Notes under the pieces: model-generated
Databases searched by the model: none
The model's input: the letters and a program-made list of their open reading frames with translations, nothing else
What the model was told of the DNA's origin: nothing
Position numbers and translations under genes: made by a program
Virus record (IMG/VR): IMGVR_UViG_3300034121_001926
Location: 1 to 46,570 of that record
DNA from: a virus
DNA length: 46,570 bases
Direction: 5' to 3' (one strand)
Shown: positions 1-46,570 of the stretch, in pieces
Numbering within the stretch: the stretch's first letter is position 1
Layout of the letters: every line of letters starts with the position of its first letter

Positions 1-119
1 CCATGGAGGGCCTGTTGTGCTGCTGATGTATTCCAGCCTGTTCAGGCCCTCCATGGAGGGCCTGAAAAAACATCCGGGATCCAGAAACAGGCCCTCCATG
101 GAGGGCCTGTTGTGCTGCT
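1..119. repeat. Terminal direct repeat, left copy (circular overlap)
   Basis: These 119 bases recur exactly at the right end of the window (46452-46570). Together with genes that read smoothly across the junction, this shows that the sequence is a closed circle with a duplicated overlap. 119 is a k-mer length used by some metagenome assemblers, so the repeat is more likely an assembly artefact than a physical terminal redundancy. Confidence 0.93.
43..109. repeat. Two copies of a 22-bp perfect palindrome
   Basis: Two identical perfect palindromes lie at 43-64 and 88-109. Each has half-site CAGGCCCTCCA followed by its exact reverse complement. A third genomic copy is at 46444-46465, across the circular junction. 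Start-to-start spacings are 50 and 45 bp. The first and third copies are both followed by TTGTGCTGCTGAT. The tracts between copies are similar but not identical. There is no T-run after them in either direction, so they are not ordinary terminators. They could be protein-binding sites for replication, partition or packaging, or cruciform-forming elements. Confidence 0.85.
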
Positions 120-134
120 GATCTGTTCCAGAAA

Positions 135-161
135 CAAAAAAACCTACCGGTACCGGTAGGT
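135..161 (-). terminator. Rho-independent terminator of the leftward Gp88-like gene
   Basis: A perfect 20-bp palindrome, ACCTACCGGTACCGGTAGGT (142-161), is followed on the leftward strand by a run of seven T residues. It lies about 70 bp beyond the stop codon of the leftward gene at 233-1072, exactly where an intrinsic terminator is expected. Confidence 0.75.
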
Positions 162-232
162 CTCTGATTAGTCAAGTTTTGGGCAATAAAAATCGATCAC
201 ACAAAAAATCAGAATCAAGACAATAAAAAACC

Positions 233-1072
233 TCATGACAGGCCTATCTGATCTAGTGATCGATAAACAAGTGGATTAGGTGCCTGAGGTGTTTTGACGT
301 ATTTTTCTTTTAGAATCAAGACACCTTTTTTAGGATACTTGAATGTCAGGTCATGTAATTCACCATTGTAAAATGTGACACCTTTATAAGTGAAGGAATC
401 GGTACCTGACAGGTAAGTCTGACGAATAGACTTGTAAACAGGCCTAGAAACAACCATTGCCAAGCGATTATGACCATTCAGGTCTTGTATTGCTTCAAGG
501 TTATGGCGTTTTGCTGACAGTGAATACGTCAGGTCGTAATTTTCACGATGGTAGGTGCGGATCGATACACGAGAAAAAAGCTTAGTATAGTCATAAAACA
601 TGATACCGGGATAGGCGTCGACAATTCCGTATTCTTCCCATGGTATATCTGAATAGGTATTCAGCCTGACAGCCATTGAATGAGGACTAGGAGCATAGTA
701 GATTTTTTCGATATCTTCCCTCAGTACTCTCATAAACTCAGGCCTGATCTTGAAAAAAGCTTGGGTTCGTTTGATTTTGGCGATTTGTGTAGTTCTGAAA
801 ACATTGTTTCCAGACTTGTGACCGATACAGTCTAGATGACAATCTTGACCAATTGGACAAGTCTGGAAGCCACTATATTTCCACGGCATAAGAGATAGAT
901 TGAATGTCAGGTATTCACCAATTGCGTCAGACTTCGCAAGCTTCACATTATCGGCACCTGATCTAAGTAACCTGTTTTTGTTGATATATGCCAACAATTC
1001 ATCCTTTGAATATTGGATCAATTTCGACAGGCCTGTCAGGTCAATTGGTTGTTGTTGTGGATCGGTATTCAT
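233..1072 (-). CDS. Gp88/DUF7227-like phage protein
   Basis: A 279-residue protein of unknown biochemical role. The order of motifs matches my recollection of the Gp88/DUF7227 group of phage proteins: an N-terminal FNLSL strand, a Cys cluster TCPIGQDCHLDCIGH (about residues 71-85), a basic helix TQIAKIKRTQAFF, then AVRLNTYSDIPWE, then FYDYTK and YDLTYS further on. The paired cysteines suggest a metal or cofactor site, which is an inference. The ATG at 1072 has an AGGA about 12 bases upstream. The gene is monocistronic, with its own terminator at 135-161, and several CAGGCCTG words lie in and just upstream of it. No catalytic assignment is possible from sequence alone. Confidence 0.72.
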   Translation of the reverse strand: MNTDPQQQPIDLTGLSKLIQYSKDELLAYINKNRLLRSGADNVKLAKSDAIGEYLTFNLSLMPWKYSGFQTCPIGQDCHLDCIGHKSGNNVFRTTQIAKIKRTQAFFKIRPEFMRVLREDIEKIYYAPSPHSMAVRLNTYSDIPWEEYGIVDAYPGIMFYDYTKLFSRVSIRTYHRENYDLTYSLSAKRHNLEAIQDLNGHNRLAMVVSRPVYKSIRQTYLSGTDSFTYKGVTFYNGELHDLTFKYPKKGVLILKEKYVKTPQAPNPLVYRSLDQIGLS

Positions 1073-1128
1073 TGTCGCTAGTCCTATTCTTGATTATTGG
1101 AATCGTCAGTATGGGAAAACACCCATAT

Positions 1129-1147
1129 ACAGGCCTGTCAGGCCTGT
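1129..1147. repeat. Tandem CAGGCCTG palindromes upstream of the Gp88-like gene
   Basis: Two CAGGCCTG palindromes (1130-1137, 1139-1146) are separated by one T and form ACAGGCCTGTCAGGCCTGT. They lie 57 bp upstream of the leftward start at 1072, where an operator could sit. A further CAGGCCTG occurs at 1029-1036 inside the start of that gene, and related CAGGCC words form the ends of the junction palindromes. Confidence 0.5.
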
Positions 1148-1154
1148 TTCATCC

Positions 1155-1415
1155 TTAGTCGTATTTATGTTCGATCTGGAAAATACGTGTGTGAATAGCC
1201 TGAAGATCGATATCTGAGTGGATATCGGCGGATCCACCAATTAACACACTTTGAAGGAATATCAATTCCGCATAATCAGCCTTTATTTCAAGCTTTTTTT
1301 TATCGTCGGCATTATATGCTAACCAATTTATGGTGGTGCACTTTCCATTCAATGTTCTGTAAAGAAACAAAAAACCTTTGAAATTGACTAGATCGTATCG
1401 CGGCTGATTGTGCAT
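1155..1415 (-). CDS. Hypothetical protein, 86 aa
   Basis: I do not recognise this protein. The frame is open back to 1649, but the ATG at 1415 is chosen because AAGGGACGAACA precedes it and a good leftward promoter (1468-1495) lies just upstream, which excludes the longer form. The product is about 86 residues with mixed alpha/beta character, several aromatic residues and an acidic/histidine C-terminus. It has no signal peptide or obvious membrane segment. It is transcribed toward the Gp88-like gene and may share its mRNA. Confidence 0.6.
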   Translation of the reverse strand: MHNQPRYDLVNFKGFLFLYRTLNGKCTTINWLAYNADDKKKLEIKADYAELIFLQSVLIGGSADIHSDIDLQAIHTRIFQIEHKYD

Positions 1416-1445
1416 TGTTCGTCCCTTATTCAAAATGTTCGTTTC

Positions 1446-1495
1446 GGCGGACAATTCCGCCATCAGGATACTAACCACAATTCCAACAATGTCAA
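1446..1495 (-). promoter_or_regulatory. Leftward promoter with inverted-repeat operator
   Basis: On the minus strand, TTGACA (1495-1490) and TAGTAT (1473-1468) are separated by 16 bases. An inverted repeat GGCGGA-CAAT-TCCGCC (1446-1461) covers the predicted transcription start, the classic place for a repressor site. It would drive the 86-aa gene starting at 1415. Confidence 0.55.
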
Positions 1496-1555
1496 CGTTA
1501 TGAACTATGTTAAACAATTGCTTTAAGTACCTAAAAACAATGGTGTTCGATGGTA

Positions 1556-1648
1556 TGAGCCTCGGCCAGGAGGCTGGCCGTTTGAAGCTTGTCAACGCTC
1601 TGGCCCACGGGGCCGAGACTGGGCGAGGCTGACCTCTGGTCAGGCTCA
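1556..1648. ncRNA. Candidate structured RNA or cruciform element
   Basis: A compact GC-rich segment stands out in an AT-richer neighbourhood. TGAGCC (1556-1561) pairs with GGCTCA (1643-1648) as a closing stem. Inside are three hairpins: CGGCCAG-GAGG-CTGGCCG (1563-1580, 7 bp), CTC(T)GGCCC-ACG-GGGCCGAG (1598-1617, 8 bp with one bulge) and TGACC-TCT-GGTCA (1630-1642). This gives a cloverleaf-like fold. It is not a tRNA, because there is no T-loop consensus and no CCA-type acceptor. The loop of the first hairpin contains AGGAGG. Either strand could be the transcript. Confidence 0.4.
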
Positions 1649-1649
1649 A

Positions 1650-1830
1650 ATGCTGGCCTGTGCTGATCTGCTGGCCTGTGGGCCTGTGGCTTTATGAGTG
1701 GCAGTGTGTCAGCGTGTGGCTATGTGGCAGCGTGTGGCAGTGTAGAAACAGTGGCAGTATGTGACTACATGGCAAAATATGGCTATGTGGCAGTATGTGG
1801 CGTTATGTAAGTTACTGTGTGTTATGACGT
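1650..1830. repeat. Degenerate GTGGCAGT repeat tract with strong strand skew
   Basis: The plus strand is a run of near-repeats such as GTGGCAGTGTGT, GTGGCTATGTGG, GTGGCAGCGTGTGG, GTGGCAGTATGTG and GTGGCGTTATG. It is extremely G/T rich and is preceded by CTGGCCTGTG copies (1652-1692). No frame is convincing here. Together with the downstream dyads and iterons it makes the region look like a replication or regulatory locus. Another copy, GTGGCAGTGTGT, is at about 2140. Confidence 0.55.
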
Positions 1831-2211
1831 TATGGAACAATGTAGAAATCGTTAGTAGCGGGTTCTACATATTGTGAAAAAAAGTACAAAGTGCCAGGGT
1901 GATAGATCGGCCTGTTTTTGCGTGGGAAATGGTGGCAGGGGAGCGCATCTGGCAAGGTGACCTGTGATGCCGAATCCGGCAAGACGGGTGCGCTTCAGGT
2001 GGACGGTGCTGGGGCGAAAGATGGATGATAAAGGAATCTTTATAGTTTTGGGTAACCAAAACCTTGGTTGAGGAGAGGCTAAAGATGGGATGTGGGCAAG
2101 CTAAACTTAGGTTTTGGGGAGCCTGATTTTTTGATTTAGTGGCAGTGTGTCCATTATCACCCCGCTCTTGTGGATATCCCCTGATCTTGCCCCGTTGGTT
2201 CACCCTCTCTC
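1831..2211. other. Non-coding stretch, no convincing gene
   Basis: This stretch continues the repeat region. A leftward frame (1865-2203) is open, but its composition is unlike the phage's real genes and it lacks a Shine-Dalgarno sequence, so I do not call it. I see no further structure here. Confidence 0.4.
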
Positions 2212-2269
2212 AATCATCACCTAGTTGTGTATGATTCAGGGTTTAATCATCACCTGTTTGTGTATGATT
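2212..2269. repeat. Two 25-bp direct repeats, each an imperfect dyad
   Basis: The copies are at 2212-2236 and 2245-2269, exactly 33 bp apart, and differ at two bases. Each begins AATCAT and ends ATGATT, so each is also an inverted repeat with a 13-base spacer (CACCTAGTTGTGT or CACCTGTTTGTGT). Three helical turns between copies fits cooperative binding of a dimeric protein. Confidence 0.7.
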
Positions 2270-2337
2270 GATTGGGTAAGATAGGAAATCTCTGGCTTTC
2301 TCTCAAATCGCATCATGGATGATGGCTGAGAGTATGT

Positions 2338-2480
2338 CGGTATATACCGCTAGTCATCTTTCGGTATAGATCATATTTCGGTATAGACTATCTTTCGGTA
2401 TAGGTCATCTTATCAGGGTAATAACAATCTACATAATCCAAACATATAAACAACCGCTTATATATATAGTAACAGAAGGG
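2338..2480. other. Iteron array next to an AT-rich tract: candidate origin
   Basis: Three contiguous 17-bp repeats of the form TTTCGGTATAGATCATA lie at 2359-2375, 2376-2392 and 2393-2409. They are preceded by a perfect palindrome CGGTATATACCG (2338-2349) that carries the same CGGTATA core. An AT-rich stretch follows (2410-2480), with CTTATATATATAG near its end. Iterons beside an AT-rich unwinding tract are typical of theta-type phage and plasmid origins. The same layout would also fit an operator array, and no Rep initiator gene is recognisable. Confidence 0.6.
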
Positions 2481-2582
2481 ACTTCCCAGTGTCATAATAG
2501 TTCTTTTGTGGGGTTGATCCTGCTAGGGTGATTGAGAGATACTCGTTAAGAGTTATTAGCAATCAGTATTAGCTGGCAAACC

Positions 2583-2900
2583 TCAGCAACTGGCCCAGTT
2601 TGGGCCAAGAACCATTACCTGAGAAGAGGAAGGCATCTTGATCAGTACTTCGCTCACTGTTTTTGACAGGCAAGCCTGTATGACATGTTGACCGGGGCGT
2701 AGTCCCAATGCAGGATCAATCACCTGCCCGTTGCCCGGGAAACCTTCGGCCAGTTTGGCCGATGGAACAGCGTTTCGTAAGATCATCCGGCAGCTTGCCC
2801 ATCCGGCCAATTGCTCCATCAGGGGCTGCAAAGCCCTTGCCAGCAAATGGGTGGCTTTACCAAGATCGGTGGCAAGCTTAGCATCAATGTTATGCGACAT
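2583..2900 (-). CDS. Hypothetical protein, 105 aa
   Basis: I do not recognise this protein. The leftward frame uses codons like those of the surrounding real genes. Its ATG (2900) is preceded by AAGGATCGCCCA, and a good promoter lies upstream (3076-3104), so I prefer it over the overlapping rightward frames. It is helical at the N-terminus and has no membrane segment. Two hairpin-forming words lie inside the gene: CGGCCA-GTT-TGGCCG (2748-2762) and TGGCCCA-GTT-TGGGCCA (about 2591-2607). Its leader contains one copy of the two-hairpin element (2981-3028). Confidence 0.5.
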   Translation of the reverse strand: MSHNIDAKLATDLGKATHLLARALQPLMEQLAGWASCRMILRNAVPSAKLAEGFPGNGQVIDPALGLRPGQHVIQACLSKTVSEVLIKMPSSSQVMVLGPNWASC

Positions 2901-2980
2901 TGGGCGATCCTTGATCTTGGCAAAGGGTTTGGTCAGCCAATTATTGCCCTAGATCTTCGTGACCAAGGTACCAAATCGCT

Positions 2981-3028
2981 CAAGCCAGCCAAAGGCTGGC
3001 GAGATCTCGACCGCTTTGCGGTCTCGAG
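2981..3028 (-). repeat. Two-hairpin element, copy A (leader of the 105-aa gene)
   Basis: Read leftward, the element is CTCGAGACCG-CAAAG-CGGTCGAG (stem CTC..GACCG with a 2-base bulge), then ATCTC, then GCCAGCC-TTT-GGCTGGC. Copies B (44675-44728) and C (46221-46261) share the first hairpin but have different second hairpins that still pair. It sits between promoter 3076-3104 and the start codon at 2900, so it would be in the 5' leader. Confidence 0.75.
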
Positions 3029-3075
3029 CTACTAAGGGCTTAACTGGCTGGGAAACCTCTGTAGCGACACTACAC

Positions 3076-3104
3076 ACTATACCAAATGTCTACGCTTTCT
3101 ACAA
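3076..3104 (-). promoter_or_regulatory. Leftward sigma-70-like promoter
   Basis: On the minus strand, TTGTAG (3104-3099) and TATAGT (3081-3076) are 17 bases apart. A short inverted repeat GTAG-CGACA-CTAC (3061-3073) follows the -10. The promoter would serve the gene at 2583-2900. Confidence 0.5.
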
Positions 3105-3153
3105 GATATTTTTAAAGTTTTTAAACCTATCTGGCTAAGCACTTAGATCAAAG

Positions 3154-3218
3154 TCATGATCGACATGATACAAATAATCTGGACTAAGCGTTGACATTCT
3201 GGCGATATCGGTTATAGT
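3154..3218 (+). promoter_or_regulatory. Early rightward promoter with upstream operator-like word
   Basis: TTGACA (3191-3196), a 16-base spacer and TATAGT (3213-3218) precede the first gene of the rightward accessory run. The -35 is part of GCGTTGACAT, a variant of a word found in several intergenic gaps of this genome. TCATGATCGACA at 3154-3165 is repeated exactly at 12118-12129 inside another promoter region, which suggests a shared regulator. Confidence 0.65.
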
Positions 3219-3269
3219 ACTTTTAGTGACGGTGATGACGGTTAAGACCAGGACATAGGAGCTAGAGAA

Positions 3270-3539
3270 ATGTCGGTTTATCATCGATCAGTTTTGATTC
3301 AGACAGGCCTTGGGCCGACCGAGGTATACTTGCTTGAGGGGCCACATGTTTTGTACATCGGTGAAGTGTACGGCGTGTTTTCACGTTGGGAGGATTTGCT
3401 TGAGCATTGCGAGACAGGTGCAAATTTAGCAATTGGCATGATTTCGCATCGTTTCTTGACGGCTGAGCAAAGCGAAAATGGTCGTATGCATGCCACTCTG
3501 TTAGAGTGCAAATATGTCCCTCCAGTTGAACAACTTTGA
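3270..3539 (+). CDS. Hypothetical protein, 89 aa
   Basis: I do not recognise this protein. It is the first gene after promoter 3191-3218, with GGAGCTAGAGAA just before the ATG. It is a soluble, mixed alpha/beta product of 89 residues with no cysteine pairs or membrane helix. The next gene begins 17 bp downstream. As a promoter-proximal early gene it may act on the host, but that is only inferred from position. Confidence 0.75.
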   Translation: MSVYHRSVLIQTGLGPTEVYLLEGPHVLYIGEVYGVFSRWEDLLEHCETGANLAIGMISHRFLTAEQSENGRMHATLLECKYVPPVEQL

Positions 3540-3556
3540 GAATAGGAGCAAGAATC

Positions 3557-3754
3557 ATGAACGCAAGCGAATTTCAAGCACTGACCGTTGAAGGTGCCAG
3601 CCAGCTTAATCGCGAGCAATTGATCGCATTTCTGGTTTGGAATGACCGCAATGGGGTTTATACGGACGAGGATTGCGAGGCTGAAGGCTACGGCTTATTG
3701 ACTTTGGAAACGGCTCGGCTGTTGGTTGTCAAAGCAATTGAGGAGAGCGAATGA
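3557..3754 (+). CDS. Hypothetical protein, 65 aa
   Basis: I do not recognise this small acidic protein. The ATG at 3557 is chosen over the frame opening at 3536 because AGGAGCAAGAATC precedes it. The sequence is largely helical (NREQLIAFLVWND, then an acidic ETARLLVVKAIEESE tail). Its stop overlaps the next start (ATGA at 3751-3754), so translation of the methylase remnant is probably coupled to it. Confidence 0.72.
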   Translation: MNASEFQALTVEGASQLNREQLIAFLVWNDRNGVYTDEDCEAEGYGLLTLETARLLVVKAIEESE

Positions 3755-4035
3755 TGAAAGTGCTTGTTGCTTGCGAATATAGTGGCACGGTGCGTGATGC
3801 TTTCCTTGCTGCTGGTCATGATGCCAGCAAGAAGACTTGCTTGTGGTTGGTCGGTTTACCGCCATTGGTACCAACGCAGATCATTGAGCCACGGTTGATA
3901 GATGGCAAAAAGCGTTGGGCAAATCAGACCGATGGCGGCCAGAACAGGCTTGGGCCTAGCGATGATCGCTGGAAATTACGCAGCACCACATATTCTGGCA
4001 TTGCCAATGCAATGGCTGAGCAATGGGGGTCATGA
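3751..4035 (+). CDS. Internally deleted cytosine-methylase-like protein (probably broken)
   Basis: This is a 94-residue remnant. The N-terminus KVLVACEYSGTVRDAFLAAGHDA (residues 3-25) matches the SAM-binding start of a phage C5-cytosine methylase family. The C-terminus KKTCLWLVGLPPL ... RLGPSDDRW ... AMAEQWG matches the end of the same family. From memory, full-length members are about 200-250 residues and carry an HPPC-type catalytic motif and an EN-P motif between these parts. All of that is missing here. The join is in frame near residue 25, where an inverted repeat GCTGG-TCATGATG-CCAGC lies (3811-3828). It starts by an ATGA overlap and ends by another with the next small gene. Methylation activity is unlikely. 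Confidence 0.85.
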   Translation: MMKVLVACEYSGTVRDAFLAAGHDASKKTCLWLVGLPPLVPTQIIEPRLIDGKKRWANQTDGGQNRLGPSDDRWKLRSTTYSGIANAMAEQWGS

Positions 4036-4151
4036 TGCACTCAGGAGAGCATCTATTTTTGGCAGCGTATGGCTTATCGATTGTGCTGGTTTTTCGGCAT
4101 ATTGCCGAATCAAAACGGTTTTACAGGCAGTTGGGTCTAGGATCAAAATGA
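4032..4151 (+). CDS. Small single-pass membrane protein, 39 aa
   Basis: A short frame begins at an ATGA overlap with the methylase remnant. It encodes one hydrophobic helix, LFLAAYGLSIVLVF (about residues 8-21), followed by a basic segment (RHIAESKRFYRQ), so a C-in single-span topology is likely. Its stop codon lies inside the dispersed GGATCAAAATGATC palindrome. Function is unknown. Small early phage membrane proteins can be superinfection or lysis modulators, but nothing here proves that. Confidence 0.5.
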   Translation: MMHSGEHLFLAAYGLSIVLVFRHIAESKRFYRQLGLGSK

Positions 4152-4155
4152 TCTT
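4139..4155. repeat. Dispersed palindrome AGGATCAAAATGATCTT
   Basis: One of seven copies of a GGATCAAAATGATCC-type palindrome. This copy has one arm mismatch. It overlaps the stop of the 39-aa gene and precedes the 159-aa gene. Confidence 0.8.
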
Positions 4156-4201
4156 GACAATATGATGAGAGTGGTTTCCAAACACAGGAAAGAGGATTGA
4201 T

Positions 4202-4681
4202 ATGAGCGATTTTAAGATTGTTGAGTCGGCTGAAGAAGTTGATGCGTTGATCGAAGAGTTTGAAGATCTCCAGCCTTTGGACACTGTGCTTTTGGCGCAG
4301 ATCTACCGTCCTAACGGTGGACAGGCCACATGGGGCGAAGAATATGTCGCTACCTCAGTCGGCGAGTGGCAAGCTGATCCCTCTGACAACTCTGTTTGGG
4401 AGACTGCTGAACTAGATTCCGAGTTGCCAGATGCCTCGATCAAGCTGTTTCGGCATGACGGTGCCGTGCTGCATTACCAGTCTTACAGATGGGCCAGTGC
4501 GGCAGAAGTCGCGCCTTTGCTGATTGATACCTACTATGGCGACAACACGATCAAGCTGGATACTCTGGCCGATTTTGCGGAGTGGCTCGAGGATGAGCAT
4601 GGGCTTGATGAGGATTCCCGCGCAACAAGTTTGATTGTTGCTGCATTACTTCGGCATGTTGCTGACCAATTGACCAATTAA
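4202..4681 (+). CDS. Acidic hypothetical protein, 159 aa
   Basis: I do not recognise this protein. It is strongly acidic throughout (for example EEVDALIEEFEDLQ and LEDEHGLDEDS), a property shared by some DNA-mimic or inhibitor proteins of phages; that is only a suggestion. There are no cysteine clusters and no membrane helix. The 23 bases around its start (4187-4209, containing GAAAGAGGATTGATATG) are identical to those of the next gene (4687-4709), so the two are probably translated under the same control. Confidence 0.75.
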   Translation: MSDFKIVESAEEVDALIEEFEDLQPLDTVLLAQIYRPNGGQATWGEEYVATSVGEWQADPSDNSVWETAELDSELPDASIKLFRHDGAVLHYQSYRWASAAEVAPLLIDTYYGDNTIKLDTLADFAEWLEDEHGLDEDSRATSLIVAALLRHVADQLTN

Positions 4682-4701
4682 CAACCGGAAAGAGGATTGA
4701 T

Positions 4702-5217
4702 ATGAGCGAGCCAGAATTCAAACTGCAGTGGCGAACAAACAACGGCTATGACACAATTTTGCTGCTCAAAGATGGGCAGCGATCCAGCGAACATGCCTGT
4801 TCAACGGACACAATCAGGGAATTTCTATGCTTGGAATCAGCCCCTGAAGACTGGGACGACCAAGGTTCTTATCCTGCCGATCCCGACTCTTATGGCGAGT
4901 TGGTTGCCGAGCGTGAGGGCTATATTCTGACCGTTGGTGATCAAGAGCTATTCGATTCCCGCATGCTTTTTTGGAAGATACCGCGCGTCTGGAATGTCGA
5001 GCAGCATAAGCCAAATGGGCAGATCGAGCATATCGGGCATGTCCGCGCGGCCAGCAAGGGTGATGCCTTTGAGGAGGCTTATAATCAGTGGCCTGAGTGC
5101 TTCACCAGCGAGCTTAGTCCCAAGCTGGCACCATGGCCTGTCGTTAGTCCTTGGGCATCCTGTGAGGGCGAATCTGAGCCAGTATGCGAGAACGATGACA
5201 GTGGTGAAGACGACTGA
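4702..5217 (+). CDS. Acidic hypothetical protein, 171 aa
   Basis: I do not recognise this protein. It is an acidic, tryptophan-rich product (LQWRTNNGYDTILL, SAPEDWDDQG, FWKIPRVWNVEQ) with a very acidic end (CENDDSGEDD). The start has a GAAAGAGGA Shine-Dalgarno sequence and shares a 23-bp leader with the preceding gene, exactly 500 bp upstream. The 20-bp gap between the two genes has no terminator, so they are in one operon. Confidence 0.75.
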   Translation: MSEPEFKLQWRTNNGYDTILLLKDGQRSSEHACSTDTIREFLCLESAPEDWDDQGSYPADPDSYGELVAEREGYILTVGDQELFDSRMLFWKIPRVWNVEQHKPNGQIEHIGHVRAASKGDAFEEAYNQWPECFTSELSPKLAPWPVVSPWASCEGESEPVCENDDSGEDD

Positions 5218-5263
5218 AATTTGGGGCTGATTTCTTTACTATCATTCAGGGAGTTAAAAGGCC

Positions 5264-5608
5264 ATGGACAGGCCCAAGCGAGAGACGAAGTGGAATGTGA
5301 GTTTGTCAGGATTCGGCTTAACCTTGGAGGTTGAGCGGCACCGGATGAGGGCGTTCGCGCCCGAAGACAAAGGAGATGATATGGCTGATCCAAGCAAGTT
5401 CAATTTTGCGATGAATCTACGATCAATGGCGCGGAGGCTCATTGGTGATAAGTCCAGATACCTCAATCCACAGGAGGCAGCATGCATAAATCAGTGTGTG
5501 GCTTTGATCAAAGGCATGGGTGATGGCATGAGCCATCTGGTCGATTTTCCACATGGTGACGATTTGATGGTGGATTTCAAGGCCTTTGATCAGGAGCATA
5601 TTGGATGA
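5264..5608 (+). CDS. Hypothetical protein, 114 aa (or 75 aa)
   Basis: I do not recognise this protein. The ATG at 5264 has GGGAG ten bases upstream. A second in-frame ATG at 5381 is preceded by AAAGGAGATGAT, a stronger ribosome site, and would give a 75-residue product. Both forms may be made. The common C-terminal part is helical (FAMNLRSMARRLIGD ... AACINQCVALIKGMGDG). It is the last gene before promoter 5625-5653. Confidence 0.65.
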   Translation: MDRPKRETKWNVSLSGFGLTLEVERHRMRAFAPEDKGDDMADPSKFNFAMNLRSMARRLIGDKSRYLNPQEAACINQCVALIKGMGDGMSHLVDFPHGDDLMVDFKAFDQEHIG

Positions 5609-5624
5609 TCTGACTTTTTTTATC

Positions 5625-5653
5625 TTGACAATGGTTATAGCGTTGACTATTAT
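5625..5653 (+). promoter_or_regulatory. Consensus-like rightward promoter
   Basis: TTGACA (5625-5630), a 17-base spacer and TATTAT (5648-5653) make this close to the sigma-70 consensus. The spacer carries GGTTATAGCGTTGAC, the intergenic word also found near 3188, 8707, 30486 and 33930. Confidence 0.72.
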
Positions 5654-5659
5654 GTAATG

Positions 5660-5745
5660 ACCTCCGTGAGTTTGTGAGTGACCGACCGATGGTGCAATGG
5701 TGGGATGGTGGAGATGCCCTGCGATTCATTCGCGGGGCATTTCTG
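5660..5745 (+). ncRNA. Candidate small RNA ending in a hairpin
   Basis: A strong promoter ends at 5653, yet no gene starts until 5846. Between them a hairpin ATGCCC-TGCG-ATTCATT-CGCG-GGGCAT (about 5713-5738), followed by TTCTG, could end a transcript of about 80-90 nt. No Shine-Dalgarno-supported frame is seen inside. It may instead be the leader of the 84-aa gene with an attenuator. Confidence 0.4.
5713..5742 (+). terminator. Hairpin, possible terminator or attenuator
   Basis: ATGCCC pairs with GGGCAT, with extra CG pairs around a 7-base loop, followed by a short TTC-rich tail. The T-run is weak, so termination efficiency is uncertain. The hairpin at 6108-6131 also ends GGGCATTT. Confidence 0.4.
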
Positions 5746-5806
5746 CTTGTACAGGAGGGCATAAATATTTAGCAGCGTATCCGGCCTATGCTAAAATAGA
5801 TCTGTA

Positions 5807-5823
5807 AGGATCAAAATGATCCT
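5807..5823. repeat. Dispersed palindrome AGGATCAAAATGATCCT
   Basis: A perfect-arm copy of the seven-member palindrome family. It lies 23 bp before the start of the 84-aa gene. Confidence 0.85.
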
Positions 5824-5845
5824 GAGTCATGGGGAGGATTGACTG

Positions 5846-6100
5846 ATGAGCGATTTCAGCAAGCAACAAAAGCGGATCATCATTCAGCGTTTGGATACAC
5901 GATTAAATGAGCAAGTTGACCGATTGCGATTAGGGCATGAGGCAGCTTTGATATCGATTTACTTTGAACTAGCCGAGCAATATCCAACCCAAGAAGATAT
6001 GATCCTGAAGCGAATTGGCGACTGGGTTGCCGATAACCGATGTGCCGCGCTGAAAGTATCCATCGATATGCTTTACGATCTACGATATCAGTCTCATTAA
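5846..6100 (+). CDS. Hypothetical protein, 84 aa
   Basis: I do not recognise this protein. It is a basic-to-neutral, mostly helical product (KRIIIQRLDTRLNEQVDRLRL). GGGGAGGATTGACTG before the ATG is a good ribosome site. It begins MSDFSK, like the MSDFKI start of the gene at 4202, and uses a related leader. It is followed at once by a hairpin terminator and a convergent HNH gene. Confidence 0.72.
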   Translation: MSDFSKQQKRIIIQRLDTRLNEQVDRLRLGHEAALISIYFELAEQYPTQEDMILKRIGDWVADNRCAALKVSIDMLYDLRYQSH

Positions 6101-6107
6101 ATGGGAA

Positions 6108-6131
6108 AGCCCAGTCGTTTGACTGGGCATT
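6108..6131. terminator. Hairpin terminator between convergent genes
   Basis: GCCCAGTC-GTTT-GACTGGGC is followed rightward by ATTTAGG and leftward by TTTCCC. It sits between the ends of the rightward 84-aa gene and the leftward HNH gene, so it probably serves both strands. Confidence 0.6.
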
Positions 6132-6159
6132 TAGGAAGGTATGTTTTTAAGGCAGCGTA

Positions 6160-6684
6160 TCAGGCGTGTAGCTCGATGATTGTATCGTCGGGCAGTTTTA
6201 TCCGTTTGTTGGATTCCGATGCAAAGGCGAGCCATTCTGGCTCGCTATCCGGGGTTGTGCTGCTCTTGATCTGGTTGCATTTACTACATGCCGCAACGAG
6301 GTTTCCTGCTCGATCAGTACCACCTTTGGCGCGAGGCACAATATGGTCAATATGCAGTGGGCCGATTCCGTTGCAATAAACACATCTCATGCCATCCCGA
6401 ACGAGGATCGTCGATTTATGCCGGGGCTTATGCCGATCTTTTTTGATCTTTCGGTAACCGTTGCCGAGTACCTTTCCGGTGAGTTCGTATCCTGCGGCAA
6501 GTCGCAGCGACATGCTATCTATTATGGATTTCTGTTCTGTTTGAGTCATTTCCTGCCATTCATCGATATGGCATCGGATTGCTTCAACGCAGTCTTCTGG
6601 AGCAAGGCCACCCCAGACAGTGTATCCAAGATTGGCATAACGCTCACGGCTGATTTCAATAGCTTGTTTAACAATTGTTCTCAT
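6160..6684 (-). CDS. HNH endonuclease of the packaging module
   Basis: A 174-residue HNH nuclease. The C-terminal half carries a zinc-binding ββα-metal core: CVYC (101-104), HIDH (111-114), the asparagine of GNLV (about 128) and CSKC (133-136). The N-terminal 90 residues are helical and not recognisable. It follows TerL with a 4-bp overlap. HNH proteins next to terminase genes commonly assist DNA cutting during packaging in cos-type phages, so a role with TerL/TerS is more likely than a free-standing homing endonuclease, although that cannot be excluded. Confidence 0.92.
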   Translation of the reverse strand: MRTIVKQAIEISRERYANLGYTVWGGLAPEDCVEAIRCHIDEWQEMTQTEQKSIIDSMSLRLAAGYELTGKVLGNGYRKIKKDRHKPRHKSTILVRDGMRCVYCNGIGPLHIDHIVPRAKGGTDRAGNLVAACSKCNQIKSSTTPDSEPEWLAFASESNKRIKLPDDTIIELHA

Positions 6685-7964
6685 ACGGCGATAACCTTTC
6701 TCATACGGCCAGTGAGGTGATTATAGGCGAGAGATGTGGCATCTACTTGGTCGTCATGCTCATCGGCATCGGTTCCGGTGAACTGGTCAAGCTCTTCAAA
6801 ATAGGCCTTTGCCCAAGGTTTGTCGGGTAGATAGTAGACCTCACCAGCAGCAGCAGCGCGGGCAAATGGAACAGCGCGGGTAATCTTGTTGGAGGAGTTT
6901 GCGTACCAATTGACGGGATATCCTGCCAGTAATTGCAGGCAGTGATTGATGAGACGCTTTCCGGCTGATCCCGGCTCAAGCTCCAGGACGATGTTGCATT
7001 TCTTGCCGTCCAGTTCGGCGTGGGTCAGCATATCAGGATCAACAGATGCAGCATCGAGTTTGATGCGTGTAACATCGAGGATGACGACCTTATTGGTTCC
7101 CACGATCAGGCCCATTTTGACCGATGCGTTCCAGTCACCTCCATGCCGGGTTGCCGCAGAGTCAAAGGCTCGGCAGAGAACCATTTTCGGTAGTTCGCCT
7201 TCCCACGGCTTGACCCACTTGGATGCTGCCATCAGGCTACCATCAGTGTCAACGAATTCTCCCTCTAGTTCTTGTGCTGCAAATGAGCCTGTATAGGCCA
7301 TTTTCATAGCTTCAAGATAGGATGAGGGGTTGAATTTGTTGGAGGCAGTACTGGCTTTGGTCATGTGGATCATGCCATCTTGGATCTTACGATACAGCCA
7401 GTTCTTGCCCCTTGGAGTGGTCGTAATGAACATGTTACCCGGCGCACGTCTTAAGCGTCCCAGAACAACGTGGAAGAGTTCCTCGGTCATATAAGCCGCT
7501 TCGTCGAGCCATGCAAAATTGCAGTTGCTTCCCCGTAGTCGCGAGGGATTATCAGCAGATCGCCAGAGGATAGTACGATTCCCAGCAACACGGGTTTCCA
7601 TATTTGTGCTGTTATGGGATTCGATTAAGCCGGATTCGCCGTAGATCTCCATGAAGAGCTTCAGGCTGGAGTCACGCATCTGGGAATAGGTCGGTGAGAT
7701 GGCAAGGATGGTTGATCCTTCTTTGGCGTTTAACATTTGCACGCATCCGGCAAAGGTCTTGCCAGCCCCAACTCCCCCAACATATGCCGAGATCCGGTTA
7801 TTCAGGCACGATGTCCAAAATTGAAGCTGCGGGATGGTATAGGTCTCAATATTATGAGTCCTCTTGACCAGGGAGTCCTTCTTCATGTTCCCGTACAGGC
7901 TCGTTATGTCCTGTCGTTCCATTTCCAGATCCGGGTTGAAGAAGAAGTCGTCTTGCTCTCTCAT
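6681..7964 (-). CDS. terL: Terminase large subunit
   Basis: The ATP-driven packaging motor and nuclease, 427 residues. Walker A is GGVGAGKT (63-70), Walker B is AWLDEA (about 151-156), and a coupling-motif-like TTTPRGKNWLY lies near 177. The C-terminal RNase H-like nuclease half has AFDSAATRHGGDW and the final acidic DEHDDQVDATSLAYNHL. Length is usual for the family. The ATG at 7964 has AAAGGATGATCCCG upstream and lies 113 bp inside the end of TerS; a start at 7922 or 7886 would shorten that overlap. The module lies far from the portal gene, whereas many HK97-type phages keep terminase and portal together. Confidence 0.96.
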   Translation of the reverse strand: MREQDDFFFNPDLEMERQDITSLYGNMKKDSLVKRTHNIETYTIPQLQFWTSCLNNRISAYVGGVGAGKTFAGCVQMLNAKEGSTILAISPTYSQMRDSSLKLFMEIYGESGLIESHNSTNMETRVAGNRTILWRSADNPSRLRGSNCNFAWLDEAAYMTEELFHVVLGRLRRAPGNMFITTTPRGKNWLYRKIQDGMIHMTKASTASNKFNPSSYLEAMKMAYTGSFAAQELEGEFVDTDGSLMAASKWVKPWEGELPKMVLCRAFDSAATRHGGDWNASVKMGLIVGTNKVVILDVTRIKLDAASVDPDMLTHAELDGKKCNIVLELEPGSAGKRLINHCLQLLAGYPVNWYANSSNKITRAVPFARAAAAGEVYYLPDKPWAKAYFEELDQFTGTDADEHDDQVDATSLAYNHLTGRMRKVIAV

Positions 7965-8601
7965 CGGGATGATCCTTTAGTTGATTTTCCAATTCCAGCC
8001 GAATTTCTTGAACGGTCTTGCCACCAATTTTTTGTTCAACAATTTCTTTGTTGATCAATCGGTCGTACATCTGTACCTTGACTTCAGGCTTGGCAAAAGT
8101 AGCTGGAAACAGCCGTTCCAGTGTCCATGCGGCAGCAACCCAGGCTTTACCAGACCGGGCGGCAGTGATGATATGCTCCAGCATCTCGTCTCTAAGGGCG
8201 AATTTAGCACGGTACATTTCAGCACGACGAGAGGGATATTTATTCAGATAATCGTTGAAAGTCTTCCGGCTGATCTTGAGGCACGCGCTGACTTCCTGCA
8301 TTGTGTAGCCATTCCGCGCTGCTTGCAGGATCGTTGACCAAAGGTCGTTGATCATATCCTCTGACCGTACTCGACCTCTTTTACGCTTCTCTTTCCAGCG
8401 TGGCGAACCCGCCATGATTTCCATTTCCGCTTGAATTTCAAGGCCAGATATGACCTCTGGTTCATGCACGACTCTTGGCTTAACGGGATGGATGCGAGGG
8501 CGACCGGGTTTGCGTTTGACGACTTGTTCAGCCTGTTCAACGAACTGCTCGATTTCCTTGTCGTTATCTGGCTCTTCCAGAGGCATAAAATCTTCGGTCA
8601 T
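7852..8601 (-). CDS. terS: Terminase small subunit (AT-hook plus HTH)
   Basis: A probable DNA-recognition subunit, 249 residues. After an acidic N-terminus there is an AT-hook-like KRKPGRPRIHP. A basic patch WKEKRKRGRVR and a helix-turn-helix follow (YTMQEVSACLKISRKTFNDYL), then helices that could form the ring oligomer. It lies directly upstream of, and overlaps, TerL. I use the ATG at 8601 rather than the TTG at 8622, which has no ribosome site. The AT-hook is an unusual addition for a small terminase. Confidence 0.82.
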   Translation of the reverse strand: MTEDFMPLEEPDNDKEIEQFVEQAEQVVKRKPGRPRIHPVKPRVVHEPEVISGLEIQAEMEIMAGSPRWKEKRKRGRVRSEDMINDLWSTILQAARNGYTMQEVSACLKISRKTFNDYLNKYPSRRAEMYRAKFALRDEMLEHIITAARSGKAWVAAAWTLERLFPATFAKPEVKVQMYDRLINKEIVEQKIGGKTVQEIRLELENQLKDHPDERARRLLLQPGSGNGTTGHNEPVREHEEGLPGQEDS

Positions 8602-8673
8602 GATTGTTTCTCGGTTGATCAAGAATTGGTTAACGCTTATATGATCACATATTAATATTTGTTGCGAAATGAG

Positions 8674-8717
8674 TTGATGACACTTTGCATTGACATTATA
8701 CTAATAGCGTTGACAAT
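8674..8717 (+). promoter_or_regulatory. Rightward promoter of the recombination genes
   Basis: TTGATG (8674-8679), 17 bases and TATACT (8697-8702). GCGTTGACAA follows at 8707-8716. A second possible -35, TTGACA (8690-8695), has only a poor -10. It lies between the divergent terS gene and the 54-aa gene. Confidence 0.55.
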
Positions 8718-8734
8718 AACGACGAGGGCAAAAG

Positions 8735-8899
8735 ATGAAGAAGGTATACCGGGGGAAGGCATCGAGTGAGATACCCGAGCCAGTAAATCTCCTTGAAATA
8801 AAGCCTAAGCGAGCGCGAAAGCCGTTACCAGATCAGTTACCACTACTGATTGACGACCATCCCTTAAATCCACCAGCAAAGCGGGGCAAGAAAAAATGA
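8735..8899 (+). CDS. Small basic protein, 54 aa
   Basis: A short, basic, proline-rich protein with KPKRARKPLPDQLPLL in the middle and a lysine-rich end (AKRGKKK). GAGGGCAAAAG precedes the ATG, and its stop overlaps the start of the YqaJ gene (ATGA, 8896-8899), so they are coupled. Composition suggests nucleic-acid binding. A partner role for the exonuclease is possible but unproven. Confidence 0.7.
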   Translation: MKKVYRGKASSEIPEPVNLLEIKPKRARKPLPDQLPLLIDDHPLNPPAKRGKKK

Positions 8900-9798
8900 T
8901 TGATCCTAAGACAAGACGGCAAAGTTTGGGTGCCAGTGAATGGGCGGCAGTACTCGGAATCAGTCCGTTTTCGGATGCTTATAAGGTTTTCGCTTCAAAA
9001 ACAGGCTCTGATTCAGGTAGTTTCTTTTCGCCTCGGATGGCTGATGGAAATGATACCGAGAATTTTGTGCTGAATCTTGCCGAAAAGCGGTTGCCTCTGG
9101 TACCAGGAACAAAGATTGTCGGCCAACAGGTCAGGATTGCTCACCACACAGAGAGTTGGGCGACTGCTACGCTGGATGCGATTGCTGAGGTCGTGATTGG
9201 TGATCAGAAGGTTTCAGCGGTTGTTGAGGCAAAGACGATCAGTGCTAATTTGTATAACGCGATCCCAGATTATTACCTGATTCAGGTCTTGGTACAGATG
9301 TGGTGCTGTGGGTTGGAGCATGGATATCTGGTTGTCTGGTCAACAAAGGAAACCAAGTTCAAGAGTTTCTTAATCGAGATGAAGGATCATCAGGCATGGT
9401 TTGACGAGTGCCTTGCCAAGGTCAAAGGGTTCTGGATGGATTATGTACAAAAGGGCATTGCTCCAGAGCGGGTGGAGATTGTACGCGAAAAGACGACCGA
9501 AATTCCAGCCGAGTTGATGGAAGAATATCTGGTATCGAGCGAAAAGGAGAAGTTCTGGAAAGAACGGAAGGATAAGTTCAAGGAACAAATTATCGAGGTT
9601 ATTGGCCCAGACCAGAAGGAATACCGGATCAAAACGACTGATTACCAGTTGGATTTGACATGGGTTGCCAGCAAACGGCTGGATACTGATCGCCTGAAAG
9701 CAGAACAGGGCGACTTGGTCGCCCCGTACTACTCCGAATCAGGTAGTCATCGGTTTGCTCTGAAGCGAACAAGCCCAAAGCTGTTACAGGCCGAATAG
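8896..9798 (+). CDS. YqaJ-type alkaline exonuclease (recombination)
   Basis: A λ-exonuclease-like 5'-3' nuclease of 300 residues that would prepare 3' single-stranded tails for recombination. The N-terminal motif GASEWAAVLGISPF (12-25), GNDTENFVLNLAEKR (about 51-65), TLDAIAEV (about 94-101) and VVEAKTI (about 111-117) give the usual PD-(D/E)xK active site, with D in LDA and E-x-K in EAKT. A charged helical C-terminal part (EKEKFWKERKDKFKEQ) is typical. No separate annealing protein is recognised nearby; the OB-fold-like protein at 13980 might serve. It ends 15 bp inside the convergent ribbon-helix-helix gene. Confidence 0.9.
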   Translation: MIDPKTRRQSLGASEWAAVLGISPFSDAYKVFASKTGSDSGSFFSPRMADGNDTENFVLNLAEKRLPLVPGTKIVGQQVRIAHHTESWATATLDAIAEVVIGDQKVSAVVEAKTISANLYNAIPDYYLIQVLVQMWCCGLEHGYLVVWSTKETKFKSFLIEMKDHQAWFDECLAKVKGFWMDYVQKGIAPERVEIVREKTTEIPAELMEEYLVSSEKEKFWKERKDKFKEQIIEVIGPDQKEYRIKTTDYQLDLTWVASKRLDTDRLKAEQGDLVAPYYSESGSHRFALKRTSPKLLQAE

Positions 9799-10266
9799 AT
9801 CCATGATGGTTTTGATCGTGTCCTTAGAGCATTTCAGACTTTCCCCGTCCAGCCTTGCTGGTCGGGGTTCTGGTTTGGGTACTGGCTGATTTGCCTCAAA
9901 CCCTGAAGGAAAAACGGATGTTGCCGCTTCGATAACGTACGAAGCATACAGGTTTGGGGCTAATTCGGTAACATGGGGTAGCTCTGTGCGTTTAGGGGGA
10001 CTAGGCGATTCATACTCGACATCTCGGATGCCAGCCATACCTTGATATAGTAGTACCAGTTCGCTTTCGGTGGCTTTGCCATAGACTTTAATACAAGCGT
10101 CTTCGACAAGTTTATTGATAGCCAAGCCTGATTCCATGCCAACGCTTTTGAGTCGTCCCCACACACGTTCAGACATCTCTATGGATAGTCGCCGGGTTGG
10201 TACCCGTGATTGAACGGCAGTTGGGCCTCGTAAAGCACCGCTGAATTTGAGACGTTTCTTAGCCAT
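9784..10266 (-). CDS. Ribbon-helix-helix DNA-binding protein
   Basis: A 160-residue protein with a basic start (AKKRLKF) and a ribbon-helix-helix-like segment, RRLSIEMSERVWGRLKSVG followed by GLAINKLVEDACIKVYG (about 25-64). The rest is proline-rich and probably flexible. The ATG at 10266 is chosen over 10368 because AGAGGAT precedes it and the upstream part overlaps the 67-aa gene. It is co-transcribed with that gene from promoter 10515-10542, whose repeated GTGAA half-sites suit a dimeric ribbon-helix-helix regulator, so autoregulation is likely. Confidence 0.7.
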   Translation of the reverse strand: MAKKRLKFSGALRGPTAVQSRVPTRRLSIEMSERVWGRLKSVGMESGLAINKLVEDACIKVYGKATESELVLLYQGMAGIRDVEYESPSPPKRTELPHVTELAPNLYASYVIEAATSVFPSGFEANQPVPKPEPRPARLDGESLKCSKDTIKTIMDLFGL

Positions 10267-10462
10267 TCCGGTCATCCTCTGAAAAGTAAGCAACCCAGAA
10301 TAGATCGAGTAGCTTGTCCTGTTGGGTATCCTCTGGGTGAGTGTACTCTTGCGAGTAAAATTTCTCAAGCGTTTCTAGTGCGGCAGAGCCTGATCCGTTG
10401 ATCGAGATCTCGCCTGTTTCGGTCATCTCAAGTAGCAATCCGTTCCGTTTAAACCGAATCAT
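10259..10462 (-). CDS. Hypothetical protein, 67 aa
   Basis: I do not recognise this protein. It is a small acidic product with a beta-rich start (MIRFKRNGLLLEMTETGEISING) and a helical acidic end (LLDLFWVAYFSEDD). AAGGGATGAAACTG precedes the ATG. It is the first gene after promoter 10515-10542 and overlaps the ribbon-helix-helix gene by 8 bp. The pair resembles an antitoxin-like or regulator-plus-partner unit in size and order, but no toxin fold is seen. Confidence 0.65.
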   Translation of the reverse strand: MIRFKRNGLLLEMTETGEISINGSGSAALETLEKFYSQEYTHPEDTQQDKLLDLFWVAYFSEDDRNG

Positions 10463-10499
10463 TCAGTTTCATCCCTTGATGTCATGTTCCGTTGTAATA

Positions 10500-10542
10500 G
10501 GTGATACTTCACCCATATTAGTGAAAATCCGTTCAGTGTCAA
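10500..10542 (-). promoter_or_regulatory. Leftward promoter with three GTGA half-sites
   Basis: On the minus strand, TTGACA (10542-10537), 16 bases and TAATAT (10520-10515). TTCAC-N8-GTGAA (10508-10525) brackets the -10, and GGTGA-TACT-TCACC (10500-10513) overlaps it, giving alternating half-sites. This is a likely repressor-controlled promoter. Confidence 0.6.
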
Positions 10543-10654
10543 GCTGTTTTTTCGAGAAGGTTGGGAGAGAACCATCGCGTGTTAAGATAGGGGGAGGGGG
10601 CAATGTGTAGTATTTGCATACTAGTACTAGCGTATATAGAGGTGATTTTTGGAC

Positions 10655-10704
10655 AAAAGTGCGAAAAAATTTTCAAAATATTTTTCGAGATCTCTCGCAC
10701 TTTT
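10655..10704. other. Long inverted repeat beside the integrase gene
   Basis: Perfect 10-bp arms AAAAGTGCGA (10655-10664) and TCGCACTTTT (10695-10704) flank an A/T-rich centre with a GAGATCTC core. It lies 25 bp past the integrase stop codon. It could be the integrase terminator or part of the phage attachment site. The neighbouring palindrome CTAGTACTAG (10621-10630) may belong to the same site. Confidence 0.4.
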
Positions 10705-10728
10705 GACGCAAAATGTTTGCATGCCTGG

Positions 10729-11595
10729 TTATAGCTTGTTTACGCCACCTTTCGCTCTGAGGGCTGACTCGGCCATGTGTCTGGTGTTCTTGTGAACTTT
10801 GGCGTAGTGCTTGGCAAGCATCATTGTGTCCTTGTGGCCCATGAGGTGGCTCAGGGTGATGACATCAACGCCGTTGATTAACGCTTGGGTCGCATATCCC
10901 TTACGTAGATGCCCGAACCGGAACTGTTTGCCCGTCTTACGGGAAAGCGTCTTGAAATGTTTGTGGAAATTCTTGGCTTGCCATCTGCAACCTCGGGGCG
11001 TAAGGAAAAGTGGGCCAGATTTCTTGCCGATTGCGTAGGCTTTTGCCAGTTCTAAAGCTGGTGGCGTGAGATAAATCAGGCGAGCATTCTTGCCGCCCTT
11101 GGATCGTTCTTTGGGTAGCAGGATAACGGATTGATCAACGTCAAGATCACCAACTTCGATGAGGCGAGCTTCCTGGGGGCGAATGCCAGTTTCCCATGCA
11201 AAGGTCACGATGTCACGAAATTCGCGTGATGGAGACAAGCCGATAATGGATGAGAACTCTTCTGGCGTTACAAATTCCTCGCCCGAATCTCTGGCAGGTG
11301 CCTTTAATCGTTGAAGCGGATTGCTGTCGATGTAGCCTTGCTCATAAGCCCAACCAAAAAAACGCTTTACAGCACCAATAAAATCTCGCTGAGACGATTT
11401 AGACCATGTTGAGTGTTGAGCAACTACCTGTGTCACGTGATACGGTCGGACGGCATCAACCTTAAACTTTGGTGTTAGCTCATCGGCAAATAACTTAAGG
11501 TACCTTACTACCGAACGGCTTGTGTGCGGCGAGCGATTCGTTTTAAGCCACGTAAGGTAGTGGCCGATTATCTCTGCGACAGTGATCTTGATCAT
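10729..11595 (-). CDS. int: Tyrosine-family integrase
   Basis: A 288-residue site-specific recombinase for integration and excision. The N-terminal SAM-like core-binding domain spans about 1-100 (ending YIDSNPLQRLKAP). The catalytic domain has R139 in TGIRPQE, a lysine in ERSKGGK, R231 in GHLRKGYAT, H254 in LMGHKD and the nucleophile Y264 in KHYAK. The first histidine of the usual HxxR box is glycine here (GHLR), a change found in some families. AGAGGACATCATC precedes the ATG. It marks the phage as temperate. attP is probably in the adjacent non-coding DNA at 10543-10728. Confidence 0.94.
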   Translation of the reverse strand: MIKITVAEIIGHYLTWLKTNRSPHTSRSVVRYLKLFADELTPKFKVDAVRPYHVTQVVAQHSTWSKSSQRDFIGAVKRFFGWAYEQGYIDSNPLQRLKAPARDSGEEFVTPEEFSSIIGLSPSREFRDIVTFAWETGIRPQEARLIEVGDLDVDQSVILLPKERSKGGKNARLIYLTPPALELAKAYAIGKKSGPLFLTPRGCRWQAKNFHKHFKTLSRKTGKQFRFGHLRKGYATQALINGVDVITLSHLMGHKDTMMLAKHYAKVHKNTRHMAESALRAKGGVNKL

Positions 11596-11601
11596 GATGA
11601 T

Positions 11602-11793
11602 GTCCTCTGCGTGATTGCACTATGTGTGTAAGGTGAATATTAGGCCGCTGGAAACTCTGTAAGCCCTTAATGCAAAAGGACTTAACTTCAGGGTGGGAGA
11701 GTTCGCTGTGGGTGATTTCGCCAGTGGATAAACTCTTGTTGCCAAACGGCTTATGTCGCCTAAAAATGAAATTTCAAGGCGTGTTTGCGACAG
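11602..11793. other. Intergenic region upstream of the integrase
   Basis: About 190 bp between two leftward genes. A rightward frame crosses it but lacks a ribosome site and runs into the antisense of the next gene. A weak leftward promoter for int (TAATAT near 11635) is possible. I see nothing else here. Confidence 0.35.
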
Positions 11794-12054
11794 TTATTGA
11801 CCGGGTTGGGGGGTCTCTTGGCACTCTTTGGTTAGCTCAGGGAGTACCTTATCCATGTACTTCTTTTGACTTTCAAACGGCAAATCTAAGAATCCTTTAA
11901 GCACGGCACTAATCAAAGATTCGACCGTTAGGATTCGACCGTCAAACGTATAGCCATCGACGCACAGGCGATTAACCAGTACCTTCGTAGCCATATGGAT
12001 TCTGGGGGTTGTTCTCGCGTTAAGGCGAGGCCCATGAGATAGAGAAAAGCTCAT
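11794..12054 (-). CDS. Hypothetical protein, 86 aa (candidate regulator)
   Basis: I do not recognise this protein. The ATG at 12054 has AAGGAAGCAGTAAA upstream and lies behind a near-consensus promoter (12110-12138). It has a basic N-terminus and a helical C-terminal half (LISAVLKGFLDLPFESQKKYMDKV). Its position, next to int and divergent from the early operon, is where a lysogeny regulator would be expected, but no clear HTH is visible, so that role is only inferred. Confidence 0.65.
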   Translation of the reverse strand: MSFSLSHGPRLNARTTPRIHMATKVLVNRLCVDGYTFDGRILTVESLISAVLKGFLDLPFESQKKYMDKVLPELTKECQETPQPGQ

Positions 12055-12109
12055 TTTACTGCTTCCTTGTAAATACTTCCGATTCGTAGCGACCGCAACC
12101 AACAGATGT

Positions 12110-12138
12110 AATATAGATCATGATCGACAACTTGTCAA
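12110..12138 (-). promoter_or_regulatory. Leftward promoter with palindrome in the spacer
   Basis: On the minus strand, TTGACA (12138-12133), 17 bases and TATATT (12115-12110). The spacer contains the palindrome GATCATGATC (12117-12126) and the word TCATGATCGACA (12118-12129), also present upstream of the promoter at 3191. It faces away from promoter 12222-12250. Confidence 0.7.
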
Positions 12139-12221
12139 CAGAAAATATTTGGATTGTTCAGATTGTTTGGATGACCAAGATCAGGTCGCCAGAATTATTT
12201 CGATTATCTGGATTATTTGCA

Positions 12222-12250
12222 TTGACATTCGTGACAATAATTACTATAGT
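12222..12250 (+). promoter_or_regulatory. Main early rightward promoter
   Basis: TTGACA (12222-12227), 17 bases and TATAGT (12245-12250). It drives the long early operon and lies inside the upstream extension of the frame opening at 12120, which is why the gene start is placed at 12360. The leader is about 100 nt. 12139-12221 holds repeats of GGATTGTT/GGATTATT that could be regulator sites. Confidence 0.75.
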
Positions 12251-12359
12251 ACTCTTATCGCCCAACGAGGTAGTGATCTGTAGCCTCACTGTGGTTCCTG
12301 AAAGATCCATACAGGTATGGCGATTAGCCTGGACTACTAACAATTGCGAAAGGATAGAG

Positions 12360-12893
12360 ATGCCCGCTTTGAATGATACGGAATGCAAGATTAACTGTGG
12401 AGTTGCCAAGAAAGTTGGCAGGCCCAACTACTCTTCTTATGAAGCAAATCTCAATATTGAGATCACAACCAATCTGGCATCGATGACCGATGATCAGTTC
12501 CCGCATTTAATTGGAGAGATTTATAACAAGATCCAACAGGCTGTTGATGCCCGAATTGCATGGGAGTGCCGTGAAGTCGATGGGCCAAATCTGGTACCGA
12601 AAGTACAAGTTGAAACGATGCATCCTCAGGCTATTAGTCCTGTGGCACAGGTGGCTACTCCGGCACAACCGTCTGCTGGCTATGCTTTCCGAGATTATCT
12701 AGCTGCAACGTCCAACGAGCTTGCTATAAGCCCTCAGAGCCTTGTCAACTACTTTTATCGGTTGTTTATAAATAGCAACATCGATGATGCAAACTGGCAG
12801 CAACAGGGGGCTGCGCTGGCTCAGCACTGGAATACGGTGCCGAATGCAGTGGCGACTTATGCCCAGTCGTTGAACAACATGCCAGCTTTCTGA
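12360..12893 (+). CDS. Hypothetical early protein, 177 aa
   Basis: First gene of the early operon. The frame is open from 12120, but the ATG at 12360 follows GCGAAAGGATAGAG and the promoter at 12222-12250. The N-terminal part (KKVGRPNYSSYEANLNIEI, then a helix IYNKIQQAVDARIAWE) resembles conserved phage proteins of unknown function found near ssDNA-binding proteins. A proline/alanine linker (AISPVAQVATPAQPSAG) leads to a helical C-terminal part. No catalytic motif is seen. Confidence 0.72.
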   Translation: MPALNDTECKINCGVAKKVGRPNYSSYEANLNIEITTNLASMTDDQFPHLIGEIYNKIQQAVDARIAWECREVDGPNLVPKVQVETMHPQAISPVAQVATPAQPSAGYAFRDYLAATSNELAISPQSLVNYFYRLFINSNIDDANWQQQGAALAQHWNTVPNAVATYAQSLNNMPAF

Positions 12894-12921
12894 TTCTGAG
12901 TACTTAAAGGAGATAGGACTC

Positions 12922-13131
12922 ATGCTTGTATTGGGACGCAAAGTTAATCAATCAGTCGATCTGTTTGACCGCAAGAGCGGCGAGCATATTGCAAGGATTG
13001 TGATAACGGATGATCGTGGAGTGATGGGCATCGGATTAGGGATTGAGGCTGGCAGGAGTGTCGTCGTTTTGCGATCAGAATTGATAACACCTTCCTTTGA
13101 TCCATATGCCAGCCAAACGACTAGGGGGTAA
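12922..13131 (+). CDS. csrA: CsrA-family RNA-binding regulator 1
   Basis: A 69-residue CsrA/RsmA homologue. CsrA dimers bind GGA motifs in mRNA leaders to block or alter translation. Diagnostic features are the start MLVLGRK (conserved L4 and R6) and the final strand GIGLGIEAGRSVVVLRSELI, in which R of VLRSEL corresponds to the RNA-binding R44. The middle strand is slightly longer than in E. coli CsrA. AAAGGAGATAGGACTC is a strong ribosome site. It overlaps the primase start by 26 bp. A second homologue is at 18623. Targets may be host or phage mRNAs. Confidence 0.9.
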   Translation: MLVLGRKVNQSVDLFDRKSGEHIARIVITDDRGVMGIGLGIEAGRSVVVLRSELITPSFDPYASQTTRG

Positions 13132-13978
13132 GTGGGCTGATGTACTGCGTACCCATGGTGTTCAATCTGTCCCGATGGATGATAACGAGAAACGTCCCCA
13201 GATTTATACAAGTCAATGGTGGAGCGGATTTCCAGGTAGTGCTATGAACGAACTGAATCCACAGAATATTGCTGCTTTGCCGGGTCTTGTCAGCCGTTTG
13301 ATCGTGATTGATCTTGATGGGCCTGACGAGTTGATTCGGAATTACTTTGCTGCAAGGCCTGTTTTACCAGTGTCATGGCAAGTTATCACATCATCAGGTG
13401 GTCGTCATATGTGGTATCGCATGCCCGAGTACATAAAGCGTCCTATCAGCAAGTGCCGTCTATGGAAAGGCGATGGAAAGCATGAAGAAATCTTGGTACT
13501 GGGTGACCGATCTTTGGCAACATGCCCTCCGAGCCGTTATGCAAAAGGGCGACAGTACAAATGGACGGGTAGCAAGCATCCTCTTAACTCTGATCTGGCA
13601 AGATGCCCTGAGTGGTTAGTGGATGAAATCATGGCCTTGCAAGAGAGGCCAAAAGCTATCGCCGTCCCGTTAGACTCACCGACTGGTCTATTTTTCTCGA
13701 CTGGTAGTGAATTTGATCGCGGTTTTGAAGTGCATGACAAACTTGCCGTGCTTGTGCGTTATGGATTACGACTTGCGACCAACCGAGCAAACCCAAGTGG
13801 CTGGATCCCTTGTTTCCGGCCCGGCGATGATGACCGAGTGCCTAGTGCTTCGGTGCGTAGTGATGGTTCGATCCTCTGGACATCAGTGCATGGGGGCGTT
13901 GGTTTCTGGCAAGCATTGGTGCTGCTGGGAGCGTTCCTGAGCGTTGATGATGCGAAAACAGAACTCAGAAAGAGCTAA
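13106..13978 (+). CDS. Prim-Pol (archaeo-eukaryotic type) primase-polymerase
   Basis: A 290-residue bifunctional primase/polymerase-like protein. The metal site is seen in LIVIDLDGPD (about 72-81), the nucleotide-binding motif in SSGGRHMWYR (about 106-115), and the third region in EEILVLGDRSLATCPPSRY (about 136-154), ending in PPS as usual. The C-terminal 100 residues may be a primase C-terminal or helper domain. The ATG at 13106 has no clear Shine-Dalgarno sequence and lies inside the end of csrA, so translation is probably coupled. With the SF2 helicase it would form the phage's replication core; no replicative DNA polymerase gene is present. Confidence 0.85.
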   Translation: MPAKRLGGKWADVLRTHGVQSVPMDDNEKRPQIYTSQWWSGFPGSAMNELNPQNIAALPGLVSRLIVIDLDGPDELIRNYFAARPVLPVSWQVITSSGGRHMWYRMPEYIKRPISKCRLWKGDGKHEEILVLGDRSLATCPPSRYAKGRQYKWTGSKHPLNSDLARCPEWLVDEIMALQERPKAIAVPLDSPTGLFFSTGSEFDRGFEVHDKLAVLVRYGLRLATNRANPSGWIPCFRPGDDDRVPSASVRSDGSILWTSVHGGVGFWQALVLLGAFLSVDDAKTELRKS

Positions 13979-13979
13979 C

Positions 13980-14639
13980 ATGAATTTCTCAACAGGTGGT
14001 GGTGCTGGTACGCCTTACGCTGCAATCCCTCCAGGTCGTTATCTGGCAAGAATCTGTACCGTTGCATTCGTCGGCAATATCTGGAATAAGTTCCAGAACA
14101 AAGATGAGCCATCTTTGCAAATTGCTTTCGAGGTTAACCACAAAGGCCCAAGCGGTAAAAATGCTACCATCTATAAGCCTCTCAAGGCATCTATGCACGC
14201 TTCGGCATCTCTGCGACAGATGATTGAGACGATTGAGAGTCGTACCTTGTCTAACGCAGAGGCTCTGGCCTTTGATGTGACTTCGTTGGCTGGCAGGTTC
14301 GTCTGGCTGGAAATCGAAAATACGTATGCTCCCCAGTCTGATGGAACGACCAAGACCTATGACAAGGTTAAGGCTGTTTTCCCGTCAGCAGATCGCTTTC
14401 AAGAGCAACTTGCCGAGATCAAATGGGATGTGAGACGCGATGACATTCAAAAGCTGCCACAACGGTTGCAGAAGATCGTCATGACGAGCAGCGAGTGGAA
14501 AGCCAAGCATGGCAACACGACTCAACCCCAGTATGCTTTCGGCCAGCAAGTGCCTAATTCACAAGTGAATTTCGCACCAGCACCAGTGCCGCAGCCGCAA
14601 CAGTCCAACGCAGTTAACCCGAATAGCTTTGGGTTCTGA
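13980..14639 (+). CDS. Probable ssDNA-binding (OB-fold-like) protein
   Basis: A 219-residue protein between primase and helicase. The start, GTPYAAIPPGRYLARICTV, followed by LQIAFEVNHKG and alternating strands, resembles phage OB-fold ssDNA-binding or annealing proteins. The C-terminal tail is disordered, rich in Gln, Pro and Asn, and ends SFGF, like the aromatic tail tips of SSBs, but it is not acidic. The ATG at 13980 follows AGAAAGAG one base after the primase stop. Function is inferred from context and shape, and no exact family is recognised. Confidence 0.55.
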   Translation: MNFSTGGGAGTPYAAIPPGRYLARICTVAFVGNIWNKFQNKDEPSLQIAFEVNHKGPSGKNATIYKPLKASMHASASLRQMIETIESRTLSNAEALAFDVTSLAGRFVWLEIENTYAPQSDGTTKTYDKVKAVFPSADRFQEQLAEIKWDVRRDDIQKLPQRLQKIVMTSSEWKAKHGNTTQPQYAFGQQVPNSQVNFAPAPVPQPQQSNAVNPNSFGF

Positions 14640-14640
14640 C

Positions 14641-14682
14641 TTGTCAACGCAATGACCAAAGTAGTGGGGATCATTTTGATCC
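14641..14682. repeat. Intergenic GCGTTGACAA word and GGATC palindrome
   Basis: TTGTCAACGC (14641-14650, the reverse complement of GCGTTGACAA) is followed by the dispersed palindrome GGATCATTTTGATCC (14668-14682), all within the 71-bp gap before the zinc-finger gene. The pair of motifs also occurs together at 33897-33939. Confidence 0.75.
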
Positions 14683-14710
14683 TCACTCTTCAGGCACAGG
14701 AGAATGGATT

Positions 14711-15109
14711 ATGACTGGCGACGATCTGAAGAAGCTGATAGAGGACGCTGAACGCAACGCAAAGGATGTTCAACCATCATTCGTTAGATCGGACATGGTT
14801 CTGACTGGCGACATTGATTTGGCAGCATATGACCGCATTCGCACACAATTGCCCACAGAAGCACGCATGAGGCTTGCCGCAGATTACGAGCTATACCGTG
14901 AGGTCAGTGGCACCTTGGCCCAAATACGGACGATTGCTACGGCATATATCCCTGACGATGAAAAGCTCGGCCCACTTGTGACGAGACTGCTGAAGCGATT
15001 TTGCACGCCGCCGACTGAGTGGTCAGTTTGCAGCTACTGCCGTGGCACTGGAGAAAATGCTCAGGTTGCCAAGTGCATCGAGTGCAAAGGGGCGGGCTAT
15101 GTCATCTGA
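14711..15109 (+). CDS. DnaJ-type zinc-finger protein, 132 aa
   Basis: The C-terminus carries CSYCRGTG and CIECKGAG, two CxxCxGxG half-fingers like the DnaJ central domain, so one zinc site is expected. The first 100 residues are helical and acidic. ACAGGAGAATGGATT precedes the ATG. The end overlaps the start of the helicase gene by 11 bp. Phages often carry such small zinc proteins beside replication genes. An adaptor role for the helicase is plausible but inferred. Confidence 0.75.
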   Translation: MTGDDLKKLIEDAERNAKDVQPSFVRSDMVLTGDIDLAAYDRIRTQLPTEARMRLAADYELYREVSGTLAQIRTIATAYIPDDEKLGPLVTRLLKRFCTPPTEWSVCSYCRGTGENAQVAKCIECKGAGYVI

Positions 15110-16688
15110 GCTTGCCTTTGAGACTTTACACGATTCTGCCTTCACCCCGCATCACTACCAGACTAAAGCCATTGAGTCGGTGACCACCCACTTCTACGAA
15201 AAGGGCAGAAAAGCTGCAAGTCTTGTGCTGGCAACGGGCACGGGTAAAACTGTGGTCATGGCTGAACTGGTGCGAAACCTGGTGGTCACCGAGCAAGTCA
15301 ACCGCGCCTTGTTTGTAGTTCACCGCAATGAACTTGTTAAACAAGCCATAGAAACCTTTGAGCTTGCCGGATTGGCTGTTGGTCGTGAACAGGGATCCCA
15401 GCATGGCATGGCATTGTGCAACCCGAATATCATCTGCTCGACCGTTCAGTCGATGGCAGTACGTAAGGCCAAATACGACCCTCAGGATTTTGATCTGATC
15501 TTGGTCGATGAGCATCACCACTTTTCATGGGATAACAAGCAGTATCGTGGATTGGTGGAGTATTTTGACACTGCCAAGTTATTGGGGGTAACAGCCACGC
15601 CAGACAGGCCTGATGGAAAGGATATGACGCATTTTGACGAAGTCGTTTACTCGTACAACCTGTTCGATGCCATCCATGACCCGCAAGGCCCGTTTCTCAG
15701 TCCTGTTCGATTTGTCCGCTGTGATGTTGGCGTTGATCTGCGTGGGTGCCGCACTATTGGTCATAAAGGTGATTTCGACGCTGCTGAGCTTGGCAAGAGG
15801 ATTCAGCCAGCCATTGAGATCTTTGCCAACGCGATTGCCAAAGAAATAGCAGATCGTCAGAAAATCATCGTGTTCATGCCCTGCGTTGGATCAAGCACGG
15901 CGATGGCGAATGCACTGAGAGATCTTGGTTTTCGTGCTGACTGGGTTTCTGGTGATCGCAAAGAAAAAGATCAGGTGATTCAGGATTATAAAAAGGGTCG
16001 ATTGCAGATCCTTGTGAATTGCCAGCTACTTCTTGAGGGTTTTGATGACAAAGAGACTGATACCGTTGTACTTAAGCCGACGAGATCACGGGTTGCCTAT
16101 GCACAGGCAGTGGGGCGTGGAACAAGGCTATTCCCCGGAAAGAAAGATTGCTTGGTCATCGACTTCAGCCATACGTCAGATCTTGATCTGGTTGGGCCTG
16201 CAAGCCTTGCTGTGGCTGATATAGAGGATGCCAAGGCGATTGATAAGCTGGTGGATCAGGATGATGATGGCGATCTCTGGGGTGCTATTGAACGTAACGA
16301 GGAGAACAAGAAGCAACGCAGGATCTTTCACGTTCCTGTCAGCCGAATGGACTCAATGGAATATCGCCGGGTTGAAGTAAATCCTTTTCAAACCATGATC
16401 AATCTGGGTACTAACCAGACGCAACTCACATCCAATTCGTTTTCAGAACTTGCCAGCGAGCCGCAAATCAGTTTCCTAGCCAAATCAGGCATGGGTGATC
16501 TGGGCAACATATCCAAGCGTCAGGCAAGCGAATTGATCAGCAAGATTATTGATCGTCGTACAAGTGGCTTATGTTCGCTTCGGCAACTCAATTACCTCAT
16601 ATCACTCGGGGTTAAGCCGGATAAAGCGAGGCATATGTCATTTAAAGAGGCCACCGAAACCATCTCAGTTCTGCGGGTCAACTCATGA
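15099..16688 (+). CDS. Superfamily II DEAD/DEAH-type helicase
   Basis: A 529-residue helicase. The Q-motif-like PHHYQTKAI precedes Walker A ATGTGKT (about 45-51). Walker B is LVDEHHHF (about 138), motif III-like VTATPDRPDG follows, and the C-terminal RecA lobe ends in QAVGRGTRLFPGK (motif VI). The last 130 residues are extra, with FLAKSGMGDLGNISKRQASELI and LRQLNYLISLG, which look like small helical DNA-binding repeats. The ATG at 15099 has AAAGGGGCGGGCT and overlaps the zinc-finger gene. It probably unwinds DNA for replication or recombination. Confidence 0.92.
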   Translation: MSSELAFETLHDSAFTPHHYQTKAIESVTTHFYEKGRKAASLVLATGTGKTVVMAELVRNLVVTEQVNRALFVVHRNELVKQAIETFELAGLAVGREQGSQHGMALCNPNIICSTVQSMAVRKAKYDPQDFDLILVDEHHHFSWDNKQYRGLVEYFDTAKLLGVTATPDRPDGKDMTHFDEVVYSYNLFDAIHDPQGPFLSPVRFVRCDVGVDLRGCRTIGHKGDFDAAELGKRIQPAIEIFANAIAKEIADRQKIIVFMPCVGSSTAMANALRDLGFRADWVSGDRKEKDQVIQDYKKGRLQILVNCQLLLEGFDDKETDTVVLKPTRSRVAYAQAVGRGTRLFPGKKDCLVIDFSHTSDLDLVGPASLAVADIEDAKAIDKLVDQDDDGDLWGAIERNEENKKQRRIFHVPVSRMDSMEYRRVEVNPFQTMINLGTNQTQLTSNSFSELASEPQISFLAKSGMGDLGNISKRQASELISKIIDRRTSGLCSLRQLNYLISLGVKPDKARHMSFKEATETISVLRVNS

Positions 16689-16723
16689 AGGGGAATTCTA
16701 TCACTAGTCTGAAAGGGAAGAAC

Positions 16724-16930
16724 ATGTCTGAAAAGAGCAATCCTGTGGATCATCCTGAGCAGTGGATTTCACTGGCCGATGCCGCCAAGAAGTTGGGAAT
16801 TGGAACTCATACGGTCTGGAACATGAGCAAGCGGGGCTTGATCCGAAAATGGGTTGTTGGCATCCGAAAAAGCAAATATTCGCTGCCTGACGTTGAGGCA
16901 TTGATCAACAGAAACAACCCAAAGGCATGA
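16724..16930 (+). CDS. MerR-like/excisionase-type HTH protein, 68 aa
   Basis: A compact winged-helix DNA-binding protein: WISLADAAKKLGIGTHTVWN is the helix-turn-helix, followed by KRGLIRKWVVGIRKSKYSL (wing) and a last helix (PDVEALIN). This is the layout of the HTH-17/excisionase family. An in-frame ATG at 16685 overlaps the helicase stop, but GAAAGGGAAGAAC before 16724 is the better ribosome site. It could be the Xis partner of the integrase or an early regulator. Its end overlaps the next gene (ATGA). Confidence 0.78.
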   Translation: MSEKSNPVDHPEQWISLADAAKKLGIGTHTVWNMSKRGLIRKWVVGIRKSKYSLPDVEALINRNNPKA

Positions 16931-17442
16931 CAAGACCAAACTTTGTAGACACAAACGAAGATCCTGGATATCGCAAATATATGGATAAGCGAATTGCATA
17001 TGCAATGGATTGCAAGCATAAGTCTGGGGTTGTGCCTGAAGAATGGGAAATTGATGCTGCTATTCCAATCCCTTTGAAGATTCGGAACTTGATAGGCGGG
17101 ACTGATTCAGTCGCGCCTCACTTGGCTCGCTTGACCAAACGGAACATGTCGTACGGCTTATGCGGTATCAGCTATTACCGAAACAAGTGGATGGGGCGTG
17201 TTGAACTGGATCGCAAGCACTATGTAGAAACCTTTGACACTGCCGTTGAAGCTGCACAGTGGTATAACGGAATTGAGTCTGAGATGCGCAAAGATCTTGC
17301 GGTTCTGTGTTCTATTCCAGCAGCACAACTGGTTGATGAAGGTGTTATTGACTGGTCGCATGTTATCCGTATCAAGCGGGGGCGAGCCAGAGCAAGGCCA
17401 ACCATTATGCGGATTGTTGCAGAAAGGGAGGAGAATGCATGA
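16927..17442 (+). CDS. AP2-like DNA-binding domain protein
   Basis: A 171-residue protein. GLCGISYYRNKWMGRVELD followed by YVETFDTAVEAAQWYNG (about 78-115) has the three-strand-plus-helix pattern of AP2 domains, which in phages usually sit beside an HNH nuclease domain. No HNH motif is present here, so it may be an HNH-less derivative. The C-terminus is basic (RIKRGRARARPT). It starts at an ATGA overlap with the HTH gene and ends at another with the following gene. Confidence 0.7.
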   Translation: MTRPNFVDTNEDPGYRKYMDKRIAYAMDCKHKSGVVPEEWEIDAAIPIPLKIRNLIGGTDSVAPHLARLTKRNMSYGLCGISYYRNKWMGRVELDRKHYVETFDTAVEAAQWYNGIESEMRKDLAVLCSIPAAQLVDEGVIDWSHVIRIKRGRARARPTIMRIVAEREENA

Positions 17443-17816
17443 CACATGATCTATGGTGCTATTGCCACCAATGCATGGATAGAGCAGATGCTTTTGAGTG
17501 TCCTGAGTACTATTTACTACCAGGGCGTGATGAATGTCCTGCGGTGCCGATGGAGTTTTGGCAATTCTCGTCCACTTGCATCGAACCATATCTATCTCAT
17601 TCGGGGCATAACGCATGGGAAATTCACTGCCTGATTGCATTTGCCGAGCATTACTTCAGATGTGGCATCAAAGAGCATATGACAGAGCATGATAAGGAAG
17701 CGGCATTTTGGTGGACGCACGTTCCTGTTGAACCCAGTCTTGCCATGTCAGAGGCTGTCGAGTGGATATGTACAACCGTTGATGTATTGCGTAGAGCGAA
17801 AGGATGGATCGCATGA
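17439..17816 (+). CDS. Cys/His-rich hypothetical protein, 125 aa
   Basis: I do not recognise the family. The N-terminus has CYCHQCMDRADAFEC and later DEC and CIE, with many histidines, so a zinc site is probable. Tryptophan-rich helices follow (AFWWTHVPVEP, EAVEWICTTVDVLRRAKGW). AAAGGGAGGAGAATGC is a strong ribosome site. Its stop overlaps the ThyX start (ATGA, 17813-17816). Confidence 0.72.
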   Translation: MTHDLWCYCHQCMDRADAFECPEYYLLPGRDECPAVPMEFWQFSSTCIEPYLSHSGHNAWEIHCLIAFAEHYFRCGIKEHMTEHDKEAAFWWTHVPVEPSLAMSEAVEWICTTVDVLRRAKGWIA

Positions 17817-18619
17817 GATTGATCGAAGAACCGCAAGTGATTCTGGCATCTTGCAACAGTTTGATTGGGTCAACCAGTGTGTTGGAGTATACGAATCTAA
17901 ACACAGATATATACTGCTCTAACTCGGCTCTGGACAGTATCCCTGAAGTTGCCGGAAGGCTCTGTTACCAGTCGTTCAAGAATCCTCGTCCAGGTGGTCA
18001 AAAGACGTATCTCAAGAATGTACTGGAAATGGGGCATGGCTCGATCCTTGAACATTCATACGTTGGCTTTATATTTACGGGGATCAGCCGTAGCCTGACG
18101 CACGAAATGATTCGGCACAGAGCCGGGACGGCATTCTCCGAGCTATCCCAGCGTTACTATGAGCCGGAAGATGTTGGCTTTGTACTGCCGCCTCTTGCGA
18201 TTGAGGACGAGAATCAGAAGAAGTATTTTGCAGCATCGTTCCAATCAGCTTGGGATGAGTATCAGGATGCCGTAAAAGCAGGGATTCAGTACGAATCTGA
18301 GCGATGGTTGATGGCAAACCCCGGCGTGCATGCTGATAAAAAGGATCTGACATTGATCCGAAAGCGTTCGAGGGAATCAGCGCGGGCCATTTTGCCTAAT
18401 GCTACTGAAACGCACATGTTTATGACTGCAAACCTACGAGCATGGCGGCATATTATTGCCCTTCGCGGCTCGATTCATGCTGATCTTGAGATCAGACGAC
18501 TGGCAGTGGTGATTGCGGACAGGCTCAAAGAGCTTGCCCCAAATTGCATGCAGGATGTCAGCTTCATTGTGGATGCTGACGGCAGAAATTCAGTGGTAGT
18601 CAAATATCCAAAGGTGTAA
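17813..18619 (+). CDS. thyX: Flavin-dependent thymidylate synthase
   Basis: ThyX makes dTMP from dUMP using FAD, NADPH and methylene-tetrahydrofolate. It has 268 residues. The signature RHRxxxxxExSxRY appears as RHRAGTAFSELSQRYY (101-116). Other conserved parts are GHGSILEHSYVGF (about 74-86) and LRAWRHIIALRGS with LEIR near the end, as expected. The ATG at 17813 is preferred to that at 17804 because of AAAGGATGGATCGC and the overlap with the previous stop. It supplies thymidine during infection and implies a DNA-replication boost. Phages often carry ThyX when host thymidylate supply is limiting. Confidence 0.96.
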   Translation: MRLIEEPQVILASCNSLIGSTSVLEYTNLNTDIYCSNSALDSIPEVAGRLCYQSFKNPRPGGQKTYLKNVLEMGHGSILEHSYVGFIFTGISRSLTHEMIRHRAGTAFSELSQRYYEPEDVGFVLPPLAIEDENQKKYFAASFQSAWDEYQDAVKAGIQYESERWLMANPGVHADKKDLTLIRKRSRESARAILPNATETHMFMTANLRAWRHIIALRGSIHADLEIRRLAVVIADRLKELAPNCMQDVSFIVDADGRNSVVVKYPKV

Positions 18620-18622
18620 CCC

Positions 18623-18913
18623 ATGCTGGTACTTGCACGGAAGAGACATCAAGACTTGATCATACGTCATAACGGCGAATGGATTGCGACGATCACGGTC
18701 ACTAATGTTGATAAAAATGGACAAGTCAAGATAGGTTGTCTGGGCAAATCATTTGACACGATGTTTTGGCGTCGAGAAATCGACACTTTAGAAGGGGTTG
18801 CTGATGGACGAGTATCCAATAGTTCAGAATCTGGAAGAAGCAAGAGCGACGATCACAGCGATGCACAACAGGATGCTGTTGATGGAAACGGCACTGGAAC
18901 TGGCAATGCATGA
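18623..18913 (+). CDS. csrA: CsrA-family RNA-binding regulator 2 with extended tail
   Basis: A second CsrA homologue, 96 residues. MLVLARK carries the conserved L4 and R6. The core ends VKIGCLGKSFDTMFWRREID, with R of WRREI equivalent to R44. The core takes up about 58 residues. A hydrophilic Ser/Asp/Gly tail of about 38 residues follows and overlaps the next gene in another frame, so it may simply be read-through overprinting. AAAGGTGTAACCC precedes the ATG, three bases after the thyX stop. Its sequence differs greatly from the homologue at 12922, so this is not a recent duplication. Confidence 0.88.
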   Translation: MLVLARKRHQDLIIRHNGEWIATITVTNVDKNGQVKIGCLGKSFDTMFWRREIDTLEGVADGRVSNSSESGRSKSDDHSDAQQDAVDGNGTGTGNA

Positions 18914-19067
18914 TCTGAATGTGGCTCAAATCTGGGCCAGCGATATGAAAGATGTCATTTCGCCACCTGATCCTAACGAAGTAGATTTCACGTTTGAGCA
19001 ATATCTGGTGATCGCCAAAGAAGTGCTTGAGGATCAAAATGATCCTCAGAAAGAAAGGAAAGAGTGA
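18804..19067 (+). CDS. Coiled-coil-like hypothetical protein, 87 aa
   Basis: I do not recognise this protein. It is a helical product with heptad-like spacing (LEEARATITAMHNRMLLMETALELAMHDLNVAQ). The ATG at 18804 has GAAGGGGTTGCTG upstream and lies inside the end of csrA 2 in a different frame, a 110-bp overlap. Near its 3' end the coding sequence contains a perfect copy of the dispersed palindrome (19029-19047), encoding LEDQNDPQ. It belongs to the run of small early genes. Confidence 0.68.
   Translation: MDEYPIVQNLEEARATITAMHNRMLLMETALELAMHDLNVAQIWASDMKDVISPPDPNEVDFTFEQYLVIAKEVLEDQNDPQKERKE
19029..19047. repeat. Dispersed palindrome GAGGATCAAAATGATCCTC inside a gene
   Basis: A 19-bp copy with perfect arms, extended by flanking T/A to 21 bp. 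Unlike most other copies it lies within a coding sequence, 20 bp before the stop of the 87-aa gene and 24 bp before the next start. Confidence 0.85.
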
Positions 19068-19070
19068 GCC

Positions 19071-19265
19071 ATGCGTAAAGAAGCGATGATTGAACAGGGA
19101 AAGCCACCCGAGTGCAAGATGAACGAAAGGGAATGGGATCGGTATTGCATCAACATGAGCAAGCCATCTCATAAAGACTGGTGCCGTATCTGTGGTCGTG
19201 AAGTTGGCGATCACGAATATATGCGATATGGCTTTGCGGATAGCAGATGCAAGGAGTGTCGATGA
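19071..19265 (+). CDS. Small zinc-ribbon-like protein, 64 aa
   Basis: CRICGRE and CKECR near the C-terminus, with an earlier ECK and YC, give a probable C4 zinc site. A later in-frame ATG at 19086 is possible. AAAGGAAAGAGTGAGCC precedes the start at 19071. It ends with an ATGA overlap into another small zinc protein. Function unknown. Confidence 0.68.
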   Translation: MRKEAMIEQGKPPECKMNEREWDRYCINMSKPSHKDWCRICGREVGDHEYMRYGFADSRCKECR

Positions 19266-19414
19266 TTTGCCCTGAATGCCAAAAGGATTGCGTTGAGAGC
19301 GATGTTTGCCCCCAGTGCGAATCCTGTCTGATGATGTGTTGCGAATGCGAACTTCTCTGGGATCACCGGAATTATGAAGAAGAAGAAGAAGAGGAAATTG
19401 ATGACGACGAATAA
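19262..19414 (+). CDS. Tiny Cys-rich protein with poly-Glu tail, 50 aa
   Basis: The start ATGA overlaps the previous stop. The sequence has CPECQKDC, CPQCESC and CCEC, four closely spaced Cys pairs, then a run of glutamates and aspartates encoded by GAA repeats. Two zinc knuckles with an acidic tail is a likely reading. Function unknown; the composition would suit protein-protein contact rather than DNA binding. Confidence 0.65.
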   Translation: MICPECQKDCVESDVCPQCESCLMMCCECELLWDHRNYEEEEEEEIDDDE

Positions 19415-19610
19415 AGACCAAACGCTCCATAGCCTGATCGGTATCCAGCCGAGGCATCTGAGATTAATGCAATTCCATTTAAACAATTATCTCCGGCTAT
19501 TATGCGAGAATGGGGGAGAAGACGATCTCGTTACAACAGTTTCCGAATTGCGGTATCTGGATGGATTGATCAAAGGCATTATGGGAGACGACTGCAATGG
19601 ACAAGAGTAG
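19401..19610 (+). CDS. Hypothetical protein, 69 aa
   Basis: I do not recognise this protein. The ATG at 19401 is preferred over the lysine-rich upstream extension from 19374 because GAAGAGGAAATTG precedes it. The product is helical (LRLMQFHLNNYLRLLCE ... VSELRYLDGLIKGIM), acidic at the end, and overlaps both neighbours, as is usual in this operon. Confidence 0.62.
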   Translation: MTTNKDQTLHSLIGIQPRHLRLMQFHLNNYLRLLCENGGEDDLVTTVSELRYLDGLIKGIMGDDCNGQE

Positions 19611-19788
19611 GGAAATCGTATTCCACCTGGCTCGTAGATTGCTATGGGCTAAAAGAGAATTGCAACATTGCGATCAGCAGGATCACCAGCATGAACAACT
19701 CAGATTTGCTATCTGGATGCGATTTAACGAATCCCAGAACAGCTATCGTGTTGCCAAAATGGTTCTAGACGGGGTGGAGTTTGATTGA
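19597..19788 (+). CDS. Hypothetical protein, 63 aa
   Basis: I do not recognise this protein. It is a basic helical product (IVFHLARRLLWAKRELQHCDQQ). It begins 14 bp before the end of the previous gene, with GGGAGACGACTGC upstream, and ends at a TGATG overlap with the next gene. A longer frame at 19502-19768 overlaps it but lacks a ribosome site. Confidence 0.58.
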   Translation: MDKSREIVFHLARRLLWAKRELQHCDQQDHQHEQLRFAIWMRFNESQNSYRVAKMVLDGVEFD

Positions 19789-20030
19789 TGCAAGCACCTA
19801 AGCCAGGCGATAAATGCCGAAGCCCAAAAGTGATCGACGAGCATGGGAATTACAGTGGGTGCATGAAATGCGATGCCTGTGCGACTGCGATTCGGGAAAT
19901 CCTGGAACGGATTGTCAGTAAGAACAAGCATCTTCAGCATGAGAAGCGAGTCTGGGAAGATCGAATTAACCAAATCAGAGAACTGACAAGCCCTGGTATT
20001 CATGGGCCAATGTTTCACAAGGGGGAATGA
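19788..20030 (+). CDS. Cys-containing hypothetical protein, 80 aa
   Basis: I do not recognise the family. It starts at a TGATG overlap. The N-terminal half contains KCRSPK and CMKCDAC, a possible single zinc site. The C-terminal half is a charged helix (AIREILERIVSKNKHLQHEKRVWEDRINQI) that looks like a coiled coil. Confidence 0.65.
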   Translation: MQAPKPGDKCRSPKVIDEHGNYSGCMKCDACATAIREILERIVSKNKHLQHEKRVWEDRINQIRELTSPGIHGPMFHKGE

Positions 20031-20031
20031 G

Positions 20032-20598
20032 ATGAATTCGTCGCTAATTGCGGTGATAGTCGAGCAGTTTAATAAAATCGCCGAGCTTGAGTCGCAGATC
20101 TCCGGCCTAAATCAGGTTCTGGAGGCTCATGCTATCAGCGGTATAGGGGAGCTTAACCAGTACCTGATGGACAACGAAATCGGTATTGTCGGAGATATGA
20201 CTGCAAAGGCGGCTTTGGATCACATCAAAAACCTTGAGTCTCGGATCGCCAAGATAGACAAGGCTAACACAGATCTTTTGGGCCAATATTTAGAGGCTGC
20301 GGAGCGTGCCAGAGAACTGGAGATCGAGCTTAACGCCCAACCTGATGTAGTATCACCGGAGGATGCTTACCTTGGCGACTTCAGAGTGCTTAAAACAGCA
20401 ATTCAGATTGTGTTGTATGCAATGAAGCAGAAACGTACGGACTGGCAGCTAGACGAATGCAAAAAGACGATATCTATGCTCAGAAGTTTCACCGAGGACG
20501 TAAGGATGTGGAATGGATTGAGCGATCTTGAGCCATACAAATGGAGCAGTTTAGGTTCTGGAGTTGATCACTTGATTGATAGGGAGTGGAAGAAATGA
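20032..20598 (+). CDS. Coiled-coil hypothetical protein, 188 aa
   Basis: AAGGGGGAATGAG precedes the ATG. Two long heptad-patterned helices are visible (FNKIAELESQISGLNQVLEA near the start; HIKNLESRIAKIDKANTDLL to ARELEIELN in the middle). The C-terminal 80 residues are a separate helical domain with several Trp (DWQLDECKKT ... MWNGLSDLEPYKW). Function unknown. Confidence 0.72.
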   Translation: MNSSLIAVIVEQFNKIAELESQISGLNQVLEAHAISGIGELNQYLMDNEIGIVGDMTAKAALDHIKNLESRIAKIDKANTDLLGQYLEAAERARELEIELNAQPDVVSPEDAYLGDFRVLKTAIQIVLYAMKQKRTDWQLDECKKTISMLRSFTEDVRMWNGLSDLEPYKWSSLGSGVDHLIDREWKK

Positions 20599-20756
20599 GC
20601 ATGGAGCTACTAACGCCAGAAGTCGTTAACAACTGGGAACGGGTTGCAACCTATCAGATACAACACAAACGCGAAAAGATTACTATCCCCACAACACTGC
20701 TACTCGCCATGATCCACAAAATCCAGGCTAATGAGGTTAAAAATGAACATGATTGA
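20595..20756 (+). CDS. Hypothetical protein, 53 aa
   Basis: A short frame starting at an ATGA overlap with the coiled-coil gene. The product is helical and slightly basic (WERVATYQIQHKREKITIPTTLLLAMIHKIQ). It ends 14 bp inside the next gene. The coupling on both sides supports it, but no function can be given. Confidence 0.6.
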   Translation: MSMELLTPEVVNNWERVATYQIQHKREKITIPTTLLLAMIHKIQANEVKNEHD

Positions 20757-20937
20757 GCGACACGGAGCATACGGCATACCTTTGCACTATTACACGGAAG
20801 AAGAAATGCGATTGCTGATGGACGACTGGACAGGTCGTAAGAAACTCGACTCAGATAAATGGGCGGAAATCATCACCCAGGCTCGCAAGAGACTAAACAA
20901 CAACGAACCCGTTGCAGATATCGGGGACAAGGAATGA
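20743..20937 (+). CDS. Hypothetical protein, 64 aa
   Basis: The ATG at 20743 is preferred over 20731 because GAGGTTAAAA precedes it. A small soluble product (HGAYGIPLHYYTEEEMRLLMDD), helical after residue 18. It overlaps the next start (ATGA, 20934-20937). Function unknown. Confidence 0.6.
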   Translation: MNMIERHGAYGIPLHYYTEEEMRLLMDDWTGRKKLDSDKWAEIITQARKRLNNNEPVADIGDKE

Positions 20938-21323
20938 CTGACCACATATTCTCTGCTGAATCGGTTGTAAAAGCCTTTCCCGAGTGGACAAAGTCGTCAT
21001 GCGTGTATCTGGCAATATCCTTGAATATCGCCTACAAAGCCGGATTGATCAGCCCTCCTCAAGATGAAAGGGAAACCGTGAGCAAGATAGTACCCAACTG
21101 CATCGGACGCTTAGACGACCTTATGAAAGCAATACGCAATGAAGAATATTTCACTTCTGCTGTATTGTTAAACAAAGAGATTGAACGGCTCGAAATGAAG
21201 ACAAGGGCATCCTATGAAGCATTTTTAAAAGACGATGCACGTAGGCTGGAGGTAATACAATTTCGAGATCAATTTTGCGATCATGATTTTCGGCAATCTT
21301 GTACAAGGGAGGTTGAAGGATGA
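20934..21323 (+). CDS. Hypothetical protein, 129 aa
   Basis: I do not recognise this protein. It is a largely helical product (WTKSSCVYLAISLNIAYKAGLI, then LLNKEIERLEMKTRASYEAFLKDDARRL) ending with Cys/His pairs (FCDHDFRQSC). Coupled at both ends by ATGA overlaps to its neighbours. Confidence 0.66.
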   Translation: MTDHIFSAESVVKAFPEWTKSSCVYLAISLNIAYKAGLISPPQDERETVSKIVPNCIGRLDDLMKAIRNEEYFTSAVLLNKEIERLEMKTRASYEAFLKDDARRLEVIQFRDQFCDHDFRQSCTREVEG

Positions 21324-21595
21324 GACCTATCGTTCAGTATCAAACATATGAAGTAATGCCAGAAGATGTCATCGAGGCCTATGCCCCTGCACTTATCGAT
21401 CCTGAAGAGGCAGCACTCATCGCTGAATATGCAACAACAGCCATCCACAAGGGAATCGTATCACCACCGTTATATGTGGCTAGGCGAATACGCGAAGGCG
21501 ATCTTGTGCAAACGATAGATGGGCCAAAGATATTCTTTCGGCCTTTTGATGGCAATGAATCTTACCAGTGCGAAGTTTACAAGGGGAACGACTAA
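21320..21595 (+). CDS. Hypothetical protein, 91 aa
   Basis: I do not recognise this protein. An alpha/beta product with a helical centre (PEEAALIAEYATTAIHKGIV) and a beta-rich end (GDLVQTIDGPKIFFRPFDG). AGGGAGGTTGAAGG is the ribosome site. The stop overlaps the resolvase start (TAATG, 21593-21597). Confidence 0.66.
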   Translation: MRPIVQYQTYEVMPEDVIEAYAPALIDPEEAALIAEYATTAIHKGIVSPPLYVARRIREGDLVQTIDGPKIFFRPFDGNESYQCEVYKGND

Positions 21596-22062
21596 TGGGA
21601 CTGATTATTGGTTTTGATCCTGGCTTAAAGGGTGGCATGGCATCAATTCATAAAGGTGGCTATGTGGAATGTTGCCGTATGCCAGTAATCAAAGATGGAA
21701 CTAAATCGATTCTCGATCTCAACGAGATTGCGTCTAAGCTGAGAGATATTGCATCTCAAATCGATTTGATTGTGATTGAGAAAGTACACGCTATGCCCAA
21801 ACAGGGTGTAACAAGTGTTTTCACGTTTGGCGAAGGATATGGGGCGATCAAGGGAATTGCCGCAGGATTAGCGATACCGTTAATTGAGGTCGCCCCTCAA
21901 CGATGGATGAAAGATATCCTGAACGGCATTCCACTTGATCTTGGCAAGAAACGATCTCTGGCCTATTGCAAGGCGAGATTTCCCAATTTAGGGAAGATCA
22001 CTGACGGGGAGAGCGATGCTATCGGAATTGCCCTCTGGGGCGAACAGAAGAATATGTTCTGA
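21595..22062 (+). CDS. RuvC-like Holliday junction resolvase
   Basis: A 155-residue RNase H-fold nuclease for branched DNA. The acidic residues are D8 in IIGFDPG, E62 in IVIEKVHAMPKQG and D137/D141 in DGESDAIGIA. The segment FTFGEGYGAIKGI is also typical of RuvC-type proteins. AAGGGGAACGACTA precedes the ATG at 21595. As the last gene of the early operon it would resolve recombination intermediates before packaging, alongside the YqaJ exonuclease. Its 3' end overlaps the convergent 106-aa gene by 75 bp. Confidence 0.9.
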   Translation: MGLIIGFDPGLKGGMASIHKGGYVECCRMPVIKDGTKSILDLNEIASKLRDIASQIDLIVIEKVHAMPKQGVTSVFTFGEGYGAIKGIAAGLAIPLIEVAPQRWMKDILNGIPLDLGKKRSLAYCKARFPNLGKITDGESDAIGIALWGEQKNMF

Positions 22063-22308
22063 TGTCAATGGCCTGACGAAATGGCAACGACCTTCGCAGT
22101 TTGTCTCTCCCTCCGCGATGCGTGGATGAAAGCATTCGTAACGCTCAACTGTTGATGGGCCTTGCCCACAGCAACCTTCGTTGCGGCGTTTCATGACAAA
22201 TCCATGTTCATCGCGGAGTAATTCGCCTTTCCAGTAACAGGGCATTTCTGTGATTCCCTGAGCCAGCACTTGCTTTACTCGCATGACTGATATTTCATAT
22301 GTATCCAT
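21988..22308 (-). CDS. Cys-rich hypothetical protein, 106 aa
   Basis: Last gene of the leftward late region, two bases after the tail gene stop, with GTAAAGGACGCATAAAG upstream. The middle is rich in cysteine and histidine (EGCCGQGPSTVERYECFHPRIAEGETNCEGRC split over about residues 44-74), suggesting a zinc site. Its C-terminal coding part lies antisense to the end of the resolvase gene. Function unknown; its place suggests a virion or tail-associated role. Confidence 0.58.
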   Translation of the reverse strand: MDTYEISVMRVKQVLAQGITEMPCYWKGELLRDEHGFVMKRRNEGCCGQGPSTVERYECFHPRIAEGETNCEGRCHFVRPLTSEHILLFAPEGNSDSIALPVSDLP

Positions 22309-22310
22309 CT

Positions 22311-24290
22311 TTATGCGTCCTTTACGAGAATATGGGTCAGTTCGTTCCCAGACTGCACGACATAGTCCGTTGTGATTCCAGGTACCATAGTATAATTGAT
22401 CGTGATGCGTATTTTGTAATAGCCTTTGGCCGTATATGTATGCGTAAAGGTTGTGCCGATTGTCGTGGCATTTTCGGTTGCTGAGCCATCTCCCCAGTCA
22501 ATGGTAACGCTATTCGGCGTTGCTATGTTTGATGGGATATTGGTGAATGACTTGATGACATAGGGGACATTTGTTTTGCCGACCGTTGTGATATAGATAC
22601 CGCATTTAGGCAGGTAATCCATGTTCTGATCGCCAAATGGCATGGCAATGGTCATGGCATCGTAGCGTTGCATAGGCGCACCTTCCTGATTTGGATCTTT
22701 TTCAGTGGATGGGATTGGCAAGCCACCACCATAGTTCGGGAAGATACTGTTGTCAGTTGGTCGCCATTTGATGGCATTGTTAAAGATCGTTGACCACCCC
22801 AGATAACCAGAGTCAGCCCTGCAAAAACACGATCCAACGATATGACCTTGATGCTTTATCTCGATATGCCCATAACTGTACTTATCACGTGTTTCTGGCA
22901 ACGTAAAAAGGATTCCGATGGATTTGGCGTAGTCTGGATTGCAGTCTCCCCCGTTTGTCTCATGGTTAGGGTCAAATGCGTGTACGGACTGCCTCTCTTG
23001 GGCTTTTGCATAAACGATGGCATCAGCAGGGGTGTCCAATAAATTGGAGCTATACGGCGATGTTCCAACAATAACCTTGTAAGGATCAGGAACTCTCTGC
23101 TTTAGTTGGCTATTAACAGGATCTGTTGGACGCTTTTTCCATAGCTTCAGCGTTGCGTCAAGGCTATATCGATCCAATCCGCTATTCGGGTTATTGTCGC
23201 ACCATTGGCCGATCCACCAGTGATGCTGGGCAGCAACTTCTATCGCGTTGTTGTAAACAATGTTGCCCTGCTGATCGAAGCTGTATGCTGCTGTTCCCTG
23301 CCCAAAAAAAGCGTCTTCACATGGCACTGGTTGACCTTCGTTATACCAAGTGACTGAATTGCCCGATCCCCAGAAAACAAAGTTCGGATCGTAGTGCTTC
23401 GACTTGATAACGTGATCGCCAAAATGAGCAAACCAACCCGATGTCCTGATTCTTATTCCTCGCATACCATCAAGAATAATCAATTTGTCTTGGCCGGGCA
23501 TGATGCTTATTTTGTCGTTTTCGCCCTCAGGCAACCAAGATCCACCCGTTGACCAATCGCCCATAATTGGCGTTCTGCCGTGCAGCCTGACTTTGCATCT
23601 CCCGGCCATGCTGAACCGCATCGTATGATTCAACGCAGGCTTGTCTTCGCCCTGCCATTGGGTATCACCGTGCCAACCGTAAAGATAGCTCATCGCAATC
23701 GGGCCGGGGAATGTATACGTGCCATATCCCTGAGTGAAATCGTTCATTCCACCACCACCCGGCAAGGTTGAGCCACCTGAGCCACCACCGTTGTTTCCAC
23801 CACCTGTCATGGAGTTCACCGCAACATAGGAGTTGCCTTCAAATTCTGGGATGCCTTTCCAGAGATAATCCAGGTTATAGAACTCTGCGCCTGTATGCAC
23901 GGGAGGATCAACCGATTGCGGTCTGTCATACCAGTAATCAACCAGATTGAGCCAATTGTTTCTTAGTTGGGGATCTGCTTCTGCCTGTTGGCTCGCATTC
24001 ACATCGACCTGCGCTGTATTCGCCATGGCTTGAAAATACCAACCAGAGTAACCTCGCACCCTGTGTATCTGACCATCAGTACCCATTACATCGCCAACGC
24101 GAAAATCCTGAACGTGGAAGACTTCATCGGGGTTGAAGATTGCCGGATTGGGATACCACTCACCCGTATCAGGATCTTTGAGATCCAAATAAACGAATTC
24201 CATCAGGCCGCCAAATCCATATTTGTAGCAAGGCCACTTGGGAGCAGTTGGGAATTTGCACCCTCTAGGAAAAAAAAAAGAGTTGACCAC
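22311..24290 (-). CDS. Tail tip protein with PKD-like C-terminus (second frame of a split gene)
   Basis: A large structural protein of up to 659 residues. The only in-frame start before residue 30 is a GTG at 24290 without a ribosome site, so it is probably made by slippage from the upstream frame at a T10 run (24279-24270); the fused product would be about 815 residues. A Gly/Asn/Ser-rich linker (TGGGNNGGGSGGSTLPGGGG, about 164-183) separates two parts. The C-terminus has TIDWGDGSATENA and FTHTYTAKGYYKI, a PKD/Ig-like beta domain that may bind the host surface. Two genes after the tape measure, it should form the tail tip or baseplate hub. Confidence 0.78.
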   Translation of the reverse strand: MVNSFFFPRGCKFPTAPKWPCYKYGFGGLMEFVYLDLKDPDTGEWYPNPAIFNPDEVFHVQDFRVGDVMGTDGQIHRVRGYSGWYFQAMANTAQVDVNASQQAEADPQLRNNWLNLVDYWYDRPQSVDPPVHTGAEFYNLDYLWKGIPEFEGNSYVAVNSMTGGGNNGGGSGGSTLPGGGGMNDFTQGYGTYTFPGPIAMSYLYGWHGDTQWQGEDKPALNHTMRFSMAGRCKVRLHGRTPIMGDWSTGGSWLPEGENDKISIMPGQDKLIILDGMRGIRIRTSGWFAHFGDHVIKSKHYDPNFVFWGSGNSVTWYNEGQPVPCEDAFFGQGTAAYSFDQQGNIVYNNAIEVAAQHHWWIGQWCDNNPNSGLDRYSLDATLKLWKKRPTDPVNSQLKQRVPDPYKVIVGTSPYSSNLLDTPADAIVYAKAQERQSVHAFDPNHETNGGDCNPDYAKSIGILFTLPETRDKYSYGHIEIKHQGHIVGSCFCRADSGYLGWSTIFNNAIKWRPTDNSIFPNYGGGLPIPSTEKDPNQEGAPMQRYDAMTIAMPFGDQNMDYLPKCGIYITTVGKTNVPYVIKSFTNIPSNIATPNSVTIDWGDGSATENATTIGTTFTHTYTAKGYYKIRITINYTMVPGITTDYVVQSGNELTHILVKDA

Positions 24291-24762
24291 ATTGTGGGTC
24301 TCGCATCACTGGAACGATGCCTTTTACTATGGGCATCCCCGAAAACGGGGATGTCACCGCATCTTCTGTGAGCGGTATCCTCTGCGTTGGGTCATAGTTC
24401 ATGAGCGGGTCAGCACCCATATGCCCGGTCACGCCTGTCTTCGTCCAACATCCAAACGTCTTATCAAACCTGACCTCTGTCCACTCATACCGATAAATGG
24501 TGCGGGAATGAGTTGTTGTCGTCGATGGCGTGCCGGGCGTGTAAGGAGTCGATGTTTGCGTTTCATATGTAATCGCTTCTTCTCGATCCACACTAACCCA
24601 GAACGACTCCACGCCCGATGGTGATGGCGAATCAATCCCCCAGTTATTCCCAGAGCGTTCCATGTAGCCATTGCCGCTGTAATTCGTCTGAGCGTTTGAT
24701 GCACTATGACGATTCAATTTCGCAGCAGACAAGGGTTCGCCTTTGTTCCATCGGTCTGACAT
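24265..24762 (-). CDS. Tail protein, first frame of a split gene (165 aa)
   Basis: It starts after GAAAGGTAGTCAGC, just past the tape measure. RWNKGEPLSAAKLNRH near the N-terminus is a pattern seen in phage minor tail proteins. The frame ends CGQLFFFS in the T10 run. Removing one T, or a +1 shift, continues it as QLFFFPRGCKFP in the next frame. The 165-residue product may be made alone, as the N-terminus of a fusion, or both. Confidence 0.78.
   Translation of the reverse strand: MSDRWNKGEPLSAAKLNRHSASNAQTNYSGNGYMERSGNNWGIDSPSPSGVESFWVSVDREEAITYETQTSTPYTPGTPSTTTTHSRTIYRYEWTEVRFDKTFGCWTKTGVTGHMGADPLMNYDPTQRIPLTEDAVTSPFSGMPIVKGIVPVMRDPQCGQLFFFS
24270..24279 (-). other. T10 slippery run joining two tail reading frames
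   Basis: Ten T residues on the coding strand lie exactly where the two tail frames overlap (24265-24290). The first frame reads L-F-F-F-S-stop and the second S-F-F-F-P-R. A shift of +1 (or -2), or RNA polymerase slippage in the homopolymer, fuses them. A sequencing or assembly error of one T is the plain alternative. Confidence 0.7.
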
Positions 24763-24777
24763 GCTGACTACCTTTCG

Positions 24778-27700
24778 TTAAACCGTTGTGACCGCAACAA
24801 CACCGAGTGCTGGTCGTGCTGCGTTATTTGCGGCATTCATGACTTTTAGTTCTTGGAGCATTTCACCAGTGTTTTCTGCCGTTTGTTGAGCAGCAGTCAT
24901 TTCTCGGGATTGCACTTCATCTCGGTATGCCGCTGGATCGAAATACTGGGACAATCGGCCACCCTTGCCCTTGAATGGCTCAGGATCACCAAAATCCGGC
25001 CTCGCGCCGGGTGCCATCAGCATCCAATCAATAATATCTTCTGGGTTAACCCTTCCCGGGACATTTGGCAGGATTCCATCAAGGCCATTCTTTTCGAGAT
25101 CATCCAGAGCCTTCTTGCCCCTGATTGCCATGTTTTCCAACCCTGCTGCCATGTTATCGGCCCAAGGCAATTTGCCGTCATTTCCGAATACCTTTTCTTG
25201 GGCATCCCTGCGATTCATGCCACCAGCAACAAGAGCATTTACCTGAGCCTTTCTGTCCTCCATCTCCTTTATCTTCTTGTTGCGTTTCGCAATATCGTTC
25301 TGGAGATCAGCGACATCCCACTTGGTCAGCTTGTTGCCCATGATGCCGGGGAATTTGCCCCTCTTGATCGCCTCTTCATCACGTTCATTCAGCTTCTTGC
25401 CTTTGTCAATCTGCTCTTCCTCTTTGATCGCTTTCATCTCGGCATCATCGTTTATCCCTAAATTGAAAGCCTTGTCCAAGCGTTTCGCCAGTTCTTCAAG
25501 TACATCGCCAAAAGTCTTGAGTGCGTTAAAAACGCTTGGTAGCATCTTGAAGAAACTTGCCATCATCGCAATCATAGTCAGTGAGAACCGCATGAGATCC
25601 AAGGCCAACGAGTAAAGCGTCTCGCCAACCTTTTTGACAAACTCATAAATCGCATCCTTGTTTTCGTAGAGCTTGTCGGCAAAATACAAGAGATAATCTG
25701 CTGCCCTTGCCGCTGCCTTGGTAACTGCTGCCAGATAAATCTGCAACTTGCCACCATCTTTGAAATCCACCATATCCTGAAACGAGTTCTGGATCCAATC
25801 GCCGAATGCCTCAAGTTGCTTCACGAATATAGTACCGACCGTTGTCGATGCAATCATGATCACTCGGGCAAAAGGTTCCAAGGCTCGACCAACATGCACG
25901 AATGCTGCCTCAAAGATACCGAGTAATTTGCGTTGTTGATTGGCAAACTCGTACTGGGTCGCTTCAAGGTCACCCGTAAACCCCTTGGTCTGCCGTAGAA
26001 TCTCATACTCCAGTGCCTTGGTGCGTGCTGCAAACGGAGTCTTGGCATCCTTGTCAAAACCCTGTTGCTTGGCAACGGTATCCAAATAATCAGCACTCAC
26101 GGTAACGCCCATGCGTCTCAGAGGAGTATACCTTCCAGCCATGGCAGATTGGGCAATATTGCCAATATCGGCAAGATCCATATTCAGAACTGAACCAGCA
26201 TCTGCTGCTGCTTTAAAGATCGCCTGAGCCTCTTTGGCAGCTTGATCCGATCCAACGCCAGTCGTCTGACGAATCTGTCCGGCAAAGCGCGTCATCAATT
26301 TGAGTGAGTCAGAGGCAGATAATCCATATTTCTGTTGGTACTCTACTGCCGTTGCAGTCATGGCTTTCGCGCCAGATGCCCCTACATAGATCGCTGCTGC
26401 GTTCTTAAGTTCTGTGAGGGTCGATGCTGCCACAACAGCCCGGTGTGCGAACCCTGCCAATCCTAGAGCCACTGTGCCTAATGCTGTGATCGTCTCACCA
26501 ATTACCTTGCTCAAAGCGTCAAGCAGGTTTGTGAATGCATCTGTTACAACGCCCACAATCTGGCCGAGACCAGCAAGGACAGTGCCAAATGCACCGAAAA
26601 TGGCCGATGCGACTTGCGCTCCTACTGTTGGAATATTGCTAAGCATGCTGCTGAAAGAGGTAAGAAGTTTTGCCCCTACAGACATGCCAGCCTGAGCCAC
26701 GCCAGAGAAAGCACGGACGACATCTGTTCCGGCTGTTGTGATCGTCTCAAAGGCTTTTCGGACGCCGCTTGAAATCCCAAAGATGGCATTGTTCGCGATA
26801 TTGCCCGTATCACCTAACGAGAACGGATTACGTTCAGAGCCAGGGAATGGTCGTTGGAATACTCGGAAACGAGAGAATAGAGGCATCTGACCAGGATTGC
26901 CAAACTTGCTGACCATAGATCCTGCGTTAGAACCATAAGAGGCAATTCGGGATTTAAAGTTGAAGGCTCGTTCCAAGGCTCGTTCGTTCATAAAGTTGAA
27001 CATTTGGCCTTTAGCCATTGGGCCGAGCAAACCCATACCACTTAAGCCAAGGCGAGATTTGGTCGCAGCAGCATTTGCTTCAGCACGCCGGATAGCGTTA
27101 CGAGTGGCTGATATACCACCCATTTCTCCTGCTTGCAAAGCTCGCATCTTCTTATCAAATGCCATCCCCTGAGCCTGATTGGCTCGCATCATAGCTGCTT
27201 GAACCTGAGCCTTCTTTGCCTCTTGTGCGTTTTCTTTGGCAGTCTGCTTTTCGAGTTGCTTTATTTCCCGTTCCAGCTTTAACATTTCAGCAATTCTGGC
27301 TCGCTCATCGGCAGCGATTATCTTTGCGGCACTACTATCACTCTTGGCAGTACTCTTGGCGATCTTGTCTACATAGCTTTGCAGCTTGCTGGAAAGGCTT
27401 AACTCGGGTACATCGATCTTGTTGGCAATCTTGGCATCTGCTGCTGCCTTCTTGGCTGTAGTCTTGGAAATCTTGTCTGCAAAAGATCCAGCTTTTTTGT
27501 AAAGGCCCAACTCAGGCACATCGATCTTGTTTGCCGACTTCTTCTGTAATCGTAGTTCCAGATCTTCTTTCTTCTTGGCATCTGCTGCCAACTTTTCTTT
27601 TAACTTCGCTTCCTCTTTAGACTTTGCTACGATCCTTTTGTACGTTTCGTTTGCGGAGTTCTCTCGCTGCTTGGCAAGAAAGTCAGCCTCCCTTTTTTCA

Positions 27701-28086
27701 AACTTAATGAACGAACGCCGGTATTTAGCCATCGCTTTCAGTTCAAAATCCTCATCGCCTCCTGCATCACTACCAGTCTTCTTTCCTCCACCTCCTCCTC
27801 CTGCACCACCAGAGATATAAGCGCGGGCTGATGCTGCCGATGGGGGACGAATGCCAACCGAGCCAACACTCCTGAGCGTATTGTTGAGGGCAATAGCTTC
27901 AAGGTTAACTTCTTTGATCTTGGTGCATAGGCGATCTAACCCTGTAAAGGTTTTGCCAGACGAGTAATCAGTGTTAAACATTCGGGACATGAAGCGAACA
28001 GATTGTGCTGAACGCTTGGCGACCTGATCCAGAGCGTTGTTTAACTGGCTGAAATCACTGCCCGTAATATTTACAGAGTTCGCCAT
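24778..28086 (-). CDS. Tail tape measure protein
   Basis: A 1102-residue tape measure. The N-terminal third is charged and coiled-coil-rich and contains a tandem repeat beginning NKIDVPELGLYKKAGSFADK and NKIDVPELSLSSKLQSYVDK. The middle has long hydrophobic alanine/glycine-rich segments (VASAIFGAFGTVLAGLGQIVG; ITALGTVALGLAG), typical of proteins that enter the host membrane. The C-terminal part is helical and charged. No peptidase or lysozyme motif is visible. At about 0.15 nm per residue the tail would be near 165 nm, which indicates a long non-contractile tail. Confidence 0.92.
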   Translation of the reverse strand: MANSVNITGSDFSQLNNALDQVAKRSAQSVRFMSRMFNTDYSSGKTFTGLDRLCTKIKEVNLEAIALNNTLRSVGSVGIRPPSAASARAYISGGAGGGGGGKKTGSDAGGDEDFELKAMAKYRRSFIKFEKREADFLAKQRENSANETYKRIVAKSKEEAKLKEKLAADAKKKEDLELRLQKKSANKIDVPELGLYKKAGSFADKISKTTAKKAAADAKIANKIDVPELSLSSKLQSYVDKIAKSTAKSDSSAAKIIAADERARIAEMLKLEREIKQLEKQTAKENAQEAKKAQVQAAMMRANQAQGMAFDKKMRALQAGEMGGISATRNAIRRAEANAAATKSRLGLSGMGLLGPMAKGQMFNFMNERALERAFNFKSRIASYGSNAGSMVSKFGNPGQMPLFSRFRVFQRPFPGSERNPFSLGDTGNIANNAIFGISSGVRKAFETITTAGTDVVRAFSGVAQAGMSVGAKLLTSFSSMLSNIPTVGAQVASAIFGAFGTVLAGLGQIVGVVTDAFTNLLDALSKVIGETITALGTVALGLAGFAHRAVVAASTLTELKNAAAIYVGASGAKAMTATAVEYQQKYGLSASDSLKLMTRFAGQIRQTTGVGSDQAAKEAQAIFKAAADAGSVLNMDLADIGNIAQSAMAGRYTPLRRMGVTVSADYLDTVAKQQGFDKDAKTPFAARTKALEYEILRQTKGFTGDLEATQYEFANQQRKLLGIFEAAFVHVGRALEPFARVIMIASTTVGTIFVKQLEAFGDWIQNSFQDMVDFKDGGKLQIYLAAVTKAAARAADYLLYFADKLYENKDAIYEFVKKVGETLYSLALDLMRFSLTMIAMMASFFKMLPSVFNALKTFGDVLEELAKRLDKAFNLGINDDAEMKAIKEEEQIDKGKKLNERDEEAIKRGKFPGIMGNKLTKWDVADLQNDIAKRNKKIKEMEDRKAQVNALVAGGMNRRDAQEKVFGNDGKLPWADNMAAGLENMAIRGKKALDDLEKNGLDGILPNVPGRVNPEDIIDWMLMAPGARPDFGDPEPFKGKGGRLSQYFDPAAYRDEVQSREMTAAQQTAENTGEMLQELKVMNAANNAARPALGVVAVTTV

Positions 28087-28089
28087 GAT

Positions 28090-29826
28090 TTAGCCTTCCC
28101 CTCTGATTTTGGCAAGCGGTTCTGCATCGCCTACATAGCCATAGTACAAAAGGCCAGTGTCAGTTTGATCTTTGTAGAACTCTTTGTAAGGGTATGGGTA
28201 AAGCGGGTATCTCTTGGAAAACCTCTGGGGCGATGTTCCTGAAGCAATTGCGTCAGCCGTTCTTTTGAATGTCCATATTGGATCAAACATAGATCGCGTT
28301 TTGGTAACACCTCCTTCGACATATTGCTCAGTAAATGTGGGATTCTTGTTCAGAGCCACGACATAACCCGTTCGCCATGCAGGTTGAGCAGTATTAGGAT
28401 CCCAGTTCTGGTTTTTGGCAGGATCTAGAAACGGGTTATATGAACCGTTATATCTCACCTGATTCCATTCCATCGTTGGATTGGCTATGAATTCATGCGT
28501 GACCTTGTAACCGATTTTGCCTGTGACAGGGCTTGCTGCCTGTTCTAGTTCGCATGAGTTGAAAAGCACTCTGCCTCGGCTATATCCTAGAAACGCATGC
28601 AAGTTTACCGAGCCGAGCCACATCCCCTTGGATAACTCGAAAGGAGTCACAAGCCCTTCTTGAGAAGCTGTAATCTGGTCGGGATTGCCAATTGGGCCAG
28701 CCTTTAAAAGCGTTTCCAGCGATACCCAAGGATAAGTAATTCGGTACTCAACCAAACTCTCCCTGAACGGGAATCCTGTGTCAATATGCTCAATAACAGC
28801 AGCACCCTTTTGAACAGGAGGAGCTTTCTTTTCTTCAATGCTTGTTCGGGTATAAACAGCCTTGTAATTCGGTTGGCCTTTGACATCTGTTGGAACAACA
28901 CCTACGGGAGCATTTTTCATTGCCTGAAGGCGAGTTGATGGCTTGACTTCAACATGGGCATATCGGATGCCATAGCGATTAACGTACGGGTCACGCTTGA
29001 ACTGAATGTTAACCTGGAAATACTGCGTTCTCAGTCGAGGAAATACCTGACGTACCGAGCGAATTTCAGCAGCAGCATTCTGAGTGCCATCGTTGTTATA
29101 TGTCGGAGGATCATTCACCAGCATTTTGCTACGAACAACGCCAAGATAATTGCCTTCATCACGAATCGCAGATCCACTATAAGAATCCCAAGCAGTATCC
29201 CTTGCAGGAATACGAGAAAATACGCCAATTGACGTTTTAACCGTCTCGTTCTTCCGGCTTGTTTCCTGTGATGCATCCATCAAATCCATTCGCGGCACAA
29301 GCTCAACCTGGACGGGTACCAGCGGAATCATAAGATTCTCGGCAATTGGCTTGCCAGGCAATGAACATGTTCCACCGTTTGCCGTTAATGTCGGGAAAAT
29401 GTAATCGGATAGATTGTAATCGGTATCAAAGAAATGCGTACTCGCTGCAAACATCTCCCTGTTCCAGCTTACAAGCTGCCTCGTTGCCATGGTAATCGGA
29501 ATCAATGGGTCTGTGACAAGTGGATTTGACGAAATTGAAACCCGTGCTGTCGCAGGCGCAATCCAAGATTGAGTGCAGGAGGCTAGGCCTTGATCATCAT
29601 ACTCGACCGACCAACCGGACATCTCAGGTACCCATTCGGCTGATTGATGGGCCAGAACATTTGGATTCATGCAGAGCGTGTTATTGGATGTAGACGCAAG
29701 ATCATCTTTGACCTTATCGATAAACATCCAGTTAGCAGCGTCATCATCTCCCGTATTTCCACTAGGCCACCGAGGATCTTCTGGTAGAGGCAAACCATCC
29801 AATGGATCATACGTAGGATCAGGCAT
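28090..29826 (-). CDS. Large structural protein between chaperone and tape measure (578 aa)
   Basis: I do not recognise a family. It is a proline-, tyrosine- and asparagine-rich, mostly beta protein with no membrane segment, typical of a virion component (RYPLYPYPYKEFYKDQTDTG near the end). The stop is 3 bp from the tape measure start, and the start is 2 bp from the stop of the 54-aa gene. A gene of this size between the chaperone and tape measure genes is unusual. It may be a tail tip or tail-decorating protein moved upstream. Confidence 0.75.
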   Translation of the reverse strand: MPDPTYDPLDGLPLPEDPRWPSGNTGDDDAANWMFIDKVKDDLASTSNNTLCMNPNVLAHQSAEWVPEMSGWSVEYDDQGLASCTQSWIAPATARVSISSNPLVTDPLIPITMATRQLVSWNREMFAASTHFFDTDYNLSDYIFPTLTANGGTCSLPGKPIAENLMIPLVPVQVELVPRMDLMDASQETSRKNETVKTSIGVFSRIPARDTAWDSYSGSAIRDEGNYLGVVRSKMLVNDPPTYNNDGTQNAAAEIRSVRQVFPRLRTQYFQVNIQFKRDPYVNRYGIRYAHVEVKPSTRLQAMKNAPVGVVPTDVKGQPNYKAVYTRTSIEEKKAPPVQKGAAVIEHIDTGFPFRESLVEYRITYPWVSLETLLKAGPIGNPDQITASQEGLVTPFELSKGMWLGSVNLHAFLGYSRGRVLFNSCELEQAASPVTGKIGYKVTHEFIANPTMEWNQVRYNGSYNPFLDPAKNQNWDPNTAQPAWRTGYVVALNKNPTFTEQYVEGGVTKTRSMFDPIWTFKRTADAIASGTSPQRFSKRYPLYPYPYKEFYKDQTDTGLLYYGYVGDAEPLAKIRGEG

Positions 29827-29983
29827 GCATCACCCTCTTCCAGTCTTCAACGTCAATTTCGCCGGGACATGTAGATTCTTCAGCCAGCAAAGCCGCGATC
29901 TGGTATGGAGTCAAATCAAGGACATCTTCAAATCGAAGATGCCCATCAACGACCAGATTGCGGATCATCTGCTGATGGTTCAT
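29819..29983 (-). CDS. Second tail-chaperone frame, 54 aa
   Basis: The start ATG overlaps the stop of the 156-aa chaperone (ATGA, 29983-29980). The product is acidic and helical (LRFEDVLDLTPYQIAALLAEES). In many siphoviruses the chaperone gene continues into a second frame by ribosomal frameshift (gpG/gpGT type). Here re-initiation at ATGA looks likelier, because no classical slippery heptamer is obvious. The stop overlaps the region just before the 578-aa gene. Confidence 0.62.
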   Translation of the reverse strand: MNHQQMIRNLVVDGHLRFEDVLDLTPYQIAALLAEESTCPGEIDVEDWKRVMHA

Positions 29984-30450
29984 TCCGGTTCTGGATTCAT
30001 GGGGATCACTGCTTTTGGGTCAGATTCACCGTCATCCGAAGGATCTTCGCCGCTGATTGCAATTGCTGCCAATCGCATGAACTCGGCATAGTTGATGATA
30101 TCCATCACCTTTTCCACTTCATCATCTGATAGGCCCAAGCTAGCCTTCAGGATTTCCTTTTGCCCTTCTTCGCATCCAATAACCTTGGCAATCCCATCTG
30201 GCGATGTCACTGGCGTAGGATACGTCAAAGCTGCCTTTCGGGCATCTTTCATGATCTCCTTGACCACTGACTCTGGCATGCCCTTGGTAAGCTCTGCTGC
30301 TTCCTTGTAGGGATCTGGTTCGATATTGCGAATGATCGCTTGCAAACGCCCCTGTGAACGCATCGTCAACTGACGTGCCGTATACGACTTGCCGTTGATT
30401 GTGATGGCAATACCAGCGTTTGCAAGGCGATCAATGTGAAACGTAGCCAT
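29980..30450 (-). CDS. Tail assembly chaperone-like protein
   Basis: A 156-residue helical protein located right after the major tail protein, the expected place for the chaperone that coats the tape measure during tail assembly. It has a short beta start (FHIDRLANAGIAITINGKSYTAR), central helices (EAAELTKGMPESVVKEIMKDAR) and an acidic C-terminus (SGEDPSDDGESDP). Assignment rests on position and general shape rather than on a motif. Confidence 0.68.
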   Translation of the reverse strand: MATFHIDRLANAGIAITINGKSYTARQLTMRSQGRLQAIIRNIEPDPYKEAAELTKGMPESVVKEIMKDARKAALTYPTPVTSPDGIAKVIGCEEGQKEILKASLGLSDDEVEKVMDIINYAEFMRLAAIAISGEDPSDDGESDPKAVIPMNPEPE

Positions 30451-30475
30451 GAGTAGTATCCACCTTTCGAGAGGA

Positions 30476-30495
30476 TTTGGTTATAGCGGTGACAA
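30476..30495. repeat. 20-bp intergenic repeat after the major tail gene
   Basis: TTTGGTTATAGCGGTGACAA occurs here, 7 bp past the major tail protein stop, and identically at 33920-33939, directly past the major capsid stop. In the leftward mRNA it reads TTGTCACCGCTATAACCAAA. No good -35 is in phase with the TATAAC, so a simple sigma-70 promoter is doubtful. Confidence 0.85.
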
Positions 30496-30501
30496 ATGCT
30501 A

Positions 30502-31107
30502 TCAGACGGCAGCAGTACCGTTTTGACCAACAGCAATTGCCATGAGACCGCGAAGTTCAGATTCGCCGGAGAGTTCAATCGAGAAATCGATCTTTACAGC
30601 ATCGTCAGGACTGATCGAGACGTTGCACGACTTCAAAAAGCCGTTATATGGGTTCGACGACTTATAGGCAACACGCAGAGGCATGTCGCCTGGGGAGTTT
30701 GCAGAGACGTTTCCGGTATAGCCAGCAGCATTGTAGTTATGCGCCAGAATGACAACGCCACATGGCTGAGAGAGATACTGCATGATGTTCAGCAGACTAT
30801 CAGTCGTGGAATTGGCTGTTGCAATCGCAGCAGTATCGGTGTTCAAACCCGTGATTTGACTTGAAGCGATATAACCCGTTGCAGAGATCGTGCCGCCCTT
30901 AAGGCCGGGAAGTTTGATCTTCCATCCGGCTTGGCAGTTTGACGGTACTTCGATGGTATCCGTATCAATCGATACAGAGCCTTGCGAAATACAAATGTCA
31001 AAGCTGACGTTTTGCGCGGAACTGTTCGGGTCTTTAAACCAGAGCGTAACCGTTGTTTCACGTCCTAACGCATAGTTGGACGTAGGTGTCTTTCTGTAAG
31101 TCGCCAT
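30502..31107 (-). CDS. Major tail tube protein
   Basis: A 201-residue beta-rich protein (TTVTLWFKDP, VSFDICISQGSVSIDTDTIEV, then GGTISATGYIASSQITG). It sits after the tail completion gene and before the chaperone, as expected for the tube subunit. CTAGGAGAAATGAGCG gives a strong ribosome site, fitting high expression. The C-terminal half contains SFDI-like and SIELSGESELRG strands. Family assignment is by context and fold pattern. Confidence 0.8.
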   Translation of the reverse strand: MATYRKTPTSNYALGRETTVTLWFKDPNSSAQNVSFDICISQGSVSIDTDTIEVPSNCQAGWKIKLPGLKGGTISATGYIASSQITGLNTDTAAIATANSTTDSLLNIMQYLSQPCGVVILAHNYNAAGYTGNVSANSPGDMPLRVAYKSSNPYNGFLKSCNVSISPDDAVKIDFSIELSGESELRGLMAIAVGQNGTAAV

Positions 31108-31119
31108 CGCTCATTTCTC

Positions 31120-31488
31120 CTAGTTTCGGATACGAAACTCTTGTATGGAACTCCAAGGACGATTCCCTGACAGGCCAGGCCTGTCCGAATACTCAAAAGC
31201 CTGATTCATGTACACGCAGTCGAGTATCTTTGCATTTGCAAACTTGTCGAAAGCGTCCAGTCCCTGTTGTCCCAGAGCCTGAGCATCGACTAACTTGTCT
31301 GCCACGATTACCAGATGGATCAGGCTTTCCGTGTATGCAATCGAGTTACTGCTCAACCGCACAGGATTGGACTGAAGCACATTTAAACTGGCATATGGGG
31401 TCAAAGTGCGTTCTGGCACAGAGCCGACATAAATCGGTACCTGTGAAATGCTTTCCCATCGTTGAACCAAATCGCTGAATGGTAGCAT
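31120..31488 (-). CDS. Tail completion / head-tail joining protein
   Basis: A 122-residue protein with the helix-strand start LVQRWESISQ, VPIYVGSVPERTLTPYASL and later LIHLVIVADKLVDAQALGQQGLDAF, a pattern like tail terminator/completion proteins (gpU or gp17-like), which cap the tail tube. It lies between the gp10-like and tail tube genes, the canonical position. Confidence 0.7.
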   Translation of the reverse strand: MLPFSDLVQRWESISQVPIYVGSVPERTLTPYASLNVLQSNPVRLSSNSIAYTESLIHLVIVADKLVDAQALGQQGLDAFDKFANAKILDCVYMNQAFEYSDRPGLSGNRPWSSIQEFRIRN

Positions 31489-31490
31489 CG

Positions 31491-32336
31491 TTAATCCAGT
31501 AAGGCCTTGTTATTTGAGACGTATGGCACTCGCAATGAATGATTGTAGGTCACCGAAAGGCGTGCGCGAAATGCTAAACTTCGTAAATTGGCTGGCAATT
31601 CCCGCATCAACACTTGTTGATATAAAACTTCCATTGCCGATTTGTAGTTTGGCCTTGCCAGTTTCATCAAATAAGGCCGAGGTGGATTCCATCCTCCAAC
31701 ATCAGTATCACGCTGCGGACGACTTCTTCCAACCTTGACGGGTGATGCACCTTTGGTGCCTTTGTCGCGGAACTGCCTGTTCTTATCGCTATGCCAACCC
31801 GTTTCGAGATAGTAGCTGTAATACTCCAGTCTCTGCCGATCAGAGCGATCAGGCGCACTGGGATCAACCTCAATCACCCGTACAATATCCTTTGCCACAT
31901 CGGCCTTGGGATAAGGCTGAATGATCGACTTATCTTTATATGCACGATTCTTGATTTCTTTGTACCAACCGTACTTATCAGGATCGTCTGCCTTAAATCG
32001 CTTGATGGATGCTGGAGACATATCCCTTGGGACTGGGCCGGGGAACTGCCTGCTGGATCGTCCTGCTCGCCAGTGGATAGAGTCTCGTAACGTCCCTGTT
32101 CTACGTGCTGGTGAATCACCTGGCGCGGATGATGGTGGAAAGGGACGAGAAAGCATGCTCTTGACGGCAGAGACGGCAAATGTGGCAACTGCATCCAAGG
32201 CGACCTTGTTGGCTCGGTCAAACTCTTGTTGGCTCATACTCAGCGTTCTACCACCACCCTGAAGCACGCCTTTACCTTTGCCTGTTACCGTGACAGCATT
32301 TTGGCTGAGAAAGCTGAGTGCATCGTTGATACCCAT
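31491..32336 (-). CDS. HK97 gp10-like tail/connector protein
   Basis: A 281-residue protein. The ATG at 32336 is chosen (AGAGGGGTAATC upstream); the frame beyond it to 32561 overlaps the adaptor gene. PARRTGTLRDSIHWRAG and YYLETGWHS are characteristic of the HK97 gp10 / minor tail group, with a final PPRPYLMKLARPNYKSAM helix. It is longer than the usual 120-180 residues because of a central insertion (about 95-170). Confidence 0.75.
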   Translation of the reverse strand: MGINDALSFLSQNAVTVTGKGKGVLQGGGRTLSMSQQEFDRANKVALDAVATFAVSAVKSMLSRPFPPSSAPGDSPARRTGTLRDSIHWRAGRSSRQFPGPVPRDMSPASIKRFKADDPDKYGWYKEIKNRAYKDKSIIQPYPKADVAKDIVRVIEVDPSAPDRSDRQRLEYYSYYLETGWHSDKNRQFRDKGTKGASPVKVGRSRPQRDTDVGGWNPPRPYLMKLARPNYKSAMEVLYQQVLMRELPANLRSLAFRARLSVTYNHSLRVPYVSNNKALLD

Positions 32337-32348
32337 GATTACCCCTCT

Positions 32349-32367
32349 GAGGATCAATTTGATCCTC
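32349..32367. repeat. Dispersed palindrome GAGGATCAATTTGATCCTC
   Basis: A copy of the GGATCAAAATGATCC family with an A-to-T change in the centre. It lies between the adaptor stop (32371) and the gp10-like start (32336), in the mRNA just upstream of the latter's ribosome site. Confidence 0.8.
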
Positions 32368-32370
32368 GTA

Positions 32371-32694
32371 TTAACTTGTTTCCAGTAGGCATTCGATTTC
32401 TGTGTGATGCCCCATTGAGTTGATATCTTTGGCTCGGATGACGTTGTAAATGCTGGCATTAACGTGTATCTGATAACTGGCATCCAAAGGCCATGAGCCG
32501 AGCAGATAAATGATGTGGGTCGCGGCAGAGCCATCCTTGGATAGTTCGCGTTCAACGCCACCAGAAACTGGTCGCACTAGGCAAGCCACTTGATCCTGCT
32601 GAACCCAGGTCTGGTAAACGCCACCAGAAGAGTCTGTTGCCGACTGTAGCGTGAATATGCCAGCAACTTGCTTGAGGAATCGTCTGAGGCTCAT
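32371..32694 (-). CDS. Head-tail adaptor (head closure) protein
   Basis: A 107-residue beta-barrel-like protein (GGVYQTWVQQDQVACLVRPVSG, IIYLLGSWPLDASYQIHV, ASIYNVIRAKDIN), the pattern of SPP1 gp16 / HK97 head closure proteins, which cap the connector after packaging. Its start overlaps the connector stop (ATGA). Confidence 0.72.
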   Translation of the reverse strand: MSLRRFLKQVAGIFTLQSATDSSGGVYQTWVQQDQVACLVRPVSGGVERELSKDGSAATHIIYLLGSWPLDASYQIHVNASIYNVIRAKDINSMGHHTEIECLLETS

Positions 32695-33344
32695 AGTCCA
32701 TTTGCCCCTAGTCGTTTATATGGTGCAATCAACTGTGAGATGACCGAGCCGTTAAAGATGGATAGGCCAACCATCGAATCTGGCGTGCCAAAAGACTCAT
32801 ATGAGTAATCGCCGATCTTTTCGCTCTTCAAATATGGGTCAGTCTGGCTGGCGTTGATCTGTTGCTTGGTCAGCAATGCGGTCGCAAGTTTGATGGAATC
32901 AGGGATAACCTTAAAGCCACCACAGTAAGTGACGACCCGGTGAATCTCTCGACTGGCGTACCATGTCACAATAGGCAAGTTGGATGGAAATAGGTTAACC
33001 ATGCCGTTGGATTTGTCGAGATGGTACGGCGTGTTGCATGAGATCAACGTCTCTTGCATGTTGGTGGCATCATCGTTGCTGACCGGATATGACGAGCATT
33101 CTGCTGGGGAGAGCGAATAAAGCGATATGCTGATGATGTAATCGACTGGATAAAGTTTCAGGTAAAGCCTTGTCAAGCTACCCGTAACGATTCGCTCGGT
33201 GACCTGATCGTAATTAAACTGGCGATTGCAGTATTTTTCGATAGCATCAGATGCTGAGCCGATGTAAATGCTGCGGATAGATGAACTCACCGACGAGAGA
33301 TCGGGAACATATGCCAGCAGTTCTGCGTCTGTGATCAGGCTCAT
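32691..33344 (-). CDS. Head-tail connector protein (gp6/gp15-like)
   Basis: A 217-residue protein starting LITDAELLAYVPDL, then helices IRSIYIGSASDAIEKYCNRQF, a pattern of HK97 gp6-type adaptors that bind under the portal. A central beta insertion (about 60-140) makes it longer than usual. The helical part resumes at PDSIKLATALLTKQQINASQ. Confidence 0.75.
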   Translation of the reverse strand: MSLITDAELLAYVPDLSSVSSSIRSIYIGSASDAIEKYCNRQFNYDQVTERIVTGSLTRLYLKLYPVDYIISISLYSLSPAECSSYPVSNDDATNMQETLISCNTPYHLDKSNGMVNLFPSNLPIVTWYASREIHRVVTYCGGFKVIPDSIKLATALLTKQQINASQTDPYLKSEKIGDYSYESFGTPDSMVGLSIFNGSVISQLIAPYKRLGANGL

Positions 33345-33425
33345 GCTATCTCCAGTCGGGATAAACCAGAAGGACAGGAGGAAATCCTCCCATCCTCCCA
33401 GCGAAAGGTGGAGCGCACCTTTAAA

Positions 33426-33863
33426 TCAGTAGGTGCCTTTGGTTTCGGCAACAGCAAAATCAGGCTGAACAGGTGCTGACAAGAGCGGATTGCTGACAAG
33501 GGCAACACCACCTGTGGTCGTTCCCGTTGCGACTACCCGAAAATACCGCTGGGTTGATAGCGGACGGTTCAGCGAAACGGCAAGGAATTGCCCGGCAGTG
33601 GTTGTTGCTGATGCAGTCAGGTTTGCGCCGGCACCGCTGGTTGGCGATGTCACCGTAGCACTGGTGTAATACCCCGGCTGAACGGTTGTCCAGGTGGATC
33701 CATCAGGCGATGATTGCATGGTCAATGTGGATGCGCCAGCACTATAGCTGACACAGAACAGGACGTTTCGGAAATTCAGCAGATCGATGGAGTTGCTGTT
33801 ACCGGATGTAAACGTCAGGTTACGAACTTGCACATGGCTGGAAATCTGACTAGGAGCATTCAT
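33426..33863 (-). CDS. Probable capsid-associated (decoration-like) protein, 145 aa
   Basis: A beta-rich, Ser/Thr-rich protein (TLTMQSSPDGSTWTTVQPG, FLAVSLNRPLSTQRYFRVVATG), Ig/jelly-roll-like in pattern, immediately downstream of the capsid gene. AAAGAGGTATGACCC precedes the ATG. Its position suggests a head decoration or stabilising protein, though the family is not recognised. The upstream gap contains a hairpin and the shared 20-mer. Confidence 0.6.
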   Translation of the reverse strand: MNAPSQISSHVQVRNLTFTSGNSNSIDLLNFRNVLFCVSYSAGASTLTMQSSPDGSTWTTVQPGYYTSATVTSPTSGAGANLTASATTTAGQFLAVSLNRPLSTQRYFRVVATGTTTGGVALVSNPLLSAPVQPDFAVAETKGTY

Positions 33864-33896
33864 GGGTCATACCTCTTTCGGATTATGTTAAGCCGC

Positions 33897-33939
33897 GAGG
33901 ATCAAAATGATCCTCACGGTTTGGTTATAGCGGTGACAA
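33897..33939 (-). promoter_or_regulatory. Post-capsid regulatory gap: hairpin and 20-mer
   Basis: Right after the capsid stop codon lie the 20-mer (33920-33939) and the dispersed palindrome GAGGATCAAAATGATCCTC (33897-33915), which here extends to a longer CCG...CGG-closed hairpin. There is no T-run. It may stabilise or process the capsid mRNA, or partly end transcription. Confidence 0.6.
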
Positions 33940-35265
33940 TCAAGGCTTGATTTGCAAGAACTTCAGATATTGCTCTTGAATCAGGTCAGAACCCCATCGC
34001 AGACGGAAGAGGTAAACCCGGCGATTGTTGACTGCTTCGATTTCGTTGAGAACACGCATGGTGAGTCCCATACGCTGTGGCATGAACATGCCCTGAAGCG
34101 AGCCGAACAGGATCGGATAGCTGCCAGCGGCAATGTCAGGTGCAAACTGGTTGTAAACGATTGGGAAACCGTCTACGGAATCAGGTACTGGCTCGACGAT
34201 GCCGGGATAGTTTTGTCCCCGTTGGAACAGGTAAACGCCACCCGTTGACTTCATGAGGCTGATCACTTTGGCCGAACTCTGATTCATAATGAACGAGAAG
34301 TTCTTCTGCTCGTACTGAGGCAGGATGTTGAATCGCATGGATTTGACAACATCGGGATCAAGCACGCCAGAAGCAGCGGTTTGCACAGAGCCAGGCGCAC
34401 CTGGGCCGAGCGGCAATCCTGCCGTTGCCCAAACACCCTTGGGTTGACCGATGCCCGTACCGTTGGTCAGGAATTGCTCGTAGTGAAGATCCATCCAGTT
34501 GCCAATTTCTTGGCCCAGATAACCTTCAATTGAGAATCCTGAATCGTCGATCAGGGTATTGGAGAGGGACAGACGACCCATGTATTCATGGATTGGAATC
34601 TGCCATTCACCAAAGGTTGGTACTGCCGACTCAGCTGGATTGCCAGCCTCACCTGTCCACTGCCCTGTGATAGGCGATGTGTAGATGGGATCGTAGTACT
34701 TCGTTCGCAGCATCGTCACACGGTTAGATGTGGTTGAGATCTGACGAACTCGGCCACGCATGCTTGTGGGCGCAGGCTTGCGCTGAATGACCTCAGAGAG
34801 CATATCCGGTGGAACGAAGAACCCGGCACCCTCATCAATGCCCTCAACAAGAGCTTTGAAGGTCGATGGGTAACGGTCGCGAATCTTGTCTTCACCGTAG
34901 TGCAGGAAGGCGCGGAACGCTTTCTTGTATTCTGGTTTGGAGATATTCTTGAACTGCCGATCTGTGAGCGATCCTGGCCCAAAATCCTCGGCTTCACCAT
35001 CGGCTGAAACACGAACGGATCCAGCAGCGCGGCCCGCGCTATAGGGTGTACCAATAGACTTATTGGTTAGATCGGCATAGGAATCGAGTGAAAATGCATC
35101 CACAGATTCTTGCGATTCGATTTGCGACTTAAGGGCTGGCAAGGTGGTCTCAGCAAGATGCTTGAACCGTGCGACATCGTTTTCGTCGCGATTATCCTTG
35201 AGTTTCAGAGCTTCAGCTTCGGCCAGAGCCGACTTGAATTCGGCTTTCAATCGCAGTGTACTCAT
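33940..35265 (-). CDS. Major capsid protein, HK97 fold
   Basis: A 441-residue capsid subunit. The N-terminal ~110 residues are a charged helical delta/scaffold domain (ALAEAEALKLKDNRDENDVARFKHLAE) normally removed by the prohead protease. The HK97 core begins near GAGFFVPPDMLSEVIQRK, with IPIHEYMGRLSLSNTLIDDS, EQFLTNGTGIGQPKGVW and a final LRWGSDLIQEQYLKFLQIKP. Length and order agree with HK97-type capsids having a built-in scaffold. It directly follows the protease gene (6 bp gap). Confidence 0.95.
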   Translation of the reverse strand: MSTLRLKAEFKSALAEAEALKLKDNRDENDVARFKHLAETTLPALKSQIESQESVDAFSLDSYADLTNKSIGTPYSAGRAAGSVRVSADGEAEDFGPGSLTDRQFKNISKPEYKKAFRAFLHYGEDKIRDRYPSTFKALVEGIDEGAGFFVPPDMLSEVIQRKPAPTSMRGRVRQISTTSNRVTMLRTKYYDPIYTSPITGQWTGEAGNPAESAVPTFGEWQIPIHEYMGRLSLSNTLIDDSGFSIEGYLGQEIGNWMDLHYEQFLTNGTGIGQPKGVWATAGLPLGPGAPGSVQTAASGVLDPDVVKSMRFNILPQYEQKNFSFIMNQSSAKVISLMKSTGGVYLFQRGQNYPGIVEPVPDSVDGFPIVYNQFAPDIAAGSYPILFGSLQGMFMPQRMGLTMRVLNEIEAVNNRRVYLFRLRWGSDLIQEQYLKFLQIKP

Positions 35266-35271
35266 CGTTGT

Positions 35272-36030
35272 TTATCCTTCGATAAATGATTTGAAAGAGG
35301 CTAAAGTGACCTCGAAACCTTCCAGCGGATCATTGATCACAGTGATCTCTGACTCTTCTTCCGCTTCTTCTTTGGCTTGAGCGGCAACCACACTGGCTAC
35401 CAAATCCTCTAGCCTCGTTAGTGACGTTTTAATTTCAGTGACCGACTGTTTGATCAGATCTACGTTGCTGGCTGATATCATTCGCCCAGCTTTATAACTG
35501 GTAATCTCTGCGTTTTCGTTGGCGGGTAAAGCTGTTGGGCTGATTTCCAGCAATCTGGCTCGCTTGATCAACCTGGCACCACCCTCAGCACGCACAACTT
35601 CCTCATCCGTTGGGCTATAACCGTTGTCAGTCCAGTATTTCAAAACCTCGTTCTTGGTCTTGAATCGCTTGACCTGAAGCGGCATGATGCCTACTGAGAG
35701 GAACTTGACGACCTCTTCGGAGATGTTTGTGCGAGCCTCTTGAGCAAACGCAGTTGATGAAAACACTGCCTCGACATAGAGACCGCGATCATCCTCGGTT
35801 GCCGTTTTAAATCGGCCAATGGGGTTGGCGTGATTGTGATCTGGGCCACCGACAAAACCTGATTTGAGGAATCGAGGAATATCATCCCTGTAAGCACCCT
35901 TGGCAACGATGTCGCCGTGGAAGTCAAGCGTATGAAAGACGCTGCCATAGCCAGAAAAACCACCTGAGGGGTTATCTGTGGAGCGTTCCAGAATGAGTGA
36001 CTGCTTGTAGACTGCCTCTAGCTCTGGCAT
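35272..36030 (-). CDS. Prohead maturation protease, HK97 type (S78)
   Basis: A 252-residue serine protease that cleaves the capsid delta domain. Catalytic features are the His in GGPDHNHANPIGRF (about 61-74), Ser in VVKFLSVGIMP (about 106-116) and the ISPTALPANENA segment. After residue 180 there is a helical, acidic C-terminus (LTRLEDLVASVVAAQAKEEAEEE). The ATG at 36030 (GGGGTATGTATC upstream) is preferred over 36063. It lies next to the capsid gene but is separated from the portal by about 8.5 kb of fibre genes, which is unusual. Confidence 0.9.
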   Translation of the reverse strand: MPELEAVYKQSLILERSTDNPSGGFSGYGSVFHTLDFHGDIVAKGAYRDDIPRFLKSGFVGGPDHNHANPIGRFKTATEDDRGLYVEAVFSSTAFAQEARTNISEEVVKFLSVGIMPLQVKRFKTKNEVLKYWTDNGYSPTDEEVVRAEGGARLIKRARLLEISPTALPANENAEITSYKAGRMISASNVDLIKQSVTEIKTSLTRLEDLVASVVAAQAKEEAEEESEITVINDPLEGFEVTLASFKSFIEG

Positions 36031-36109
36031 GATACATACCCCATTAGTTATATTCTCATTCAAGAATATCTAGGCATGTTCATGCTACGAAATCTAAATC
36101 CCGAAAAAC

Positions 36110-36904
36110 TTACTTGATTGCTGGTGGCAAGCCCTGTGGATCGGTGATCGTTGCCAACACGCAATAGGCATCAAAAGCAGAACCCTGAACCGTCTTTTCA
36201 GCCGTATTAAAATAGCCGTTCAAGCCCCATTTGGTTGACCAGGAATTGCGAGTCGGAATGAGCCAACCGTATTTGGCTGACCACTTCAAAGCAAAGCCCC
36301 CAGAAACGGCATGATTGTGAACGCCGGGCCTGTTGTTGGGTACACCTTCAGCGTCAAGATTGTTAAATCCGCTATTCACCGGAACTGAAAAGTTGAATGG
36401 CAATCGCATGTGCGAGGCAACGACCATTTCTCGGAACGAGTTCAATCGGCAACCAATCTCAATTTTGTATCGGCCTCGGTTGGCAAGTGCTGCCTTGCTC
36501 AGATTGTTGGGATTGATGGTGCCATACGGAACAAGTGATTCTTCTGCAACGCCCTTTTCTACGAGCAACTGCAACGCTTCCGCAATGCTTGAGCCAACAT
36601 CCCATCCGTTGCACAGAGGCGCGTAAATCGACCAAGCCGACATGGGTTTGTACGGTTGCCCTGCGATCCACCAAGCATCTTCAAAGCTCGACGCCGCTGC
36701 GTGACCGTTGCAAGCACCCCTGCCGTTTTGATCTTTGATGCATACGGGATAGGCCGGATCATTTCGTAGATCGTACTCTTTAATATCTTGGTCAAGCAAA
36801 TCGGGCAGGACAAATTTGGATGCAAGCTTAAGCCCTTCTGGGGCGGGAAAACTGCCCAGGAATCTGGGATCACCGTTGGGTACTATCCATACATCAAGGC
36901 TCAT
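36110..36904 (-). CDS. Papain-like (C1A) cysteine peptidase
   Basis: A 264-residue protein with all papain landmarks: Q59 and C65 in KDQNGRGACNGHAAASS, H198 in GVHNHAVSGG and N220 in TRNSWSTKWGLNGYF. No propeptide or signal peptide is visible. It follows a gene with a signal peptide and a run of small membrane proteins, and precedes the prohead protease. Possible roles are lysis, cleavage of host surface proteins, or virion maturation. Papain-type enzymes are rare in phage late operons. No standard lysozyme or amidase gene is seen elsewhere. Confidence 0.88.
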   Translation of the reverse strand: MSLDVWIVPNGDPRFLGSFPAPEGLKLASKFVLPDLLDQDIKEYDLRNDPAYPVCIKDQNGRGACNGHAAASSFEDAWWIAGQPYKPMSAWSIYAPLCNGWDVGSSIAEALQLLVEKGVAEESLVPYGTINPNNLSKAALANRGRYKIEIGCRLNSFREMVVASHMRLPFNFSVPVNSGFNNLDAEGVPNNRPGVHNHAVSGGFALKWSAKYGWLIPTRNSWSTKWGLNGYFNTAEKTVQGSAFDAYCVLATITDPQGLPPAIK

Positions 36905-37428
36905 TTGAGTACCTCGGCAATCTTTAGAATATCGTCAAGCGTCTGCGGATTGATCGACTTCAACGTGTTTCCCGTTTCGCCCTGAATGATCACGCAAGGC
37001 ATGCCTGTCTGCCCAACGATAGTCTGAAAGCCGAGTGTGCTTATGTCCGCTTCCTCGCTTGTGTACGACCTGAACTGGATCCCTCGATCTGACAATGCCT
37101 TTCGCAATTTTGCATCGGTTCGCCATGCTTGCTGCTCCGGCTTATTGGCATCCACAATCACGCTGAACCACTTGGCACCAACTATTGGAACTGGCTTGTT
37201 TTCGTCAGGAATCGGTGGAGGAACTGGCGCAGGCGATGGATCATCGCCTGAACGCACAATAATGACATTGCCGCTTAACTTGCCTATGAAGTAGGTATTC
37301 CCAGCGTCAGAGAACGTCCAACTAGGCTCTGATAAAACTGGCAAAGATCGACTCTGAATGTTCCCCAAATCCATCGGGGAGGCACCCATAGCCAGAACCA
37401 GCGCAAGAAAAGCGGCAACGATTTTCAT
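36901..37428 (-). CDS. Secreted protein with thioredoxin-like C-terminus, 175 aa
   Basis: The ATG at 37428 gives a clear signal peptide (MKIVAAFLALVLAMGASP). After a short beta region and a proline-rich linker (SPAPVPPPIPDENKP), the C-terminal ~100 residues look like a thioredoxin-type alpha/beta fold (KWFSVIVDANKPEQQAW ... VGQTGMPCVIIQG ... DDILKIAEVL), but there is no CxxC. Start and stop overlap its neighbours by 4 bp. Export suggests an action in the envelope with the adjacent papain-like peptidase. Confidence 0.72.
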   Translation of the reverse strand: MKIVAAFLALVLAMGASPMDLGNIQSRSLPVLSEPSWTFSDAGNTYFIGKLSGNVIIVRSGDDPSPAPVPPPIPDENKPVPIVGAKWFSVIVDANKPEQQAWRTDAKLRKALSDRGIQFRSYTSEEADISTLGFQTIVGQTGMPCVIIQGETGNTLKSINPQTLDDILKIAEVLK

Positions 37429-37616
37429 TTGGATCCCGTATCCCATTGAACAGACTTAAGCTGCTGCTGTATGGCACCCTCACGCTGAAGCATTGCTGAT
37501 TTGACGCTGGATTCGTCGATGTTCACCATCTCGCCATTGGCAAGCCGGGTTAGTAAATCACGAATCACTTCGACGATAATCGGCGATAGCAACCGGATGA
37601 TGATGGCTGAGATCAT
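37425..37616 (-). CDS. Small amphipathic/membrane-associated protein, 63 aa
   Basis: The N-terminal 22 residues (MISAIIIRLLSPIIVEVIRDLL) are hydrophobic with a few charges and could insert into or lie on the membrane. The remainder is hydrophilic. It is coupled to both neighbours by 4-bp overlaps. It may belong to a lysis set, but no holin family is recognised. Confidence 0.6.
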   Translation of the reverse strand: MISAIIIRLLSPIIVEVIRDLLTRLANGEMVNIDESSVKSAMLQREGAIQQQLKSVQWDTGSK

Positions 37617-37855
37617 TGGGTATCCTTGACAGGCTGAAGATAAATTACCCTTGGCCCGAATAGCCTTGGCTTAGCGATTAACACTCTTGGTGGTCGCTGC
37701 TTCCCATTGATAGGGCGTGGAGGCAGGAATTGAGCCTTGACCTCTTTTTGCTCGACTGTGGTGGTTGTCGTGGCAACCATTAAGGGATCCTTAACAGTTG
37801 GGCATTGGCCTGTCTGGCATGACTGAACGGTATAGATCAGGTACTCAGCGAACAA
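37613..37855 (-). CDS. Hypothetical protein with TTG start, 80 aa
   Basis: The start codon is TTG at 37855, supported by AAGGTGATC just upstream. An N-terminal SCQTGQC pair, then TTTTT, then a basic proline-rich half (FLPPRPINGKQRPPRVLIAKPR). Unknown function; its position within the small membrane-protein run hints at envelope or lysis involvement. Confidence 0.55.
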   Translation of the reverse strand: MFAEYLIYTVQSCQTGQCPTVKDPLMVATTTTTVEQKEVKAQFLPPRPINGKQRPPRVLIAKPRLFGPRVIYLQPVKDTQ

Positions 37856-37922
37856 AGATCACCTTGCCTCTCTTGGGAATGAACATCTATTCAGCATATT
37901 GTTGGCATCAACAACATGGTCT

Positions 37923-38234
37923 TTAAGTAGCCGACCTTTCGTCTCCCGACGATGGGCCGGATCGGCGGCGCGGTTGCACCTCAAGTTGCGCGATTTTTAA
38001 CTCGTTTTCGAGTTTCTTTTCGCGGTACTTATTGATTGACCACCAGTGGAGTATGCCTATACCTGCGGCAATTAAGCCCGGCAGAGCATCGATCAGGTGG
38101 TGAGCAAGGCTCATGGAAGGCTTGACAGGTTCAGAAACAGCACTAGCAATTTCAACAGCGGAAAGGAGCATCCACATCGGTGCCGCGAGCCAGCCGAGAT
38201 CTTGCAGTTGATGTTCTTCACCTGTCATGCTCAT
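37923..38234 (-). CDS. Two-span membrane protein with basic tail (holin-like), 103 aa
   Basis: Two hydrophobic segments (LGWLAAPMWMLLSAVEIASAV and LIDALPGLIAAGIGILHWW) are followed by a strongly charged, basic C-terminus (KYREKKLENELK ... RRRSG), the layout of class II holins. An in-frame ATG also occurs at 38228, which could give a two-start holin/antiholin pair. Coupled by ATGA to the next upstream gene. The holin role is inferred from topology. Confidence 0.6.
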   Translation of the reverse strand: MSMTGEEHQLQDLGWLAAPMWMLLSAVEIASAVSEPVKPSMSLAHHLIDALPGLIAAGIGILHWWSINKYREKKLENELKIAQLEVQPRRRSGPSSGDERSAT

Positions 38235-38491
38235 TCGCCTTCATGTAGATATTTTGATCCGACTTGGCGAGCCTTCAGCATGGCAGCAACCATAGAGGCT
38301 ATCGAGATGACAAGTGCTGCTTTAGGCCCAACGTAAATCGCATTCGCGTTATCAAGTATAACGGTCAGCACTGTTAGCGCGAAAGCAGAAAAGCTGCCAA
38401 CACCAAATGCTTTTAGCAAGGTATTGCTCAACTCTTGAATATTCAGGTATCCCTCAACCGATGGCAAGCCCTTCAAGTCGTCGTCACTCAT
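38231..38491 (-). CDS. Two-span membrane protein, 86 aa
   Basis: Two hydrophobic helices (FSAFALTVLTVIL and ALVISIASMVAAML) are joined by a short loop, with an acidic N-terminus (SDDDLKG) and a charged end. It is another holin-type topology right next to the 103-aa membrane protein; together they could be a holin/antiholin pair. Family unknown. Confidence 0.6.
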   Translation of the reverse strand: MSDDDLKGLPSVEGYLNIQELSNTLLKAFGVGSFSAFALTVLTVILDNANAIYVGPKAALVISIASMVAAMLKARQVGSKYLHEGE

Positions 38492-38508
38492 CTTTACTCC
38501 CCTTTCGA

Positions 38509-38754
38509 TTAGATTGGTCTCGGTTTAGGTGGCACTGGGATGACGCTGGGATTCCAAACGTAATTTGGGTCATCAAGGTAGTTCTGGAACACTGGAGCAG
38601 GAGCGTTAATCAGTTGCGTGACCAATTGGGCATGCCGTCTGGAGTCTGCGTTGTACCGTTCAATTGCCTTTTGCCGTGCCAGCCGTTTTGCCATCTCTTC
38701 AGGCGTTGGCTTTTGTCTGCCTATCATCCAGTTAAGAAATTCTCTTCCGGTCAT
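38509..38754 (-). CDS. Hypothetical protein, 81 aa
   Basis: I do not recognise this protein. It is basic and helical in the first half (PEEMAKRLARQKAIERYNADSRRHAQLV) and proline-rich at the end (VIPVPPKPRPI). Its start overlaps the stop of the Cys-rich gene (ATGA). It may be a virion-internal or fibre-related accessory. Confidence 0.58.
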   Translation of the reverse strand: MTGREFLNWMIGRQKPTPEEMAKRLARQKAIERYNADSRRHAQLVTQLINAPAPVFQNYLDDPNYVWNPSVIPVPPKPRPI

Positions 38755-38954
38755 TGGTTCACCTCTTGTCTGGCAAGTCGTTTCTGGTAGCAGCTATCAC
38801 AAAGCGGCATCGCCCAGGTACTCGATCCGTCAAAGTAGTCCCAATGGGCTGGTTCGCCACATGTCGTGATGCGGTTCATAGATCCAGATTTGACGATGCC
38901 TGTGGCCTGATAGCAAGTTCCTGCGTTCCTTCGGGTGATCTTCTTGGTTTTCAT
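38751..38954 (-). CDS. Small zinc-ribbon-like protein, 67 aa
   Basis: The ATG at 38954 is preferred (AAAGGGGCTGAA upstream, overlapping the previous stop). Conserved-looking TCYQATG, TCGEPAHW and LCDSC give four cysteines spaced for one zinc ion. It is basic at the N-terminus. Function unknown. Confidence 0.6.
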   Translation of the reverse strand: MKTKKITRRNAGTCYQATGIVKSGSMNRITTCGEPAHWDYFDGSSTWAMPLCDSCYQKRLARQEVNQ

Positions 38955-39157
38955 TTCAGCCCCTTTGGAACCGTGAAACAGTGGCCCAGAACAACTCCAA
39001 CTCCCAACGCAAAGCCTAGAGAGTGCTGATTGACTTCCCAGATCGCTTCCGACCATGTCATTTCACCCATCTGCCACTTGACCAGATCTACCAACAGCAG
39101 CAGGATTGCAACTGTGATCAGAAACACGAAGTTCTTGGCGGCGGCGTTGAAGGTCAT
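38951..39157 (-). CDS. Two-span small membrane protein, 68 aa (holin candidate)
   Basis: Two hydrophobic helices (FVFLITVAILLLLVDLV and LGFALGVGVVLGHCFTV) in a 68-residue protein with a basic C-terminal tip (PKGLK). The length and topology fit a class II holin. It starts at a TGATG overlap with the fibre-accessory gene. It is one of three adjacent holin-like candidates. Confidence 0.62.
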   Translation of the reverse strand: MTFNAAAKNFVFLITVAILLLLVDLVKWQMGEMTWSEAIWEVNQHSLGFALGVGVVLGHCFTVPKGLK

Positions 39158-39735
39158 CAGATTGGCCCGTTAGCAGTTCCGTTGGATGTGCCGTTGCCAT
39201 TGTTGACAGGCCAGAGCGGTGGAATCGAGGCGAAGAACTCGCCCACTGTGGGGATAGCTTGATTACCAGCTTGGACTTCTTGAACCATGACGTAAAACCG
39301 ACTCCAGACGCTATCACGATAGGCTAATGCGGCTTCGCCTTCAGACTTGTAAGTCGTGATATTGCTGAGAGTCCAGCTTGTGGCTGACAGGATGCTATCG
39401 TACTGCTTAACCGAAACCGCTTGATCGAGAAACGAGCCGATGCCGTTGCCAATTTCTGTGAGCCTTTGGATGACGTATGCTTGCTGCTCTTCGGCTGTCA
39501 GATCAACAACAATCCATGTGTCTGATACGGATGTGCCATCAAACGTGAATGATTGCTGAATCCGCTGTGTGGCAGGGTTGTATGTTGGAATGGGCGATGA
39601 GGTGTACGGGTAATAGCCGTATGTGGCTAGGCTTGCATCATCCAAAGCATTGAAGTTGGATACAGTCGTGAAGGACTGTGGGAGCCACTGTGGGCCTGAT
39701 ATCTGACCGTTTGGACTGACTTGGCAATACTGCAT
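39157..39735 (-). CDS. Tail fibre accessory/assembly-like protein, 192 aa
   Basis: The start ATG overlaps the previous stop (TAATG at 39737-39733). The layout resembles phage fibre-assembly proteins: YGYYPYTSSPIPTYNPATQRI, then TWIVVDLTAEEQQAYV, then a long helical half (FLDQAVSVKQYDSI) and a low-complexity Asn/Gly end (NNGNGTSNGTANG). It follows four fibre genes, as chaperones usually do. Confidence 0.62.
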   Translation of the reverse strand: MQYCQVSPNGQISGPQWLPQSFTTVSNFNALDDASLATYGYYPYTSSPIPTYNPATQRIQQSFTFDGTSVSDTWIVVDLTAEEQQAYVIQRLTEIGNGIGSFLDQAVSVKQYDSILSATSWTLSNITTYKSEGEAALAYRDSVWSRFYVMVQEVQAGNQAIPTVGEFFASIPPLWPVNNGNGTSNGTANGPI

Positions 39736-40478
39736 TATGGGGTTCCCCATTTGGAGTTTAGGTAAGACAAGATTGATGCTCGCTGGATTGAGCTGGCGGC
39801 AAATGGATATACAATCAGTTCGCAAATATCTCCGTCGAATTTCGTTGCTGCGTCATACATGTTCGATATCTGGTAGCCACCAGTTCCGCCAAACGTTCCA
39901 GGGCTGACCGACGTTTCTGTGCCGTTAAGCAAGCCAATGGAGCTTGACCCGTTAAAAACTCCACCAATGTTGCAGTTTGTATACCCCGTGGACAATACAG
40001 TCCCAAAACCAACTACAGCACCCGCATACATAGATGGAGTATTTGTTGTGTCAGTTCGCTTTGCAAACAAGATAGCCCGACTTCCTGTCGCCGTTTGGGA
40101 AGAATCCAACACAACAGGATATGCCTGCGACGAGTTATTTCTGATTCTTGCAAACACCGTGAAAGGCTGGGGTAAGGATAGGCTTGTATTAGTCATCCAC
40201 TGGCTTGAAGACGAGAATCGGGAGCATCCCAACCCATTCTGCCCGCTCGCAGGAGGATTCCACGTTGGCCTGTTGCCTGATGTTGCCTGTACTGCGTGCC
40301 TGTTATTGCCGGACAGATCGTTCCACTGGTAAATGCTTTGCCCTGAAGTTGTGACTGGCGTTGTTCCAGCGTCCGTAAACAACGTGTTTTGCTGCGATGC
40401 ATCCAGCCAGAGGGCAGCACCTGTCACAGGCAGGGTTGCCGAATACTTCTTAGCGTTCCTGATTATATTTGCAATCAT
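39735..40478 (-). CDS. LamG/concanavalin-like tail protein
   Basis: A 247-residue beta-sandwich protein. ALWLDASQ, YQWNDLSGNNRHAVQ, FTVFARIRNN and the ending GDICELIVYPFAASSIQRASILSYLNSKWG match bacterial and phage LamG/ConA-like lectin domains. It probably binds carbohydrate on the host or stabilises the fibre. The start overlaps the preceding fibre gene stop by one base. Confidence 0.78.
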   Translation of the reverse strand: MIANIIRNAKKYSATLPVTGAALWLDASQQNTLFTDAGTTPVTTSGQSIYQWNDLSGNNRHAVQATSGNRPTWNPPASGQNGLGCSRFSSSSQWMTNTSLSLPQPFTVFARIRNNSSQAYPVVLDSSQTATGSRAILFAKRTDTTNTPSMYAGAVVGFGTVLSTGYTNCNIGGVFNGSSSIGLLNGTETSVSPGTFGGTGGYQISNMYDAATKFDGDICELIVYPFAASSIQRASILSYLNSKWGTP

Positions 40479-41371
40479 CAGAAGTTTTGACCTCCTGTAA
40501 AACCCTGCCAGCTTGTCCCGCCATCGTTAGAATAAAATGCAAACACATCCTTCTTGCCCGATGTCGATGTCAGCGTTGGTGCAGTCCCGCCAGACCATTT
40601 GATGGCCGCTCCCCAAGTCACTGCCCTTGCTGTCCCGTCTGCTGTAAACTCCAGCGTGAAACTTGCTGCGGAGCTTGCTGGCGTGTTGCTGATGGTCAGA
40701 GTTGTGATGGCGGCATTAAGCGAAACGGCGAAGAAGTTGCTGCCAGATAGATCCAGAGTAAGCGTGCCAGCAGAAATCGTTGGTGCTGTACTAGTTTCAC
40801 GGTATGCCTGTAACTTTGGCTGAGTGATCAGGTTGCCACCGAGGTTTTGCGTGCCTGTGAAAGTGTTTGTGGTGAGCTTAACATCAGAGATCAGGAATCC
40901 GTTTGCATCCAGACCAACACCCGTTCCGAGCCTAACGCCCCCTAAAACGGATACCGATGCTGCTGGAAGAGTATAAGAATAGCTTGAACTGATCACCCCG
41001 CTTGAAATTGTGATGGATGTGCCATCAACCTTGACTCCACCCAAAACCGCTGTGGTCGCAGTAGGCAAGGTGTACGATGATGCGGAAGCACTAATAACAC
41101 CGCTGGCAATCGTAATCGTTGTTCCATCAACCTTAACCCCGCCCAGAACCGATGTGGTCGCTGTAGGAAGGCTGTATGCTGCTGGTGCGCCTGACAGATC
41201 GCCGTAAGCTGTGACTGCTGCGTAAGCGAGCGATGTCCAGGCTGTTCCGGCAGCATTTCCAATTTTGAATTTACCCGTGTCCGTCTCGAACCCCAGTTCG
41301 CCTGAAGAAAGCGTTGGGTTGGCCGAAGTCCAGTTGGCAGCCGTATCACGCCTGAGTTGTATCTTGCTCAT
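40478..41371 (-). CDS. Tail fibre protein with MTD-type N-terminus and repeats (297 aa)
   Basis: The N-terminus IQLRRDTAANWTSANPTLS, followed by SGELGFETDTGKFKIGNAA, is the phage fibre/major-tropism-determinant N-terminal motif. Next come repeats of the form SLPTATTSVLGGVKVDGTTI (three copies, about 67-150), likely a beta-helical shaft. The C-terminus ends GGTSWQGFTGGQNF. It is one of four consecutive genes ending in similar GG-x-F tips. Confidence 0.85.
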   Translation of the reverse strand: MSKIQLRRDTAANWTSANPTLSSGELGFETDTGKFKIGNAAGTAWTSLAYAAVTAYGDLSGAPAAYSLPTATTSVLGGVKVDGTTITIASGVISASASSYTLPTATTAVLGGVKVDGTSITISSGVISSSYSYTLPAASVSVLGGVRLGTGVGLDANGFLISDVKLTTNTFTGTQNLGGNLITQPKLQAYRETSTAPTISAGTLTLDLSGSNFFAVSLNAAITTLTISNTPASSAASFTLEFTADGTARAVTWGAAIKWSGGTAPTLTSTSGKKDVFAFYSNDGGTSWQGFTGGQNF

Positions 41372-42945
41372 CCTGTTGCAGTGCCTCCATCAAACGTGTT
41401 GTCGCTGGTAGATGCCGAACCGCCATCAAAGATTCCACCGCTGCTTCCAACACTTCCAATTGCTGCGTAACGGGTATCGGCATACCCCCTAGTCAGGATC
41501 GAGTAGTCCGTCATGTTCGGAGTGCGAAGCGATGTTCGATTGGCGTTTCTAAATATCAGTTCTGCCGATTCGCCCAAACTCAAGGTCGTCTTGTAATCAT
41601 ATGCGTGATCAAATGCAAGATCTGGATCGGCGGCGTTCAAATCATTTGTCGCAGTCAGATATACCTGGGCAGGCCGACCAATATATGTGCCATTACTAAA
41701 CGAAATGAGCCTCGTAATATTAAAAAGGTCAATCTCCGCTACCTTGCCTCCGCCAACTCTATCCGCATTACTACTTGGACTATAGCCTCCAGTTGTCCCT
41801 ACCGCATATCGGGCATGAATGCCGCCGTTAATCGCGTGAGGATCTAATGACTGCGTTGTGCCGCTCGGCCTTTGTGTGGCAAGTACATCAAAAGTGGCAG
41901 TGGTAAGAGTGTTGGCGTTAACCTTAGTTGAAGATTCAAGATACACCTCGCCGTACTGTCCGACCAGTAACCGTCCCGACTTAGACGTGTTAGCAGCACC
42001 TGTATCGTTGGCATTAAATCCAATTGCCTTGTACTGTAGTACCGTAGAGACGGATGACGCATACAAATTGCCGTCAAATATGGTCTTTGTAACCGTACCC
42101 GAAGTATTGCTTGTCAAAAGCCCTCTGGAATAGCCCTGAATGGGGCCACTACCCGATGTTATGGAACTATACTTTGGGAATTGAGATAGCGTTCCTGCGG
42201 TTGCCTGAGTGTCTCTCCAAGCCTGAATATAGCGAGAATCTGAATAATTTTGCGTCAGGATCGAGTTTGCCCCGTAGAGCAATGTCAGAGTTGCCGGCAT
42301 CAATAGCGTAGCTAAAGCATGCGTCCCGTTATTGGCAAGCTGGATTCCAACTTGGTCGTCAGAATTCTGACTGGTCAAACTGGCCGAAGTTGAATTCCCT
42401 GTCAGATCGCCAATCGACCCAGAAATCATGGATAATTGATTTCGCTGATTCGGATGAGTGTCGCCTGGCGTAAATGTGACCTGTATGTTGTCTCTCTGAG
42501 CGTATAACTGGCTGAGACTGTTAATTGTGCGGTCGGCAGACCCTAAAAATACACCGGATTCGGAAACTTCCAAAAAATGCTCGTCTTGCAAAACACTGGT
42601 CGCAGTTGTGACGCAAGCCAATCCAACTTGGAAAGACGCTGGTTCTGCACCATTTGCGGTGCTGTAAAACCCGTTGTACTGCTTCTTTGTGTACGCGCCG
42701 CTGGCATAAACTTGAACGTCACCTCTAACCCAATTTGTACCCGATATCAGCGTGCTGTTGGCGTGAGTGATGTTAGCCAGCGAGGTCAGCAAACCATCCG
42801 TCAAGCCTACAACATTTCCGTTAGACTTCTTGACGAACACCTTCCCATCAGCCGTATTCACAGCCAATTCGCCAGCCGACAAACTGGCAGCAGATGGTAT
42901 TGCACCTGATGTGGCAGATCGTTTGAGCTGGATGGTTTGAGCCAT
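41368..42945 (-). CDS. Tail fibre protein, 525 aa
   Basis: It begins AQTIQLKRSATSGAIPSAAS, then LSAGELAVNTADGKVFVKKS, the same N-terminal fold as its neighbours. The central part is beta-rich and lacks recognised enzymatic motifs. The end is NTFDGGTATG. It is probably a trimeric fibre or a depolymerase-like protein; no catalytic signature is seen. Its start overlaps the upstream stop by TGATG. Confidence 0.82.
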   Translation of the reverse strand: MAQTIQLKRSATSGAIPSAASLSAGELAVNTADGKVFVKKSNGNVVGLTDGLLTSLANITHANSTLISGTNWVRGDVQVYASGAYTKKQYNGFYSTANGAEPASFQVGLACVTTATSVLQDEHFLEVSESGVFLGSADRTINSLSQLYAQRDNIQVTFTPGDTHPNQRNQLSMISGSIGDLTGNSTSASLTSQNSDDQVGIQLANNGTHALATLLMPATLTLLYGANSILTQNYSDSRYIQAWRDTQATAGTLSQFPKYSSITSGSGPIQGYSRGLLTSNTSGTVTKTIFDGNLYASSVSTVLQYKAIGFNANDTGAANTSKSGRLLVGQYGEVYLESSTKVNANTLTTATFDVLATQRPSGTTQSLDPHAINGGIHARYAVGTTGGYSPSSNADRVGGGKVAEIDLFNITRLISFSNGTYIGRPAQVYLTATNDLNAADPDLAFDHAYDYKTTLSLGESAELIFRNANRTSLRTPNMTDYSILTRGYADTRYAAIGSVGSSGGIFDGGSASTSDNTFDGGTATG

Positions 42946-43865
42946 CAGAACGTACCCCCATCAATTGTCGTTGATGTGCCAAGGATATCCGTCCCAATCA
43001 CCAAACCCAGATTCGTGCGAGCCGCAGATGCCGTTGTAGCACCAGTGCCACCATAAGCCAGACCAACCGCTGTGCCTTGCCAAGTACCAGTTGCAATTGT
43101 GCCAACCGATGTCAGGCTCGATCCCGTAATTCCACTGCCCAACGCACTAGAGGTCAGAACCGAAACACCATTGATGCGGTACTCTTTGCCACTTGCAATC
43201 GTCACATTCTCAGACAGAGTCCAAGCACCTGTAGCCGAAAACCAGTTGATCGTCTTGTCAGTCGCACCTTTTAAAGTAATCCCACCACCATCCGCTGTCG
43301 TGTCCGTGGGCGTTGCAACTGCACCCAGCTCGATATTCTTGTCATCCACGTTAACTGTCGTGGAATTGATCGTAACTGTTGTGCCGTTGACCGTCAGGTT
43401 GCCCGTGATCGTCGTATCACCAGAAACAGCCAGCGTGCCTGTAACCGATGGATTTGTGTTTGTTAAAGGCGTATAGGCCAGTGCTGTGGTCACATCCGAT
43501 GACGTGAGCGTCACATTGCCTGTACGAGTGTTGAACGTGTTGACCACATTTGTCAGATTGGATAACTTGCTCGTCACAAAAGCTGTGGTTGCAACCTTGG
43601 TGCTGTTATCCGATCCGGTCTGCGTTACGGCAATCAAATTGCCCGAGAACGTCTTGTCACCAGTGATCGTTTGCGTTGAGCTAAGAGTTAAAAATGCTCC
43701 AGGCCCAGCGATAGCCAATATCGACGAGGCTGACCCTGCCGTGTCGCCAAAGCCATAATAAAGGGTGCTATCGACTTCGTTGAACGCAAGTTCTGCGTTA
43801 AGAAGGCCTGATGGCGCACCAGATGCACCGGACGTTCGACGCTTGATCCGAATTGGATTTGCCAT
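42945..43865 (-). CDS. Tail fibre protein, 306 aa
   Basis: The N-terminal motif NPIRIKRRTSGASGAPSG, then LLNAELAFNEVDSTLYYGFG, is again the shared fibre domain. The rest has Val/Thr-rich repeats (TGTLAVSGDTTITGNLTVNG, then TTVTINSTTVNVDDKNIELG) typical of phage side-tail fibres. It ends TTIDGGTF. The start overlaps the collagen-like gene by one base. Confidence 0.85.
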   Translation of the reverse strand: MANPIRIKRRTSGASGAPSGLLNAELAFNEVDSTLYYGFGDTAGSASSILAIAGPGAFLTLSSTQTITGDKTFSGNLIAVTQTGSDNSTKVATTAFVTSKLSNLTNVVNTFNTRTGNVTLTSSDVTTALAYTPLTNTNPSVTGTLAVSGDTTITGNLTVNGTTVTINSTTVNVDDKNIELGAVATPTDTTADGGGITLKGATDKTINWFSATGAWTLSENVTIASGKEYRINGVSVLTSSALGSGITGSSLTSVGTIATGTWQGTAVGLAYGGTGATTASAARTNLGLVIGTDILGTSTTIDGGTF

Positions 43866-44194
43866 CAGAAATTCCCTCCGTCAGTGACAACTGACTGTTT
43901 GATATTGGCCCATTTGCTGATCGATTGGTTGTAGGAGAGAAGATCGCCCTGCGTTGGGCTGGATAGCTGAACATCGCCAAGGTTGTATAAGTACGATCCT
44001 GGTAATCCTGGTTCGCCTGTTGCCCCTTGTGGGCCTGTCGCCCCTGTGTCTCCCTTGGCACCCTTCTCAGCAACATTCACAACGGCGCGGAACTGCTCCT
44101 CTAATACCACCCGTGCAGATGTGGCACTACCCGGCGAAACCCGTAGTACCGTTGGTGGTTCCAGGCTGATGCGTACCTGATTATTGTCAGCCAC
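43865..44194 (-). CDS. Collagen-like fibre protein, 109 aa
   Basis: A short collagen-like triple helix (KGAKGDTGATGPQGATGEPG, about 43-63) lies between an N-terminal beta domain and a C-terminal part ending SVVTDGGNF. The C-terminal tip matches the tips of the following three fibre genes. It probably trimerises and links the baseplate to the fibres. Confidence 0.8.
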   Translation of the reverse strand: MADNNQVRISLEPPTVLRVSPGSATSARVVLEEQFRAVVNVAEKGAKGDTGATGPQGATGEPGLPGSYLYNLGDVQLSSPTQGDLLSYNQSISKWANIKQSVVTDGGNF

Positions 44195-44534
44195 GAATTA
44201 CCCCCCTGAATTCACCAGATACCCTAGTCCTCGTTATATTGGCATCCGTAAACGTCATCCACCATTTCCAACTACCCGCGCCTGCCAATGCCGTCTGCGT
44301 ATCCGACCATGTTGCGGTTACCTTGGAGCTAGCAATATCCTTGGCTATCGTTGCTTCGTATGTCGCATTCGATGTCTTCAAAACTGCTGAAAAAGTTGTA
44401 TTTGCAATATCTGCCGACAATGAATCACCACATGCTGAATTTGCCTTGGAAACGTAAACTTCAATGCTTACATCATCGCCAGCAACACAGGCAATATTCA
44501 AATTCGTGGGAAGCAAGTTTAGCTCTGGCATCAC
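44187..44534 (-). CDS. BppU-like baseplate/fibre-anchor protein, 115 aa
   Basis: A beta-sandwich protein (NIACVAGDDVSIEVYVSKAN, TTFSAVLKTSNATYEATI, GSWKWWMTFTDANITRTRVSG) resembling the N-terminal domain of BppU-type baseplate upper proteins. It lies between the portal and the collagen-like fibre with short overlaps, so it may anchor the fibres. Confidence 0.6.
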   Translation of the reverse strand: MMPELNLLPTNLNIACVAGDDVSIEVYVSKANSACGDSLSADIANTTFSAVLKTSNATYEATIAKDIASSKVTATWSDTQTALAGAGSWKWWMTFTDANITRTRVSGEFRGVIRG

Positions 44535-46132
44535 TCAACCTCCCCTTCATGTTGCTGCTGCGACAAGACAAACTCCAATGCCTCTAATTCTGCCAGAACT
44601 GACTCGTGTTCTGACATGCTATTCTTGAAAACATCATCATATAAGTCATCGTCATCATCACCTTCGCAATACTGCTCGAGACCGCTTGACGGTCGAGTTC
44701 TCGCACCCGTTGGGTGCGCTAGCTCGAGAGACTTATTAATCCCTGATCGGCTAGGACTCAAAGCGTCACTATTCCTTTCCCCTTCCAGTTTACTCCTCTC
44801 ATTACCATTCGCAGGAATCTTCACGCCACCCAGCTTATCGCCCTCACTTACCTTCCCACCCGCTGGCTGATCCAACCCTGCCGCCATCCTCGCCTTATCC
44901 TTTTCAATTCCCAGTAAATCGGCATCAGGACTGCCATTCGGCCCATAACCCACAATATCCCGAGACTCGTTCAAGGTACTAACACCCGCCTGGAACAACC
45001 GAATTGCCCGATTCGCAGCAACCTGTTCCCGATCATCCAACTCTTCAACAGGCGAATAATCCCACGAAAACTTGATCTTCCCTGCCCGAACCTCCTCAGG
45101 ATCCTCAAAATCAATCAACAACTGCTGCGTCATTTCCTCGGCAAACAACTTCTGCAACGGTATCAAGCCGTGTACATATGCTGCCCTGATTGCCTCTCCA
45201 TACGTCCCATAAGATCCCTTATCCACCGATATGCCTAAGACATCTGCATTCAACCCCATCGCCGCTAATACCACGGCCTGCGCGGGCCTTGCTATCGTTG
45301 ATAAGGCAACCTCCTCTGGCGTAAAACCCGCTTTCACCAAATCGTAACTACCACTCAATACTATCGGATCACCTCGCTTCGGCCCCGTTGAACTATCCTT
45401 CAAAACCTCCTTCACCCGTAAGGCATCCTCGGTGCTAATCGTGTAATCACCCTTGGGACTGGCAATCATGCCTGGTACACAGAAATTCGCCAGCAAACTA
45501 CACGTATATGTACTCGCCTCGTCTAACGTCGATATCTCGCGAATGGCACTACGCAAAGGACTCCAACCTAACCTGTCCTGGATCGGATCAATGTATTTGC
45601 GTGAGTAAATCACCCGGTCAGGTGGTACATCTAAATTAACGCCGTTGATGGCAACCTTCCATGCCGATAAATACTCAGACCCATCCGGTGGAAAAACTGC
45701 CGTCACTGCCATCGGATTCCAAGGCTTTAACTCAACAACATCTCCCAACCGATTGTAAACCTTCTCAATCCAACTATTCCCCGTACAACACATATCCCTG
45801 ATATATGTCCCACTAAATGCCTCGCCTCCAATATATTTCTGAGGGCGCGATATCAACGATAACGCAGGATGCCTGTGGATCGGTGTCTCAATCCCCTCTT
45901 CGTCTACCCGTACTATCTGCAACTGAGGTATATTCCAGTTCCGACTCAACCAGTCTATCCCACATGCTACCGTTGAATTCGTCCATAACCCGCGATCCAA
46001 TATCGGCTTGAAATCGTACTCGCTAGGACGGCCAAACCAAGAGAAAGTCTGGTGATTAATGCTCTGCCAACCATTGCTCCGATAAGGCGTGCGTCCTCGT
46101 ATAAATGATACCAAATTGTCGAACATGCCCAT
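44531..46132 (-). CDS. Portal protein, HK97 type
   Basis: A 533-residue portal. The ATG at 46132 is chosen because AGGGGGACTATCAC precedes it; the TTG at 46153 has no ribosome site. Key family features are RPSEYDFKPILDRGLWTNST (near 35-54), LKPWNPMAVTAVF, PPDRVIYSRKYIDP, GWSPLRSAIREI and a final helix-rich stretch. After about residue 420 the tail is low-complexity and acidic (EGDDDDDLYDDVF). Within this tail, residues 469-486 are encoded by the two-hairpin element, an in-frame 54-bp segment that looks like an insertion. Confidence 0.95.
   Translation of the reverse strand: MGMFDNLVSFIRGRTPYRSNGWQSINHQTFSWFGRPSEYDFKPILDRGLWTNSTVACGIDWLSRNWNIPQLQIVRVDEEGIETPIHRHPALSLISRPQKYIGGEAFSGTYIRDMCCTGNSWIEKVYNRLGDVVELKPWNPMAVTAVFPPDGSEYLSAWKVAINGVNLDVPPDRVIYSRKYIDPIQDRLGWSPLRSAIREISTLDEASTYTCSLLANFCVPGMIASPKGDYTISTEDALRVKEVLKDSSTGPKRGDPIVLSGSYDLVKAGFTPEEVALSTIARPAQAVVLAAMGLNADVLGISVDKGSYGTYGEAIRAAYVHGLIPLQKLFAEEMTQQLLIDFEDPEEVRAGKIKFSWDYSPVEELDDREQVAANRAIRLFQAGVSTLNESRDIVGYGPNGSPDADLLGIEKDKARMAAGLDQPAGGKVSEGDKLGGVKIPANGNERSKLEGERNSDALSPSRSGINKSLELAHPTGARTRPSSGLEQYCEGDDDDDLYDDVFKNSMSEHESVLAELEALEFVLSQQQHEGEVE
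44675..44728 (+). repeat. Two-hairpin element, copy B, in frame inside the portal gene
   Basis: CTCGAGACCG-CTTGA-CGGTCGAG, then TTCT, then CGCACCC-GTT-GGGTGCG, closed by a second CTCGAG. The 54 bp keep the reading frame and encode portal residues 469-486. The surrounding codons resume the acidic tail. Confidence 0.8.
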
Positions 46133-46162
46133 GTGATAGTCCCCCTGTTGCAAGGATGCACC

Positions 46163-46191
46163 AATATATACCGTTCACTCTAACTAACTAA
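46163..46191 (-). promoter_or_regulatory. Weak candidate late promoter upstream of the portal
   Basis: On the minus strand, TATATT (46168-46163) is 17 bases downstream of TTAGTT (46191-46186), a poor -35. The region carries tandem TAAC repeats (46181-46193). Late transcription may need an activator, or it may start elsewhere in the junction region. Confidence 0.3.
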
Positions 46192-46220
46192 CCCGTGTTG
46201 TAACATCATTAACTGAAGAT

Positions 46221-46278
46221 CTCGAGACCGATTCTCGGTCGAGTTCTGCCCCTTTGGGGCAGGATCAAAATGATCCTG
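46221..46278 (+). repeat. Two-hairpin element, copy C, joined to a GGATC palindrome
   Basis: CTCGAGACCG-ATTCT-CGGTCGAG (46221-46243), TTC, then TGCCCC-TTT-GGGGCA (46247-46261), followed at once by GGATCAAAATGATCC (46262-46276). It is the only place where two dispersed families meet. Confidence 0.82.
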
Positions 46279-46443
46279 GAAACAAGCTGGAATCATGTAA
46301 ATCATGTAACTCTTTTTTATTATTATTTTTCTTTTTTATGTTGTTGTAGAATGCGGGGTGCCGACAGGGTCGGCAAAAAAACTGAAAAAATTCCGCGAAA
46401 AAAAAGTTTTGGGACACTTGGTTTATTTTACATCATCCCTGGT
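46279..46443. other. Non-coding junction segment
   Basis: Contains a direct repeat AATCATGTA (46290-46307), T-rich and TTA-rich tracts (46312-46340) and a hairpin GCCGAC-AGG-GTCGGC (46360-46374) followed by A-runs. The hairpin has no T-run on either strand, so it is not an intrinsic terminator. I see no gene here. Confidence 0.45.
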
Positions 46444-46515
46444 CAGGCCCTCCATGGAGGGCCTGTTGTGCTGCTGATGTATTCCAGCCTGTTCAGGCCC
46501 TCCATGGAGGGCCTG
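46444..46515. repeat. Junction palindromes (first copy, and overlap copy of the second)
   Basis: The third genomic copy of the 22-bp palindrome lies at 46444-46465. The copy at 46494-46515 is the same DNA as 43-64 because of the circular overlap. Confidence 0.85.
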
Positions 46516-46570
46516 AAAAAACATCCGGGATCCAGAAACAGGCCCTCCATGGAGGGCCTGTTGTGCTGCT
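46452..46570. repeat. Terminal direct repeat, right copy (circular overlap)
   Basis: Identical to bases 1-119. Removing one copy closes the genome at about 46,451 bp. Confidence 0.93.

Follow-up and report, generated by a model that had tools for sequence, protein, structure and literature searches.

Palindromic elements that are read in frame within protein-coding genes occur in Wolbachia as well as in Rickettsia. The Rickettsia palindromic element has a reported size of about 150 bp and sits in frame in protein genes without breaking them (PMC10969869, PMC3733652). REPINs and the GTAG REP sequences, which RAYT (Y1) transposases mobilise, are short palindromes paired in inverted orientation, with compensatory changes in their stems, and they are mostly intergenic and sometimes intragenic (PMC3116915, PMC3733652). 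The mitochondrial hairpin elements, some of which are double, are dispersed and potentially mobile, lying mostly between genes and occasionally within them (PMC2800124). Regarding the prokaryotic MITEs, in-frame insertion is possible (PMC10969869) and the usual size is about 100-400 bp (PMC3116915).

Here we analysed a virus record of 46,570 bases (the window, by which we mean this whole stretch), which is probably a complete circular assembly because it has a 119-bp direct terminal repeat. We found in it three copies of a double-hairpin element, one of them in frame in the portal gene and the other two outside likely genes (Table 1). In the open-access literature we found no description of an element of this kind from a phage.

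The phage element shares with the REPINs the presence of two inverted palindromes per unit (strictly in copy 3, loosely in copy 2). However, the GTAG tag is not common to the copies, which are preceded by ACTG, AGAT and GTAG, the last at the 3028 copy only. Furthermore, there are three copies and not a high copy number, the second hairpin varies in sequence, the element is carried by a virus and the phage has no Y1 transposase (PF01797 was absent from G000, G001 and G002, and the control genomes matched). As in the Rickettsia element, to which the preliminary description had likened it, copy 1 is in frame in a protein gene that stays unbroken. Nevertheless, membership in that family is not supported: it measures about 48 bp, none of the three copies and their flanks reads a CGTC end, and there is no conserved peptide, since the portal copy is the one coding copy and two of the three are non-coding. 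The copies were inspected for both tags, GTAG and CGTC, and as neither characterizes them, we place the element in neither family; it may work like them. The mitochondrial double hairpins are alike in hairpin form, as far as their description goes, and belong to a different type of genome. Finally, the element is small and non-autonomous like the MITEs, but it is smaller than them, and no terminal inverted repeats accompanied by a target-site duplication are clearly recognizable in it.

Architecture and location of the copies

The element is built from two bulged hairpins on the plan CTC-RA-stem-loop-stem-GAG, which face each other head to head across a 2-base linker (TT or AT), and its length is about 42-50 bp across the three copies. 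All of them are double hairpins with unit 2 in inverted orientation. The consensus of unit 1 is CTC-GA-GACCG[C/A]-loop-[G/T]CGGTC-GAG, and the pattern of the first hairpin, CTCGAGACCG-N5-CGGTCGAG-[AT]TCT, is exact at 46221 on the plus strand and at 3028 on the minus strand besides the portal copy, as had been reported before for two non-coding sites.

Table 1. Positions in the window of the portal gene, the copies of the element and the adjoining features
Feature	Position	Strand	Basis or remark
Portal protein gene, 540 aa	44531..46153	minus	Pfam PF04860, PHROG 2662 and 12
Element copy 1, 48 bp = 16 codons, in frame in the portal gene	44675..44722	+	Structure-based comparison of the copies
Copy 1, hairpin unit 1, CTC-GA-GACCG-CTTGA-CGGTC-GAG	44675..44697	+	
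Copy 1, hairpin unit 2, inverted, CTC-GCACCC-GTT-GGGTGC-GC-TAG	44700..44722	+	
Closing CTCGAG, judged to be outside the element	44723..44728	+	Reads GTCAAA in G007; copies 2 and 3 lack it
Element copy 2, non-coding, about 70 bp upstream of the portal gene	46221..46262	+	Absent from G007 and G008
GATCAAAATGATC palindrome abutting copy 2; second repeat family, 7 copies	46263..46275	+	
Element copy 3, non-coding, CTC-GA-GACCGC-AAA-GCGGTC-GAG-AT-CTC-GCCAGCC-TTT-GGCTGGC-TT-GAG	2979..3028	minus	

The core of stem 1 and its asymmetric two-base GA bulge are identical in the three copies, which lie at unrelated sites, and the stem at 46221 shows one compensatory pair (C-G to A-T). Stem 2 has a different sequence in each of the three copies and always pairs perfectly, over 5-7 bp and with a loop of 3 nt, these pair counts being taken from a hand alignment that was built with the structure in mind and leans towards it. 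Actually, the reverse complement of unit 2 in copy 3 (CTC-AA-GCCAGCC-AAA-GGCTGGC-GAG) has the plan of unit 1, and in this copy CTC-RA-stem-loop-stem-GAG can be read on both strands. Unit 2 of copy 1 keeps the plan with two changes (CTA-GC instead of CTC-RA), and that of copy 2 follows it only loosely (CTGCCCC-TTT-GGGGCAG). A looser search for units of this form yielded 4 distinct ones, against 0.2 expected per shuffled genome, which rules out a chance origin of the units.

The region of the window that houses copy 3 (1100-4200) is gene-poor and has several tandem repeats and hairpins. Regarding copy 1, LELAHPTGARTRPSSGLE represents portal residues 476-493, encoded in frame by 44675-44728. The preliminary description was right about these coordinates and about the frame, and the 54 bp with CTCGAG at each end are indeed present. 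However, the limits that it drew at the CTCGAG motifs do not hold, because the closing CTCGAG, which neither of the other two sites has, reads GTCAAA in the 98%-identical portal of G007. Therefore, the 54-bp boundary is probably incidental; judged from the aligned copies, the element comprises about 48 bp (44675-44722), with the second hairpin as part of the repeated architecture. The sequence of copy 1 is identical in G008 and has one loop change in G007, where the unit 1 loop is CTTGG. Since this gives back a 6-bp stem with a 3-nt loop, the CTTGA of the window looks like a later change.

Comparison with relatives and the portal tail

IMG/VR contained three close relatives, whose metagenomes have different numbers: G001 (41 kb), G007 (8.6 kb) and G008 (4.1 kb). 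The window, G007 and G008 are almost equally related to each other (95.6-96.9%), whereas G001 is more distant (83-85% vs 93%). At the 46221 site G007 has no doublet but GAAGATC, a 6-base sequence and then directly the right flank, and G008 has a single GATC-type palindrome in its place. The left flank (181 bp) shows 3 differences in G007 and none in G008; the right flank (60 bp) is identical in G007, the one comparison that gives a valid figure for this side. Given the almost equal relatedness of the three genomes, one gain in the window lineage would be the simplest account, two losses being possible as well. With G008 as the empty site, the insert would be about 45 bp with a possible duplication of GATC, which is one reading of a variable stretch; no clear target-site duplication was seen at the other sites. 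At the 3009 site the whole doublet is present in the window and in G001, and in G007 there is unit 1 alone. Since both units are found in G001, the more distant genome, the best reading is that G007 lost unit 2.

The product of the ORF at 44531-46153 matched Phage_portal with residues 61-401 (E=5e-31), and the two PHROG portal families matched it too. All the homologues have a hydrophilic, variable tail. The predicted structure of the protein was too poor for use (mean pLDDT 32), and the portals of cultured phages, at about 25% identity, were too distant for judging the tail. The portal copy was found in all portals of more than 90% identity (window, G007 and G008), with no empty close allele among them. 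An assembly artefact is unlikely, because these are three independently named contigs. At about 60% identity (L029-L032), the alignment reaches residue 474-475 (SPSRSG[IV]NK[ST]) and then diverges, the end of homology coinciding with the edge of the element. LELAHPTGARTRPSSGLE is missing from the portals of 51-61% identity, of which the 51% record spans residues 5-287 only. Thus, the alignment of portal homologues that had been suggested as a check gives a divided answer: the 18 residues are missing at 51-61% identity, but every portal above 90% carries the element. On the other hand, none of the portals compared keeps these residues with other codons, a pattern that would have indicated ordinary coding sequence.

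Alignments were scored with and without the 18 residues in the window protein. The shorter L032 scored 166.5 with the residues deleted and 149.5 with them kept, whereas L029 and L030 scored 164.5 with the residues kept and 153 and 150, respectively, with them removed. The latter is due to an unrelated stretch of residues, similar in length, that the tails of L029-L031 carry at the position of the element. These alignments support an insertion where the conserved part ends; a precise insertion into an exact empty site falls short of proof, because the tails of the portals of 51-61% identity also differ.

Codons 1-475 show 64 changes between the window and G007, of which 60 are silent, and the 54 bp show 4, all of which alter the amino acid (Fisher p=9e-5). 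This substitution pattern is consistent with a freely varying linker. Nevertheless, the closing CTCGAG, which is not part of the 48-bp core, accounts for three of these four changes, and therefore the test speaks of a loosely constrained tail and not of the core alone. The portal tail of G007 (L005) also has a 1-base deletion relative to the window and G008, which changes the reading frame of the last residues; it reflects either a mistake in the assembly or, once more, the tolerance of the tail.

Outside these relatives, none of the host genomes, plasmids or other phage families searched carries the element. Among 84,980 species of bacteria and archaea, the strict scan gave 5 isolated chance-like matches, none with the second hairpin, and a host REP family was rejected on these grounds. 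Beyond the relatives, the strict scan of IMG/VR gave single matches that lack the second hairpin and come mostly from GC-rich contigs, and a search of annotated phages and plasmids at distant sensitivity was negative. Thus, the search of phage and host genomes proposed in the preliminary description, made here with strict and sensitive scans, recovered the hairpin in the relatives and elsewhere only as isolated single matches; divergent copies would be missed by the exact-pattern scans. The family appears to be restricted to the phage lineage of the window, or to hosts that are not represented. The host could not be identified by comparisons of terminase, helicase, ThyX and integrase.

Origin of the copies

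We favour, with moderate confidence, a small non-autonomous DNA element, a dispersed double hairpin copied to at least three sites in the phage lineage and tolerated in the portal tail. One copy of 48 bp (16 codons), whose frame is free of stops, would have landed behind residue 475 of the portal gene and would be tolerated there as a linker in the variable hydrophilic tail. We infer that movement of the element produced the copies and that the one in the portal gene was inserted there. The movement would most likely involve the hairpin in single-stranded DNA and a host-encoded enzyme of the RAYT/IS200 type acting in trans, or alternatively copying by the recombination and replication of the phage itself. 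Counting against a mobile element, there are only three copies and unit 2 varies, unlike both ends of a REPIN. The preliminary idea of a small mobile palindrome that enters genes is consistent with the dispersed copies and with their presence and absence in relatives, but an exact insertion of 54 bp and 18 residues is unsupported as it was put. Only tentatively would we go further and suggest a virus-borne mobile family of double hairpins with its own architecture, confined in its spread to a lineage, capable of entering essential structural genes in frame, and with a second hairpin that is exchanged or rebuilt without loss of the fold. If true, a hairpin doublet that varies in presence and absence in a compact phage genome, and of which one copy crosses an essential virion gene, would extend the protein-coding palindromes to viruses, and it would be a small system for following insertion, decay and tolerance in natural populations.

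We consider it unlikely that the copies are instead functional sites, that is, protein-binding or RNA-structure sites in regulation or replication, gained and lost under selection, the portal copy being an embedded one. The strong conservation of stem 1 with its bulge, the fold kept by compensatory changes, the location of copy 2 about 70 bp upstream of the structural-gene operon and the operator-like placement of another palindrome family, GATCAWWWTGATC, mostly just upstream of gene starts, all speak for such sites. However, copy 2 is missing in two very close relatives with intact flanks, half of copy 3 is missing in one relative and copy 1 lies inside a gene; besides, the hairpins match no Rfam family, and no T-run follows any copy on either strand, hence they are not intrinsic terminators. 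Mosaic recombination, where the palindromes would mark exchange joints and the portal tail and the upstream region would have been swapped in with their hairpins, seems to us quite improbable. It agrees with a portal tail that cannot be aligned between groups beyond residue 475 and with a segment between the 46221 flanks that is different in all three genomes, but identity returns within a few bases on either side of 46221, which fits a small indel better, and three copies at unrelated sites require copying and not exchange alone. Regarding ordinary portal coding sequence with a coincidental palindrome, the open ORF and a tail that is hydrophilic and variable in every homologue would suit it. 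Nevertheless, identical hairpins at two non-coding sites, the absence of these residues from all homologues of about 60% identity and the low chance expectation of such units leave it very little credit.

Other palindromes in the genome

The GATCAWWWTGATC palindrome, with a fuller form GAGGATCAAAATGATCCTC, has 7 copies in the window (4141, 5809, 14669, 19032, 32352, 33900 and 46263). Most of them lie shortly upstream of probable gene starts, and G001 lacks the ones at 5809 and 32352. This family looks like either the operator of a regulon or a second variable palindrome family. GATCAWWWTGATC is also found four times in an ORF of an unrelated GC-rich viral contig (L139, 870-1000), where it encodes RSEDQNDP/RSEDHFDP repeats, possibly as iterons within a replication-type gene.

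A hairpin at 2746-2762 of the window (TCGGCCA-GTT-TGGCCGA) is replaced in G001 by unrelated sequence of similar length between nearly identical flanks. In the ORF at 22311-24290 there is an 18-bp in-frame AACAGGATCTGTTGGACG (23115-23132), with a 5-bp stem and a 3-nt loop, which is absent in G001. Around the circular junction we found near-identical palindromes of 22-26 bp, CAGGCCCTCCATGGAGGGCCTG, at 41-66, 86-111 and 46444-46465 and in the terminal repeat. Finally, the end of G001 shows a different tandem hairpin, CTGCCAGCCC-TGA-GGGCTGGCAG, in five copies with a spacing of 51 bp.
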